Shown: positions 1 to 64,000 of the stretch, piece after piece
How the letters are laid out: every line of letters begins with the position of its first letter
Position numbering within the stretch: the first letter of the stretch is position 1
Assembly: GCF_900215245.1 (NCBI RefSeq)
Contig: NZ_LT907842.1
Location: 5,580,001 to 5,644,000 of the forward strand
DNA: 64,000 nt
Direction: 5' to 3'
Source of the DNA: Pseudomonas fluorescens
GTDB lineage: Bacteria > Pseudomonadota > Gammaproteobacteria > Pseudomonadales > Pseudomonadaceae
Notes under the pieces: generated by a model
The model's input: the letters and a program-made list of their open reading frames with translations, nothing else
The model's database searches: none
Told to the model about the DNA's origin: nothing
Program-made: the position numbers and the translations under genes

Positions 1-9452: not shown

Positions 9453-9466
9453 TGTGCGCTGGCACA
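9453..9466. promoter_or_regulatory. Candidate CdaR operator (short palindrome)
   Basis: The 161-bp region between cdaR and the MFS gene contains TGTGC-GCTG-GCACA, a perfect 5-bp inverted repeat with a 4-bp spacer. Position between divergent genes fits a shared operator; no consensus is known to me that would confirm it. Confidence 0.35.
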
Positions 9467-9554
9467 AAGACAGCGCCCCGGCCGGTGGCCGAGACTCTTT
9501 GGGCGATCAACGTTACCCTCGCATCGCGAAAAATCATAATAAAGAGAGACTGCC

Positions 9555-10865
9555 ATGTCACAGAGCGCCGCTGCCACACTGGCCACCGATGACGATAAAA
9601 ACGCCATCTACAAGCGCATTACCCTGCGCCTGATCCCCTTCATTTTTATCTGCTACCTGTTCAACTACCTTGACCGGGTGAACGTTGGCTTTGCCAAGTT
9701 GCAGATGCTCGACGCCTTGAAATTCAGTGAGACGGTGTACGGCCTCGGTGCCGGGATCTTCTTTATCGGCTACGTGTTGTGCGGCGTGCCAAGTAACCTG
9801 GCGCTGACCAAGTTCGGCCCGCGCCGCTGGATTGCGTTGATGATGATCGTGTGGGGCACCTTGTCCACCTGCCTGCTGTTCGTCACGACACCGACGCATT
9901 TCTACGCCCTGCGCTTATTGACCGGTGCGGCTGAAGCCGGCTTTTTCCCTGGCGTGGTGCTGTACCTCTCGCAGTGGTTCCCGACCTTTCGCCGTGGGCG
10001 GATCATGGCCTTGTTCATGTCGGCGATTCCGGTCTCCGGCTTGCTCGGCAGCCCATTCTCCGGCTGGATCCTCAACCACTTTGCTGCAGGCCAGGGTGGC
10101 CTGGCGGGCTGGCAGTGGATGTTCCTGCTGCAAGGGGTCCCGACGGTGATACTCGGCGCACTCGCGTACTTCCTGCTCAGCGACAGCTTTGCCAATGCCC
10201 GGTGGCTCACCGCCCATGAGCGTGCGGTACTGGAAGCCGATCAGGCGACAGACTTGGCCAACAAGCCGAAAACTGCCACCGATTCGCTCGGCGCCGTGTT
10301 CAAGAACCCGGCCATCTGGGCGTTCGGCCTGATCTATTTCTGCATCCAGAGCGGCGTGTACGCGATCAACTTCTGGCTGCCGTCGATCATCAAGAACCTG
10401 GGTTTCAGCGATAACCTGGTGATTGGCTGGCTGAGTGCGATTCCGTATCTGCTGGCCGCGGTGTTCATGCTGCTGGTGGGCCGCTCCGCCGACCTGCGCA
10501 AGGAGCGTCGCTGGCATTTGGTGGTGCCGATGTTGATGGGCGCGATCGGCCTGGTGATCGCGGTGAATTTCGCCACCACCCCGGCAATTGCGATTCTCGG
10601 CCTGACCATCGCCACCATGGGCGCCCTCACCGGTCTGCCAATGTTCTGGCCGGTGCCAACCGCCCTGCTCAGCGCGGGCGCGGCGGCAGGCGGTTTGGCG
10701 TTGATCAACTCCATGGGCCAGATGGCCGGCTTCCTCAGCCCCTACATCGTAGGGTTTGTGAAGGAAGCCACCGGGTCCACGGACATCGCGTTGTACCTGC
10801 TGGCGGCGGTGATTGTCGCCGGCAGCGTGCTGGCATTGCGCATGACGCGGACCTTGAAAGTCTGA
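9555..10865 (+). CDS. MFS transporter, anion:cation symporter family
   Basis: A 436-residue permease with about 12 membrane helices. The N-terminal signature (ICYLFNYLDRVNVGFAKLQM) and the loop GPRRWIALMMIVWG are typical of the ACS family (glucarate, galactonate and tartrate transporters). Position next to cdaR and the glycerate kinase suggests uptake of glycerate or a sugar diacid by proton symport. AAAGAGAGA precedes the ATG. The exact substrate cannot be decided from sequence. Confidence 0.9.
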   Translation: MSQSAAATLATDDDKNAIYKRITLRLIPFIFICYLFNYLDRVNVGFAKLQMLDALKFSETVYGLGAGIFFIGYVLCGVPSNLALTKFGPRRWIALMMIVWGTLSTCLLFVTTPTHFYALRLLTGAAEAGFFPGVVLYLSQWFPTFRRGRIMALFMSAIPVSGLLGSPFSGWILNHFAAGQGGLAGWQWMFLLQGVPTVILGALAYFLLSDSFANARWLTAHERAVLEADQATDLANKPKTATDSLGAVFKNPAIWAFGLIYFCIQSGVYAINFWLPSIIKNLGFSDNLVIGWLSAIPYLLAAVFMLLVGRSADLRKERRWHLVVPMLMGAIGLVIAVNFATTPAIAILGLTIATMGALTGLPMFWPVPTALLSAGAAAGGLALINSMGQMAGFLSPYIVGFVKEATGSTDIALYLLAAVIVAGSVLALRMTRTLKV

Positions 10866-11009
10866 GGACAACACCGCCAACCTGAGCGGTGCGCCTTGCC
10901 ATCGAGCCACCCCCTCAGGCCGGCTGCTGGGCCGCCGTGCGCGGCCCTTTGATCGTTTTGGTGTTGATCTCAGCCGCCACGGCGGATAAACCGCGCATGT
11001 CTGCTGTGT

Positions 11010-11714
11010 TTACAGCAATCCCCCGCCATCGATATCCAGCACGGCACCGGTCATAAATCCATTCTCCATGGCCAGCACATACCCCGCCGCAACTTCCTCA
11101 GCCTGGCCGACTCGCCCCACCGGCAAGCCCCCGCCAGCCTTGGCGAACATCGCCAACCGTTGCTCCTCTGCCAGGCCTGCATAAGCCGGCGTATCAATCA
11201 CACCCGGGCTGATCACATTGACCCGACGTGGCGCCAACTCTTTTGCCAGTTGCTTGCCCAGCGCCTCGGTCGCTGCGTTGATACCGGTCTTGATCAACTG
11301 GCCGGGCGCCAGTTTGCGGCCCAGTTGGCCCGAGGTCAGGCTGATGCTGCCGTGCTCAGCCAAAAACGGCAGTGCCTGTTGGATTGCCCGCAGCGCGCCC
11401 CAGAGTTTTACATTGAAGTTGTCCTGGGCTTCGGACAGGTCGGTTTCACTGAGGTTTTTGGCGCGCACCGACGGCCCGGCGGTAAAGACCAGATGATCAA
11501 CGTGTCCGACCGATTCGAACAACCGCTGCAGGGAGACGCTGTCGGTGACGTCGACCGGCTCGCTGCGCACACCGTTGTCGACACTCGCGGTCAACCGGCG
11601 CCCGGCCAGCACCACCTGGGCGCCACGTGCTACGGCGGCCTTGGCCACTGCTGCGCCGATACCGCTGCTGCCGCCAATCACGATGATGGTTTTACCGTTG
11701 AGGGAGGATGTCAT
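11010..11714 (-). CDS. Atypical SDR oxidoreductase lacking the catalytic Tyr
   Basis: A 234-residue short-chain dehydrogenase-fold protein. The cofactor motif GGSSGIGAAVAKA (about residues 14-26) and an Arg in LAGRR suggest NADP(H). The usual YxxxK is altered: in PGQLIKTGINAATEAL the Lys is kept but the residue four before it is Gly, not Tyr. A subset of SDRs is known to miss this Tyr. The protein may bind NADP without classical reduction or use another acid. It is divergent from a LysR regulator 101 bp away, which probably controls it. Confidence 0.88.
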   Translation of the reverse strand: MTSSLNGKTIIVIGGSSGIGAAVAKAAVARGAQVVLAGRRLTASVDNGVRSEPVDVTDSVSLQRLFESVGHVDHLVFTAGPSVRAKNLSETDLSEAQDNFNVKLWGALRAIQQALPFLAEHGSISLTSGQLGRKLAPGQLIKTGINAATEALGKQLAKELAPRRVNVISPGVIDTPAYAGLAEEQRLAMFAKAGGGLPVGRVGQAEEVAAGYVLAMENGFMTGAVLDIDGGGLL

Positions 11715-11815
11715 GAGGTTGATACCTGAGTGAGAAAGTGAGCGTTGATCTTCTCAGCTTGGCAATCGGCGAAAAATCCCGGTAAAACGACAAGATCTTT
11801 AAAGGATTTTTACAA

Positions 11816-12718
11816 ATGAGCTCAACCCTGGACCTTGAAGTGTTTGTGCGCACCGCTGACACAGGCAGCCTCTCGGCAGCCGCGCGTAGCCTTAACCTCA
11901 CGCCGGCAGCGGCCAGTATCGCCCTCAAACGCCTGGAAACCCGGCTGGGCATCCGCCTGCTCGCCCGTTCCACCCGCAGCATGCGCCTGACCGAAGAAGG
12001 CCGGCGTTATCTGGACAGCGTACGCATAGCGCTGGAAGCCTTGTCCGAGGGCGAGCAGGCGATCAAACAACAAGGCCAAAGCCTCAGCGGCCTGTTGCAG
12101 TTGGCCGCCCCCTCGGATTTCGGGCGCAATGTGCTGCTGGGTTGGCTGGATGAATTCAAACTCGAGCACCCGAACATCCGCCTGCAGTTGCTGCTTAACG
12201 ACAGCAACGCCGATCTGTTCCGCGACACCGTCGACATCGCCTTGCGCTTTGGGGTGCCACGCGACTCCAGCCTGGTGGCATTGCCCGTCGTGCCCGGCCA
12301 TCAGCGCATGCCTTGCGCGAGCCCTGACTACCTCGCGCGTCACGGCACACCGCGTACGCCTGCCGACTTGGCGCAGCACAGTACGTTGCGCTACATGCGT
12401 CGCGGGCAGCCAAATAACACCTGGTACTTTCGCCAAGGGGCACAGCTTCAGGCAGTTGAAGTGAGCGGGGATTACCTCAGCGACGATGGCGAAATTGTTC
12501 GCCGCTGGGCCTTGGCCGGCCACGGGATTGCGTATAAGGCCAACCTGGATATCGCCCGGGATATCAAGGCCGGGCGCCTGGTGCCGCTGCTGCCCGATTG
12601 GCAAGGTGAGCCCACCCCTTTCAACCTGATGTGCCCTCACCGCCTGCAAGTGTCGGAACGGGTCAAAGTGCTGCACCGCTTTGTACAGGAACGCTGTCAG
12701 ACCTTGCTGAACACATGA
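11816..12718 (+). CDS. LysR-family transcriptional regulator
   Basis: A 300-residue LysR protein. The N-terminal winged helix (FVRTADTGSLSAAARSLNLT, about residues 8-27, then LTPAAASIALKRLE) is intact, followed by a substrate-binding domain of the CrgA/DmlR-like group (GLLQLAAPSDFGR, PVVPGHQRMPCASPDYL). AAAGGATTTTTACAA precedes the ATG. It is divergent from the atypical SDR gene, the usual place for a LysR target, so it likely regulates that gene and itself. Confidence 0.92.
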   Translation: MSSTLDLEVFVRTADTGSLSAAARSLNLTPAAASIALKRLETRLGIRLLARSTRSMRLTEEGRRYLDSVRIALEALSEGEQAIKQQGQSLSGLLQLAAPSDFGRNVLLGWLDEFKLEHPNIRLQLLLNDSNADLFRDTVDIALRFGVPRDSSLVALPVVPGHQRMPCASPDYLARHGTPRTPADLAQHSTLRYMRRGQPNNTWYFRQGAQLQAVEVSGDYLSDDGEIVRRWALAGHGIAYKANLDIARDIKAGRLVPLLPDWQGEPTPFNLMCPHRLQVSERVKVLHRFVQERCQTLLNT

Positions 12719-12799
12719 AGAACGCCGCGCAGGGGTTGTTCCAGAGCCCTTGAGTCTGGTATTGCATCACTCACGTTTCCCAGCCATGAGGATCTTTGA

Positions 12800-13807
12800 A
12801 TGATTTATCGCACATTGGGCCAGTCCGGGTTGAAGGTCAGCGCACTGACCCTGGGCACCATGATGTTTGGCGAACAGACCAGTACCGAAGACGCGCTGCG
12901 CATCATCGACAAGGCCTGGGACCAGGGCATCAACTTTATCGACACTGCCGACGTTTACACCGGCGGGCGCTCCGAGGAAATCGTCGGTGAAGCCATCGCC
13001 CGCCATCGTTCGGATTGGGTGGTGGCGTCGAAAGTCGGCATCGGCCCGTTGGACGGTTTACCCAACCGCAATGGCTTGAGCCGCAAGCGCATGTTCAACG
13101 CCCTCGAAGCCAGCCTCACCCGCCTCGACACCGACTACCTGGACATCTATTACCTGCACCGCGAAGACCACGACACGCCGCTGGAAGTCACGGTGTCAGC
13201 AATAGGCGACCTGATCCGCCAAGGCAAGATTCGTTACTGGGGCCTGTCCAACTACCGGGGTTGGCGCATCGCTGAAGTGATTCGCGTGGCCGAGCGTTTG
13301 GGCGTAGACAAGCCGATCATCAGCCAGCCGTTGTACAACATCGTCAATCGTCAGGCCGAGATCGAGCAAATCACCGCCGCAGCCGCCTATGGCCTGGGCG
13401 TGGTGCCTTACAGCCCGCTGGCGCGTGGTGTGCTCAGTGGCAAATACGCTCCGGATGTAACGCCCGAAGCCGGCAGCCGCGCAGCACGTCAGGACAAACG
13501 CATTCTGGAAACCGAATGGCGGGTTGAGTCGCTACGTATCGCCCAGCAGATTCAGCAATACACCCAAGGGCGTGGCGTGGGGATCGTCGAGTTTGCGATT
13601 GCCTGGGTACTGAACAACTCGGCGGTCAGTTCGGCGATCGTCGGGCCGCGTACCGAGGCCCAGTGGGATGCGTACACCGGGGCGCTGGATGTGAAGATCA
13701 ACGCTGAAGATGAGGCGTTTATTGACTCGCTGGTGACACCGGGGCATTCGTCTACACCGGGGTTCAATGATGTAGGCCATTTTGTGTCGGGGCGGATTAG
13801 CCGATAA
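12800..13807 (+). CDS. Aldo/keto reductase
   Basis: A 335-residue NADPH-dependent aldo/keto reductase. The catalytic tetrad is complete: Asp48 and Tyr53 in FIDTADVY, Lys78 in VASKVG and His119 in YYLHRED. The C-terminal IVGPRTEAQWD loop is the NADP-binding end of the barrel. The protein is similar in length to YajO/Tas-type enzymes. It follows the LysR gene by 81 bp with TGAGGATCTTTGA before the ATG and ends at a good terminator, so it may be read from its own promoter. Confidence 0.92.
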   Translation: MIYRTLGQSGLKVSALTLGTMMFGEQTSTEDALRIIDKAWDQGINFIDTADVYTGGRSEEIVGEAIARHRSDWVVASKVGIGPLDGLPNRNGLSRKRMFNALEASLTRLDTDYLDIYYLHREDHDTPLEVTVSAIGDLIRQGKIRYWGLSNYRGWRIAEVIRVAERLGVDKPIISQPLYNIVNRQAEIEQITAAAAYGLGVVPYSPLARGVLSGKYAPDVTPEAGSRAARQDKRILETEWRVESLRIAQQIQQYTQGRGVGIVEFAIAWVLNNSAVSSAIVGPRTEAQWDAYTGALDVKINAEDEAFIDSLVTPGHSSTPGFNDVGHFVSGRISR

Positions 13808-13813
13808 CAACAG

Positions 13814-13845
13814 CCGCCGACACTCTCCAGTGTGGGCGGTGTTTT
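13814..13845 (+). terminator. Terminator after the aldo/keto reductase gene
   Basis: Hairpin with GACACT/AGTGTG paired inside CCGCC/GGCGG, followed by TGTTTT. Confidence 0.75.
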
Positions 13846-13855
13846 CGTTGCAGGC

Positions 13856-15100
13856 TTAGGGTTTTATTTCTACTTTAACGTCTAACCCATGGGCAGCCTC
13901 TCTGATGTCCTGTTCTGTCAAAGGCACTTGTTTTAATATCTTCGCGATCACGGCGGCGACAGTCCTGTAGGTGCCATAGCCAGGCACAAAGCCTTGAGCG
14001 GTAGTGGCGAACACTGTAAGCGCCTGGTCCATTTCACTTTTTGGCAGACCGAACACCTTACCGATATCATTATTTTTATTTAAAAACAGCAACACTGCAT
14101 TGACTGGATTATCCAGGCCCTGCTGAACAGTGTCGGCAGTGGCTTTATCTACACCCAGCATTTGCAAAAAAGCAGACACGCCGGTAAATGGTTTTTCGAG
14201 AAAATTGGCAACGACATTGATCACAGCACTCAGGTCACCACGCTCCCTGAAAACGAGCGCCCTGAATTGTGCCAATGTTATTGGCACAAGCGGCAATTGA
14301 CTGTGAGCACCATTTTTGAGGAAGTAAAAATTACCTCTATTGCCAGAACCCAGCAAGTTACCGTGGTAGTCGTACCGATAGACCACTTTCTCGCCATCGG
14401 GTCGTACACCACTGAAGGTAGGCTTGCCTGCATCAATCGACTCGAGTTGCTGATTAACAAGGCCATTCACAAAAATACACTGGGTGGGATTTGCGCTGAA
14501 TTGATTCAGGTGTTCAAACACATTCCCAATGATCTGTTTCCCTGGGCCCATCAGCACCTTGGGGGCGCTGCCTTCAGGCGCGCAGGCCAGTGCCTGCACG
14601 GCGGCACTGACCGGTGCAGATTCTGCTTTATCTCCAAAGTGGGCAAGAAAGGCGTTAAACGTTTCAGGCTTTTTGGGTAAATCTTTCAAAAAATTATCTA
14701 TTTCCCGATAACTTTTAAATTCATGATTTGACTTAAAGTCTTTCTGCTGCATCCACAGTACGAAGTTAACTTTGCCTGGCACGATAGGTTCGCGCTTGAC
14801 CATGAACATATCCTTGGCCTGATGACGCCCCACATTAAACGTGTAAACCGTTACGTGGGGCTGCTTCGCGGCATCTGGCAATACCAGCGCATCAAGCAAT
14901 TCTTTGCCGCCCGGCGTCAGTACGCCGCGTTCTGTATCGCTTGCCAACGATGCGGAGAATTCTCTATAAATATTAAGCTTTTTCCAGGCCGGTATATCAT
15001 CCTTGGGAAATGCGTGGCTTTCGCCAAATCGACCGATAATGCCAGGCAGGCCGCTGAAAGAAGCTGGTGAGGAGCCATAATAGGGTGAGATACCGCGCAT
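13856..15100 (-). CDS. Uncharacterised AT-richer orphan protein, 414 aa
   Basis: I do not recognise this protein. It has no Sec signal or clear membrane helix. The N-terminus is Ser/Gly/Pro-rich (GISPYYGSSPASFSGLPG), a style seen in some secreted effectors. Around residue 240 the text VVYRYDYHGNLLGSG resembles a single YD-repeat unit of Rhs-like proteins. The C-terminal third is helical. Codon use is visibly less G+C-rich than that of neighbouring genes (many AAA, TTT, ATA codons), a sign of horizontal acquisition. It stands alone, convergent with the aldo/keto reductase. A toxin or effector role is only a guess from composition and style. Confidence 0.7.
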   Translation of the reverse strand: MRGISPYYGSSPASFSGLPGIIGRFGESHAFPKDDIPAWKKLNIYREFSASLASDTERGVLTPGGKELLDALVLPDAAKQPHVTVYTFNVGRHQAKDMFMVKREPIVPGKVNFVLWMQQKDFKSNHEFKSYREIDNFLKDLPKKPETFNAFLAHFGDKAESAPVSAAVQALACAPEGSAPKVLMGPGKQIIGNVFEHLNQFSANPTQCIFVNGLVNQQLESIDAGKPTFSGVRPDGEKVVYRYDYHGNLLGSGNRGNFYFLKNGAHSQLPLVPITLAQFRALVFRERGDLSAVINVVANFLEKPFTGVSAFLQMLGVDKATADTVQQGLDNPVNAVLLFLNKNNDIGKVFGLPKSEMDQALTVFATTAQGFVPGYGTYRTVAAVIAKILKQVPLTEQDIREAAHGLDVKVEIKP

Positions 15101-15428
15101 GCCGTCTACTCTCTATCAAAAGTCTAAACCATTAATTTGCTGAGCGGTTTTCCACGCGCACCGTCGTAACAGGTGCGGTGACTGAAACTCAGGAAGTTGC
15201 CATTAATCCGTTGGGGTCGAGCGGTTTCCATGGCTCGCCTAAATGCAGCAGCGCTTTAGGCAAGAGAACGTTCAGCCAGGCTAACTAAACGTTGTAAAAC
15301 CTATGTGATATCTGCGTAGGAGTTTGTTCCATTAAATCGGCTTAATCGTCGTGACAAACAATGTCATGCACCCTATATTCCCCCCAGATTTCCTGTCTTT
15401 TGTATCCATGGGTTTTGGCGAGGACGCT
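15101..15428. other. Intergenic region between the orphan gene and rarD
   Basis: About 330 bp that must hold the divergent promoters of the AT-rich orphan gene and of the RarD-like gene. It contains a 6-bp hairpin without a T tract at 15157-15177 (CGCACC/GGTGCG) and two copies of a short word, GAGCGGTTT(T)CCA, near 15142 and 15220. No gene is supported. Confidence 0.5.
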
Positions 15429-16310
15429 GTGTCTAAAGGTGTTGTGTTATCGGTATCGGCCTCGGTGTTATTTGCCGTGATGTATTACTTCACTTCGTTG
15501 CTCACGCCATTGAGCGGCCTGGAGATTTTCGGTTGGCGCATGTTGCTGACCATGCCCTGCATGACCGTGTTCATGATCGTCAGTGGCGAATGGCGGCGCG
15601 TGTGGGAGCTGGTGCACAGGTTGGTGGCCAAGCCGAGGCTGATCGGCGGCGTGCTCGTGTCATCGGCCTTGCTGGGTTTGCAATTGTGGTTGTTTATGTG
15701 GGCGCCGCTTAACGGGCGCAGCCTGGATGTGTCGGTGGGGTATTTCCTGCTGCCGCTGACCATGGTGCTGACCGGGCGCCTGGTGTACGGCGAACAACTG
15801 TCGCGCCTGCAACAGATCGCGGTTTTTTTCGCCGCGCTCGGGGTGCTGAACGAGTTGTACCAGGCCGGTGGTTTTTCCTGGGCGACGCTGGTGGTGATCA
15901 TCGGTTACCCGATCTATTTTGTGGTGCGCAAATACCTCACCACCGACCACCTGGGCGGGCTATGGCTGGATATGGCGCTGATGCTGCCCGTGGCCTGGTG
16001 GTTTGTGCAGCACGGCGAACAAGGTTTTGCGGTGATGGACATTCATCCCAAGCTGTATGCGTTGATTCCGCTGCTGGGGGTCATCAGTGCCTCGGCGTTG
16101 GTGAGCTATATCGTTGCCAGCCGCTTGTTACCCTTCAGCCTGTTCGGGCTGCTCAGCTATGTAGAGCCTGTGTTGCTGCTGGTGGTGGCGTTGATCTTGG
16201 GAGAAAGCATCAAGGGCGGCCAATGGCTGACTTACATCCCGATCTGGCTGGCGGTGATGGTGCTCGTGTATGAGGGGTTCAAACACCTGGTACGCCAGCG
16301 CAGAGCGTAA
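15429..16310 (+). CDS. rarD: RarD-like EamA-family permease
   Basis: A membrane protein with about 10 helices of the drug/metabolite transporter superfamily, RarD subgroup (SASVLFAVMYYFTSLLTPL, GLEIFGWRMLLTMP). I place the start at GTG 15429, giving MSKGVVLSVS and a length of 293 residues, because homologues begin at this point and GCGAGGA lies just upstream; ATG codons further up add an extension of doubtful origin. Substrate unknown. The gene ends at a strong bidirectional terminator shared with hpd. Confidence 0.85.
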   Translation: MSKGVVLSVSASVLFAVMYYFTSLLTPLSGLEIFGWRMLLTMPCMTVFMIVSGEWRRVWELVHRLVAKPRLIGGVLVSSALLGLQLWLFMWAPLNGRSLDVSVGYFLLPLTMVLTGRLVYGEQLSRLQQIAVFFAALGVLNELYQAGGFSWATLVVIIGYPIYFVVRKYLTTDHLGGLWLDMALMLPVAWWFVQHGEQGFAVMDIHPKLYALIPLLGVISASALVSYIVASRLLPFSLFGLLSYVEPVLLLVVALILGESIKGGQWLTYIPIWLAVMVLVYEGFKHLVRQRRA

Positions 16311-16322
16311 TTGGCAGGCAAT

Positions 16323-16362
16323 AAAAAGCCCGCCCGAGGGTTAACCTCGGGCGGGCTTTTTT
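16323..16362. terminator. Bidirectional terminator between rarD and hpd
   Basis: A very strong hairpin (AGCCCGCCCGAGG paired with CCTCGGGCGGGCT, TTAA-centred loop), with A tract on one side and T tract on the other, serves both convergent genes. Confidence 0.92.
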
Positions 16363-16366
16363 ACGC

Positions 16367-17443
16367 TTAGTCGGCGGTCAGGACGCCACGACGCACCTGG
16401 TCACGCTCGATCGACTCGAACAGTGCCTTGAAGTTACCCTCGCCGAACCCATCATCGCCCTTGCGCTGGATGAATTCGAAGAACACCGGGCCCATCAGGG
16501 TTTCCGAGAAAATCTGCAGCAGCAGACGCTTGTCGCCTTCAATCGAGGAGCCGTCGAGCAGAATGCCGCGTGCTTGCAGTTGGTCCACCGGCTCACCGTG
16601 ATTCGGCAGGCGGCCTTCAAGCATTTCGTAGTACGTGTCCGGCGGCGCCGTCATGAAGCGCATGCCGATTTTCTTCAGCGCGTCCCAGGTCTTGATCAGG
16701 TCGTCGGTGAGGAACGCCACGTGCTGGATGCCCTCCCCATTGAACTGCATCAGGAACTCTTCGATCTGGCCGGCGCCCTTGGAGGACTCCTCGTTCAGCG
16801 GGATGCGGATCATGCCATCCGGGGCGCTCATGGCCTTGGAGGTCAGGCCGGTGTATTCACCCTTGATGTCGAAGTAACGCGCTTCACGGAAGTTGAACAG
16901 TTTCTCGTAGAAGTTGGCCCAGTAGACCATGCGCCCGCGATAGACGTTATGGGTCAGGTGGTCGATAACCTTGAGGCCGGCGCCCACCGGGTTGCGGTCG
17001 ACGCCTTCGAGGAACACGAAGTCGATGTCATAGATCGAACTGCCCTCACCGAAACGGTCGATCAGATACAGCGGCGCGCCGCCGATGCCCTTGATCGCCG
17101 GCAGGTTCAGTTCCATCGGCCCGGTTTCGATGTGAATAGGCTGGGCGCCCAGCTCCAGCGCACGGTTATAGGCCTGTTGCGAGTCTTTGACCCGGAACGC
17201 CATGCCGCACACCGACGGGCCGTGCTCGGCCGCAAAGTAAGACGCGAGGCTGTTGGGCTCGTTGTTGAGGATCAGGTTGATCTCGCCCTGGCGGAACAGG
17301 TCGACGTTCTTGGAGCGGTGGGTGGCGACTTTGGTAAAGCCCATGATCTCGAAGATCGGCTCCAGGGTGCCCGGGGTTGGCGATGCGAATTCGATAAATT
17401 CAAAGCCCATCAGGCCCATTGGGTTTTCGTATTGGTCGGCCAT
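16367..17443 (-). CDS. hpd: 4-hydroxyphenylpyruvate dioxygenase
   Basis: A 358-residue non-haem Fe(II) dioxygenase converting 4-hydroxyphenylpyruvate to homogentisate in tyrosine degradation. The iron ligands are His162 (IDHLTHNV), His241 ([10 protein letters not shown]) and Glu323 ([17 protein letters not shown]); these sit one residue beyond the published P. fluorescens enzyme numbers because of the initiator Met. The ATG at 17443 is chosen because the upstream frame extension is not protein-like and homologues begin MADQYENP. It stands alone, without hmg genes in the window. Confidence 0.97.
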
Positions 17444-17690
17444 TTTCGGCGCCTCATTCTTGTAGTGAACACACAAATAGTCAGTTGCGAGCAAGGATGA
17501 GGTGGGAGGGAGGCGCACAAGAGAGGCCCCGCACGCTGCGTGCGAGGAAGTCACCAAAGATCAGGGGGGAGCCGAGTAGCTTCATGGTTACATCAGTCTC
17601 TGACAGCCGAGGCTTGCGTGAGCGCAAGTCCATATTCTTGTATGCGTAAATCGATTCTACACAGCGTAACAGTATTTGTCCGCACTCTTA

Positions 17691-18614
17691 TCAAATCCCC
17701 ATTGGCTTGGCCTGCGCAAGGGGTTTGTTGCACAGGTATATGCCGCACAGGATCACCGCGCCGCCCAGCCCCATGGCCACGGTCAATTGTTCGCCCAGCA
17801 GTAATGCGCCGCAAATCACGGCTGTCAGAGGGTTCAGCGCAATAAACACCCCGGCACGGGTCGCGCCGATGCGCCGAATGCCGTCGTAATAGCCGATGTA
17901 CGCCAGGGCTGATCCCAGCACGCCCAGGTACAACAAACTCAAGACCTGCGGCAGTTGCAGGCTGCCGAGCCCGGCGACAGTGAAACGCCCCATAACCAGG
18001 CTGAGGAGCGTCAGCATCAAGGTGCCCAGCAGCACTGACCAGGTGACGGTTTGCAACGGACCGAGGCTGCGATTCAGCTCACGGGAAAACAGCGAGTAGA
18101 TCCCCCACCCCACGACGCAACCAATAATCAGCCCGTCGCCGCGCCAGTTGCTCGCGGTACTGTGCAGCACCTGCGGGTTGCGACTGACGATCACCACGGC
18201 CGCGCCCGCCAGGCATAAGGCGATGCCCGCAACTTTGCCGGCACTCAGGCGCTCTTTGAAGAGCCACCATCCGGCCAGGCCGATCACTGCCGGATTCAAC
18301 GCCACGATCAACGACGCGCGCGAGGCGTTGACGTAATGCAGGCCATAGAAAAAACACAGGTTATAAAAAAAGATGCCAAAAAAACCCAGCACGAACAGCC
18401 GCACCAGTTGCCGAGCACTGGGTCGCGCCAGAGGGACCCGCGCGCACAGCATAAACAGCAACAGTGCCAGGCTGGCCAGGATAAACCGCAGGCTGGCGGC
18501 CAGTAACGGGTCGACCCGATCAGCCAGGTAGCGCCCGGCGACAAACGTGCCGCCCCATAGCATGGTAACGGCGGCAAGTTTCAGATAGGTCAGTCGATCG
18601 GACACGGGTTGCAT
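17691..18614 (-). CDS. EamA-family (DMT) exporter
   Basis: A 307-residue membrane protein with about ten helices and two EamA repeats (first MLWGGTFVAGRYLA, second GWGIYSLFSRELNRSLGP). Such proteins export amino acids or related metabolites. It is divergent from a LysR regulator only 77 bp away, which should control it. Substrate not predictable. Confidence 0.9.
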   Translation of the reverse strand: MQPVSDRLTYLKLAAVTMLWGGTFVAGRYLADRVDPLLAASLRFILASLALLLFMLCARVPLARPSARQLVRLFVLGFFGIFFYNLCFFYGLHYVNASRASLIVALNPAVIGLAGWWLFKERLSAGKVAGIALCLAGAAVVIVSRNPQVLHSTASNWRGDGLIIGCVVGWGIYSLFSRELNRSLGPLQTVTWSVLLGTLMLTLLSLVMGRFTVAGLGSLQLPQVLSLLYLGVLGSALAYIGYYDGIRRIGATRAGVFIALNPLTAVICGALLLGEQLTVAMGLGGAVILCGIYLCNKPLAQAKPMGI

Positions 18615-18691
18615 GAGGATTTGCTCGGGGCACTGAAGGATTGGCGTATTCTTCGACTAATGATCGGTAATCGTAAAATGAGCCTTTACTC

Positions 18692-19603
18692 ATGACCCTA
18701 ACCCAGTTGGAAATCTTTTCGTTAGTCGCCGAACTGCAAGGTTTTACCAGTGCGGCTCACCGCCTGGGCATCAGTCAATCGGCGGTGTCGCATGCAATCA
18801 AAGCCCTGGAACAAGAGCTGGGCGTGGAATTGTTCCGGCGCCACCAGTCGTTGGTGGAACTGAGCGATATCGGCGCGCAATTACTCGGGCGCGCCCGCGC
18901 GATGCTCGGCCTGGCCAATACCTTGCAACAGGAAGCGGCCGACGCCCGTGGAATGAAACGCGGCACGCTGCGGATTGGGTCGTTCGGGCCGACGGCATCA
19001 ATCCGTCTGCTGCCGACCCTCCTGCAGCAGTTTCGACAGGCTTATCCGGGTATCGAAGTGCACGTGGACGAAGGGCCCGACCGACAGGTTATCCAGTGGC
19101 TGGATGAGCGACGCATCGATGTCGGGTTCGTGGTGCTGGATCACGAACGCTTCGACACCGTGGCCTTGTTCGAGGACCAACTGGTGGCACTGCTGCCCGC
19201 TGCTCATCCACTGGCCGCCAACGCGGCGCTGCCCCTGGCAGCGCTGTGTGATGACCCGTTTATTCTCACCGAGGCCGGCTCCTCGGAACTGGTGATGCGC
19301 TTGTTCAGCGAGGCACGGTTAAGGCCTAAAGTGCGTTATCGCTGCGCCCAGCTGCTCAGCACCCTGGACGCCGTCAGCCGTGGTGATGGGTTGAGTATCG
19401 TCGCGCAAGCGTCGCTACCGGAACGCGTCGACCCGCGCTACGCTGCGCGGCCGTTGACGCCGGCGGTGCCACGCCGGATCGGCCTGGCCGTGCTTGACCG
19501 TCGCCAATCCTCGCCGGCCACCCTGGCATTTATCGCGCTGGCGCAAAAGTGCACCGCCCCCGGACTTATCGCACTGAACGATACCCCGTCAACGCTGGCT
19601 TGA
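18692..19603 (+). CDS. LysR-family transcriptional regulator
   Basis: A 303-residue LysR protein with the N-terminal helix-turn-helix (FTSAAHRLGISQSAVSHAIK, about residues 18-37) and a full substrate-binding domain (TLRIGSFGPTASIRLLPTLL, about 93-112). The usual arrangement beside a divergent DMT exporter suggests it senses the exported compound and controls that gene. No clear Shine-Dalgarno precedes the ATG. Confidence 0.92.
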   Translation: MTLTQLEIFSLVAELQGFTSAAHRLGISQSAVSHAIKALEQELGVELFRRHQSLVELSDIGAQLLGRARAMLGLANTLQQEAADARGMKRGTLRIGSFGPTASIRLLPTLLQQFRQAYPGIEVHVDEGPDRQVIQWLDERRIDVGFVVLDHERFDTVALFEDQLVALLPAAHPLAANAALPLAALCDDPFILTEAGSSELVMRLFSEARLRPKVRYRCAQLLSTLDAVSRGDGLSIVAQASLPERVDPRYAARPLTPAVPRRIGLAVLDRRQSSPATLAFIALAQKCTAPGLIALNDTPSTLA

Positions 19604-19799
19604 ACGGCTGAGAGCGACAGAAGAAAGCATTGTTGGTGGCGCGCCTACTGTTCGCAGCGATGTTTATCGTCCCAGGATGAGAGACTCGCCACAACTGACC
19701 CAGAGGCCCGGGGCATGGGCTTTAAACAACCGAGCGCCCCAGCGCAATGCCATCTATCATCGGCATACCTCCCTGTGTTTATCGTTATTGGCTGCCCCT

Positions 19800-21341
19800 A
19801 TGCCCCTCACCGCCAAAGGCCCAAGAAGCCGAACTGCACGCGCCCTTATCAGCGGCATCTGTGGCGTGCTCCCGGTTTTACTCGGGGTTGCGATTCTTTA
19901 TTGGCAAGCCGAACGTACGCTTGAACAAAGCACGGAGCAAACCGCCCACGAAGCCGTTCGCCAATTCGACTTGATGCTCGACAACACGGCCCTCGCCGCC
20001 CGGGCCTTGCTGCCGCTGGCCGGCCAACCTTGTGACAACGGCACGCAACTGGCGCTGCGTGAGCAGGTGACGCGTCGGCCCTTTGTGCGAGCGACGACCC
20101 TGTCCTGGCAGAAAAACATCTATTGCAGCTCGTTGTTCGGCGGGACTTACCAGTCAGCGGTCAACCCGGACGATTACGTTGATGGCGTGCTGTGGTTGAT
20201 GAACGGCAACCCGGTGACGCCGGACACCGCACTGTTGGTTTACCGCCTGGTCGACGGCGACAAAGCTGCATTTGCCTCTGTCGACGGCTACCACCTGACC
20301 AACGCCTTGCGCCTGATCAGCCGCTACACGTACCTGATCCTGCAAGTCGGCCCCAACTGGCTGGATGCCGACGGCAAAGTCCACAACACAGCGGTGCCGG
20401 AGTTTGCCGTGGCCCATCATCACCTGGCCTCTGAGCGATATCACTACAGTGTCGACGCAGGCATGCCCGACGGTGAGGTCTGGCGTTATATGGAAGCGCG
20501 TTACCCGGCACTGTTCAGCCTGCTGGTGTTCTTTGGCGTACTGGCGGGCATGCTCGCGCACTGGCTGCAAAAGCGCTCGTCCGCCCCCACCCACGAGCTG
20601 CAGCGCGCCTTGGGTGCCAACGAGTTCATTCCCTATTTCCAACCCGTGGTACGCGGCGATACCCATGAATGGGCCGGCTGTGAAGTGTTGATGCGCTGGC
20701 AACACCCGAAGGAAGGGTTGGTGCGCCCCGACCTGTTTATCCCGCTGGCCGAGCACTCCGGCCTGATCGTGCCGATGACCCGCTCACTGCTGCGCCAGAC
20801 CGCCGCGCAACTGGCCCCGCACGCCGCGCGCTTCAGCCCGGGCTTTCATGTCGGCGTGAACATCACGGCGCACCACTGCCTGGATCTGGACCTGGTCCAG
20901 GACTGTCGGGAGTTTCTCGCCGCCTTTGCCCAAGGCCAAGTGACCCTCGTGTTGGAGCTGACCGAGCGCGACCTGATCCAGCCTACCGACATCACCCGCC
21001 GCTTGTTCGACGCCCTGCATCAACTGGGGGTGATGATCGCGATTGATGACTTTGGCACCGGCCACTCGAGCCTGGCTTACTTGCGTAACTTCAACGTCGA
21101 CTACTTGAAAATCGATCAAAGCTTTGTCGCCATGATTGGCGCTGATGCACTCTCCAGGCATATTCTTGACAGCATCATCGAACTCTCCGGCAAGCTGGAC
21201 CTGGGTATTGTCGCTGAGGGTGTGGAAACCACGGAGCAGTGCGAATACCTCGCGGCACAAGGTGTGGATTTCCTGCAGGGTTACCTGTTCGGCCGACCGT
21301 TACCCTGTGAAGAGTTCATTAAGTCGCTGGCCAGCCATTGA
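19800..21341 (+). CDS. CSS-motif EAL-domain c-di-GMP phosphodiesterase
   Basis: A membrane-bound phosphodiesterase of about 513 residues. A first helix (LISGICGVLPVLLGVAILYW), a periplasmic CSS domain with the YCSS motif, a second helix (FSLLVFFGVLAGMLAHWL) and a cytoplasmic EAL domain follow in order. The EAL motif is EVLMRW, and the metal and catalytic signatures are present (VNIT, ELTERD, DDFGTG, LKID, AEGVET, LQGYLFGRP), so it should hydrolyse c-di-GMP. In E. coli CSS phosphodiesterases the periplasmic cysteines set activity through disulfide state. The start is uncertain: no good ribosome site precedes the ATG at 19800, and the frame is open back to 19677. Confidence 0.9.
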   Translation: MPLTAKGPRSRTARALISGICGVLPVLLGVAILYWQAERTLEQSTEQTAHEAVRQFDLMLDNTALAARALLPLAGQPCDNGTQLALREQVTRRPFVRATTLSWQKNIYCSSLFGGTYQSAVNPDDYVDGVLWLMNGNPVTPDTALLVYRLVDGDKAAFASVDGYHLTNALRLISRYTYLILQVGPNWLDADGKVHNTAVPEFAVAHHHLASERYHYSVDAGMPDGEVWRYMEARYPALFSLLVFFGVLAGMLAHWLQKRSSAPTHELQRALGANEFIPYFQPVVRGDTHEWAGCEVLMRWQHPKEGLVRPDLFIPLAEHSGLIVPMTRSLLRQTAAQLAPHAARFSPGFHVGVNITAHHCLDLDLVQDCREFLAAFAQGQVTLVLELTERDLIQPTDITRRLFDALHQLGVMIAIDDFGTGHSSLAYLRNFNVDYLKIDQSFVAMIGADALSRHILDSIIELSGKLDLGIVAEGVETTEQCEYLAAQGVDFLQGYLFGRPLPCEEFIKSLASH

Positions 21342-21539
21342 ATAGCCATCTACTGCGCTCAATGAAATAATCTTATTTAAGCAACGACGTGATTTACTCG
21401 TGCGACATTAACTACTACAATTTTTCCTGCCTGTGCTGAACTCGCAGAAAGGCCTCTTTCTTTGAGTCACCTTAAGCTCTTGGCTTACTAGCTTTGTCTG
21501 CAGTTGATATCAGCCAACTACACTATTGGAGTACAGATT

Positions 21540-21902
21540 TTGTCCAGACTCGCCGAATTTCGCGCAGCAGAAAAAGCCCTTCAAGAACAGCTTGCCCAGC
21601 TGGAATCACTGAAGAACGACGCCGGCCTGAAAAAAGAAATCGAATTTGAAGAAAAGCTGCAGGGCTTGATGAAGCACTACGGCAAAGGCCTGCGCGACAT
21701 CATCTCGATCCTTGATCCGAACCCTGGCAAAGCCGGTGCTGCCGTGACCGCACCCAAACAGCGCCGCGCACGCGTGGTCAAGGTCTACCATAACCCGCAT
21801 ACCGGCGAGCTGATCGAGACCAAAGGCGGCAACCACCGCGGCCTGAAAGCCTGGAAAGAACAGTATGGCGCCGCCACTGTAGATTCCTGGCTTCGCGGCT
21901 GA
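21540..21902 (+). CDS. mvaU: MvaU/MvaT-family H-NS-like xenogeneic silencer (TTG start)
   Basis: A 120-residue nucleoid protein. The N-terminal coiled coil (AEFRAAEKALQEQLAQLE) drives oligomerisation, and the C-terminal domain (RRARVVKVYHNPHTGE..ETKGGNHRGLKAWK) binds the minor groove of AT-rich DNA. It resembles P. aeruginosa MvaU more than MvaT. I place the start at TTG 21540, with TTGGAG 8 bp upstream, giving the usual family N-terminus; an ATA- or ATC-type extension upstream is not family-like. It silences horizontally acquired AT-rich genes, and could bind the AT-richer orphan gene in this same window. A strong terminator follows. Confidence 0.93.
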   Translation: MSRLAEFRAAEKALQEQLAQLESLKNDAGLKKEIEFEEKLQGLMKHYGKGLRDIISILDPNPGKAGAAVTAPKQRRARVVKVYHNPHTGELIETKGGNHRGLKAWKEQYGAATVDSWLRG

Positions 21903-21917
21903 TCGACAACGTCTGGC

Positions 21918-21945
21918 AAAAAGCCCCGCATTGGCGGGGCTTTTT
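21918..21945 (+). terminator. Terminator after mvaU
   Basis: AGCCCCGC/GCGGGGCT stem with ATTG loop and a five-T tract. Confidence 0.92.
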
Positions 21946-22012
21946 GTTGGCGGGTTCAAAAACGAATCCAACTAACCGTTCACTTTGTTCAAAATCGATC
22001 AAAATGGATTGT

Positions 22013-22561
22013 TCAAAGTTTCAGACTGTCGCGCACCGAACTCACTTCGCCCCGGCTGGCCTCATAGGCTTCGGCTTGCCCCGCGTATGAAAAAACATAC
22101 GCTTTATCGGTATCAACCGCGCCCACCAATGTTTGTGACAATACGTGTCGCCCGTTCTCGGTAATCACGCAAGTAGTTTCCATCGCGTCAAGACCACTCA
22201 ATGTGGTTGGGTGCATTTTGCTGCACACGCTTTGATAACCACTGCGGGCAAATTCTTTCTGGATGGATTTACGCATATCCAGCAACACACCCTGAAGATT
22301 AACTTTATGCCCGGCCTCAATCGGTGTGCCGGTCAACTCCATGACCATCAAGGTATTGCCATTTTCATCATTCTTGATCGCGCGTTGCCGAGACACCGCC
22401 TGAGGGGTTGCCGGTGCCGCGTCGTCGGGCACCACCTCCTCGACTTGCCAGCCGCTGGGCCAATGAATTTCCGGGTCTGCCGCTTGCACGAACGAACTGC
22501 CCAACAGTGGACCAAACAGCACACACAACGCACTTAACAGCGGTTTACGGAATTCAATCAT
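22013..22561 (-). CDS. Exported protein, probably DUF4946
   Basis: A 182-residue protein with a Sec signal peptide (SALCVLFGPLLGSSFVQAA, cleavage near residue 27). The mature N-terminus has the PEIHWPSGWQVEEV pattern that I associate with DUF4946 proteins of Pseudomonas. Two cysteines (in QSVCSKMH and METTCVIT) could form a disulfide. The ATG at 22561 was preferred because the signal peptide begins there. Function unknown; it is convergent with mvaU and divergent from gloA. Confidence 0.78.
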   Translation of the reverse strand: MIEFRKPLLSALCVLFGPLLGSSFVQAADPEIHWPSGWQVEEVVPDDAAPATPQAVSRQRAIKNDENGNTLMVMELTGTPIEAGHKVNLQGVLLDMRKSIQKEFARSGYQSVCSKMHPTTLSGLDAMETTCVITENGRHVLSQTLVGAVDTDKAYVFSYAGQAEAYEASRGEVSSVRDSLKL

Positions 22562-22758
22562 TACGAAAAACACCCAAGGTTCAAGCGCCAAAGTTTGACG
22601 CCCGACACCCGCAAGTCGCAAGCGCTGTGTGACCTTTTCATTTGGCGCAGCAGGCAGGCCTTGCGTATCATGGCGCGGCTGCATGGATGCTTGCCGCAAG
22701 CCAAGGGAACGCTACTCTCACTTCAAGCCGAGCTTGCCCGATTTTTTCTGGAGGGCCC

Positions 22759-23280
22759 ATGAGCCTGCACGATCTGAACACTTTCCCGGGCGTCACCGCC
22801 CAACCCGACACCGCGACCACCCACTTCGTGTTCAACCACACCATGCTGCGGGTCAAAGACATCACCAAGTCGCTGGATTTCTATACCCGCGTCCTGGGTT
22901 TTTCCCTGGTTGAAAAGCGCGACTTCCCGGAAGCCGAATTCAGCCTGTACTTCCTGGCCCTGGTGGACAAAGCCCAGATCCCGGCAGACGCCGCTGAACG
23001 TACCCAGTGGATGAAGTCGATCCCGGGCATTCTGGAACTGACCCACAACCACGGCACTGAAAACGATGCCGATTTTGCCTACCACAATGGCAACACCGAC
23101 CCTCGCGGCTTTGGCCATATCTGCATTTCGGTGCCGGATATCGTGGCGGCCTGCGAGCGCTTCGAAGCCTTGGGTTGCGATTTCCAGAAACGTTTGACCG
23201 ATGGCCGCATGAAAAGCCTGGCATTCATCAAGGACCCTGACGCGTACTGGGTTGAGATTATTCAGCCGGCGCCGATGTAA
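22759..23280 (+). CDS. gloA: Lactoylglutathione lyase (glyoxalase I)
   Basis: A 173-residue glyoxalase I that converts the methylglyoxal-glutathione hemithioacetal to S-lactoylglutathione. The four metal ligands are visible: His27 (FNHTMLRV), Glu93 (ILELTHN), His120 (FGHICISV) and Glu166 (YWVEII). The ATG at 22759 follows CTGGAGGG. The length is that of the longer, Zn-type bacterial form. It is followed by a bidirectional terminator shared with ahpF. Confidence 0.96.
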   Translation: MSLHDLNTFPGVTAQPDTATTHFVFNHTMLRVKDITKSLDFYTRVLGFSLVEKRDFPEAEFSLYFLALVDKAQIPADAAERTQWMKSIPGILELTHNHGTENDADFAYHNGNTDPRGFGHICISVPDIVAACERFEALGCDFQKRLTDGRMKSLAFIKDPDAYWVEIIQPAPM

Positions 23281-23340
23281 ATCGCCGATAGGGGCGTGCG
23301 CAGTGTCACTGGATGCCTGCCCACGCAACGCGCAAGCACG

Positions 23341-23372
23341 AAAAAACCCCATGATCACTCATGGGGTTTTTT
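23341..23372. terminator. Bidirectional terminator between gloA and ahpF
   Basis: AAAAAACCCCATGA and TCATGGGGTTTTTT form a perfect stem around a TCAC loop, working for both convergent genes. Confidence 0.93.
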
Positions 23373-23388
23373 ATTGGCCGGTGCGGTT

Positions 23389-24954
23389 TTATGCCGGCGC
23401 GGAGGTTCGGATCAAGTGATCGAATGCACTCAGGGAAGCCTTGGCACCCTCGCCTACCGCAATCACGATCTGCTTGTACGGCACAGTGGTGACGTCGCCG
23501 GCAGCGAACACCCCTGGCAGGGACGTTTCGCCACGGGCATCAACAATGATCTCGCCACGAGGCGTCAGCTCCACAGTGCCTTTGAGCCAGTCAGTGTTGG
23601 GCAGCAAACCGATCTGCACGAAGATGCCTTCCAGGTCGATGGTGTGGAACTCACCGCTGTCGCGATCCTTGTAGGCCAGGCCCGTGACTTTCTGACCATC
23701 GCCTTTGACTTCGCTGGTCAGCGCGCTGGTAATCACGTCAACGTTCGACAGGCTGTAGAGCTTGCGCTGCAACACCGCATCGGCGCGTAACTTGCTGTCA
23801 AATTCGAGCAACGTTACGTGGCTGACGATACCGGCCAGGTCGATGGCCGCTTCAACGCCAGAGTTACCACCGCCAATCACCGCTACACGCTTGCCTTTGA
23901 ACAACGGACCATCGCAGTGCGGGCAGAAGCACACGCCTTTGGCTTTGTATTCTTGCTCGCCCGGTACACCCATTTCACGCCAGCGGGCGCCGGTGGCCAG
24001 GATCACGGTCTTGGACTTGAGGGTCGCACCGCTTTCAAAGCGAATCTCGTGCAAGTCACCGGCATTTTTCGCGGGGATCAAGCTGCTGGCACGTTGCAAG
24101 TTCATGATGTCCACGTCGTACTGACGCACATGCGCTTCAAGGGCGCTGGCCAGTTTCGGCCCTTCGGTCTCTTGCACAGAGATGAAGTTTTCGATGGACA
24201 TGGTGTCCAGCACCTGGCCGCCAAAGCGCTCAGCTGCCACACCGGTGCGGATACCTTTACGCGCCGCGTAGATGGCCGCCGACGAACCGGCCGGGCCACC
24301 GCCGACGACCAGCACATCAAAGGCGTCTTTGGCGCTGATTTTCTCGGCGGCTTTTTCGATGCCGCTGGTGTCGAGTTTAGCGAGGATTTCTTCCAGGCCC
24401 ATGCGGCCCTGGCCGAAGTTCACCCCGTTGAGGTAAACACTGGGCACTGCCATGACCTGGCGCTCATCGACTTCAGCCTGGAACAGCGCACCGTCGATAG
24501 CGACGTGGCGGATGTTCGGGTTAAGCACCGCCATCAGGTTCAACGCCTGGACCACGTCCGGGCAGTTCTGGCACGACAACGAGAAGTAAGTCTCGAAGCT
24601 GAACTGGCCTTTTAAAGCGCGAATCTGTTCAATCACTTCGACACTGGCCTTCGATGGGTGGCCACCCACTTGCAGCAGGGCCAGCACCAACGAAGTGAAT
24701 TCATGGCCCATAGGGATGCCGGCGAAACGCAGGCTGATATCGGCACCCGGGCGGTTGATGGAGAACGATGGCTTGCGCGCATCATCGCCATCGGTTTTCA
24801 GGGTAATCAGCGTGGTGAGGCTGGTTACGTCCTGCAAAAGAGCAAGCATTTCCTGGGATTTCGCGCCGTCGTCGAGGGAGGCGACGATCTCGATCGGCTG
24901 GGTGACCCGTTCCAGGTATGACTTCAACTGAGCTTTAAGATTGGCGTCCAACAT
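23389..24954 (-). CDS. ahpF: Alkyl hydroperoxide reductase subunit F
   Basis: A 521-residue flavoprotein that passes electrons from NADH to AhpC. The N-terminal tandem thioredoxin-fold domain holds the CQNC redox pair (Cys128, Cys131). It is followed by the FAD-binding fold ([17 protein letters not shown], about residue 215) and the CPHC redox centre (about 345-348). It lies downstream of ahpC on the same strand, separated by a hairpin that probably lowers ahpF relative to ahpC. Confidence 0.97.
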
Positions 24955-24990
24955 ACGGGCGATTTCCTATTAATTCGGTTTATTGCAGAC

Positions 24991-25026
24991 AAAAAAACGC
25001 CCGAGCGAATCTCGCCCGGGCGTTTT
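24991..25026 (-). terminator. Terminator/attenuator between ahpC and ahpF
   Basis: AAAACGCCCG and CGGGCGTTTT pair around a GA-rich loop; on the minus strand a run of seven T follows. Its place between the two genes suggests partial termination, giving more ahpC than ahpF. Confidence 0.85.
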
Positions 25027-25084
25027 GAGGGCGGTGCAGCTTACTTAAGGTGCGGCAGAGCCCGCCCTGAGGTCGTTCACAGGT

Positions 25085-25648
25085 TTAGATCTTGCCGACC
25101 AGGTCCAGGGACGGAGCCAGGGTAGCCTCGCCTTCTTTCCACTTGGCTGGGCACACTTCACCTGGGTGAGCAGCAACATACTGAGCAGCCTTGATTTTGC
25201 GCAGCAGTTCGGATGCATCGCGACCCACGCCACCATCGTTCAGCTCAACGATTTTGATCTTGCCTTCTGGGTCAATCACGAAGGTGCCGCGGTCAGCCAG
25301 ACCGGCTTCTTCGATCAGTACGTCGAAGTTGCGGGAAATGGTCAGGGTTGGGTCGCCGATCATGGTGTACTGGATTTTGCCGATGGCTGGCGAAGTGTTG
25401 TGCCAGGCAGCGTGAGCAAAGTGAGTGTCGGTGGAGACGCTGTAGATTTCGACGCCCAGTTTCTGGAATTCGGCGTAGTTGTCAGCCAGGTCTTCCAGCT
25501 CGGTTGGGCATACGAAGGTAAAGTCAGCCGGGTAGAAGAACACGACAGACCATTTGCCTTTCAGGTCAGCATCCGACACGTCGACGAAGTTGCCGTTTTT
25601 GTAGGCGGTAGCTTTGAACGGTTTTACTTGGCTGTTGATGATAGGCAT
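25085..25648 (-). CDS. ahpC: Alkyl hydroperoxide reductase subunit C (2-Cys peroxiredoxin)
   Basis: A 187-residue typical 2-Cys peroxiredoxin that reduces hydrogen and organic peroxides. The peroxidatic Cys47 is in FTFVCPTE and the resolving Cys166 in [11 protein letters not shown] at 25648 is preceded by GGAGAGTC; an upstream in-frame start adds 17 residues not seen in the family. OxyR control is expected from other bacteria, but only a weak partial site is visible upstream. Confidence 0.97.
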
Positions 25649-25781
25649 CGATGACTCTCCGTCAGGGGTTAGTAAGTTGATGAGATGAATCCTACCCACT
25701 CTTTCCGACGATGGCTCATTGGCAAACCTGATGCTGACGATTGGTTTTCGCTATCAAGTGGCGCTATTAATAGAAGAAATC

Positions 25782-26714
25782 TCAAATCAGCGGTTGGGTG
25801 GCCAAGGTCATGCCAAGAAAGGGCGTCGCTTCAACATAGCGCATGGCGGATTTCATGTCGCTCCAGCCGACGTAGCTCATCAACGACTTCAAGTCCCAGC
25901 CGCTGCGGTGGGCCCAGGTGGCAAAGCCTCGACGCAGTGAGTGGCTGGTGTATTGATCGGCCGCGATACCGGCGCGTTCCAAGGCCTGGCGCAGCAACGG
26001 GATGACACTGTTGGGGTGCAACCCCTCCTCGCCCAAATTGCCCCAGCGGTCGACTCCGCGAAATACCGGGCCGCGCACCAGCGCCGACGCGCTGAGCCAT
26101 TCGCTATAGGCCTGCACCGGGCACAACCGCAGCAACGCCGGGGTCTGGTAGGTCTTGCCGAGGTTGTCGCGGTCACTTTTGCTGCGCGGCAGATACAGGC
26201 TGATGCCGGCGCCCGGTATGGCCTGCACATGCTCGATAGCCAGGCGGCACAGTTCATCACTGCGAAACCCGCGCCAGAAGCCCAGCAGGATCAATGCCGT
26301 GTCGCGCTTGGCGCGCAGCAATCGCGACGGGTCCTGATCAGTCCGCGCCTGAATCGCCTCTGCCTCAAGGCAGGCGACCACCTGTTCAAGGTGCTTGAGT
26401 TGCAGCGGCTCGGCCTGTTTCTCCTGCGCCGGGTGCACCGCACGAATGCCCTTGAGCACCTTGCGCACCACCGGCGCCTTGGTCGGGTCAGGGAAACCCT
26501 GGCTGGTGTGCCACTGCGCCAATGCCGAGAGCCGCAGCTTCAAGGTGTTGACCGCCAGCACCCTGGCGTGTGCCACCAGATAACGCGCCACGCTGTCGCT
26601 GGTCGCGGGCAGGAACCCACCCCAACTCACTTCAAAGTGCTCAATGGCCGCGCGATAGCTACGCCGCGTGTTATCGCGGGTGGCGGCATTGAGATAACGC
26701 TCCAGATCGCTCAT
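25782..26714 (-). CDS. Orphan tyrosine recombinase/integrase
   Basis: A 310-residue site-specific recombinase. An N-terminal SAM-like core-binding domain (to about residue 105) precedes the catalytic domain with Arg151 (GFRSDEL), Lys179 (PRSKSD), His258 and Arg261 (SHSLRRG), Trp284 (VGWSD) and Tyr293 (AMRYV), so it should be active. There is no prophage, transposon or integron array around it. It is divergent from a KfrA-like DNA-binding gene, between the redox genes ahpC and gor. The start at 26714 is taken because the family core begins there; 14 further residues are possible. Confidence 0.9.
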   Translation of the reverse strand: MSDLERYLNAATRDNTRRSYRAAIEHFEVSWGGFLPATSDSVARYLVAHARVLAVNTLKLRLSALAQWHTSQGFPDPTKAPVVRKVLKGIRAVHPAQEKQAEPLQLKHLEQVVACLEAEAIQARTDQDPSRLLRAKRDTALILLGFWRGFRSDELCRLAIEHVQAIPGAGISLYLPRSKSDRDNLGKTYQTPALLRLCPVQAYSEWLSASALVRGPVFRGVDRWGNLGEEGLHPNSVIPLLRQALERAGIAADQYTSHSLRRGFATWAHRSGWDLKSLMSYVGWSDMKSAMRYVEATPFLGMTLATQPLI

Positions 26715-26770
26715 GAAAACCCTATGCGTACTGCTGACGGGTGAATTGACGCTCAATACCGCTATGACAC

Positions 26771-26791
26771 GGGATAATACGCCAATATCCC
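26771..26791. promoter_or_regulatory. Palindrome in the recombinase/KfrA-like intergenic region
   Basis: GGGATA and TATCCC arms with further T-A pairs form a 21-bp imperfect palindrome in the 170-bp AT-rich gap between the two divergent genes. It is a candidate binding site for the KfrA-like protein or a recombinase site. Confidence 0.45.
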
Positions 26792-26835
26792 ATCTGTTGA
26801 ATCATGAATTTAAACGAGATTTTATTCGTGTTACA

Positions 26836-26854
26836 GTATGTATCTACATAATAC
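26836..26854. promoter_or_regulatory. AT-rich imperfect palindrome before the KfrA-like gene
   Basis: GTATGTA-TC-TACATAATAC reads as an inverted repeat with a two-base insert, 31 bp upstream of the start codon. KfrA proteins are known to bind their own promoter, so this may be an autoregulatory operator. Confidence 0.4.
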
Positions 26855-26884
26855 GTACCACAGTACTAAATCGACGGAGACTCC

Positions 26885-27892
26885 ATGGCTCGCGGCGGCA
26901 TAAACAAAGCAGTAGTTCAAACGGCACGCCTGGCGATCCTTGCCCGCGGCGAGAACCCGAGCATCGACGCAGTCCGCATCGAAATGGGCAATACCGGTTC
27001 AAAAACCACGATTCATCGTTATTTGAAGGAGTTGGACGAGAGCGAAACCCGGCTGACGATCACCGAGGCACCCATCGACGACGAGCTGGGTGAACTGGTT
27101 GCACGCCTGGCCCAACGCCTTAAAGAAAAGGCCCAGGAGCCGATTGACCTGGCGCTGGCGCAGTTCGAACAACAGAAAGCCGCCCTGCTCGCCCAGCTGC
27201 AAGCGCTTGAAGAGGCTCATAGCCAGCTCAGTCAGCAATGCGCTATCCAGGCCGCCGCCCTCGCAGAAGAAAGTGCCGCCCTGCAAACCGCGAGCACCAG
27301 CCTGCAAACCGAGCAAACCCGTAACGCCGGGCTCAGCCAGGCGTGCAGCGATTACGAATTACGCATCAACGACAAGGACGAACAAATTCGTTCGCTGGAA
27401 GAAAAACACCTGCACGCACGGGAAGCCCTCGAGCATTACCGCAATGCAATCAAGGAGCAGCGCGAGCAGGAACAGCGACGTCATGAAGGCCAGTTGCAGC
27501 AGGTCCAGGCGGAACTGCGCCAGGCCCAGCAAAGCGCCATGGTGCGCCAGGATGAAATCACCCAACTGCACCGTGACAATGAGCGACTGTTGATCGAGCA
27601 CCGCGTCACGATCAAGGAGCTGGCCGCCCTGCAGGCGCAAACCCGCCAGGATCAGGCGGCGCAGCAAAAACTCAGCGAGCAGGTCAGCCTGATAGAAAGC
27701 GAGCGCACCCTGCTTCAGGAGCGCCTGCGGGTTGCCCTACTGGAGAGCCAGTCACGCCAGCAAGCGCTGAACGAACACCAGCTGGCGAACAAGAGCCTGG
27801 AACTGGACCTCATCAAGGCCCAGGCCAGTATCGAGGCATTGCGCCTGGCGGCCGTCGTTGCAACGACGCCAGAGGCAACGCCCGACACATGA
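26885..27892 (+). CDS. KfrA-like coiled-coil DNA-binding protein
   Basis: A 335-residue protein. The N-terminal domain (about 1-60; VQTARLAILARGENPSIDAV..GNTGSKTTIHRYLKEL) matches the KfrA N-terminal DNA-binding domain of plasmid replication/partition proteins. From about residue 70 to 320 it is almost wholly Gln/Glu/Ala/Leu-rich coiled coil. Plasmid KfrA proteins bind their own promoter and aid stable inheritance. This one is chromosomal, divergent from a tyrosine recombinase, and its stop codon directly abuts the end of gor. A role in DNA organisation, or in controlling the recombinase, is inference. Confidence 0.85.
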   Translation: MARGGINKAVVQTARLAILARGENPSIDAVRIEMGNTGSKTTIHRYLKELDESETRLTITEAPIDDELGELVARLAQRLKEKAQEPIDLALAQFEQQKAALLAQLQALEEAHSQLSQQCAIQAAALAEESAALQTASTSLQTEQTRNAGLSQACSDYELRINDKDEQIRSLEEKHLHAREALEHYRNAIKEQREQEQRRHEGQLQQVQAELRQAQQSAMVRQDEITQLHRDNERLLIEHRVTIKELAALQAQTRQDQAAQQKLSEQVSLIESERTLLQERLRVALLESQSRQQALNEHQLANKSLELDLIKAQASIEALRLAAVVATTPEATPDT

Positions 27893-29251
27893 TCAGTCCG
27901 CCACAGGCGTGCGCATGGTGACGAACTCTTCCGCCGCCGTAGGATGCACGCCGATGGTTTCGTCGAAATGCTGCTTGGTCGCGCCCGCCTTGAGCGCGAT
28001 CGCCAGCCCCTGAACGATCTCGCCGGCATCCGGCCCGACCATGTGGCAACCCAGGACTTTATCGGTGTCGGCATCGACTACCAGTTTCATCAGGGTTTTT
28101 TCCTGGCAATCGGTCAGCGTCAGCTTCATAGGCCGGAAGCGGCTTTCAAAGACCTGCACCTTGTGGCCGTGCTTCTTCGCGTCTTCTTCGCTCAAGCCGA
28201 CGGTGCCGATGTTCGGCAGGCTGAACACCGCCGTCGGAATCATCGCGTAATCCACCGGGCGGTACTGTTCTGGCTTGAACAAACGACGGGCCACTGCCAT
28301 GCCTTCAGCCAGGGCTACCGGCGTCAATTGCACACGACCAATGACGTCGCCAATGGCCAGGATCGACGGCTCAGCGGTCTGGTAAAGGTCATCCACCGTA
28401 ACAAAGCCACGCTCGTCGAGGGTGACGCCGGTGTTCTCCAGCCCCAGGTTGTCGAGCATTGGGCGGCGACCGGTGGCGTAGAACACGCAATCGGCCTCCA
28501 GCACACGCCCATCTTTCAGGGTTGCCTTGAGGCTGCCGTCTGCTTGCTTGTCGATACGTTCGATATCGGCATTGAATTGCAGGTCCAGGCCGCGCTTGAT
28601 CAACTCTTCCTTCAGGTGCGTACGCACCGAGCCATCAAAACCGCGCAGGAACAAATCGCCGCGATACAGTAGCGTCGTCTGTGCGCCCAAGCCGTGGAAA
28701 ATACCCGCGAACTCAACCGCGATGTAACCACCGCCAACGACCAGCACGCGCCTGGGCAGTTCTTTCAGAAAGAACGCCTCATTGGAGCCAATGGCGTGCT
28801 CACGGCCCGGGATCTCCGGGATCTGCGGCCAACCACCGGTAGCGATCAAAATGTGCTTGGCGGTGTAACGCTCGCCATTGATTTCCACCTGGTGCGGGTC
28901 AACCAGCCGCGCATGCCCTTCATGCAGGGTCACGCCACTGTTAACCAGCAGGTTGCGGTAGATACCATTAAGGCGATTGATTTCACGGTCCTTGTTGGCG
29001 ATCAAGGTCGCCCAATCAAAGTTCGCTGCGCCCAGGGACCAGCCAAAACCGCTGGCCTGCTCAAAGTCTTCGGCGAAATGCGCACCGTACACCAACAGCT
29101 TCTTCGGCACGCAGCCGACGTTAACGCACGTACCGCCCAGGTAGCGGCTTTCCGCCACAGCCACCTTGGCGCCAAACCCTGCGGCAAAGCGCGCCGCGCG
29201 AACACCGCCGGAACCGGCGCCAATTACATACAGATCAAAATCGTAGGCCAT
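27893..29251 (-). CDS. gor: Glutathione-disulfide reductase
   Basis: A 452-residue NADPH-dependent flavoenzyme that regenerates reduced glutathione. The FAD-binding [11 protein letters not shown] motif, the redox-active pair Cys42/Cys47 in [13 protein letters not shown], the NADPH-binding [14 protein letters not shown] and the C-terminal HPTAAEEFV with the catalytic His are all present. It is convergent with, and directly adjoining, the KfrA-like gene. It is 106 bp downstream of galU behind a terminator. Confidence 0.97.
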
Positions 29252-29304
29252 TTCACTCTCCTCGGCAGGGCATCAGCATACCGATTTAGATGGGGCTGAA
29301 AAAC

Positions 29305-29329
29305 GAAAAAGCCACCCTAAGGTGGCTTT
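29305..29329 (-). terminator. Terminator after galU
   Basis: AAAGCCACC and GGTGGCTTT pair around a CTAA loop; on the minus strand a T-rich tract follows. Confidence 0.85.
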
Positions 29330-29357
29330 CTCTTAAAACAGGTCAGGCAACCGTGAA

Positions 29358-30197
29358 TCAGTAAGCCTTGCCAGTTTTGTAGAAGTGCTCATAGCAGAAG
29401 TTGGTCGCCTCGATGTAGCCTTCAGCGCCACCGCAGTCGAAACGACGGCCTTTGAACTTGTAGGCAATCACGCAGCCGTCTTTGGCTTGCTTCAACAGAG
29501 CGTCAGTGATCTGGATCTCGCCGCCCTTGCCTGGCTCGGTTTCTTCGATCAATTTGAAGATGTCCGGGGTCAGGATGTAACGGCCAATGATAGCCAGGTT
29601 CGAAGGTGCATCTTCCGGCGCTGGCTTTTCAACCATGTCACGTACGCGAATCAGGCCATCACCAATGTCGTCGCCAGCGATTACGCCGTACTTGTTGGTT
29701 TCCAGAGGATCGACCTCTTGAACTGCAACGATGGTGCAGCGGTATTTCTGGTACAGCTTGACCATCTGGGTCAGTACGCCGTCGCCTTCCAGATTGACGC
29801 ACAGGTCATCCGCCAGTACCACAGCGAACGGTTCGTCACCGATCAGTGGGCGGCCGGTCAGGATCGCGTGGCCGAGGCCTTTCATCTGGGTTTGACGGGT
29901 GTACGAGAACGAGCACTCGTCGAGCAATTTACGGATACCGACCAGGTATTTTTCCTTGTCGGTGCCCTTGATCTGGTTTTCCAGCTCATAGCTGATGTCG
30001 AAGTGGTCTTCCAGCGCGCGCTTACCACGGCCGGTAACGATGGAAATTTCGTTCAGACCGGCATCCAGTGCCTCTTCGACGCCGTACTGAATCAGTGGCT
30101 TGTTCACCACCGGCAGCATCTCTTTAGGCATGGCTTTGGTCGCTGGCAAGAAGCGAGTGCCGTAACCGGCTGCTGGGAACAAGCATTTCTTGATCAT
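29358..30197 (-). CDS. galU: UTP-glucose-1-phosphate uridylyltransferase
   Basis: A 279-residue nucleotidyltransferase making UDP-glucose for lipopolysaccharide and exopolysaccharide synthesis. The signature AAGYGTRFLPATKAMPKEML opens the protein, and VLADDLCVN and GTGRGKRALEDHFD-type segments follow in the normal order. Length is standard. It appears to be a single-gene unit. Confidence 0.97.
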   Translation of the reverse strand: MIKKCLFPAAGYGTRFLPATKAMPKEMLPVVNKPLIQYGVEEALDAGLNEISIVTGRGKRALEDHFDISYELENQIKGTDKEKYLVGIRKLLDECSFSYTRQTQMKGLGHAILTGRPLIGDEPFAVVLADDLCVNLEGDGVLTQMVKLYQKYRCTIVAVQEVDPLETNKYGVIAGDDIGDGLIRVRDMVEKPAPEDAPSNLAIIGRYILTPDIFKLIEETEPGKGGEIQITDALLKQAKDGCVIAYKFKGRRFDCGGAEGYIEATNFCYEHFYKTGKAY

Positions 30198-30503
30198 ATG
30201 AGTCCTTACAAAGGGCTGTGCGTACGGAATTCGGCGCAGTCTAATGAGGCCGCAGTCACCTTACAATGGGTCCTGCTGGCGTTGCGATGTCAACATAGAG
30301 AAAAAATGTGCGCGTAAGTTCCGCTGATCCTACAAGGGCGTTACCAACGGCACGACAAACCACGCCTTGACCCCTTTGATTAAGAGGGCTGTCAATGTTT
30401 TAGCACGCTTTTCGACGCAAGGCACTGACCTGCAACAACTTGCCCGCTCCCAGCGCGTTTGGCGCTATGATTACGCACTTGAACCACACCACGAGATTGA
30501 TAG
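30198..30503. other. Intergenic region between galU and a small ORF
   Basis: About 306 bp holding the divergent promoters of galU and the 61-residue ORF. On the minus strand TTGACA (near 30288) could be a -35 box for galU. I see no gene, RNA or repeat here. Confidence 0.5.
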
Positions 30504-30689
30504 ATGTCAGAACCCAAAGGCGTAAACGGCTACCTGATCACAAAGCGAGCGGACGGCTGGCACCTGATCAACTTCCACGGTGACAGCGTCGCCGGGGCAT
30601 TTGCGACCGAAAGCCAGGCTGTTGCAGTCGCCGAGGTGTTCGTGGATGAAGCTGGCCACGCGTCGAGCAAAAGACCCAAGGGCAAGTAA
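30504..30689 (+). CDS. Small conserved hypothetical protein, DUF2188-like
   Basis: A 61-residue protein. The pattern W-H-L-I-N ... G..A.A..ATESQAVAVAEVFVDEAG resembles the short DUF2188 fold, in which a beta-hairpin precedes one helix. The C-terminus is basic (SKRPKGK). Followed at 18 bp by a strong terminator, which supports a genuine transcription unit. Confidence 0.7.
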   Translation: MSEPKGVNGYLITKRADGWHLINFHGDSVAGAFATESQAVAVAEVFVDEAGHASSKRPKGK

Positions 30690-30706
30690 GCCTGCAGGCC
30701 CTTTGC

Positions 30707-30734
30707 AAAAAGCCCCGATGATCGGGGCTTTTTT
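30707..30734 (+). terminator. Terminator after the 61-aa gene
   Basis: AAAGCCCCGAT/ATCGGGGCTTT perfect stem with six T. Confidence 0.92.
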
Positions 30735-30764
30735 GTGATTGGCTGTACCTAGGTGGCAGTTCGC

Positions 30765-30770
30765 TATAAT
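30765..30770 (+). promoter_or_regulatory. Candidate -10 box for the small lipoprotein gene
   Basis: A perfect TATAAT lies 63 bp before the start codon; the -35 region (about 30742-30747) is weak. Confidence 0.45.
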
Positions 30771-30832
30771 CTTGCGCAAACGCCCCACGACAGTGTCAGC
30801 GCCCCTCCAACACCCTCGACGACGATTCCACT

Positions 30833-31117
30833 ATGAACAAGATTCTGGCACTGCCTGCACTACTGGCGCTGATGGCCGGCTGCACCACCACTTCCGATAC
30901 TTACCTGAAAAATGGCGAGCAAGGCCTGACCATCGACTGCTCGGGCGAGGCCAACTCGTGGGCCAGTTGCTACGAAAAAGCCGATGCTTCCTGCGCCGGC
31001 ACCGGCTACCGCATCGTCGGCACCGAAGGCACGCCTGCGTTGAAGGAAAGCGACAAGACCCTTGGCAAAGACGTGGGTAACTTCAAGAGCCGCAGCGTGG
31101 TTGTCGTTTGCAAGTAA
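30833..31117 (+). CDS. Small lipoprotein, 94 aa
   Basis: The signal peptide (ALPALLALMAGC) ends in a lipobox with Cys17 as the lipidated residue. The mature protein of about 78 residues has four more cysteines (IDCSG, ASCYEK, ASCAG, VVCK), probably two periplasmic disulfides. The family is not known to me by name. Residue 18 is Thr, so outer-membrane sorting is expected. It is convergent with the next gene. Confidence 0.82.
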   Translation: MNKILALPALLALMAGCTTTSDTYLKNGEQGLTIDCSGEANSWASCYEKADASCAGTGYRIVGTEGTPALKESDKTLGKDVGNFKSRSVVVVCK

Positions 31118-31126
31118 GCCTGAGGG

Positions 31127-31357
31127 CTACAGGTGAATTTCTGCGAACTTGATGCCAAGGCCGCGCAGGATTTCTATCAGGTCATCCAGGCGCGCAAATG
31201 ATTCGACTTCATCGTGCTCATCCACCAAGAAATAACTACGACCGCCGCTTTTCTTGAAGAACACGATCCACTCGCCCAGGTCGGCAGGATTCTGGATGAC
31301 ATGGGTGGCCGAGATTTCGCCCTCGGCATGGCGGGCTGTGACGTGTTCACGTTTCAT
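31127..31357 (-). CDS. Small conserved hypothetical protein, 76 aa
   Basis: I do not recognise the family. The protein is acidic and soluble, with a beta-rich middle (GEWIVFFKKSGGRSYFLVDE) and a C-terminal helix (LDDLIEILRGLG). I chose the ATG at 31357 over a TTG seven codons upstream, since GGAA is suitably placed before it. It is convergent with the lipoprotein gene, 9 bp apart. Confidence 0.65.
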   Translation of the reverse strand: MKREHVTARHAEGEISATHVIQNPADLGEWIVFFKKSGGRSYFLVDEHDEVESFARLDDLIEILRGLGIKFAEIHL

Positions 31358-31495
31358 GACGATTTCCAGAAAAGACAAATGCCGCGCATTCTCAAGGCTT
31401 GCGCGGTATTTTTTTGGATTGGATAACCAACAGTTTAACGGATCTGCAAACCCCAGGGTAATGATCCTTTGTCGACGACACCTGACATCAACGCC

Positions 31496-31536
31496 AAAAA
31501 AAACCTGATGCCACTATCGCAGCGTCAGGCTTTTTT
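31496..31536 (-). terminator. Terminator after the 116-aa lipoprotein gene
   Basis: CCTGATGC and GCGTCAGG pair; A and T tracts on both sides allow function on the minus strand and perhaps both. Confidence 0.7.
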
Positions 31537-31568
31537 ATCGGATTCAACGGCGTGGGTGAGCCTGAGGC

Positions 31569-31919
31569 TCAGCCGGAAATACACGCCTCAGCGGCTTTCT
31601 TGATATCACCCGGGCGGATCGGGACATTGGACATGCTCTCGTAGAGCTTGATGCTGCTGCCGCTGGAGCGATCTTCAATCTCGAAGATTGCCGAAGGGTC
31701 GGCCGAGAATTTCTGCGGCACAATCACCTGTATACCATCCTTATGGGGCTCGATCTGCGGCGGGCGACGGGTGTCGGCCAGCTTGCGCACCACACAGGCG
31801 GCATATTCCGGCGGTTTTTTCCCGGAAATCACCACCAACGTTGGCGGGGTCTGCTTGATATCTGCAACCGAAGCACATCCACCTATCGCCAAGGCCAGAA
31901 CCAACACACTCCACTTCAT
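31569..31919 (-). CDS. Lipoprotein, 116 aa
   Basis: Signal peptide MKWSVLVLALAIGGC with lipobox Cys15. The mature protein has a segment PEYAACVVRKLAD followed by FEIEDRSSGSSIKLYES, resembling small envelope lipoproteins of Pseudomonas with no assigned role. The ATG at 31919 is preferred over an upstream start 19 codons earlier, which would break the signal peptide. It is monocistronic, with a terminator downstream. Confidence 0.82.
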   Translation of the reverse strand: MKWSVLVLALAIGGCASVADIKQTPPTLVVISGKKPPEYAACVVRKLADTRRPPQIEPHKDGIQVIVPQKFSADPSAIFEIEDRSSGSSIKLYESMSNVPIRPGDIKKAAEACISG

Positions 31920-32131
31920 ACTAAAACCTCCGATAAAGACCCTACGACAGCTTAGAGAGTAAATTTCTCCCGCCAATGTAGGATTTATCTCTGAAAACTC
32001 GGTAAATAACTGTTTTAAATTGTCGAAGTCGTCGACGACGACCCGATAATAAACGCGCTGGGGCTGATAAACTCTATCTTAACCTACGTATCATTCTGAT
32101 TTTTCAGAAAAAGCCCTTCTGGAGACACCCC

Positions 32132-32434
32132 ATGAAATTCATCCACCAGCGCGAGCACCTCAACGAGGGCGACATCGTTGTCATCGAATGCTCGCAGACC
32201 TGCAATATTCGCCTGATGAGCGATGCCAATTTTCGCAGCTTCAAGAACGGCGGCCGCCACACCTACCACGGCGGTGCGTTCGACAAATTCCCGGCGAAAA
32301 TTACCGCGCCCAGCACCGGTTTCTGGAACATCACCCTGGACGTGGTAACACGTCGCGCCATCAGCGTTACCCGTAAACCCGCGTTGTCCCACAAGATCCG
32401 CATCGTTCGTCGCACCAGCACCAAACTGAGCTGA
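32132..32434 (+). CDS. DUF1883 protein
   Basis: A 100-residue protein with the DUF1883 pattern (FIHQREHLNEGDIVVIECS, NIRLMSDANF, YHGGAF, GFWNITLDV). Members are small beta-sandwich proteins of unknown function, sometimes fused to TIR domains. CTGGAGACACCCC supplies the ribosome site. It is the first of four closely spaced genes (DUF1883, a 55-codon ORF, alkB, ada), so it may share regulation with DNA alkylation repair. Confidence 0.85.
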   Translation: MKFIHQREHLNEGDIVVIECSQTCNIRLMSDANFRSFKNGGRHTYHGGAFDKFPAKITAPSTGFWNITLDVVTRRAISVTRKPALSHKIRIVRRTSTKLS

Positions 32435-32460
32435 GCCGAACCCTCGACAGGAAACAAGCT

Positions 32461-32628
32461 GTGACCACCACGACCAAATACGTCATCAAGTACAAGCTCA
32501 ACGGCGAACGTCGCTTTGAGTTCGCGCAATTGCACACCAACAGTGTCGAAGAGGCCAAGCAAGCCCTGGCGAAAATCCACGATGCCAGTGACGAAATCAC
32601 TGACATCAACGTGAGTAAGGCGCTGTAA
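32461..32628 (+). CDS. Small GTG-started ORF between DUF1883 and alkB, 55 aa
   Basis: A 55-codon frame beginning with GTG, with AGGA 8 bp upstream, and ending 3 bp before the alkB start. The product begins VTTTTKYVIKYKLNGERRF and ends SDEITDINVSKAL, a mixed beta-alpha pattern with natural codon use. Tight spacing on both sides (26 bp and 3 bp) argues for a real operon member. Function unknown. Confidence 0.72.
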   Translation: MTTTTKYVIKYKLNGERRFEFAQLHTNSVEEAKQALAKIHDASDEITDINVSKAL

Positions 32629-32631
32629 GCC

Positions 32632-33297
32632 ATGCCTGGGCCGACTGCCGACCTGTTCGCCGAGGATGCGTTGCAGCAACCTGCGCGGCGCGAACAGATT
32701 GGCGAAGAGTCCTACGTACTGAGGGGCTATGCCCTGCCCTGGATTGAGCGCCTGCTGCCTGAGCTTCGCCAGGTGCTGGCCCAAGCGCCGTTTCGGAAAA
32801 TGGTCACGCCCGGCGGCTTTACCATGTCAGCGGCGCTGAGCAGTTGCGGCGCACTGGGCTGGACCACCGACACGTCCGGCTATCGCTACAGCCCCCTCGA
32901 CCCGCGCAGCCAACACCCCTGGCCAGCCATGCCCAGCGCGCTGCGCCAACTCGCCACACGTGCGGCAGCCGAGGCCGGCTTCAGCGCGTTTTCCCCGGAT
33001 GCCTGCCTGATCAACCGCTATGTGCCTGGGGCCAAGATGTCCCTGCATCAGGATAAAAACGAGCGCAACTACGACGCCCCGGTGGTTTCTGTGTCGCTGG
33101 GCCTGCCGGCGATTTTCCTGTTCGGCGGCGCTGAGCGCAGCAGCAAGCCCCAGAAGATCGCCTTGTTCCACGGTGATATCGTGGTCTGGGGCGGCGTTGA
33201 TCGCTTGCGTTTTCATGGGGTGATGCCGATCAAGGACGGCGTGCACCCGATCATGGGCCCACAACGCATCAACCTGACCTTTCGTACCGCCGGCTGA
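32632..33297 (+). CDS. alkB: Alpha-ketoglutarate-dependent DNA dealkylase AlkB
   Basis: A 221-residue Fe(II)/2-oxoglutarate dioxygenase that removes methyl groups from 1-methyladenine and 3-methylcytosine. The iron ligands His139 and Asp141 (LHQDKNE) and His195 (RFHGV), and the 2-oxoglutarate-binding Arg212 (RINLTFR), are present. The substrate-stacking Trp77 region (GALGWTTD) is conserved. It is 66 bp before ada, as expected of an adaptive-response locus. Confidence 0.95.
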   Translation: MPGPTADLFAEDALQQPARREQIGEESYVLRGYALPWIERLLPELRQVLAQAPFRKMVTPGGFTMSAALSSCGALGWTTDTSGYRYSPLDPRSQHPWPAMPSALRQLATRAAAEAGFSAFSPDACLINRYVPGAKMSLHQDKNERNYDAPVVSVSLGLPAIFLFGGAERSSKPQKIALFHGDIVVWGGVDRLRFHGVMPIKDGVHPIMGPQRINLTFRTAG

Positions 33298-33372
33298 TTT
33301 GACCGCAAGCTTCGGAGTGCCGAGTATCCCCGCAGCGGCTAATCTGCCCGTGATCCGTCAAGAGTGCAGGCC

Positions 33373-34416
33373 ATGAACAACGAACATGACCCACGCTGGG
33401 CCGCCATCATCGCCCGCGATGCCAAGGCAGACACGCTGTTTGTCTACGGCGTAAAAACCACAGGCGTGTATTGCCGCCCCAGCAGCGCCTCGCGTTTGCC
33501 ACGCCCGCAAAACATCGAATTCTTCGACACCCCCGAGCAAGCCGAGGCTGCCGGTTATCGCCCGAGCAAGCGCGCCGCCGGTGACCAGACCCAACTGGCT
33601 GCGCACCATGCGCACTTGGTGGCGACGGCGTGCCGGTACATAGAACAGGCCGAAACGCCGCCCAGCCTGGATGAAGTCGCCCGTCTGGCCGGGCTGAGCG
33701 CCTTTCATTTCCACCGCGTATTCAAAGCCATCACCGGCCTCACCCCCAAGGGATACGCCAGCGCCCTGCGCGCGCGCAAAATACGCGACGGCCTCTTGAA
33801 CGAGCACTCGGTCACTGACGCGCTGTATGACGCAGGCTTCAACTCCAACAGCCGCTTCTACGAGTCCGCCGATCAATTACTGGGCATGACGCCGACGGAC
33901 TACCGGGCCGGCGGCACTAACAGTGAGATTCGCTTTGCCGTCGGACAATGTTCACTGGGCGCGATTCTGGTGGCACAGAGCCAACGCGGCGTGTGTGCGA
34001 TTTTGCTGGGGGATGACCCGGACAAACTGGTGCGAGACCTGCAGGATCAATTTGCGCAGGCACAATTGGTGGGCGCGGACCGCCACTTCGAACAGCTGAT
34101 TGCCCAGGTCGTGGGCTTTATCGAAGCGCCTGCGCTGGGGTTGGATTTGCCGCTGGACTTACGCGGTACCGCCTTTCAGGAGCGAGTATGGCGGGCGCTG
34201 CGCGATATTCCGCTGGGCAGCACCGCCAGTTATGCGCAGATTGCCGAGCGTATCGGCGCCCCCAAATCCTTTCGCGCCGTGGCCCAGGCCTGTGGCGCCA
34301 ACTGCCTGGCGGTGGCGATCCCCTGCCATCGCGTGGTGCGCAGCGACGGCGAGTTGTCGGGCTACCGCTGGGGCGTAGAACGCAAGCGGCAGCTGCTGGA
34401 GCGCGAACGCCAGTAA
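33373..34416 (+). CDS. ada: Ada-type methyltransferase/regulator with degenerate N-terminal zinc site
   Basis: A 347-residue Ada protein: N-Ada domain (1-75), AraC helix-turn-helix (80-180) and O6-alkylguanine methyltransferase (190-347). The C-terminal acceptor Cys318 (AIPCHRVVR) and the LSGYRWG motif are intact, so base repair should work. The N-terminal site is not: E. coli Ada uses Cys38, 42, 69 and 72 for zinc and phosphotriester sensing. Here only the first remains (Cys34 in VYCRPSS); the others are Ser38, Ser65 and Ala68. Zinc binding and methyl-phosphotriester sensing are probably lost. Start taken at ATG 33373; a GTG three codons upstream is possible. Confidence 0.92.
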   Translation: MNNEHDPRWAAIIARDAKADTLFVYGVKTTGVYCRPSSASRLPRPQNIEFFDTPEQAEAAGYRPSKRAAGDQTQLAAHHAHLVATACRYIEQAETPPSLDEVARLAGLSAFHFHRVFKAITGLTPKGYASALRARKIRDGLLNEHSVTDALYDAGFNSNSRFYESADQLLGMTPTDYRAGGTNSEIRFAVGQCSLGAILVAQSQRGVCAILLGDDPDKLVRDLQDQFAQAQLVGADRHFEQLIAQVVGFIEAPALGLDLPLDLRGTAFQERVWRALRDIPLGSTASYAQIAERIGAPKSFRAVAQACGANCLAVAIPCHRVVRSDGELSGYRWGVERKRQLLERERQ

Positions 34417-34420
34417 TGGC

Positions 34421-34882
34421 CTAGCGGATGCCGATATAAATTCGCGCCACTTCGTCTGCCTGATAGACCTCGAAGTCAGTGACAAACGCCCGCGACTCGA
34501 CACCCGGTTTTTCGAAATAAGCCCAGACCTGTTGCCAGGTGGCAATGATTGCGTCCGGCATTGGCCCGCGCGCCTCAAACACCAAATACCGGCCCGGCTC
34601 GATCACCAGGCTTTCAAAGCCTTGCGCCGCTGCGGTGGAGGCAACACCCGCCATCACATCAAAAAAACCACTCGCATCCGACTCATAGCCGCTGTACACC
34701 CCGTACACCGGCGAGTCGGGGTGCTTGCCCGGAATTGCCTGGTAAAGCCCCTGCTCAAAAAACCGTTGCCACAGCGGGCCGATTTTCGCGCTCGCGGGCA
34801 GCATTTCATCGGCATTGCGGGTCCGCACTTGCAAGCCCGAGACCCTGGTTGCTGCCACGACCTGTTCCTTGATTGCTGGCAA
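34421..34882 (-). CDS. GyrI-like/AraC effector-binding domain protein
   Basis: A 153-residue stand-alone small-molecule-binding domain (SOUL/GyrI fold): the strands VVAATRVSGLQVRT, VYGVYSGYESDASGFFDVMAG and LVIEPGRYLVFEARGPM, then WQQVWAYFE, follow the family order. It lacks a DNA-binding part. It could bind hydrophobic compounds or inhibit an enzyme. It is convergent with ada (4 bp apart) and 12 bp downstream of the CGNR-protein gene, so those two likely form an operon. Confidence 0.82.
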   Translation of the reverse strand: MPAIKEQVVAATRVSGLQVRTRNADEMLPASAKIGPLWQRFFEQGLYQAIPGKHPDSPVYGVYSGYESDASGFFDVMAGVASTAAAQGFESLVIEPGRYLVFEARGPMPDAIIATWQQVWAYFEKPGVESRAFVTDFEVYQADEVARIYIGIR

Positions 34883-34894
34883 AGCCCTCTCCTT

Positions 34895-35488
34895 TCAACG
34901 CTGCAATTGACGTTTACGGAATTCGGCGACTTTATGCCGGTTACCGCACAAGGCCATGCTGCACCAGCGACGCTTATGGGCCTTGGTCCGATCATAAAAC
35001 CACAGCACGCATTCCGGATGCTCGCACCGCCGGATCAAATTGAAATCGCCGGCCACCAATAAATTAGCTGCAGCTTCGGCAATCGGCGACAAAAATTGCT
35101 CTGCCGTCTGCGATTTGCGTTGACGCTCCAACAGCGGCGCCCCGGACGCCGGCCAGACCAGCTGTGGATGGCTGACTGCCTTGCGCAAAAAACTGTTGAG
35201 CGCCGTGGGATTGCCGACCTGACCGAGCTTGCGCGTCGCGACGAGGTCACGGACCACCTCGCGCAACTCACGTGCGGCGGCGAGCAAGGCGCCCTCTTCA
35301 AACGCAGGCATGGCCGCTGGCTGAACCCACTCCAAACGCACTAACCAACGCTGGACGTCAGCGTCGGTCTGCCAGAAATCCCACGGCATGCCATCGATAT
35401 TCGCCAGGGTATTGAGCATGTCCAACACCGGGTCATCGGCAAGCACATAGGGTTCCAAGGGTGCCGCTGGGGGCGTAGGGATGGCCAT
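34895..35488 (-). CDS. ABATE/CGNR zinc-finger protein
   Basis: A 197-residue protein with an N-terminal ABATE domain (ADDPVLDMLNTL...) and a C-terminal CGNR zinc finger: Cys in RRCEHPECVLWFYD and RRWCSMALCGNRHKVAEFR supply the four ligands. Such proteins are presumed transcription regulators, often of stress-related genes. It is divergent from an alpha/beta hydrolase gene 172 bp away, a probable target, and appears to lead an operon with the effector-binding protein. Confidence 0.88.
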   Translation of the reverse strand: MAIPTPPAAPLEPYVLADDPVLDMLNTLANIDGMPWDFWQTDADVQRWLVRLEWVQPAAMPAFEEGALLAAARELREVVRDLVATRKLGQVGNPTALNSFLRKAVSHPQLVWPASGAPLLERQRKSQTAEQFLSPIAEAAANLLVAGDFNLIRRCEHPECVLWFYDRTKAHKRRWCSMALCGNRHKVAEFRKRQLQR

Positions 35489-35660
35489 GATTCGTCCTCG
35501 TGTTCATCGCGCAATCGTAACCACTATTTTTGCGCATGGGTAGTTACATTCGACAAACAGCTAACCTGAAATATTAATTTGACAGGTTACATAATTCAGC
35601 GCAGCGTTTAAATGGTAACCCGTAATAACCACTAAACAAGTTACCTAAGGTATGCCTGCC

Positions 35661-36539
35661 ATGTCGATCCAAGCCCCTGTCGTTCGCTACCATCACGTCG
35701 ATGCCGATGGTGTGCGCATGTTCTACCGTGAAGCCGGCGACCCGGCCGCACCGGTGATATTGCTGCTGCACGGCTTTCCCAGCTCCTCGCACATGTACCG
35801 CGACCTGATCCCGCTGCTCGCCACACGCTTCAGGGTTATCGCGCCCGACTTGCCGGGCTTCGGCTTCAACGAAATACCTGCCGAGCGCGCTTACCACTAC
35901 AGCTTCGATAACCTGGCGGTGACTGTCGGGCATTTCGTCGATGCGCTGAAGCTGTCCCGCTACGCGCTGTACGTGTTCGATTACGGCGCACCGGTAGGCC
36001 TGCGGCTGGCCGTGGCGCACCCAGAACGGGTCAGTGCGCTGATCTCGCAAAACGGCAACGCTTACCTGGAAGGCTTGGGCGATGCCTGGGCACCGATCCG
36101 CGCCTATTGGGCCGAGCCGAGCCAGGCCAACCGAGACGTGATCCGCACAGCGGTGATCAGCCTGGACGGCACGCGCTACCAGTACTTGCACGGCGTGAGT
36201 GAACCGCAACGGGTTGCGCCCGAGTCCTACATGCTGGATGCGCTGTTGATGCAGCGCCCCGGCAATGCCGAGATTCAGCTGGACCTGTTCCTCGATTACC
36301 GCAACAACCTCACGCTCTATCCGGCGTTCCAAGCGTTCTTCAAAGCCAGCCAGGTGCCCACCCTGGTGATCTGGGGCCAGCACGATCCGTTCTTCATCCC
36401 GCCCGGCGCCCATGCCTACAAAAGGGATAACGCGAATGCCGTGGTCGAGCTGCTCGACACCGGCCACTTCGCCCTGGAAACCCACGCAGTGCTTATCGCT
36501 GAGCGCATTCATGCGGTGCTGGGCGAGGCGATTGACTGA
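35661..36539 (+). CDS. Alpha/beta hydrolase with Asp nucleophile (epoxide hydrolase or dehalogenase-like)
   Basis: A 292-residue enzyme. The oxyanion motif HGFPSSSHMYRDL (about residue 37) is typical, but the nucleophile elbow reads YVFDYGAPVG with Asp107, where lipases have Ser. Asp242 (GQHDPFF) and His269 (TGHFALETH) complete a triad. An Asp nucleophile is found in epoxide hydrolases and haloalkane/fluoroacetate dehalogenases. AAGG is 10 bp before the chosen ATG; a second ATG lies 9 bp upstream. It is divergent from the CGNR regulator, which may control it. Confidence 0.85.
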   Translation: MSIQAPVVRYHHVDADGVRMFYREAGDPAAPVILLLHGFPSSSHMYRDLIPLLATRFRVIAPDLPGFGFNEIPAERAYHYSFDNLAVTVGHFVDALKLSRYALYVFDYGAPVGLRLAVAHPERVSALISQNGNAYLEGLGDAWAPIRAYWAEPSQANRDVIRTAVISLDGTRYQYLHGVSEPQRVAPESYMLDALLMQRPGNAEIQLDLFLDYRNNLTLYPAFQAFFKASQVPTLVIWGQHDPFFIPPGAHAYKRDNANAVVELLDTGHFALETHAVLIAERIHAVLGEAID

Positions 36540-36648
36540 AGTCGCTACACGAAATCTCGGCTTCGTCCAGTGAATAAAACAGACTGGCCGGGTGCCAAGG
36601 GCCCTGCTAAAACAGCGAAAAGACCGACGACTGCTGGAGACGCATCCC

Positions 36649-37713
36649 ATGAGCACCTGGCCAGACACCCGAATCCTCGACCTGCTGGGCATTGAAGTGC
36701 CGATTATCCAGGCCCCAATGGCGGGTGCGACCACCACCGCTATGGTCATCGCGGCCAATCACGCAGGCGGGCTGGGCTCTGTGCCGGCGGCCGCGCTGAG
36801 TCTCGAGCAACTGCGTGAAGCCTTGAGCACCGTTCGCCAGGCAAGCTCGCGCCCGATTAACGTGAATTTCTTCTGCCATCAACCGCCCGCTGCGGATGCG
36901 GTGCGTGACCGCCACTGGAAGGCGTTGCTGGAACCTTATTACCGCGAACTCGGCGCCGATTTTGATGCGCCAACCCCCCTCTCCAACCGCGAGCCGTTCA
37001 GCGAGGCCACCTGCAAAGTGGTCGAGGAATTTCGTCCCGAGGTGGTGAGTTTTCACTTTGGCCTGCCCGAAAAAGCCTTGCTCGACCGGGTAAAAGCCAC
37101 TGGGGCCAAGGTGCTGTCATCGGCCACTACCGTAGAAGAAGCCATCTGGCTGGAACAGCATGGCTGCGATGCAATTATTGCGATGGGGCTAGAGGCTGGC
37201 GGGCATCGTGGGTTGTTTCTCAGCGACGACCTCAATACCCAGATCGGGCTGATGGCACTGGTGCCGCAAATTGTCGACGCAGTGAGCGTGCCGGTGATTG
37301 CCGCTGGCGGAATGGGTGATGCGCGCGGGATTGTCGCGGCATTCGCCCTGGGCGCGTCAGCCGTCCAGATCGGCACCGCCTACCTGTTCACGCCTGAAGC
37401 CAACGTAACCGCCTCCCACCACTTTGCACTGCGTCATGCCCAGGCCAGCGAAACGGCGCTGACCAACCTGTTCACCGGCCGCCCGGCACGCGGGATCGTC
37501 AACCGCGTGATGCGTGAACTCGGCGCGATCAACCCGGCCGCGCCTGCCTTCCCGACCTCCGGCGGCGCCTTGATGCCGCTCAAGGCCAAGGATGAAGCGG
37601 GTTTCAGCAACCTGTGGTCAGGCCAGGCACTGCGCCTGGGTAAAGATCTCTCCACTTATGACCTGACGCGGCAGTTGGCGGAGCAGACCCTCGCCAAGCT
37701 CACGCGCGACTGA
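36649..37713 (+). CDS. Nitronate monooxygenase (class I)
   Basis: A 354-residue FMN TIM-barrel enzyme that oxidises toxic alkyl nitronates such as propionate 3-nitronate. The motifs IIQAPMAG (N-terminal FMN-binding), ALGLEAGGHRG-type loop (here GLEAGGHRGLF) and VPVIAAGGMGDARGI, and the GASAVQIGTAYL phosphate-binding loop, are all present. ATG at 36649 follows CTGGAGA. It follows the hydrolase gene by 109 bp with no clear terminator, so shared transcription is possible. Confidence 0.92.
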   Translation: MSTWPDTRILDLLGIEVPIIQAPMAGATTTAMVIAANHAGGLGSVPAAALSLEQLREALSTVRQASSRPINVNFFCHQPPAADAVRDRHWKALLEPYYRELGADFDAPTPLSNREPFSEATCKVVEEFRPEVVSFHFGLPEKALLDRVKATGAKVLSSATTVEEAIWLEQHGCDAIIAMGLEAGGHRGLFLSDDLNTQIGLMALVPQIVDAVSVPVIAAGGMGDARGIVAAFALGASAVQIGTAYLFTPEANVTASHHFALRHAQASETALTNLFTGRPARGIVNRVMRELGAINPAAPAFPTSGGALMPLKAKDEAGFSNLWSGQALRLGKDLSTYDLTRQLAEQTLAKLTRD

Positions 37714-38601
<888 letters not shown>

Positions 38602-38602
38602 A

Positions 38603-39283
38603 ATGCCGCTGTCGAGTGCCGATTTTTCCGCAATCTGGTTGACCATCAAACTGGCGTCACTGACCACCGTGATCCTGCTGGTCATCGGCACTCCGATTGC
38701 GCTGTGGCTGGCGCGCACCGGTTCGCGGTGGCGCGGTCCCATCGGTGCGATTGTCGCGTTACCGTTGGTGTTGCCACCGACGGTGATCGGTTTCTACCTG
38801 CTCTTGACCATGGGCCCCCATGGTTACTTCGGCCAGTTCACACAGTGGCTGGGCCTGGGCACCCTGACCTTCAGTTTTGCCGGGCTGGTGATTGGCTCGG
38901 TGATCTATTCCATGCCGTTTGTGGTGCAACCGTTGCAAAACGCCTTTTCTGCCATCGGCACTCGCCCATTGGAAGTGGCCGCAACGCTACGCGCCAATCC
39001 TTGGGATACGTTTTTCACGGTGATCCTGCCCCTCGCGCGCCCCGGGTTTATCACCGCGTCGATTCTCGGTTTCGCGCACACCGTCGGCGAGTTCGGTGTG
39101 GTGCTGATGATCGGCGGCAACATCCCGGATAAAACACGCGTGGTCTCGGTGCAGATCTACGACCACGTCGAAGCCATGGAATATGCCCAGGCCCATTGGC
39201 TGGCGGGCGCCATGGTGGTCTTCGCTTTCGTTGTGTTGCTGGCGCTCTATTCCAGCCGTAAAACCAAGATGGGCTGGAGCTGA
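38603..39283 (+). CDS. modB: Molybdate ABC transporter permease
   Basis: A 226-residue inner-membrane permease with about five helices. The cytoplasmic coupling loop [38 protein letters not shown] is the ModB version of the EAA motif. It starts 1 bp after modA and ends 3 bp before modC, so the three genes form one operon. Confidence 0.95.
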
Positions 39284-39286
39284 TCG

Positions 39287-40366
39287 ATGATTGATGTACG
39301 CCTGAACCTGCACTATTCCGGCTTTGCGCTGGATGTCGACCTGCATGTGCCCGGCCGCGGCGTCACCGCGCTGTACGGGCATTCCGGCTCGGGCAAAACC
39401 ACATGCCTGCGCTGTATCGCCGGGCTGGAGCGCGCTGAAGACGCGCGGGTCCAGGTCAACGGCGAGGTCTGGCAAGACAGTCGCCTGGGGCTGTTCGTGC
39501 CGCCGCACAAACGTGCCTTGGGCTATGTGTTCCAGGAAGCCAGCCTGTTTCCCCATCTGTCGGTACGGGCCAATCTGGAGTTCGGCTTCAAGCGCATCCC
39601 ACGCAAGCTGCGCCGTGTGGACATGGCTCACGCGACCGAGCTGCTGGGCATTGGCCACCTGCTCAAGCGCCACCCGCAGCATTTGTCCGGCGGCGAGCGC
39701 CAGCGCATCGGCATCGCCCGCGCATTGCTCACCAGCCCCCAGTTGTTGTTGATGGATGAACCGCTGGCGGCGCTGGACAGCCAACGCAAAAGCGAGATCC
39801 TGCCGTACCTCGAACGCCTGCACGACGAACTGGAAATCCCCCTGCTGTACGTCAGCCATGCCCAGGACGAAGTGGCACGGCTGGCCGATCACATTGTGTT
39901 GCTCAGCGACGGCAAGGCCCTGGCAAGCGGCCCCATCGGCGAGACCCTGGCGCGCCTGGATTTGCCCCTGGCCCTGGGCGATGACGCCGGCGTGGTCATC
40001 AATGGCAGCGTCAGCGCCTATGACGCGCACTATCAATTACTTACCCTGCAATTGCCCCACAGTGCGTTGTGCATGCGCGTGGCCCATACACCTCTGGCGT
40101 TGGGCAAACAGCTGCGAATCAAAGTGCAAGCGCGCGACGTCAGCCTGAGCCTGCAGGCGCAAGAGCACAGCAGCATCCTCAACCGCCTGCCGGTGACGGT
40201 CACTGAGGAGATGTCGGCGGATAACAGCGCCCATGTGCTGGTGCGCCTGGATGCTGCGGGTACGCCGCTGTTGGCGCGCATTACGCGCTTCTCCCGCGAC
40301 CAGTTGCAAGTGCATCCCGGCCAGACACTGTGGGCGCAAATCAAGGCGGTGGCGGTACTCGCATAA
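39287..40366 (+). CDS. modC: Molybdate ABC transporter ATP-binding protein
   Basis: A 359-residue ATPase. Walker A (GHSGSGKTT), signature ([16 protein letters not shown]) and Walker B ([12 protein letters not shown]) are intact, and a C-terminal TOBE/Mop domain (about residues 290-357) should bind molybdate for feedback control. It powers uptake through ModB. It is the last gene of the operon. Confidence 0.96.
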
Positions 40367-40440
40367 CTTTTTTGCACGCGCGCAAAACCCTGCGGTCAAT
40401 CAGTCATACCGGCCTGATCCGTTGCCAAGGAATTTGCACG

Positions 40441-41490
40441 ATGCCCGACTCCGCCCCGATTGCCGAGCTGCCCCGCGACCTGCATTACGTTGACGACACG
40501 CAGCCCGGCATTCGCCGTAAAAAGCTGCGCGGCAAGTTCCAGTATGTCGACGCCAAAGGCCAACGCATCACCGATGCCGAGGAAATCAAACGCCTGAATG
40601 CCCTGGCCGTGCCGCCGGCCTACACCGACGTGTGGATCTGCGCCGACCCGCGTGGCCATCTGCAAGCGACCGGCCGCGATGCGCGCGGTCGTAAACAGTA
40701 CCGCTACCACACGCGCTGGCGAGAGGTGCGCGACACCGACAAATATTCGCGGCTGCAGGAATTCGGCAATGCCCTACCCAAACTGCGCAAGCAACTGGAG
40801 GCGCAAATTGCCGCCCCAGGCTTCACGCGCGAGAAAGTCCTTGCCACGGTGGTGATGCTGCTGGATGCGACGCTGATCCGTGTCGGCAACACCCAGTACG
40901 CCCGCGACAACAAATCCTATGGGCTGACCACCCTGCGCAACCGCCATGTGGACGTCAAGGGCAGCGAAATCCAGTTCCAGTTTCGCGGCAAGAGCGGCGT
41001 CGAGCATCAGATCAGCGTCAAGGACCGACGCCTGGCCACGGTGGTCAAGCGCTGCCTGGAATTGCCGGGGCAGAACCTGTTTCAGTACCTGGACGAAGCC
41101 GGCGAGCGCCACACGGTCAGCTCCCACGACGTGAATGCGTATTTGCACAGCCTGACCGGCGCCGACTTTACCGCCAAGGACTATCGCACCTGGGCCGGCA
41201 CCGCGATGGCACTCGCGGTGCTGCGGGAATTGGCGTGGCAACCGGAATCGGACGCCAAGCGGCATGTGGTGGCGATGGTCAAGGATGTCGCCAAGCAACT
41301 GGGCAACACCCCGGCCGTGTGTCGCAAGTGCTATATCCACCCGGCGGTGCTCGAGCATTTCAGCCTGGGCGAACTGTCCAGCTTGCCAAAACCGCGCAAG
41401 CGCACCGGCTTGAAAGCCGAAGAAGTTGCCTTGGCGATGTTCCTCGAACAACTGGCCGCTGACTTGCCGAAAAACGCCAAGGTGGGGTAG
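40441..41490 (+). CDS. DNA topoisomerase IB (poxvirus type)
   Basis: A 349-residue type IB topoisomerase that relaxes supercoils through a 3'-phosphotyrosine. Core residues are recognisable: Arg147 (LIRVGN), Lys184 (RGKSG), Arg249 (DYRTWAGT) and the likely nucleophile Tyr298 (CRKCYIHP). Bacteria of several lineages, including pseudomonads, carry this short form. AAGGAA precedes the ATG. It follows modC by 74 bp and is not functionally related to it. Confidence 0.93.
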   Translation: MPDSAPIAELPRDLHYVDDTQPGIRRKKLRGKFQYVDAKGQRITDAEEIKRLNALAVPPAYTDVWICADPRGHLQATGRDARGRKQYRYHTRWREVRDTDKYSRLQEFGNALPKLRKQLEAQIAAPGFTREKVLATVVMLLDATLIRVGNTQYARDNKSYGLTTLRNRHVDVKGSEIQFQFRGKSGVEHQISVKDRRLATVVKRCLELPGQNLFQYLDEAGERHTVSSHDVNAYLHSLTGADFTAKDYRTWAGTAMALAVLRELAWQPESDAKRHVVAMVKDVAKQLGNTPAVCRKCYIHPAVLEHFSLGELSSLPKPRKRTGLKAEEVALAMFLEQLAADLPKNAKVG

Positions 41491-41614
41491 CCTTGGCGTC
41501 CCTTCTGACTCACGGGATGACCGCCGACGTGAACAACTAAGCCTTCCAAAATGTAGCTGCCATGAGCCGCCCGGTGCGCTTGTTGGCCTGTTCGACATTT
41601 TTTTGGAGGTGCTG

Positions 41615-43249
41615 ATGACTGACGTCAAACGGCTGCCCGTACTCGTATCCCTGCAACACGTGAGCTTCCAGTTCGCCAATGGCGAAACCCTGCTGGAAGA
41701 TTTGAACCTGTCGATTGATCACACGCCCACCGGGATTGTCGGCCGCAATGGTCGCGGCAAAAGTGTCTTGGCGAAGTTGATCGCCGGGGCGCTGACGCCC
41801 TCCTCCGGCACCCTCGACCGTAAGGCCCGCGTGGCGTACGTGGCGCAATCCCCGGAGATTGAAACGGGCGCAAGCATCGCCGGTTTCACCCGTACGGCCG
41901 AGGCCCTGGCCGCGCTTGCGCGCATGGCCAGGGGCATGCCCCAGGCCAATGACCTCGAAGTGATCGACGATCGCTGGGACCTTGCCGAACGTCTGCGCGC
42001 CGCCCTTGATGCCGCCGGTTTGCAAGCCCTCGGTTTTGATGCCCCGGCCGATCAATTGAGTGGCGGCCAACAGGCCCGGGTCGCCGTGATTGGTGCGCTG
42101 CTGGCGGCGCCGGATCTGCTGGTGCTGGATGAGCCCACTAACCACCTCGACAGCGCCGGCCGCGACTGGCTGCTGAACCGCCTCGCCGATTGGCGTGGTG
42201 GCCTGGTGGTGGTCAGCCATGATCGGCAGTTGCTCAACACCCTGGCGCGCATCGTCGAGCTTTCGCCCCTCGGCGCACGGGTGTACGGCGGCAACTATGA
42301 TGCCTATCGCCGGCAACGCGACAGCGAACACCAGGCTGCGGTTGCGGCAGTTGAGCACGCGCGCCTGGCGCGCAGCCGCGAACGCAAGCGCCTGCAAAAG
42401 GATCACGACAGCCTGCAACGCAGTGCTGCCCGCGCGCGCAAACACGCCGAGACCGCCAATGTCTCGCGGTTTACCAAAGCCCGCTGGAAAGGCGCCGCCA
42501 AGGAAATCGTCAGCACGGTACGCAGCGCACATCATGCGTATAAAAACGAGCTTGATGGGCACGTGCGCGACGCCTACGAACGTGTTGTCGATGAAACACC
42601 TACCCTGCTTGCGCTGCCTGGCTCGGCACTGCCCAACGGCCGACACGTACTGACAGTGGAGAACGCCCAACTGCCATGGCTCGACCCACGGCAGCCGTCT
42701 GCCTACGTCACGCTTGACCTGTCGGGCCCGGTACGCGTGGCCGTGCGCGGCCCCAATGGTTGCGGCAAATCCACACTGCTCAAACTGCTGGCGGGCCAAT
42801 CGCAGCCTGTCAGCGGCGACTGTGCGGTGCACGTGCCCTGCGCGTATATCGATCAACAGCTCGCGCTGCTGGACGACCAACGCTCCCTCGTAGAGCAACT
42901 CAACCTGCTCGACACGCCGCTGGCCGAAGCGCAGTTGCGCACACGCCTGGCTCTGCTGCAACTGGATGCGTTGCGCGTCACTCAACCCGTAGGCCGATTA
43001 AGTGGTGGCGAGCGTTTGAAGGCCGCGATGGCGATTGCCTTGTGGCGTGAAGTACCGGCGCAACTGCTGCTACTGGACGAGCCGACCAACCACCTGGACC
43101 TGGAGTCGGTGCTGGCGTTTGAACAGGCGCTGCAAGGGTTTAGCGGCGCAATAGTCGCGGTGTCCCACGACGAAGCGTTTGTGCAGGCGATTCGGCCGAC
43201 CCATCACTTGATCTGGCAACCAGCGGGATGGCACCTGGAGTATGTCTGA
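41615..43249 (+). CDS. ABC-F family ATPase
   Basis: A 544-residue soluble protein with two ABC domains and no membrane part. Walker A motifs are GRNGRGKS (Ser replacing the second Thr/Ser position variants) and GPNGCGKST; signatures are LSGGQQARVAV and LSGGERLKAAM; both Walker B motifs read LLLDEPTNHLD-like. The charged linker (about 230-310, SRERKRLQKDHDSL) is the ribosome-facing P-site arm region. ABC-F proteins act on stalled ribosomes or give antibiotic protection. GGAGG is 5 bp before the ATG. The subtype is not clear. Confidence 0.92.
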   Translation: MTDVKRLPVLVSLQHVSFQFANGETLLEDLNLSIDHTPTGIVGRNGRGKSVLAKLIAGALTPSSGTLDRKARVAYVAQSPEIETGASIAGFTRTAEALAALARMARGMPQANDLEVIDDRWDLAERLRAALDAAGLQALGFDAPADQLSGGQQARVAVIGALLAAPDLLVLDEPTNHLDSAGRDWLLNRLADWRGGLVVVSHDRQLLNTLARIVELSPLGARVYGGNYDAYRRQRDSEHQAAVAAVEHARLARSRERKRLQKDHDSLQRSAARARKHAETANVSRFTKARWKGAAKEIVSTVRSAHHAYKNELDGHVRDAYERVVDETPTLLALPGSALPNGRHVLTVENAQLPWLDPRQPSAYVTLDLSGPVRVAVRGPNGCGKSTLLKLLAGQSQPVSGDCAVHVPCAYIDQQLALLDDQRSLVEQLNLLDTPLAEAQLRTRLALLQLDALRVTQPVGRLSGGERLKAAMAIALWREVPAQLLLLDEPTNHLDLESVLAFEQALQGFSGAIVAVSHDEAFVQAIRPTHHLIWQPAGWHLEYV

Positions 43250-43318
43250 GGTCATTGCATGCGCAATCAAAGCGCACTACGGTGGTGGCCGAATAATCTC
43301 ACCGAGGAGCCCGGCCCC

Positions 43319-44023
43319 ATGCTGCCTTCGTCCCAACGACTTTACGCCAGTGCCGCACTCGCCCATCGCCAACGCTGGCGCGGGCGCGTCGGCATGATGC
43401 TGGTGGCCAGCCTTTCCGTGCTGGCGGGCATGACCGATGCGATTGGCTTCATGGCCAGCGGTGATTTTGTCTCGTTCATGAGTGGTAACACCACGCGCCT
43501 GGCAGTGGCTATCAGCGCAGGTGACCTCGGCCTGACCGGGCGCTTGCTGTTGCTGGTGCTGGTGTTTGTGGTCGGCAACGCCTTGGGCGTGGTGGTCAGC
43601 CGGCTCAGTCGGCGGCATGCACTGCCGTTGCTGATGTGCATCGCCACCTTGTTGTGTGGCGCAGCCGTGTGGCCCTACGACAATGACTTGCCAGCGTTGC
43701 TGGCGGCGATTACGGCCATGGGCATGCTCAACGCCGCAGTGGAAGAGGTCAACGGCTTGCCGGTGGGCCTGACGTATGTGACGGGCGCGCTGTCCCGCTT
43801 TGGCCGCGGGCTGGGGCGCTGGATGCTCGGCGAGCGCCGCAACGGCTGGCGGGTGCAACTGGTGCCGTGGGCCGGGATGTTTGTGGGGGCGGTGATCGGC
43901 GCGGTGCTGGAGCATCAGCTTGGCCTCAAGGCGCTGCTGGTCAGTGGCGCATTGGCCGCGTTGCTGGGGTTGGTGTCACTGAAGATTCCCAGGCGCTGGC
44001 ACCTGGGCTACATGCCACGCTAG
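43319..44023 (+). CDS. YoaK/DUF1275 membrane protein
   Basis: A 234-residue protein with about six helices. The segment SVLAGMTDAIGFMASGDFVSFMSGNTTRLAVA carries the DUF1275 signature (GxxDA..F...F.SxMTGNT-like). Function unknown; thought to be a small-molecule transporter. GAGGAG lies 9 bp before the ATG at 43319. It follows the ABC-F gene by 69 bp on the same strand. Confidence 0.85.
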   Translation: MLPSSQRLYASAALAHRQRWRGRVGMMLVASLSVLAGMTDAIGFMASGDFVSFMSGNTTRLAVAISAGDLGLTGRLLLLVLVFVVGNALGVVVSRLSRRHALPLLMCIATLLCGAAVWPYDNDLPALLAAITAMGMLNAAVEEVNGLPVGLTYVTGALSRFGRGLGRWMLGERRNGWRVQLVPWAGMFVGAVIGAVLEHQLGLKALLVSGALAALLGLVSLKIPRRWHLGYMPR

Positions 44024-44114
44024 GAAGACAGGAGGCTCGCCCGACGTTTCGGCCTCGACATCCGTGTGCTGGTAAAGAGCTATCACGTCGAGCGAGCGGA
44101 AAGAATGATAAGCC

Positions 44115-44143
44115 AATGCCCGCCAGTTGTAGCGCCGGGCATT
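44115..44143. other. Hairpin between the convergent YoaK and lipoprotein genes
   Basis: AATGCCCG/CGGGCATT stem without a clear T tract, placed where a shared terminator would be expected. Confidence 0.4.
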
Positions 44144-44167
44144 TCCGAATATCACTAAGGCAAAGGA

Positions 44168-44521
44168 TTACAGACAGGTCGCGAGTGCCGCCAAACGGCG
44201 TTTAGCCGGCATCGTGTCCTCGGCCGCGTAGTACTTCACGCTGGAGCCTGCGCCAGCGACGCGCACGTCGACAAAGTAATCGCCGCCGGTGGTGTAGACG
44301 GTAAACCCACCCGCCTCAAGCGGCTCCTTGAAGCCCCCGGCGTCCACGCCGAATACCGCTTCGTCCTGCCAGCCGAACTGAATACATTGGGCAACCACCA
44401 GCGTGGCCTTGTCCGACGCCAGGGTCTTGTAGGGCTGACCTGCGCGCGCGTCTTTCATCTTCGAGCCCGCGCAACCGGACAGTGCCGCCACTACCAATGC
44501 GCCAATTACCAGCTTGTGCAT
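44168..44521 (-). CDS. Small lipoprotein, 117 aa
   Basis: Signal peptide MHKLVIGALVVAALSGC with lipobox Cys17. The mature part (VVAQCIQFGWQDEAVFG, then VYTTGGDYFVDVRVAG, ending in ATCL) has two further cysteines that may pair. ATG at 44521 is chosen since it starts the signal peptide, with AAGGAGG before it. Function unknown. Confidence 0.82.
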   Translation of the reverse strand: MHKLVIGALVVAALSGCAGSKMKDARAGQPYKTLASDKATLVVAQCIQFGWQDEAVFGVDAGGFKEPLEAGGFTVYTTGGDYFVDVRVAGAGSSVKYYAAEDTMPAKRRLAALATCL

Positions 44522-44630
44522 GCCATCGCCTCCTTGTAAAAAATGCGACTCTACCATTAGCCAGCGACACCCAAGGATTATTCAGTCACCCTGTCGCCGA
44601 CTTGCAACCTCGCTTCTACCTGGAAACCCG

Positions 44631-44888
44631 ATGACCCCCAACGCCGAGCGCTACAACCCTTCCACCGACTACGCCGACAAGCTGGTCAGTCGCATCGGCC
44701 AGACACCTGCGTGGATCGCCAAGCGTATCGGTGTCACGGACAAGCGCATTCGCTACATTCTCGATGGCGAGCGTACCGTCAAGGGTGAGAGCACGCCGAT
44801 CCAGATGACCTACACCGAGCAGTTCGCCCTGGAATGCCTGGCGGCCGAAGCCAAGGCCAGGAAGAAGCCGGTACCGGCCGCCGAATGA
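44631..44888 (+). CDS. Small HTH-like protein, 85 aa
   Basis: The segment PAWIAKRIGVTDKRIRYILDGER (about residues 24-46) reads as a helix-turn-helix, as in phage-type Cro/XRE-like repressors, followed by TYTEQFALECLAAEAKAR. Function unknown; a small regulator is plausible. GGAA lies 7 bp upstream of the chosen ATG. A good terminator follows. Confidence 0.75.
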   Translation: MTPNAERYNPSTDYADKLVSRIGQTPAWIAKRIGVTDKRIRYILDGERTVKGESTPIQMTYTEQFALECLAAEAKARKKPVPAAE

Positions 44889-44960
44889 ATTTAGTTTCAC
44901 TGTGAAGGGAGCGCACACTGCCTATAGTCAGCAGGCTCATTTTTAAGAAATCTCCCTTCT

Positions 44961-44986
44961 GCCCGCTCTCCCGCGGGCTTTTTTTT
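44961..44986 (+). terminator. Terminator after the HTH-like gene
   Basis: GCCCGC/GCGGGC stem, TCTCCC loop and eight T. Confidence 0.9.
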
Positions 44987-44995
44987 GCTGCTGAT

Positions 44996-45307
44996 TCAGC
45001 GCCACCAGCGAAACAGATAGAACAACGCCATGCTGAGCAGCACGGTGATCAGGACGCTGCGCGTCCAGTACATCAATGCCACGGCGCAAATACCGGCCAG
45101 CAGGTAAGGGTTGGCCGGGCTCAGGTTGAGCGTGTGATCCGCGAGGAAAATAATCGGCCCGCAAATCGCCGTGAGCATGCCCGGCACTGCAAACCCGAGA
45201 AACTCGCGCGCACCGCGGTTGAGGCGCACCGGCAGGCGTGGCTCGATAAACAGGTAACGGTTGAGAAACACCGCCAGGCCCATGGCCACGATCATGATGT
45301 AGATCAT
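44996..45307 (-). CDS. azlD: AzlD-family branched-chain amino-acid export subunit
   Basis: A 103-residue, four-helix membrane protein (FLNRYLFI, GFAVPGMLTAICGPIIF, LLAGICAVALMYW, LLSMALFYLF). The NRYLF..R-P motif is typical of AzlD. It overlaps the upstream azlC by 4 bp (ATGA), so the two are translationally coupled and probably form the exporter. Confidence 0.9.
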   Translation of the reverse strand: MIYIMIVAMGLAVFLNRYLFIEPRLPVRLNRGAREFLGFAVPGMLTAICGPIIFLADHTLNLSPANPYLLAGICAVALMYWTRSVLITVLLSMALFYLFRWWR

Positions 45308-45999
45308 TTCAGCCCGACTCCCAGTCGTTTGCAGGCAAACCCTGCGCTCATCCCCAGCACACCGGACACCACCACCGCCGATTCCCAGTGCAGGTAACTC
45401 AGCCATACCGAGCACAGCAAGGACACTGCGACGCACACCACGGTAGGCACGTCGCGCACGACGGGGGTGATTAACGCGATAAACGTCGCGGCGATGGAAA
45501 ACTCCAGCCCCAATTGATCAAGGCCGGGAATGCTTTTGCCAAGCACGATGCCGGCCAGGGTGAAGAGGTTCCAGATGATATAGAACGTCAGGCCGACGCC
45601 CAGGGCATACCAGCGGTTGAAGGTCTCACGGTCATAGTGGTTGACCAGGGCGAAGAACTCATCGGTCAGCAGAAATCCCAGGCTCATGCGCCAGCGGGTA
45701 TTGAGCGATGAGAGTGTCGGGCGCATATGCATGCCGTAGAGCAAGTGCTGGGAAGTCAGCAGCAAGGTGGTCAGCACAATCGAAATCAGGCTGGCGCCAC
45801 CCTTGACCATACCGATAGCCACCAACTGGGCCGCACCGGCGAACACAATGGCGGACAAGCCCTGGGCCTGCAGCGGGGTAAATTGCGCATCAATGGCCAT
45901 CGAGCCGGCCAGCAGCCCCCAAGGCGCACAGGCCAGGGAGAGCGGAATAACGGCAATGGCGCCGCGTCCGAACGCGTAGTGAGGTAAGGCTGTAGGCAT
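45304..45999 (-). CDS. azlC: AzlC-family branched-chain amino-acid exporter
   Basis: A 231-residue membrane protein of the AzlC family with the signature IPLSLACAPWGLLAGSMAI and SAIVFAGAAQLVAIGM in the N-terminal half, and HLLYGMHMR, LTDEFFAL further on. With AzlD it exports branched-chain amino acids or analogues such as 4-azaleucine. The ATG overlaps no other gene; a 71-aa gene lies 71 bp upstream on the same strand. Confidence 0.92.
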   Translation of the reverse strand: MPTALPHYAFGRGAIAVIPLSLACAPWGLLAGSMAIDAQFTPLQAQGLSAIVFAGAAQLVAIGMVKGGASLISIVLTTLLLTSQHLLYGMHMRPTLSSLNTRWRMSLGFLLTDEFFALVNHYDRETFNRWYALGVGLTFYIIWNLFTLAGIVLGKSIPGLDQLGLEFSIAATFIALITPVVRDVPTVVCVAVSLLCSVWLSYLHWESAVVVSGVLGMSAGFACKRLGVGLK

Positions 46000-46070
46000 G
46001 GAGACGGCTCATCGACAGACAGTCGACAAGCATGCCAGCGTCATGCGCGGCCTGTCTTGAACGATCGTGC

Positions 46071-46286
46071 TCAGGCGAGCCTTACCAGGACCTGTTCAAC
46101 CGAGTCGCGCGCTTCGCGCAGCTCATGGGCATCCTGATTAAGCCGGTGAATGGTATTGAGCAACCGTTGGCGCAGCACTTCATCACCGAGCTTTTCAACG
46201 GCGCGCATCAGGTCAAACGCGGCGGTTTCGTTGTTATCCGCGACGGCGTCGAGGGTCTTGCGCAGGTTGCGAGTGGCACGGGTCAC
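46071..46286 (-). CDS. Small helical conserved hypothetical protein, 71 aa
   Basis: An all-helical, charged protein (RNLRKTLDAV, FDLMRAVEKLGDEVLRQRLLN, RLNQDAHELREARDSVEQVL). No motif or signal peptide. It resembles small coiled-coil partners or metal-responsive proteins but no family is recognised. It is divergent from arsR and lies upstream of azlC on the same strand. Confidence 0.6.
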   Translation of the reverse strand: MTRATRNLRKTLDAVADNNETAAFDLMRAVEKLGDEVLRQRLLNTIHRLNQDAHELREARDSVEQVLVRLA

Positions 46287-46413
46287 GCGGGTTCTTCCTT
46301 CATCAGCAATGGGCAGGCACTTTAGGACATTCGTGTTTCAGTTTAATTTCAGTCACTTGTGGTTGATTTGGCGGCGTTTGATCCACGTCAAACGAATTCA
46401 GGATTTGACCTAC

Positions 46414-46433
46414 ATATATGGACATCCGTATAT
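46414..46433. promoter_or_regulatory. Candidate ArsR operator
   Basis: ATATATGGA and TCCGTATAT form an inverted repeat with one mismatch around CA, 32 bp before the arsR start. The position and AT-rich core fit an ArsR autoregulatory site, released by arsenite. Confidence 0.65.
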
Positions 46434-46464
46434 TCAAATAAACATATGCATGGAGACCATGAGC

Positions 46465-46821
46465 ATGTCTGACCTCCTCTCCCCGCCCACCCTGTTCAAA
46501 TGCCTGGCCGATGCTACCCGCGCACGCTTGACGTTATTGATCCTGCGCGAGGGCGAACTTTGCGTGTGCGAACTGATCCATGCTCTGGACGACAGTCAAC
46601 CAAAAATCTCCCGCCACCTGGCGCAACTGCGCAGTTGTGGGTTGTTGCAGGACCGTCGCCAGGGCCAATGGGTCTATTACCGCATTAATCCAGCACTGCC
46701 CGCCTGGGTGACACAGGTGCTGGAGACTACTTTGCAAGCCAACCAGCCATGGTTGCAAAACGACGCGCTGCGTCTTGATGCAATGGGCGACAGACCACAA
46801 CGGGCCAGCAGTTGCTGCTGA
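46465..46821 (+). CDS. arsR: ArsR-family arsenic-responsive repressor
   Basis: A 118-residue winged-helix repressor. The metal-site motif [11 protein letters not shown] (two Cys flanking Val) and the recognition helix [15 protein letters not shown] match E. coli-type ArsR. The protein ends in SSCC, so two more Cys could help bind arsenite. ATG at 46465 has TGGAGA 8 bp upstream. First gene of arsRBCH, 19 bp before arsB. Confidence 0.94.
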
Positions 46822-46840
46822 GCCATCGGAGCGTTTACTC

Positions 46841-48124
46841 ATGCTTGTCGCAATTGCGATTTTTATCTTCACCATCGTACTGGTCATCTGGCAGCCCAAG
46901 GGCCTTGGGGTGGGTTGGAGTGCAACAATGGGGGCAGTCCTGGCCCTGGCCTGTGGGGTCATCAGCCTGGCTGACATTCCGGTGGTGTGGCACATCATCT
47001 GGAACGCCACCGGCACGTTTGTTGCGCTGATCATCATCAGCCTGTTACTCGATGAGGCCGGTTTTTTTGCCTGGACCGCGCTGCATGTGGCGCGTTGGGG
47101 CCGTGGGCGTGGTCGACGGCTGTTCGCCTACATGGTGCTGCTCGGCGCACTGGTCTCGGCACTCTTTGCCAACGACGGCGCGGCGCTGATCCTGACCCCC
47201 ATCGTGATGTCGATGCTGCTGGCGCTGCGCTTTTCCCCGGCGGCGACCCTCGCATTCGTCATGGGCGCCGGGTTTATCGCCGACACGGCGAGCTTGCCGT
47301 TGGTGGTATCAAACCTGGTGAACATCGTTTCGGCCGATTACTTCAAGATCGGTTTCAATGAATATGCCGCCGTCATGGTGCCGGTGAACCTCGTCAGTGT
47401 GGCTGCCACCCTGGCGGTGCTGCTGTGGTTTTTCCGCCGCGACATTCCTCAGGTCTACGACCCGGCCGACCTCGAAGAACCGGCCAGTGCCATCCACGAC
47501 CGCGCGACCTTTCGCGCCGGCTGGTGGGTACTGGGTATTTTGCTGATCGGCTGTTTCGCCCTGGAACCGCTGGGCATTCCCATCAGTGCGATTTCCGCCG
47601 TGTGCGCCGTATTACTGCTGGTCATCGCCGCCAAAGGCCACAAGATTTCCACGCGCAAAGTGCTCAAAGACGCGCCGTGGCAGATCGTGGTGTTTTCGCT
47701 GGGCATGTACCTGGTGGTCTACGGCCTGCGCAACGCCGGCCTGACCACCTACCTGGCGACCTGGCTCGACACCTTCGCCACTTACGGCGTGTGGGGCGCG
47801 GCCATGGGCACCGGTGTGCTGACGGCGCTGTTGTCATCGGCGATGAACAACCTGCCCACGGTATTGATCGGCGCGCTGTCCATCGAGTCCAGCCATGCGG
47901 TCGGCGTGATCAAGGACGCGATGATCTACGCCAACGTAATCGGCAGTGACCTGGGCCCGAAAATCACCCCCATCGGCAGCCTGGCCACCTTGCTGTGGCT
48001 GCATATCCTGGCGCGCAAAGGCATCACCATCACCTGGGGTTATTACTTCAAGGTCGGCATTGTGCTGACCTTGCCGGTGCTGTTGATCACCCTCGCCGCC
48101 CTCGCTTTGCGCCTGAGTATCTGA
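46841..48124 (+). CDS. arsB: Arsenite/antimonite efflux permease ArsB
   Basis: A 427-residue, about 11-12-helix membrane protein. Text matches ArsB closely ([58 protein letters not shown]). It expels arsenite by proton antiport. ATG at 46841 follows CGGAG. It lies between arsR and arsC with 19 and 13 bp gaps. Confidence 0.96.
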
Positions 48125-48137
48125 AGGAGATACCGAA

Positions 48138-48608
48138 ATGAAAGTCCTGTTCATGTGTACTGCGAACAGTTGTCGCAGCATTCTCTCCGAAGCGGTATTC
48201 AATCACTTGGCGCCACCCGGCTTCGAGGCGATCAGCTCCGGCAGTTTCCCCAAAGGCCAGGTCCTGCCGCGCAGCCTGAGCGTATTGCAGGCGGCGGGCA
48301 TCAGCACCGAAGGGTTGTACAGCAAGGGCAACGATGCCTTTGAAGGCAGCCCGCCGGACGTGGTCATTACCGTCTGCGACAAGGCTGCCGGAGAGGCATG
48401 CCCGGTGTATTTCGGGCCGGCACTGAAGGCGCACTGGGGCTTGGAAGACCCGTCCGATGTTGAGGGCGATGATCAACGTCTCAACGCTGCGTTCAGCGCA
48501 ACGATGGACATCATCGCCACCCGCTGCCAGGCGTTTTTCGCGCTGCCGTTTGCCCGCCTGGGTCCGGTGGAACTGAAGGCTGAGCTCGACCGCATCGCGC
48601 GGTTGTAG
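48138..48608 (+). CDS. arsC: Arsenate reductase, LMW-phosphatase type
   Basis: A 156-residue reductase of the LMW-PTP type. The P-loop CTANSCRS holds Cys7 and Cys12; Cys80 and Cys88 (ITVCDKAAGEACPVY) are the redox pair, as in thioredoxin-coupled ArsC. It reduces arsenate to arsenite for ArsB. AAGGAG precedes the ATG. It belongs to the arsRBCH operon. Confidence 0.95.
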   Translation: MKVLFMCTANSCRSILSEAVFNHLAPPGFEAISSGSFPKGQVLPRSLSVLQAAGISTEGLYSKGNDAFEGSPPDVVITVCDKAAGEACPVYFGPALKAHWGLEDPSDVEGDDQRLNAAFSATMDIIATRCQAFFALPFARLGPVELKAELDRIARL

Positions 48609-48620
48609 GCGGAGAACCTG

Positions 48621-49307
48621 ATGACGACGCTGCCTAACCTCGACACACGCTTGTCAACACCCCTGCATACCGGGCCGACTCACCCGCCGCGCATCCTGCT
48701 GCTTTACGGCTCTACCCGGCCGCGTTCGTTCAGCCGTTTGCTGGTGGAGGAAGCTGCCCGTCTGTTAAGCCACTTCGGTGCCGACACACGGATTTTCAAC
48801 CCGTCGGGGCTGCCTCTGCCGGATGATGCCCCTAACGACCATCCCAAAGTCCAGGAGCTGTTGGACCTGATGCAATGGTCCGAAGGCCAGGTCTGGTGCT
48901 CCCCCGAGCGTCATGGCTCGATGTCGGCAGTGTTCAAGGCACAACTTGACTGGGTGCCGCTGGCGTTGGGTGCCGTACGGCCGACCCAGGGCAAGACCTT
49001 GGCGGTGATGCAAGTGTCAGGCGGCTCGCAATCCTTCAACACCGTCAATCAACTGCGTGTGCTGGGGCGTTGGATGCGCATGTTCACTATTCCCAATCAA
49101 TCCTCGGTGCCCAAAGCATTCATGGAGTTTGACGACCAGGACCGCATGAAACCCTCGGCGCTTTACGACCGCGTCGTCGATGTGATGGAAGAGCTGGTGA
49201 AGTTCACGCTGTTACTGCGCGATCGCCCGGACCTGGTAGACCGTTACTCGGAGCGTAAGGAAAGCGCTGACGAACTGTCGCAGCGCGTCAACCAACGGTC
49301 GATTTGA
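48621..49307 (+). CDS. arsH: ArsH NADPH-dependent FMN reductase
   Basis: A 228-residue flavodoxin-like protein. FMN-binding motif [18 protein letters not shown] (about residues 25-42), then [19 protein letters not shown] and [13 protein letters not shown], as in ArsH. ArsH oxidises trivalent organoarsenicals or reduces quinones with NADPH. It ends the ars operon, 12 bp after arsC. Confidence 0.95.
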
Positions 49308-49352
49308 TCGGCCCCGCCAGCGTATGCTCGAGCCAACCTCTTTGCGAGCGGA

Positions 49353-50147
49353 ATGATGAGCGCTATTCAACACGCCTGGCTGGGCAACTACGAAGTCAGC
49401 AGCACCACCTGCACTGGCCTGACCTTTGCCCGTCACAGCCATGATGAATGCGTGATCGGCGTCAACCTCATCGGTGAGGAAAAGGTCTGGCTCGATCGCC
49501 GCGAGTTCGAGGCTGGGCCGGGCACCATCACTTTGTACAACCCGGGTCAGATCCAGGGCGGCGGCGCGGCTGAGGGAGCGCCCTGGCATTTTGTCAGCCT
49601 GTACGTGACTGCCGACCAACTGGCAACTGACCTGGGGCTGTCGCACCTGGAGTTTGATCGCTCGCTCTGCTTTCAACCTGACTTGGCGCAACGCGTGGCG
49701 GCGGCCGTGAAAGGCGCCTTGAGCGACGATGCATGGGTCCGCGAAGCCCATGAGGAAGCCCTGGTTTTACACTTGGGAGACGTGGTCGGCGTCAGCGGCG
49801 TACGCCTGCCCGGCAGCCCCCGCACCGGCAACCGCATGATCGGTCGCGCGCAGGAATTGCTCGCCGCGCAACTGCAGCAATCACTGCCCCTGGACGAGCT
49901 GGGCAATGAATTGGGGCTGTCGAAATTCCATCTGTTGCGTGCCTTTCAGAAAGAAACCGGGCTTAGCCCCAGGCAGTGGGCCATGCAACTGCGAACGTGC
50001 CGCGCCAAAGGACTGTTGCGCAACGGTGTCTCGGCCAGTGATGTCGCCCATGGCCTGGGCTTTGCCGACCAGAGCCACCTGAATCGACACTTCCGCGCCG
50101 CCTATGGCATCACCCCTGGCCGCTATCAAAGCGTGTTGAAACGCTGA
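49353..50147 (+). CDS. AraC-family transcriptional regulator
   Basis: A 264-residue regulator. The N-terminal cupin sensor (FARHSHDECVIGVNLIG.. to about 140) is followed by the two-helix-turn-helix DNA-binding part (LDELGNELGLSKFHLLRAFQ, then AHGLGFADQSHLNRHFRAAY). Such regulators often control a divergent or downstream LysE exporter; here a LysE gene follows by 73 bp on the same strand, so it is the likely target. Confidence 0.92.
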   Translation: MMSAIQHAWLGNYEVSSTTCTGLTFARHSHDECVIGVNLIGEEKVWLDRREFEAGPGTITLYNPGQIQGGGAAEGAPWHFVSLYVTADQLATDLGLSHLEFDRSLCFQPDLAQRVAAAVKGALSDDAWVREAHEEALVLHLGDVVGVSGVRLPGSPRTGNRMIGRAQELLAAQLQQSLPLDELGNELGLSKFHLLRAFQKETGLSPRQWAMQLRTCRAKGLLRNGVSASDVAHGLGFADQSHLNRHFRAAYGITPGRYQSVLKR

Positions 50148-50220
50148 ACAGCGCAATCTGGTTCAAGACGCCCTGCCCGACCATCACCACACTGCTCGCC
50201 TCTTTTGAAGGAACGCGGGC

Positions 50221-50832
50221 ATGTTGACGATCTTTTTTTACGCGCTGGTATTCGGCTTTGTGTTTTGCCTTTCGCCGGGCGCGGTGCTGGCTGAGACATT
50301 GCGCCGTGGCTTGCTCCACGGCTTCATACCGGCCCTGCTGGTGCAGATCGGCTCACTGGTGGGCGACGCGGTGTGGGCGGTGATTGGCCTCACCGGCATC
50401 GCCCTGCTGATTCAACATGACGCGGTGCGCGTGCCACTGACCATCGTGTGCGCGCTGTACCTGGCCTGGCTGGGCGTGCGCAGCCTGATCGATGCCTGGC
50501 ATTTGCCCGCACCCAGCCACGCACCGGCCAGTTCCGGGCGCAACGCACTGGCAGTGGGTGCGGCCATTTCCCTGGCTAACCCGAAGAACATTATTTACTG
50601 GGGCGCACTGGGCAGCGCCTTGTCCGGCATCGTCGGCACCACGCCCAGCCACGGGCAAACCCTGATGTTTTTTGCCGGCTTCATGTTGGCGTCGGTGCTG
50701 TCATGTTTTCTGATTGCCGCGCTGGTCAATTTGTTACGCCAGAACGCATCACCGCTCTGGCAGCGCATCAGTTATGGCGCATGTGGTTTGGTATTGATCT
50801 ATCTGGCCGCTCTGGCGGCACACGGACTATGA
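50221..50832 (+). CDS. LysE-family amino-acid exporter
   Basis: A 203-residue, about six-helix exporter (YALVFGFVFCLSPGAVLAET, SLVGDAVWAVIGLTGIA, ISLANPKNIIYWGALG). The LSPG and N-P-K motifs are the RhtB/LysE signatures. Substrate unknown; it probably exports an amino acid sensed by the AraC regulator just upstream. AAGGAACG precedes the ATG. Confidence 0.9.
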   Translation: MLTIFFYALVFGFVFCLSPGAVLAETLRRGLLHGFIPALLVQIGSLVGDAVWAVIGLTGIALLIQHDAVRVPLTIVCALYLAWLGVRSLIDAWHLPAPSHAPASSGRNALAVGAAISLANPKNIIYWGALGSALSGIVGTTPSHGQTLMFFAGFMLASVLSCFLIAALVNLLRQNASPLWQRISYGACGLVLIYLAALAAHGL

Positions 50833-50910
50833 AAGTTATATAGGTTGTAACTTCAAGGTGCGGCTTAACTGAATGAACTCTGAACACCGGATAATTTAAT
50901 TAATCATGCG

Positions 50911-50939
50911 TTGACATTTTGTAACCGTCTGAGTAGATT
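50911..50939 (+). promoter_or_regulatory. Candidate promoter for the mgtA leader transcript
   Basis: TTGACA, 17 bp, TAGATT, a good sigma-70-like pair. If used, the leader RNA would run about 730 nt before mgtA. A hairpin with a T tract sits right at the expected start, so its status needs testing. Confidence 0.5.
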
Positions 50940-50967
50940 GCCCCTGCCCACAACTGGGGCCTTTTTT
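50940..50967 (+). terminator. Terminator-like hairpin after the LysE gene
   Basis: GCCCC/GGGGC stem with an 11-nt loop and CTTTTTT, about 107 bp past the lysE-type stop. It probably ends the araC-lysE transcript. Confidence 0.65.
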
Positions 50968-51151
50968 AAACCTCACAAAAGAAGCCAATGGACACAGTAT
51001 CTAGTCGCTGTCCGAGCACCGCATCAGCGGGCATCGGGCGCCAAACCCAGAATATGACAGGACTCGCCTTCCAGGTCCGGTAAGCTGCGCTAGAGCTTGA
51101 TGCTCCACCGTAACTGCCTCACCGGTCGCCCGTCCGGTCCCGAGGTGTGTT

Positions 51152-51445
51152 ATGACCTTCCAACTCATTGCTTTACCTGATGTGCGTACACTGGCCGCAG
51201 CCTTGCGCGCCAAGCTGTGCCGCGAGCCCGTCGGTTTTTCGCCGACCCGCTCAACCTTTGCTGCACCCTCTCCCCAAGTGCGCCCGGCTCCTCCGCTGGC
51301 GCACTGGCGTGTCTGCCCTGCCAGCGGCCAATTGCTGCAGCAATGGGATCACGCCGACCCTCAAGACCCACAGAGACCGATGGTTTCCAGACTGGCACAC
51401 GCCGGCCTGATGCTCGGACTTTACGTGAGCACTCGCGCCGCTTAA
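51152..51445 (+). CDS. Proline-rich leader ORF upstream of mgtA, 97 aa
   Basis: A 97-codon frame with CGAGGTG upstream, beginning MTFQLIALPDVRTLAAAL. The middle is rich in proline (FAAPSPQVRPAPPLAHW, then DPQDPQRP) and has no signal or known domain. Position in the mgtA 5' region recalls proline-rich leader peptides controlling Salmonella mgtA/mgtC, but this frame is much longer. It could be an ordinary small gene instead. A GC-rich hairpin (ACCGG/CCGGT, 51121-51138) lies just before the ribosome site. Confidence 0.5.
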   Translation: MTFQLIALPDVRTLAAALRAKLCREPVGFSPTRSTFAAPSPQVRPAPPLAHWRVCPASGQLLQQWDHADPQDPQRPMVSRLAHAGLMLGLYVSTRAA

Positions 51446-51491
51446 GCCGGCTGGAAACAGTAACTTCCCAATTGATGTTCTGGAGTTCTTT

Positions 51492-51530
51492 ATGAACACG
51501 TCCAGTAGTAGCCCGCTGCGCGTTAGTTAA
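51492..51530 (+). CDS. 12-codon leader peptide upstream of mgtA
   Basis: The frame MNTSSSSPLRVS has a good ribosome site (GGAG 7 bp upstream) and ends with TAA inside the arm of a strong hairpin. Short translated peptides ending inside a hairpin are the hallmark of translation-coupled attenuation, as in mgtL-type leaders. It has four Ser codons in a row and a Pro, none acidic. Confidence 0.55.
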   Translation: MNTSSSSPLRVS

Positions 51531-51550
51531 TTAACGCGCGTGTGGCGGGC
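51511..51550 (+). promoter_or_regulatory. Leader hairpin overlapping the leader peptide stop
   Basis: Inner perfect 8-bp arms GCGCGTTA and TAACGCGC with a 6-nt loop sit inside GCCCGC/GCGGGC outer arms. The leader peptide stop codon is in the loop and arm, so a ribosome there would melt the stem. No T tract follows, so it may act by folding or by Rho. Confidence 0.7.
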
Positions 51551-51680
51551 ACACTAGAAGTTAAGTAGTCACCCTATTTAAACCGATCGCGAAGTCCGCG
51601 GCTCGGCATGCTTTCGCTCGCCTGTATTCAGGTAAGTACCGGGTATGTTTTGTCGAGAATTGGCGACAGGAGTACAGACA

Positions 51681-54395
51681 ATGAGCGCCGTAAAAAACAC
51701 GCCTCTGCACAAGAAAAATGGCACCGCCTCCGACACCAAACTGTCGATGCGTGCCGCCCGTGAAGCCCAGAACGGCCTGTCGGCCACCCTTGCCAATGTG
51801 CGCGCCACCCAGGATGGTTTAACCGAACTGGACGCCTCGGCGCGTCTGCAACGCGAAGGCTACAACGAAGTGGCCCATGACAAGCCGCCTCACGCCATCG
51901 TCCAATTCCTGCAGGCACTGAACAACCCGTTCATCTACGTCCTGCTGACCTTGGGCGGCATCAGCTTTGTCACCGACTACTGGTTGCCGCTGCAGGCCGG
52001 TGAAGAAGTCGACCTGACCAAAGTCATCATCATCATGACCATGGTCTTGCTCAGCAGCCTGCTGCGTTTCTGGCAGGAGCACCGCTCGGCCAAATCCGCC
52101 GAAGCCCTCAAAGCCATGGTGCGCACCACGGCCACGGTGCTGCGTCGTGAGCAGGTCGGTGCCCAGCCGACCCTGCGTGAAGTACCGATGCGCGACCTGG
52201 TAGCGGGCGACATCGTGCAGCTTTCCGCCGGCGACATGATCCCGGCCGACATCCGCCTGATCGAGTCCCGCGACCTGTTTATCAGCCAGGCCGTGCTGAC
52301 CGGCGAAGCGTTGCCGGTCGAGAAGTACGACACCCTCGGCGACGTCACGCAGAAATCCGCAATACCGGCAGCCGCCGACCAAGGCAACCTGCTGGACCTG
52401 CCGAACATCTGCTTCATGGGCACCAACGTCGTCAGTGGCCGCGCCAAGGCCGTGGTGGTCGCCACCGGGCCACGCACCTACTTTGGCTCCCTGGCCAAAG
52501 CGATCGTCGGCTCACGGGTGCAAACCGCGTTTGATCGTGGGGTAAACAGCGTCAGCTGGCTGCTGATCCGTTTCATGCTGGTGATGGTGCCGATCGTGTT
52601 TTTCCTCAACGGTTTCTCCAAAGGCGACTGGGGCGATGCGTTCTTGTTTGCACTGGCGGTCGCCGTTGGCCTGACACCTGAAATGCTGCCGATGATCGTC
52701 AGCGCCAACCTGGCCAAAGGCGCCAACGCCATGGCCAAGCGCAAAGTCGTGGTCAAGCGCCTCAACGCGATTCAGAACTTCGGCTCAATGGACGTGCTGT
52801 GCACCGACAAGACCGGCACCCTGACCCAGGACAAAATCATCCTTGAGCATCACGTCAACGCCTTTGGCCAACGTGATGATGCGGTGCTGTCCCTGGCCTG
52901 GCTGAACAGCTTTCACCAGAGCGGCATGAAAAACCTGATGGATCAGGCCGTGGTGCAGTTCTCGGCACAGAACCCGAAGTTCCAGGTGCCGTTTGCCTAC
53001 AGCAAAGTCGATGAACTGCCGTTCGACTTTGTACGCCGTCGCCTGTCGATCGTGGTCAAGGATGCCGCCGGCGACCAGTTGCTGGTGTGCAAGGGCGCGG
53101 TGGAAGAGATGCTGAGCATTTCCACACACGTCATGGAAGGTGGCGATGCCGTACCGCTGGATGAGCGCCGCCGTGAAGCGTTGCTGACGCTGGCGAACGA
53201 CTACAACGAAGATGGCTTCCGTGTGCTGGTCGTCGCCACCCGCAACATCCCGAAAGCATTGGCTCGCCAGCAGTACACCACGACCGATGAGCGCAACCTG
53301 GTGATCCAGGGCTTCCTGACGTTCCTTGATCCACCCAAAGAAACCGCAGGCCCGGCGATTGCCGCGCTGCAACAAATCGGCGTAGCGGTGAAGGTGCTGA
53401 CCGGCGACAACGCGGTGGTCACCAGCAAGATCTGCCGCCAAGTCGGCCTTGAGCCCGGCCAGCCGCTGCTGGGCGTAGAAATCGAAGCGATGGATGACGC
53501 AACCCTGTTGCGCCGCGTGGAAGAACGCACGGTGTTTGCCAAGCTCACGCCACTGCAGAAATCCCGGGTACTCAAAGCGTTGCAAGCCAACGGCCACACC
53601 GTGGGTTTCCTCGGCGACGGCATTAACGATGCACCGGCGCTGCGCGATGCCGATGTGGGCATTTCGGTGGACAGCGGCACGGATATCGCCAAGGAATCGG
53701 CCGACATCATCCTCTTGGAAAAGAGCCTGATGGTGCTGGAAGAAGGCGTGCTCAAGGGCCGCGAAACCTTCGGCAATATCATGAAGTACCTGAACATGAC
53801 GGCCAGCTCGAACTTCGGCAACGTGTTCTCGGTGCTGGTCGCCAGTGCGTTTATCCCGTTCATGCCGATGCTGGCGATCCATCTGCTGCTGCAAAACCTG
53901 ATGTACGACATCTCCCAGCTGGCCTTGCCGTGGGACAAGATGGACAAGGAATACCTGGCCAAACCGCGTAAGTGGGATGCGAAAAACATCGGCCGTTTCA
54001 TGATCTGGATCGGGCCGACCTCGTCGATCTTCGACATCACCACCTTTGCGCTGATGTGGTACGTGTTCTCCGCCAACAGCGTGGAAATGCAGACCCTGTT
54101 CCAGTCCGGTTGGTTTATCGAGGGGCTGCTGTCACAAACCCTGGTCGTGCACATGCTGCGGACCCGCAAGATCCCGTTCTTCCAGAGCACCGCCGCGTGG
54201 CCGGTGTTGATGATGACCGCCATCGTCATTTGCCTGGGGATCTATGTGCCGTTCTCGCCCCTGGGCACCCTGGTGGGCCTGGAGCCGCTGCCGCTGGCGT
54301 ACTTCCCATGGCTGGTCGGCACGCTGTTCGCCTACTGCTGCGTCGCCCAACTGATGAAGACGATCTACATCCGCCGCTTCAAGCAGTGGTACTGA
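51681..54395 (+). CDS. mgtA: Magnesium-translocating P-type ATPase
   Basis: A 904-residue P-type (P3B) ATPase. It has the phosphorylation motif DKTGT with Asp376, the TGEALPVEK actuator loop, the hinge GDGINDAPALRDADVG and the C-terminal membrane helices ending in CVAQLMKTIYIRRF. It imports Mg2+ under limitation. ATG at 51681 follows CAGGAG. The long leader with short ORFs suggests control after transcription starts. A perfect 10-bp hairpin follows 18 bp after the stop. Confidence 0.96.
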   Translation: MSAVKNTPLHKKNGTASDTKLSMRAAREAQNGLSATLANVRATQDGLTELDASARLQREGYNEVAHDKPPHAIVQFLQALNNPFIYVLLTLGGISFVTDYWLPLQAGEEVDLTKVIIIMTMVLLSSLLRFWQEHRSAKSAEALKAMVRTTATVLRREQVGAQPTLREVPMRDLVAGDIVQLSAGDMIPADIRLIESRDLFISQAVLTGEALPVEKYDTLGDVTQKSAIPAAADQGNLLDLPNICFMGTNVVSGRAKAVVVATGPRTYFGSLAKAIVGSRVQTAFDRGVNSVSWLLIRFMLVMVPIVFFLNGFSKGDWGDAFLFALAVAVGLTPEMLPMIVSANLAKGANAMAKRKVVVKRLNAIQNFGSMDVLCTDKTGTLTQDKIILEHHVNAFGQRDDAVLSLAWLNSFHQSGMKNLMDQAVVQFSAQNPKFQVPFAYSKVDELPFDFVRRRLSIVVKDAAGDQLLVCKGAVEEMLSISTHVMEGGDAVPLDERRREALLTLANDYNEDGFRVLVVATRNIPKALARQQYTTTDERNLVIQGFLTFLDPPKETAGPAIAALQQIGVAVKVLTGDNAVVTSKICRQVGLEPGQPLLGVEIEAMDDATLLRRVEERTVFAKLTPLQKSRVLKALQANGHTVGFLGDGINDAPALRDADVGISVDSGTDIAKESADIILLEKSLMVLEEGVLKGRETFGNIMKYLNMTASSNFGNVFSVLVASAFIPFMPMLAIHLLLQNLMYDISQLALPWDKMDKEYLAKPRKWDAKNIGRFMIWIGPTSSIFDITTFALMWYVFSANSVEMQTLFQSGWFIEGLLSQTLVVHMLRTRKIPFFQSTAAWPVLMMTAIVICLGIYVPFSPLGTLVGLEPLPLAYFPWLVGTLFAYCCVAQLMKTIYIRRFKQWY

Positions 54396-54412
54396 TCACC
54401 CCCGCCGTTTAA

Positions 54413-54440
54413 ACGGTGGCGGTCGCCCGGCCGCCACCGT
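54413..54440 (+). other. GC-rich hairpin between mgtA and the SLOG gene
   Basis: ACGGTGGCGG and CCGCCACCGT form a perfect 10-bp stem with an 8-nt loop and no T tract. It may stabilise the mgtA mRNA end or lower expression of the next gene. Confidence 0.6.
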
Positions 54441-54460
54441 GCAACACAAGGACACTCACG

Positions 54461-54808
54461 ATGCGCGTCTTGATCTGTGCAGGTCGTCATTACGCCGACA
54501 CCAAAAAGTCCCGCCAAGTGCTGGACGCTTACCACCGCCTGCGCCCCGTGCAGGTATTGATTCACGGCGGCAACCAATTCCTGGGCAGCGACATCGAGGA
54601 ATGGGCGCGGGAACTCGGCATCGACGTGGTGCGCTACCCGCCCAATTGGCAACGCCATGGCAAGCAGGCGGAACGCCAGCGCAACCATTTCATGCTCGCC
54701 GACAGCCGGCCCGACGTGATCATCGCCCTACCGGGTGGTGACGACACTTCGGAGTTGGTCTGCCAGGCCAAATCCAGCGGCATTTCGGTGCTGACCGTAG
54801 AAAGCTGA
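54461..54808 (+). CDS. SLOG-fold (DUF2493/YspA-like) nucleotide-binding protein
   Basis: A 115-residue protein with a Rossmann-like SLOG fold: RVLICAGRHYAD opens it, VLIHGGNQFLGSDI gives the glycine-rich loop, and DVIIALPGGDDTSELV the GG-containing binding site. SLOG proteins bind nucleotide-derived ligands, and YspA-type ones are often phage-linked. Here it sits 65 bp after mgtA. Function in Mg2+ response is only suggested by location. Confidence 0.85.
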   Translation: MRVLICAGRHYADTKKSRQVLDAYHRLRPVQVLIHGGNQFLGSDIEEWARELGIDVVRYPPNWQRHGKQAERQRNHFMLADSRPDVIIALPGGDDTSELVCQAKSSGISVLTVES

Positions 54809-54826
54809 ATTCAAGCGAGGTGCATC

Positions 54827-55648
54827 ATGCACAAAAAACATACCCCTCAACACTCGGACGGGTTTGCCAAATATCGCGCGCGTCATTACCGCGGAGCCCG
54901 CCATACCCTGCTGCTGTTGCCACCGGCCAAGCGCCGCGCACTGCAACGTAACCTGATCTTCATCGGCACAACCCTGGGCCTGGTTTTGCTCGCCGCGTTG
55001 TTCTCCAAAGCCCAGGCGGCCGGCGGCGCCTATGTGGTCGACGACGGCGCGGTGAACGCGCCGGGCGAATGCAATGTTGACGCCTGGTACACCGCCGATC
55101 GCCACCAGGGCAACAACCATGGCCAAACCCTGAACCCGGCCTGCACGTTCAGCGCACTCCCCTATGTGCAATGGAGCGCCGCACTGTCGCGCGCCAGCAA
55201 CGCAGGCGATGCCGAGACCCAGGCCAGCCCGCAAGTGAAGGCGCAGGTGTGGTCTCAAGATGCGTTGGGGCTGCAGGTAGCCGTGTCGGCCACCAGCCAT
55301 TTTGCGCTGGACCGCCACCATGCGTTCGACGGTGCGGACTTGAATGTGCCGTTGACCTGGCAACCCGTATCAGCGCTGCGCCTGAACCTCAACGGTGGCT
55401 GGACACATGCCTACAACGGCGGCGAGCAACACCATCGGCTGACGTGGGGCACCGGCTTCGAGTATGAGCTGGCGGATGCGCTGACGCTGATTGGTGAGCG
55501 CTATGGCCAGGAAGGCGGCGACCAGGCCTGGCAGGCCGGGCCGCGCTTCCATGTTGGCAAAATGGTCGACGTGGATGTGGTCGTCGGGCAAAGCCTCAGC
55601 GGGGACCGCAACCAGTGGTTGACCACAGGCGCGACCATGCGCTTCTAA
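54827..55648 (+). CDS. Outer-membrane beta-barrel-like protein, 273 aa
   Basis: A long basic N-terminus (about 40 residues) precedes a hydrophobic segment (LIFIGTTLGLVLLAALFSKAQA) that would act as a signal anchor or signal peptide, cleaved near AQA. The rest alternates hydrophobic and polar residues (LQVAVSATSHFALD, LRLNLNGGWTHAYN, FEYELADALTLIGERYGQ) and ends in TGATMRF, a C-terminal Phe as in porins. I infer an outer-membrane barrel. It is 18 bp after the SLOG gene, so mgtA, SLOG and this gene may share a transcript. Confidence 0.7.
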   Translation: MHKKHTPQHSDGFAKYRARHYRGARHTLLLLPPAKRRALQRNLIFIGTTLGLVLLAALFSKAQAAGGAYVVDDGAVNAPGECNVDAWYTADRHQGNNHGQTLNPACTFSALPYVQWSAALSRASNAGDAETQASPQVKAQVWSQDALGLQVAVSATSHFALDRHHAFDGADLNVPLTWQPVSALRLNLNGGWTHAYNGGEQHHRLTWGTGFEYELADALTLIGERYGQEGGDQAWQAGPRFHVGKMVDVDVVVGQSLSGDRNQWLTTGATMRF

Positions 55649-56334
55649 GGGTTGGCCTGCTGCTCCAGGTGCAGTTGCAACTGTGGGTCAAGTTGCAACT
55701 GCCCCGCCAGTTCGTCCAGGTAGGCGCGCTCCGCAGCCTGCTGATCATTGACCAGCATCACGCTGGCCAGGTAGATCTCCGACGCCAGCGCCGGGTCGTG
55801 GGCATACTCGGCAAAATCGGCTGCACTCAGGGGTTTGGCGACTTCGGCGTCGAGCCACTGTTGCAACTGCGGGTCGTCGGTATGGCGGCCGATCTCGGCG
55901 GAAATCATCTGTTGTTCCTGATCGTCGATCTCGCCGTCCGCCTTGGCGGCAGCGATCAGCGCACGTAACAGCGCATGGCTGTGGGCCTCGGCTTCCGGGC
56001 CTTGCAGTTGGTCGACCGTCTGGAAGGCTTGCTGCGGAGCGCTTGCCTGTTGGCGCTGCCACGCCTGGTATGCCTGAAAAGCCGCCATTCCCAACGATGC
56101 CAGCGCTGCATAGTTCATCCCGCCGCCACGCGCTTGCGTCGTGCCGCTGGCGGGGGCACCGCCCAACAAACCGCCAAGCCCGCCGAGCAAGCCCCCCAGA
56201 CCACCGCTGGCCGGGGCATTGCCGGTGTTGTTACCTTTCAATAAACCACCCAGCAGACCGCCCAGGCCGCCTGAGGAGGTGCCGCCTGACTGCCCGGCGC
56301 GGAGCAGTTGTTCGAGTAGATCGCTGGTGTTCAT
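55645..56334 (-). CDS. TerB-like/DUF533 protein with Gly-Leu-rich N-terminus
   Basis: A 229-residue protein. The N-terminal 70 residues are repeats such as GGLGGLLGGLLKG and GGLGGLLGGLGG, followed by a hydrophobic segment MNYAALASLGMAAFQAY. The C-terminal TerB-like part (LLRALIAAAKADGEIDDQEQ, then DPALASEIYLASVML) is the DUF533/YebE type. YebE-like proteins are inner-membrane stress proteins. ATG at 56334 follows GGGAGAG. It overlaps the barrel-like gene by 4 bp, tail to tail. Confidence 0.85.
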   Translation of the reverse strand: MNTSDLLEQLLRAGQSGGTSSGGLGGLLGGLLKGNNTGNAPASGGLGGLLGGLGGLLGGAPASGTTQARGGGMNYAALASLGMAAFQAYQAWQRQQASAPQQAFQTVDQLQGPEAEAHSHALLRALIAAAKADGEIDDQEQQMISAEIGRHTDDPQLQQWLDAEVAKPLSAADFAEYAHDPALASEIYLASVMLVNDQQAAERAYLDELAGQLQLDPQLQLHLEQQANP

Positions 56335-56456
56335 CGTGTTGCTCTCCCGGAGCATAGTAGTAGCGTTCATCAACCATAGACCGCTCCCGCAGGAACACCA
56401 TGACCGCCCGGCGGGCACGCTTTATCATGGCGTGATCCCGCCAAGAGAGCACACAC

Positions 56457-56984
56457 GTGAACCGCACCGAGCACATTGCGTTGATGGCCACCTACAACCA
56501 GTGGATGAACCGCAAGCTGTATGACGCCGCGAGCACACTGACCGACGCGCAGTTGGCGGTGGACCGGCACGCATTTTTCGGTTCGATCCTGGGCACGCTG
56601 AATCACCTCGCATTAGGCGATACGGTATGGCTCAAGCGGTTTGCCCAGCACCCGGCAGGCTTTGCGGCGTTGGCGCCGCTCAGTAGCGTGGCCATGCCTG
56701 GGGATTTGAAGCAGGTCGCCTTCGGCACGTTGGGCGAACTGTCGGACCGTCGCGCCTGGCTGGACCAACTGATCATTGATTGGGCACACAGCCTTCGCGA
56801 GCCTGAGCTGGATCATCGCCTGCACTACCACAACATGCGCGGTATGCCGGCGGACAAACCGTTCTTCAGCTTGCTCGTGCATTTTTTCAATCACCAGACG
56901 CACCACCGGGGCCAGGCAACAACGCTGCTGACCCAGGCGGGTGTGGATGTTGGTGATACGGACCTGCTGGCACTGATTGACTGA
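56457..56984 (+). CDS. DinB-family protein (GTG start)
   Basis: A 175-residue four-helix-bundle protein. The metal-binding His are in TLNHLALGD and FFNHQTHHRGQ, which define the DinB/YfiT fold used for thiol-dependent reactions such as bacillithiol transfer; pseudomonads have glutathione, so the thiol partner is unclear. It starts with GTG after CAAGAGAGC. Stands alone, convergent with the GFA gene 2 bp away. Confidence 0.87.
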   Translation: MNRTEHIALMATYNQWMNRKLYDAASTLTDAQLAVDRHAFFGSILGTLNHLALGDTVWLKRFAQHPAGFAALAPLSSVAMPGDLKQVAFGTLGELSDRRAWLDQLIIDWAHSLREPELDHRLHYHNMRGMPADKPFFSLLVHFFNHQTHHRGQATTLLTQAGVDVGDTDLLALID

Positions 56985-56986
56985 TT

Positions 56987-57448
56987 TCAGCCGGCGCTGA
57001 ACGCGGCGTAGGCCTGCATCAAGCGTGGAAAGTCTTGCGGCTCGGGCAACTGCGCAAAGCTTTCAACGGCTGGCGTGGCCGCCCAAGGCAGTTTTTCACA
57101 GGTCCAGGTTTCCATAAACGGCACATAGTCGCGGGCGTTATCCAGTAAGGTCGCCCGCACGTTGACGAACTCGTCGATGCCATGCGGGCGTGTAAACAGC
57201 CAACTCATGCAATGCGGGCAGCAATAGTGACGGTCTACACCGTGCAGGCCGCCGATAACCGGGCAGCCCTGGGTGACGGTAAAGCCGGCCGCCGGAATCA
57301 GGGCGCTGAGGGAGAACGCGCTGGAGGTCATTTTCTGGCAACCGCTGCAATGGCACGCCATGGTGATCACGGGTGGCAGGCTGACGCTGAAACGCACCCG
57401 GTTACAGCGGCAACTGCCTTCCAGCGGCAGGTTTTCGACGCTCATCAT
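56987..57448 (-). CDS. GFA (glutathione-dependent formaldehyde-activating) family protein
   Basis: A 153-residue zinc protein. Zinc-binding cysteines lie in [22 protein letters not shown] and YCCPHCMSW. The GFA family may bind glutathione or zinc, and its enzymatic role is unclear. It is convergent with the DinB gene, with the usual GAATGA-type ribosome site before the ATG. Confidence 0.87.
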
Positions 57449-57629
57449 TCATTCCTTTTTTATGTTTTTTGGCCTGACAGGGTAACGTGAACACGCGTAA
57501 GGGCAAAACCGAACGCTGCGTCGTACGTGGGGTCGTAACTATACGGCGCCGGGGTTCATTGCCCGGCCCCGCTTGCGCGTAGCCGCTGCTTTTGGGATGC
57601 GCGCTCCCCCATAAGAAGGAGACGCTTAC

Positions 57630-57911
57630 ATGGTCACTCACTTCAAGGTCGCCGGGCATCTAGCCTGCGGCCACCACGGCACCGACCTCCCTTCCAGCAC
57701 CGAGCTGAACCGAGTCAAATGCCGCACCTGCCGTAATACCGACGCCTACAAAGAAGCCCGTCGTACCCAGCGCAACGCCGCCCGCCGCACCGCGCGCAAA
57801 GCCAAGACCTCTACGGCCATTGACTGGCGCAGTGCCTGGACGCAACGCCTGACCGACCTGCCCGGGTTGCAGCGTCTGCCACGCGGGTTCAGCGGGCAGC
57901 CATTTGTTTGA
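57630..57911 (+). CDS. Small basic Cys/His protein, 93 aa
   Basis: A 93-residue basic protein with HLACGHHG near the start and KCRTCRN at about 30-36, so four Cys/His could bind zinc. The middle is strongly basic (RRTQRNAARRTARKAK), suggesting nucleic-acid binding. A strong AAGGAG ribosome site precedes the ATG. No family is recognised. Confidence 0.7.
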   Translation: MVTHFKVAGHLACGHHGTDLPSSTELNRVKCRTCRNTDAYKEARRTQRNAARRTARKAKTSTAIDWRSAWTQRLTDLPGLQRLPRGFSGQPFV

Positions 57912-57920
57912 TTGCTCGAC

Positions 57921-58286
57921 TTATTCAGGTGTTGAAAAGATGTTCAACAGGTTCCCCTCAGGATCCTGAAGCAGCGCGGACGTATTGCCCCATGGCATGT
58001 TCGTCATAGGCATCACCACTGCCGCGCTGCCGACCTGAAGCACCAGCGCCGCCACATCAGCCACGTGAAACTCCAGGATCGCCGAACGATTGCTGCCGGC
58101 GACGGCCAGCCCGTTGTTATGCAGGCGGATCAAGCGTTCGTCGCTTATCGCCAGGACAACACCCTCGAAGTGAAACTCAGCGAACCCCGGTGCAAGGTGC
58201 CGGGCCTCGATGCTTGAGAGTTTTTGATAGAACTGGACGAGGGCGTCAAACTGCGCGGTAACCAGACGTACAGATGCAAATTTCAT
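57921..58286 (-). CDS. VOC-superfamily protein (glyoxalase/dioxygenase fold)
   Basis: A 121-residue single-domain VOC protein (FASVRLVTAQFDALVQFYQKL, then LEFHVADVAALVLQV, ending LQDPEGNLLNIFST). The usual His/Glu metal positions are only partly conserved, so it may bind ligand without metal catalysis. ATG at 58286 starts the fold. A 24-bp palindrome lies 14 bp upstream of the start. Confidence 0.85.
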   Translation of the reverse strand: MKFASVRLVTAQFDALVQFYQKLSSIEARHLAPGFAEFHFEGVVLAISDERLIRLHNNGLAVAGSNRSAILEFHVADVAALVLQVGSAAVVMPMTNMPWGNTSALLQDPEGNLLNIFSTPE

Positions 58287-58299
58287 GGCCGGACCTGTG

Positions 58300-58323
58300 T
58301 TTAAAGTGAGCACTCACTCTAAA
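58300..58323. promoter_or_regulatory. TetR-type palindrome upstream of the VOC gene
   Basis: TTTAAAGTGAG and CTCACTCTAAA form an 11-bp inverted repeat with one mismatch around CA. AGTGAG/CTCACT words are typical of TetR-family operators. No TetR gene is nearby. Confidence 0.6.
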
Positions 58324-58461
58324 TGAGCCGCCTACCGGTTTTTGACAGGAGTGTTTCGCGAGGTGGGAAAACCTCGCCATAGCGCCGGGCTCCCTGTGTA
58401 GATCACTGATCTGACAAGCTTTTTCAGCTTTGCATGAGTGCAACAAACGCAGCTTTCAACC

Positions 58462-58490
58462 TTGCATCCAAACGCTTGGGTCTATATATT
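58462..58490 (+). promoter_or_regulatory. Promoter of tRNA-Leu
   Basis: TTGCAT, 17 bp, TATATT, 25 bp before the mature tRNA start. Confidence 0.7.
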
Positions 58491-58515
58491 CCCAACCCTG
58501 CTGCACCGCGCTACC

Positions 58516-58602
58516 GCCCGAATGGCGAAACTGGTAGACGCATGGGACTTAAAATCCCCCGCTCGTAAGGGCGTCCCGGTTCGATTCCGGGTTCGGGCAC
58601 CA
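58516..58602 (+). tRNA. tRNA-Leu (anticodon TAA)
   Basis: An 87-nt tRNA with 7-bp acceptor arms GCCCGAA/TTCGGGC, the anticodon loop CTTAAAA (anticodon TAA, reading UUA), a long variable arm as in class II tRNAs, the T loop GGTTCGATTCC and an encoded ACCA end. Confidence 0.96.
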
Positions 58603-58610
58603 TAGATATC

Positions 58611-58651
58611 AAGGGCTTGCATGATGAACTTCATGCAGGCCCTTATCTTTT
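58611..58651 (+). terminator. Terminator after tRNA-Leu
   Basis: AAGGGCTTGCATGA pairs with TCATGCAGGCCCTT, followed by ATCTTTT. Confidence 0.85.
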
Positions 58652-58939
58652 CCGCTGCGCAAATCCACCCTCGCTTCGTAGCGCTTCCTCGGCGTCCTGC
58701 CGACTGAACACCCATTCCTCGCGGCGCTGGAATGATCCTGAATGACAGGCCACGGTCGCGCTTACTGGTCCAGCGCTGGCAATCATCTCGCGGCGCATGC
58801 CCATTGATTTGCGTGGGCGCGCTGGCGGCCGGCAAATACCCTCCTTGATACGTTCTTTTCAAAATTCTTACAAAATCTGTAACGCACCGCGTTGAGCTAA
58901 CTCTAGGTCTACAACACTGACTGACCTTTAGGAAATCCC
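58652..58939. other. Gap between tRNA-Leu and the DUF417 gene
   Basis: About 290 bp with no supported gene. A minus-strand frame crossing it and the tRNA is antisense noise. AT-rich sequence near 58855-58880 may carry the promoter of the DUF417 gene. Confidence 0.5.
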
Positions 58940-59416
58940 ATGCTCTCAACACGCTATTCCCGTTTTCTTCGCCAGTCGTTTGAAGTCGAATTCATGCGCT
59001 GGGTGCTGGTCTTGATATTTCTAATGTTTGGCTACACAAAATGGTTTGATTACGAAGCCCAGGCATTGGTCCCACTGATCAGTAACAGCCCCCTCCTCGC
59101 CTGGATGTACGGCGTGTTTGGCACTCAGGGTGCAAGTTATGCGCTAGGCGCAGCTGAATGGACTATCGGTCTGGGCCTGGCTGTCGGTGCGTGGTCGCCA
59201 AGGATCGCGCTGATTGCCGCCGCCGCGTCCGCGCTGACCTATCTGACAACCGCCAGCCTGCTGCTGACCACGCCGGGCGGCTGGGAGGCGTCGGCGGGTG
59301 GTTTTCCAGCCATGGGCGGCGCCAGCTCTTTTCTGATCAAGGACCTGGTGTTGCTGGCCGGTTCGTTGGTGCTGCTCAAGAACGCGGCGCAACAACTGAA
59401 AGCCTGCACCCAATAG
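58940..59416 (+). CDS. DUF417 (YkgB/RclC-like) membrane protein
   Basis: A 158-residue, four-helix protein (LVLIFLMFGYTKWFDYEAQA, IGLGLAVGAWS, SALTYLTTASLLLTT, FLIKDLVLLAGSLVLL). The segment TKWFDYEA..LVPLISNSPLL and PAMGGASSFLIKD match YkgB, the reactive-chlorine-resistance membrane protein RclC. Its role in chlorine resistance here is by homology only. A weak GGAA precedes the ATG. Confidence 0.87.
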   Translation: MLSTRYSRFLRQSFEVEFMRWVLVLIFLMFGYTKWFDYEAQALVPLISNSPLLAWMYGVFGTQGASYALGAAEWTIGLGLAVGAWSPRIALIAAAASALTYLTTASLLLTTPGGWEASAGGFPAMGGASSFLIKDLVLLAGSLVLLKNAAQQLKACTQ

Positions 59417-59501
59417 CCTGACGCCACACAGGCCGTCGTGAATGAATTGAGACCGCGCCTGGCCACGATTGTCTAAGCTCACAGCGACTGAGGGCTAAGC
59501 C

Positions 59502-60188
59502 ATGTGCGGAAGACTTTCACAGTATCGGGGCATTCATGACTTCGTTGCCGCGCTCAGCATGCCCAATGCGCTAGCGAACAACGCCGGTGACCAACCGATC
59601 GAGCGTTACAACGTGGCCCCGACCAACCAGGTAGCCCTGCTGCACGTCCAGGGCGAACGGCTGTTGGCCGATCCGGTGCGGTGGGGATGGCGGCCACATT
59701 GGGCAAGGGATCGCGTCACGCCAATCAATGCACGCGTCGAAAAAGTTGCCCACAGCGCGTTTTTCCGGGCGATCTGGCCGCACCGGGCAATCACGCCGAT
59801 CGACAATTGGTTCGAGTGGGTCGATGAAGGTGGGCCGAAGAAACAGCCATACCTGATCCGCAGGCGCGACGGTGCGCCGGTCCTGTGTGCGTCCATTGGC
59901 CAACTGCCGGATGCCGATGAAGGTCCGGGCGAACATGACGGCTTTGTGATTATCACCGCCGACAGCGCTGGCGGGATGGTCGACATTCACGACCGCCGGC
60001 CGGTGGTGCTCACGCCGGAACTCGCGCGCGAATGGCTGGACCCGGCCACGTCAAAGGCGCGCGCCGAGCAGATGGCGTTGCACCAGGGTGAGCCCTCCAC
60101 GGCTTTCGAGTGGTTCAAGGTTGACCCCGCCGTGGGCAACGTGCGCAAACAAGGGCCGGAACTGATCCGGCCAATCAGCCGGCGATAG
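59502..60188 (+). CDS. SRAP-family abasic-site processing protein (YedK/HMCES-like)
   Basis: A 228-residue protein. Cys2 immediately after Met is the residue that links covalently to abasic DNA sites. Asn76 (INARVEK), Glu105 (WFEW) and His164 (DIHDRRPV) complete the active site of YedK/HMCES. It shields abasic sites in single-stranded DNA. Often found in SOS regulons, but no clear LexA box is visible upstream. Confidence 0.93.
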   Translation: MCGRLSQYRGIHDFVAALSMPNALANNAGDQPIERYNVAPTNQVALLHVQGERLLADPVRWGWRPHWARDRVTPINARVEKVAHSAFFRAIWPHRAITPIDNWFEWVDEGGPKKQPYLIRRRDGAPVLCASIGQLPDADEGPGEHDGFVIITADSAGGMVDIHDRRPVVLTPELAREWLDPATSKARAEQMALHQGEPSTAFEWFKVDPAVGNVRKQGPELIRPISRR

Positions 60189-60227
60189 CCTGAAGCACGC
60201 CTGGCAAGTCTGATCGGTCTTAGACCA

Positions 60228-60536
60228 TTAACCGCAGGCGTCTACGTGCAAGCCAATGCCCGTCTGTTTGGCCATCATGGTCAACATCAATTCCGCCGCC
60301 GCCGGGTCTCCCTGATGCAGTTTATGGAATAACGCTTCCATCAGGGCAACCGTCAGAAAGTCCGCATTGGCCGGCGAATGCTCAACAAAAACCAGTCCTT
60401 GGGAAGCAAATTCACTGTTTGCGCTCGCCTCTACGCCGGCAATCAAGTCCATCGTCTGCTCAACCAACTCGTCGACACAGGACGCCAGCTTATCCGCCAG
60501 ATAAATAGACTCACTTTCAGTAAATTGCTGCTCCAT
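60228..60536 (-). CDS. Conserved hypothetical protein, 102 aa
   Basis: A short acidic, helical protein (SIYLADKLASCVDELVEQTMDLI, then LTVALMEALFHKL, AAELMLTMMAKQTGI). No signal or motif. It is 11 bp downstream of a secreted 115-aa protein gene on the same strand, so the two are probably co-transcribed. Family not recognised. Confidence 0.65.
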   Translation of the reverse strand: MEQQFTESESIYLADKLASCVDELVEQTMDLIAGVEASANSEFASQGLVFVEHSPANADFLTVALMEALFHKLHQGDPAAAELMLTMMAKQTGIGLHVDACG

Positions 60537-60547
60537 CGTTAAGCCTC

Positions 60548-60895
60548 CTATTCACACCCAAGAGCCTGCGCGTTGCCCAGCCAAATGGCCGCGCCTCGAA
60601 CCCTGCGGCACGCATCCTGATCGCGAGCCCGCATGTTGTCGATAGTGGGGTTTCCGGTTTTTTCGAACTCGCGCCTGACGGGCGTACCAGGGTGGTTGAG
60701 CGCCTCCAGCCCCTCGCTAGGTAATTCACGGGGTACAGGCTTCGCCTCGGGAGGCGCTGCCGGTTTAGGCAGCTCATTGATGGCCGCACCAAATCGCTGG
60801 AGTAACGGGCCCTCCGGCAATTCATCGGCGGCAACCGTGGTCGACATGAGCAACGTCAACAACGCCGTGCTGTATCCCTTAAACACTTTCAACAC
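60548..60895 (-). CDS. Small exported protein, 115 aa
   Basis: A signal peptide (STALLTLLMSTTVAA, cleavage near residue 23) precedes a proline-rich stretch (LPKPAAPPEAKPVPRELP) and a C-terminal part with two cysteines (DQDACRRVRG and ALGCE) that probably pair. No family recognised. It heads a two-gene unit with the 102-aa gene. Confidence 0.7.
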   Translation of the reverse strand: MLKVFKGYSTALLTLLMSTTVAADELPEGPLLQRFGAAINELPKPAAPPEAKPVPRELPSEGLEALNHPGTPVRREFEKTGNPTIDNMRARDQDACRRVRGAAIWLGNAQALGCE

Positions 60896-61497
60896 TTGAC
60901 CCTTTGAGCGAACTGACTGAGTAGCCCGAGCTCAGCCTTCGCTGCACCCGAACAAGCAAACACTGCCCGCCCGACGGCCTGACGCCGGGTGATCGTTCGT
61001 GCGTCATGGCCGGGCGGGTAGCCGATTCTGAGCGAAACCGTTCGGCTGTGCACTTATTGAACTGTTATTGAACTGTAAATCCGCACGTCAACGGCAGCCG
61101 CTGTCGCGGCAAGCACCGTTATCGGCGTGCCACCGGCGAGCAATCACCGCGATCGGTTATGGCGGGCAGCACACGATTCAAGTTCGATATAAAACTCACC
61201 GCACCCACCTTATAAAGTCCCATAAAGCGGCGCTCGCTCATGCGCGCGCTACAACAGTTTGGCAGTTTTCAACCTGCAGTTGGGCCGGCGTCTTAATTAC
61301 GCGAAACATTAGCATTAACATCTGTAACCGCAGCCGTACTATATCGAGCTTAGATAGCTCTATTTAACGCTTCCAGCGGCTTGCTTTAATAGCGCTATAA
61401 ACCTTACCCTCGCGCCCCAATAAAGTCTAACTACTACCGTGCAAGCGGTGTTTTCGCACGGCGAGACGAGTCTCCATTTCAACTAGAGAAACAACAC
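60896..61497. other. 602-bp intergenic region upstream of the CDF transporter
   Basis: The longest gap in the window. It holds a GC-rich hairpin at 60966-61018 (CCCGCCCG/CGGGCGGG, with an inner GGC-GCC pair), an AT-rich block at about 61300-61400, and a hairpin CCGTGC/GCACGG at about 61437-61463 just upstream of the gene. The latter lies in the leader of the CDF gene and could be regulatory. No protein frame or known RNA is convincing. Confidence 0.5.
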
Positions 61498-62430
61498 ATG
61501 AACCATGAACAGTTCTCTGACGAACCTGAAGACGAAGGTTATAGTCAGCTCGAGCGTGCAGCGGCCGCCTCCCGGTGCACCTGGGTCAGCGTCATCGTCA
61601 ATACCGTGCTCTCGCTCACCCAGATTGCAGTAGGCGTACTGTCAAAATCCCAGGGGCTTGTAGCCGATGGGATTCATTCACTCTCCGACTTGATCGCTGA
61701 TTTTGTGGTGCTGTTCGCCAGCCATAAAGGTAAAGAGGATGCCGACGACGGTCACCCGTATGGGCACCTGCGTTTCGAGACCGCAGCCTCCATGGTGTTG
61801 GGCCTGTTACTGTTGATCGTGGGCATCGGCATGATCGTCTCCGCAGTGTTCAAGCTGCAAACCCCTGAGTCGATTCCTACGGTGCACGTTGCGGCCTTAT
61901 GGGTGGCTGTTGCTGCGCTGGCGGCCAAGGAGCTGTTGTTTCGCTTCATGCTCAGGGTCGCCAAAAAAGTGAAGTCCAGCTTGCTGGTTGCCAATGCCTG
62001 GCACGCCAGGTCCGACGCCGCGTCCTCCTTGGTTGTCGGTGTTGGCATCGTGGGTAACCTGGCGGGTTACCCGATCCTTGACCCCATTGCTGCGCTTGTC
62101 GTCGGAGGCATGATCGCCAAGATGGGTGGGCACTTTACCTGGGACTCATTGCACGACCTGATGGACCGGTCTGCCGACGAGCAGGAAGTAGCAACTATTC
62201 GCGCGACGCTGCACAACACACCCGGCATTAAAGGTGTCCATGATCTACGCACGCGAAAAATGGGGGATATGATCATTGTCGACGCGCATATCGAAGTGGA
62301 CGCCTCAATCAGCGTTGAAGAAGGGCATGCGATTGCAGTGTGTGCCAGAGAACACGTGATGCGTATCCCTCGCGTTTTGAACCTGATGACGCACGTGGAC
62401 CCGTGGCGGCGTCCAGATCTTGATCATTAA
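61498..62430 (+). CDS. Cation diffusion facilitator family transporter
   Basis: A 310-residue, six-helix metal exporter. The metal-site residues are HxxxD in DGIHSLSD (TM2) and HxxxD in WHARSDAASS (TM5), with a C-terminal cytoplasmic domain (TLHNTPGIKGVHDLRTRKMGD, residues 240-305) that binds metal and dimerises. HD-HD sites are usually zinc-type, though Mn or Fe is possible. ATG preceded by AGAGAAAC. It stands alone after a long leader. Confidence 0.92.
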   Translation: MNHEQFSDEPEDEGYSQLERAAAASRCTWVSVIVNTVLSLTQIAVGVLSKSQGLVADGIHSLSDLIADFVVLFASHKGKEDADDGHPYGHLRFETAASMVLGLLLLIVGIGMIVSAVFKLQTPESIPTVHVAALWVAVAALAAKELLFRFMLRVAKKVKSSLLVANAWHARSDAASSLVVGVGIVGNLAGYPILDPIAALVVGGMIAKMGGHFTWDSLHDLMDRSADEQEVATIRATLHNTPGIKGVHDLRTRKMGDMIIVDAHIEVDASISVEEGHAIAVCAREHVMRIPRVLNLMTHVDPWRRPDLDH

Positions 62431-62663
62431 CCGGGCAAACCGATTGCCGCATAGATTATCAACAGTAGCGGCGGGTAACCCTTCACACTTTTATCACAAC
62501 GTTTTCACACTTCATTAAGACGCGTTAAGTTGCCCAACCAAACTTAAGCCCGGGAACCGATCTCAATTATTTTTATTCATGCGTCCGTCGATCAAAACAC
62601 CTAAACATTAAAAAACCTCGCCGATAGTATGAACTCACACTGCAACTTCTTAAGGGGATCAAC
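62431..62663. other. AT-rich gap before a 61-aa ORF
   Basis: About 230 bp of AT-richer sequence after the CDF gene. No terminator of classical type is seen; it should contain the promoter for the small ORF at 62664. Confidence 0.4.
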
Positions 62664-62849
62664 ATGACATCGGCCATCACGGGTACGACCCACCTCACAC
62701 CCGGCCAACCGGCAGCCATCAAGCCTCAAGTTCGCCCAGCCGTGCAGGCAGACAGCGACGGCGATCATGACGGCAGCACGCCAGGTGAAGTCGAACAACC
62801 CAAAGCGACCTCGGGATCGATAGGTACGCAAGTCAACACGACGGCCTGA
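62664..62849 (+). CDS. Small acidic protein, 61 aa
   Basis: A 61-residue Thr/Pro/Gly-rich protein (TSAITGTTHLTPGQPAA) with an Asp-rich segment (DSDGDHDGSTPGE) that could loosely hold divalent cations. A strong ribosome site (AAGGGGA 6 bp upstream) favours a real gene. It follows the CDF gene but with a 233-bp gap. No family recognised. Confidence 0.6.
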   Translation: MTSAITGTTHLTPGQPAAIKPQVRPAVQADSDGDHDGSTPGEVEQPKATSGSIGTQVNTTA

Positions 62850-63187
62850 CCGTCAGCAGAAATGGACGCGGGGACTAATCCCCCTGCGCCTTTGAAGAAT
62901 TTGCATCAGGGCCTGCCGCGGTAGAGAACGTATCGCCACGCAGCGCCGCAGCCGGTGCACTGAAAGCAGCTCTCGCCTGCTCACGCTGAGAAAGCCTGTC
63001 ATTTTCAGGAACGTGAATGACCGTCTTCATCCCCGTATGCTAGCTGGCTAACGCCATCCAAGCGGCGCCCTGCAGAACCCGCGAACGTCAGACAACCGAA
63101 GCGAAATACCCAGCATAAAACCCTGAGTTTACTGGCCTTAACCTGAAATAAAGCTATACCTAAATTGCACTCAATCAGGGGAACATC
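62850..63187. other. Intergenic region, 338 bp
   Basis: No gene, RNA or clear repeat is visible. It must contain the promoter of the 68-aa ORF. Confidence 0.4.
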
Positions 63188-63394
63188 ATGCTGTGCCTTA
63201 GGTTACTTTTCTTCACTAGCCCGAAATTCCGCTCCTTTGTCAGAATTGATCAAAACGGCGTCTGCTCAGGGCTCATTCGATGCCAACAATCGCCTGGCGA
63301 ATCATGGGTGGAAGTCGATGAATTCTGCTTGAGTTGGCTCGGCAAACCGCTACCGGGCCACGCCTGTCAAACAAAGCGCGCTGCATGGGTCTGA
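63188..63394 (+). CDS. Small conserved Pseudomonas protein, 68 aa
   Basis: A 68-residue protein beginning MLCLRLLFFTSPKFRSFVR. The SFVRIDQNGVC..C and WVEVDEFCLSWLGKPLP segments look like a short Pseudomonas-specific family I have seen among hypothetical proteins. AGGGGAAC precedes the ATG. Four cysteines could bind metal. Function unknown. Confidence 0.68.
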   Translation: MLCLRLLFFTSPKFRSFVRIDQNGVCSGLIRCQQSPGESWVEVDEFCLSWLGKPLPGHACQTKRAAWV

Positions 63395-63438
63395 TGAAGA
63401 CCGACGTCGCGTGACGTTCAACGTAAGGTCTAGATGCA

Positions 63439-64000
63439 CTAGCGCAAGATGATCCATTGAAGCGCGTCCTCAACCGATTGGCCGACGCCACCGGGCGTGA
63501 CGTTGTGCCCCAGCTCGGGATAGAGCCGGTATGCAAATGCCTGGCCCTTGGCACTCATTGCGTCCAACCGCTCCATCGCCAGGAACGCCGGTGTTTGCAG
63601 GTCCTTGCCACCCAGCAGCCAGAGCCCTGGAATCGAAACCCGGGCAAGCGAGTCGCGGGGGTCCGTGTCGGCAAACGCGTAGCGGTCAGGGTCTTCAGCG
63701 ATATGCGTGCGTACGTCGGTTTCGCTGTGGTTATTCCAGAAGTCCGCTTTGCCCTGCGTCAGGAACTGAAACCGCAGTTGCTCACGCGTTGTGAGCAGGG
63801 GCCCGCTGAACAACACCATGAAGCGCACGCCGGGGTTGTGTGCTGCCGCGATGGGAATGATCCAGCCAGCCTGGCTGAAACCGACCAGCCCAACCGGCAA
63901 CCGACTGGCCGCCAGCGTGCTGGCTAAGGCCGCGACGGCTGCGTTCGCATCACCCGCCAACACCGTCAGGTTCGACGCATCCAGGTTGTTGGTGCCGACC
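63439..64000 (-). CDS. Alpha/beta hydrolase (C-terminal part; N-terminus outside window)
   Basis: The frame is open to the window end, so only the C-terminal part is seen. It has the nucleophile elbow LVGFSQAGW, the acid in LLGGKDLQTP and the His in PELGHNVTP, a complete alpha/beta hydrolase triad. The large-insert style (SGPLLTTREQLRFQFLTQG) resembles esterase/dienelactone-like hydrolases. Substrate unknown. The start lies beyond 64000. Confidence 0.85.
   Translation of the reverse strand, partial: VGTNNLDASNLTVLAGDANAAVAALASTLAASRLPVGLVGFSQAGWIIPIAAAHNPGVRFMVLFSGPLLTTREQLRFQFLTQGKADFWNNHSETDVRTHIAEDPDRYAFADTDPRDSLARVSIPGLWLLGGKDLQTPAFLAMERLDAMSAKGQAFAYRLYPELGHNVTPGGVGQSVEDALQWIILR

Follow-up and report, generated by a model that had tools for sequence, protein, structure and literature searches.

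Upstream ORFs (uORFs) that control leaders of Mg2+-transporter genes are, to our knowledge, known so far only from enterobacteria. In Salmonella, Rho can terminate within the mgtA and mgtC leaders once their translation is lost or breaks off early. For the Salmonella mgtCBR leader, the attenuator account in PMC3641672 names the tandem uORFs mgtM and mgtP. PMC8092293 describes Salmonella mgtQ as an 8-aa uORF between mgtC and mgtB in which acidic codons 2 and 5 destabilise the ribosome; in section 8, a 1:2/3:4 versus 2:3 pairing plan for mgtQ-mgtB is tested by mutation.

We analysed a 64,000-nucleotide stretch of Pseudomonas fluorescens DNA (contig NZ_LT907842.1), called the window below, in which a gene for a Mg2+-translocating P-type ATPase follows a short uORF, uORF3 (Table 1). 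The original prediction had named this gene mgtA. It was right about a Mg2+ transporter, but the protein is of the MgtB type and not of the E. coli MgtA type, with 67% identity to a protein encoded behind an MgtC-family gene in an E. coli record (L082) and 52% to E. coli MgtA (L083). In mechanism, mgtQ is the nearest described system, and a uORF combined with a switch at the Shine-Dalgarno (SD) sequence is the best reading of the comparative data. As with mgtQ, the uORF lies shortly before an mgtB-type gene, another gene is located just upstream (mgtC in Salmonella, a 97-aa gene here), and codon 2 is acidic in 61 of 90 leaders. Pairing would likewise be exclusive, 1:2 + 3:4 versus 2:3, with the mgtB SD hidden in 3:4 and released by 2:3, as suggested by helices that are conserved and covary. 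Peptide and length differ, however (12 or 41-46 codons here versus 8 aa), and strand 1 of the window lies outside the uORF. Acidic residues at both codons 2 and 5 were not found either: the window reads MNTSS..., with Asn at codon 2, and codon 5 encodes Ser in all 64 leaders chosen without a motif that have the ATG. Beside the window locus no mgtC was recognised; upstream stand the 97-aa gene and then, judged by eye, a LysE-like ORF.

Other systems are more distant. The mgtL leader of mgtA in E. coli and Salmonella also places a short ORF before a Mg2+ P-type ATPase, and many relatives of our locus share an acidic N-terminus with it, but the Pro/acidic repeat (MgtL was translated from the L083 DNA) and a match to the Rfam Mg sensor are absent here, and the ATPase subfamily is a different one. 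With mgtCBR (PMC3641672) the locus shares the presence of multiple uORFs in a single mgt operon, whereas here the uORFs flank the 97-aa gene and a sigma70-type promoter was found. The M-box (ykoK) riboswitch is likewise an RNA leader of a Mg2+ transporter, but neither the window nor 10 relatives gave a gathering-score match to the Rfam Mg sensor or M-box, and no relevant Rfam match at E<=10 was obtained for 50840-51720. Near the mgt loci of relatives, Rfam detected a C4 antisense RNA and an ALIL pseudoknot, both unrelated to the leader (L060:867-955 and L079:8410-8514 on the minus strand). Nor does the locus resemble a trp-type attenuator: a simple scan across 50830-51700 saw a single terminator-like site, at 50942-50959, and the Ser run of the uORF is not conserved. 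In the open-licence literature we found no paper describing a uORF in a Pseudomonas mgt leader. The pseudomonad leader is larger and older than first noted.

Table 1. Features of the mgtB leader and gene in the window
Feature	Position	Strand	Evidence or remark
sigma70-type promoter TTGACA-17-TAGATT, likely leader start	50911..50939	+	only promoter-like match in 50830-51700
uORF1 (MDTVSSRCPS..., 31 codons in window)	50988..51083	+	start motif in 79/81 loci
Hairpin H1 after uORF1 start	51009..51040 (51009-51015 with 51034-51040)	+	95.6% paired, 39 leaders
Helices hiding SD and start of 97-aa gene	51109..51154 (51109-51114/51149-51154; 51116-51120/51142-51146)	+	39 leaders
97-aa gene, conserved small protein	51152..51445	+	112 homologues, those named being Pseudomonas
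SD GGAG of uORF3	51482..51485	+	sequence and anti-SD pairing
uORF3, 12 codons, MNTSSSSPLRVS	51492..51530	+	TAA kept in 30/30 non-redundant rows
Hairpin P2	51511..51550 (51511-51518 with 51543-51550, plus inner stem)	+	96.9% paired, 4/8 pairs with two-sided changes
Strand 1 (P3 5' arm)	51583..51590	+	P3 pairing
P3 (1:2)	51583-51586 with 51603-51606	+	93.9% paired, 2/4 pairs with two-sided changes
Strand 2, pairs with strand 1 or 3	51599..51611	+	2:3 helix
P4 core hairpin	51617..51636 (51617-51620 with 51633-51636)	+	88.8% paired
Strand 3, pairs with strand 2 or 4	51643..51655	+	helix scan, covariation
Strand 4, contains mgt SD AGGAG 51668-51672	51664..51675	+	P5 pairing
MgtB-type Mg2+-translocating P-type ATPase	51681..54395	+	PRK15122, 1720.7 bits vs cut-off 975

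Conservation of uORF3 and its stop

A 12-codon frame with a good ribosome site had been proposed before the mgt gene, and both ATG to TAA and GGAG are present. For comparison we used 80 loci with named hosts (70 Pseudomonas, 10 Enterobacterales), to which 33 ortholog stretches, one of them misplaced (L110), and 7 paralogue stretches were added. Leaders chosen by locus, free of any motif, comprise a fluorescens/fragi-type set of 40, with an mgt protein at least 87% identical and L034, which has no leader, excluded. The uORF3 ATG occurs in 36 of these 40 and in 28 of 28 further Pseudomonas leaders. Together with L051, which was left out of these sets for an insertion and also has uORF3, this gives 65 of 69 Pseudomonas leaders, the window included. 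A start motif, which itself requires the ATG and AGT at codon 5, matched 90 of 95 leaders, a count that includes some species twice and excludes the 10 enteric loci, L034, L051, L075, L110, the 7 paralogue leaders and five leaders whose mgt start was missed by the pattern. The five leaders lacking the motif are L030-L033 and L117, an ortholog leader with a different ORF in this place. In L030-L033, of the gessardii group, ATG and SD are both gone and the mgt gene is retained; most of the P5 5' arm and loop is missing as well, a natural knock-out.

Predicted pairing of the anti-SD before the uORF3 ATG averaged -5.3 kcal/mol in 89 leaders versus -2.8 kcal/mol in 1,780 control windows of the same loci, 8% of which reach the real median. 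At the place of the uORF3 start, 5 of 10 Enterobacterales loci have an ATG by eye; this and the different ORF of L117 weigh against the uORF reading. No uORF3-like ORF was found by pattern in the seven paralogue leaders examined (near 57% identity). Searching 298 genomes of the family with a pattern that detects the long form only, we obtained 45 places at <=2 mismatches versus about 33 for the reversed pattern, an excess too small to be informative; the 13 places with 0-1 mismatch are all in the window's genus. The ATPase itself has a relative at E <= 1e-200 in 141 of 249 genomes of the genus sample. Among the matches listed, 68 places show at least 73% identity and the others, near 57%, represent a paralogue; in 8 other genera of the family, relatives were present in 6 of 14 genomes, all at 56-57%.

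The same start opens a 41-46-codon ORF in 53 of 54 other Pseudomonas leaders. In the 90 motif-matched leaders, uORF3 has 12 codons in 36, 41 in 3, 43 in 14, 44 in 2, 45 in 7 and 46 in 27, and a single one runs for 58 residues, its stop not reached in the stretch examined. An alignment of 72 leaders (A1; 30 window-clade rows and 42 others) revealed a 1-nt gap between codon 6 and the hairpin (column 41) in 30/30 clade rows and 0/42 others. The frame, which elsewhere mostly reads M[DE]xAS[SR][RK]FA.., is shifted by it. We infer that a 1-nt deletion shortened uORF3 in the window clade; the deletion would be the newer state, since it is absent in both other groups.

Within the 12-codon group, residues 2-4, 6-8 and 10-12 are variable, and the Ser run is hence not selected. 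The suggestion of a serine-responsive leader did not survive: the window uORF3 does have four consecutive Ser codons, but Ser at codons 6-8 is not kept in relatives (e.g. MNYPSCNSLRAI, MEEASSYPLRGH) and only codon 5 is Ser throughout. As a conserved function we reject a serine attenuator on these grounds, and we give it practically no chance of being correct. The peptide had also been said to hold a Ser run rather than Pro or acidic codons. For the Ser run of the window this is correct; for acidic codons it is not, as Asp/Glu occupies codon 2 in the majority of leaders given above, and a single base separates the window's Asn codon (AAC) from the common GAC. Codon 5 is written as AGT in 64/64 motif-free leaders with the ATG, a codon used for 9% of the Ser residues in six window genes. 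The surrounding CCAGT (window 51502-51506) hardly varies at the synonymous sites of codons 4-5, even where a partner strand is missing. At codon 6, AGA or AGG is used in 32 of 90 leaders; both are absent among 110 Arg codons of the six window genes.

Variability in the 12-codon clade is lowest at third codon positions (0.20 versus 0.29 and 0.22), and the peptide is therefore not what is selected. The long and putida-type forms vary most at third positions, and the longer peptide may be under some selection. Near their end, the reading frame differs between clades, which argues against a functional peptide C-terminus. Low variability at third positions and the synonymous conservation of CCAGT would also fit a structured RNA or RNA-binding site, for example the CCAGT stretch, as the only conserved element, with the ORF being incidental. 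We hold this to be highly improbable: SD sequence and distance differ by clade, yet an SD-like triplet precedes uORF3 in 84/90 leaders and mean anti-SD pairing is strong in each leader group. Furthermore, SD and ATG vanished together in L030-L033, and the TAA is kept in 30/30 non-redundant rows with variable columns on either side. On comparative grounds uORF3 is real, beyond chance, and the data support selection on its start, SD, length and stop rather than on the window-clade peptide. Absence of a conserved ATG, stop or stem in other Pseudomonas leaders would have spoken against the original prediction; all three are conserved, and its core stands. The four ATG losses in the gessardii group weigh against it, as do the 8/30 rows in which P2 has lost its 3' arm.

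Predicted four-strand switch before mgtB and its proposed link to uORF3 translation

The TAA was proposed to lie in a strong two-tier hairpin, and this is what we found. GCCCGC (51511-51516) pairs with GCGGGC (51545-51550) in the outer tier of P2, GCGCGTTA (51518-51525) with TAACGCGC (51532-51539) in the inner one, and the TAA (51528-51530) sits in the loop; P2 spans the 3' half of uORF3. Across Pseudomonas leaders the stem is conserved and carries two-sided changes (Table 1). For the 251-nt region the predicted folding energy is -88.8 kcal/mol (z -3.1), a value reached by 2 of 200 shuffles. Two further helices are not claimed. A start hairpin P1, pairing the SD with CCAG, is near-invariant in the clade and mostly absent elsewhere, and its covariation did not exceed shuffles. 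The 3' arm of P2 (AGCG/GCGA) could pair completely with CGCT/TCGC further downstream in the 31 long-uORF rows, but this pairing has no two-sided change there; putida-type leaders appear mismatched by eye.

Downstream, an unbiased column-pair scan over all 72 rows ranked 51605-51611/51643-51649 (P4ext) top, then P2, followed by 51599-51602/51652-51655, a 3-pair match 51584/51620, P5 inner, P5 outer and P3. P4ext and its extension 51599-51602/51652-51655 constitute the 2:3 helix, in which 95.1% of cells are paired and 8 of 11 pairs changed on both sides. P3 and P5 (3:4; 96.4% paired in the inner and 92.7% in the outer part, each with two-sided changes) compete with 2:3 for the same strands, and both alternatives covary. 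Both exclusive structures exceeded 500 shuffles and all slides in cells paired, two-sided changes and covariation score, in controls that leave the relatedness of the leaders in place. P4ext (>=6/7 pairs) and P5 outer can both form in 54/72 leaders. The comparison thus supports a switch in which strands 1-4 would pair exclusively, either as 2:3 with the mgt SD free or as 1:2 + 3:4 with the SD hidden. Folds of single sequences commit many long-form leaders to either state (e.g. L048, L052) and give a mixture for the remainder. For the 12-codon clade they predict mainly P4ext, often with P3 and P5 inner, and for the window itself a combination of these three helices, P5 outer being near zero. 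In P. fuscovaginae SE-1 (L051), about 160 nt are inserted between P4 and the mgtB SD hairpin.

That uORF3 is a translated leader ORF, within a leader started by a sigma70-type promoter, and controls the MgtB-type transporter via the strand switch has in our view an even chance of being right. The switch is the part supported by comparison; control of it by uORF3 is an analogy and weakest in the window's own clade. By analogy with Salmonella mgtQ, ribosome traffic on uORF3 could bias strand choice, with Mg2+ as the signal suggested by the gene. Strand 1 lies inside the uORF in most 41-46-codon forms, and in 46-codon forms the stop falls, by eye, in the P4 3' arm. In such long-uORF leaders, a ribosome that reaches strand 1 would free strand 2 to pair with strand 3, exposing the mgtB SD. 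Blocking strand 1 in equilibrium folding raised the predicted SD openness of the long-uORF group by a mean of +0.10 (12 up, 4 down, n=31), versus +0.03 in the 12-codon clade (7 up, 6 down, n=30) and -0.07 in putida-type leaders (1 up, 4 down, n=11). In the window clade, uORF3 stops at codon 12, about 52 nt before strand 1, which lies outside it. Here uORF3 would act only indirectly, by opening P2, by shielding nascent RNA (e.g. from Rho) or through folding order. For the window, predicted openness of the mgt SD was 0.25-0.30 in the ribosome-free fold and with a block at each tested uORF3 position. Of the proposed translation-coupled architecture of the Salmonella mgtA/mgtC kind, the conserved uORF, the covarying stem and the mgt-type plan are present, but folding did not reproduce a coupling to the window SD.

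This missing coupling could be explained if uORF3 acted on transcription, its translation shielding the leader and lost or aborted translation leading to Rho termination before mgtB. Such a mode would suit an ORF of 12 codons at a distance from the mgtB SD and a stop position that is kept although the peptide is not; covarying helices that hide the mgt SD point to translation instead, and we consider Rho control rather unlikely. A simple scan detected no intrinsic terminator between uORF3 and mgtB, a result neutral for Rho. Alternatively, the 12-codon ORF of the window clade might be a decoupled remnant of an ancestral 46-codon uORF, the switch working independently of it. The 1-nt deletion in every clade row, the lack of predicted coupling and the losses of the start (4/40 group leaders) and of the P2 3' arm (8/30) would agree with a remnant. 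A remnant should drift, however, and all 36 fluorescens/fragi-type leaders with the ATG have exactly 12 codons, their TAA being kept in 30/30 rows beside variable columns; we regard this explanation as decidedly unlikely. A uORF acting on the strand switch remains our preferred reading.

The larger leader and its genomic setting

The leader extends further than initially assumed. Its originally noted start, 51152, is the ATG of the separate 97-aa gene, and the likely promoter is located further upstream. TTGAC-16..18-TA[AGT]ATT is found upstream in 76/81 loci, including Enterobacterales; two of the other five loci contain no sequence upstream. Since transcription probably starts from this predicted promoter, the leader is likely about 735 nt long. 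The predicted transcript start coincides with a terminator-like hairpin and T run (window 50946-50966). The fourth pair of this hairpin changes on both sides in 20/39 leaders, and it may end an upstream transcript or cap the 5' end of the leader.

Behind the promoter lies uORF1. Its start motif itself fixes M-D-T, and upstream sequence is missing for the two loci without it. In 76/76 promoter-anchored leaders, ATGGA[CT]AC comes after the promoter. The uORF has 37 codons in 42/79 loci and 31 in 30/79. These loci span Pseudomonas and Enterobacterales, and uORF1 is older than uORF3. In many species both uORFs read M-D-x-x-S-S. Hairpin H1 shows two-sided changes in 3 of 7 pairs; the helices that would hide the SD of the 97-aa gene are paired in 95.7% and 100% of cells and show no two-sided changes (39 leaders each).

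The 97-aa protein, with the core WRVCPxTGQLxQRW, precedes MgtB-type genes in Pseudomonas and Enterobacterales, a similar protein being encoded before mgtB in the latter. The third codon position of its gene is the most variable, and the protein gave no Pfam or NCBIfam match; it is possibly a Mg2+-related small protein. Downstream of mgtB, an ORF (window 54827-55648) has by eye the look of an outer-membrane beta-barrel and invites comparison with PA4824, which is proposed as a Mg2+ uptake protein in PMC11218974, a work whose subject is the P. aeruginosa mgtA operon.

The leader was also matched by ten Rahnella plasmids, and the one examined carries a hypothetical protein and then mgtA. The E. 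coli collection contained no match to the enteric leader. A covariance search with a uORF1 model over 369 genomes of the class, under strict filters, scored strongly in the window's own genome only; eight other matches (E 2e-4 to 0.01) may be due to chance.

Taken as a whole, the leader might consist of tandem uORF switch modules, MDT... before the 97-aa gene and M-D/E-x-A-S before mgtB, each combining a hairpin just after the start with a hidden SD downstream. A strong sigma70 promoter would then leave Mg2+ control of the MgtB-type operon wholly to steps after initiation, through abortion of translation on acidic N-termini. Such an arrangement would date from before the split of Pseudomonas and Enterobacterales, or have spread between both, and the window clade would represent a natural frameshift experiment. 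We offer this tandem scheme tentatively and think it possible, though doubtful.

The leader probably sets how much of the pump is made. Conserved in pseudomonads, among them harmless laboratory strains, it offers natural variants, namely uORFs of 12 versus 41-46 codons, ORF losses and stem losses, and these let one ask what matters in uORF translation: the peptide, its length, the position of the stop or simply that ribosomes pass. It also draws attention to a small protein, conserved but uncharacterised, that is encoded before MgtB-type transporters.
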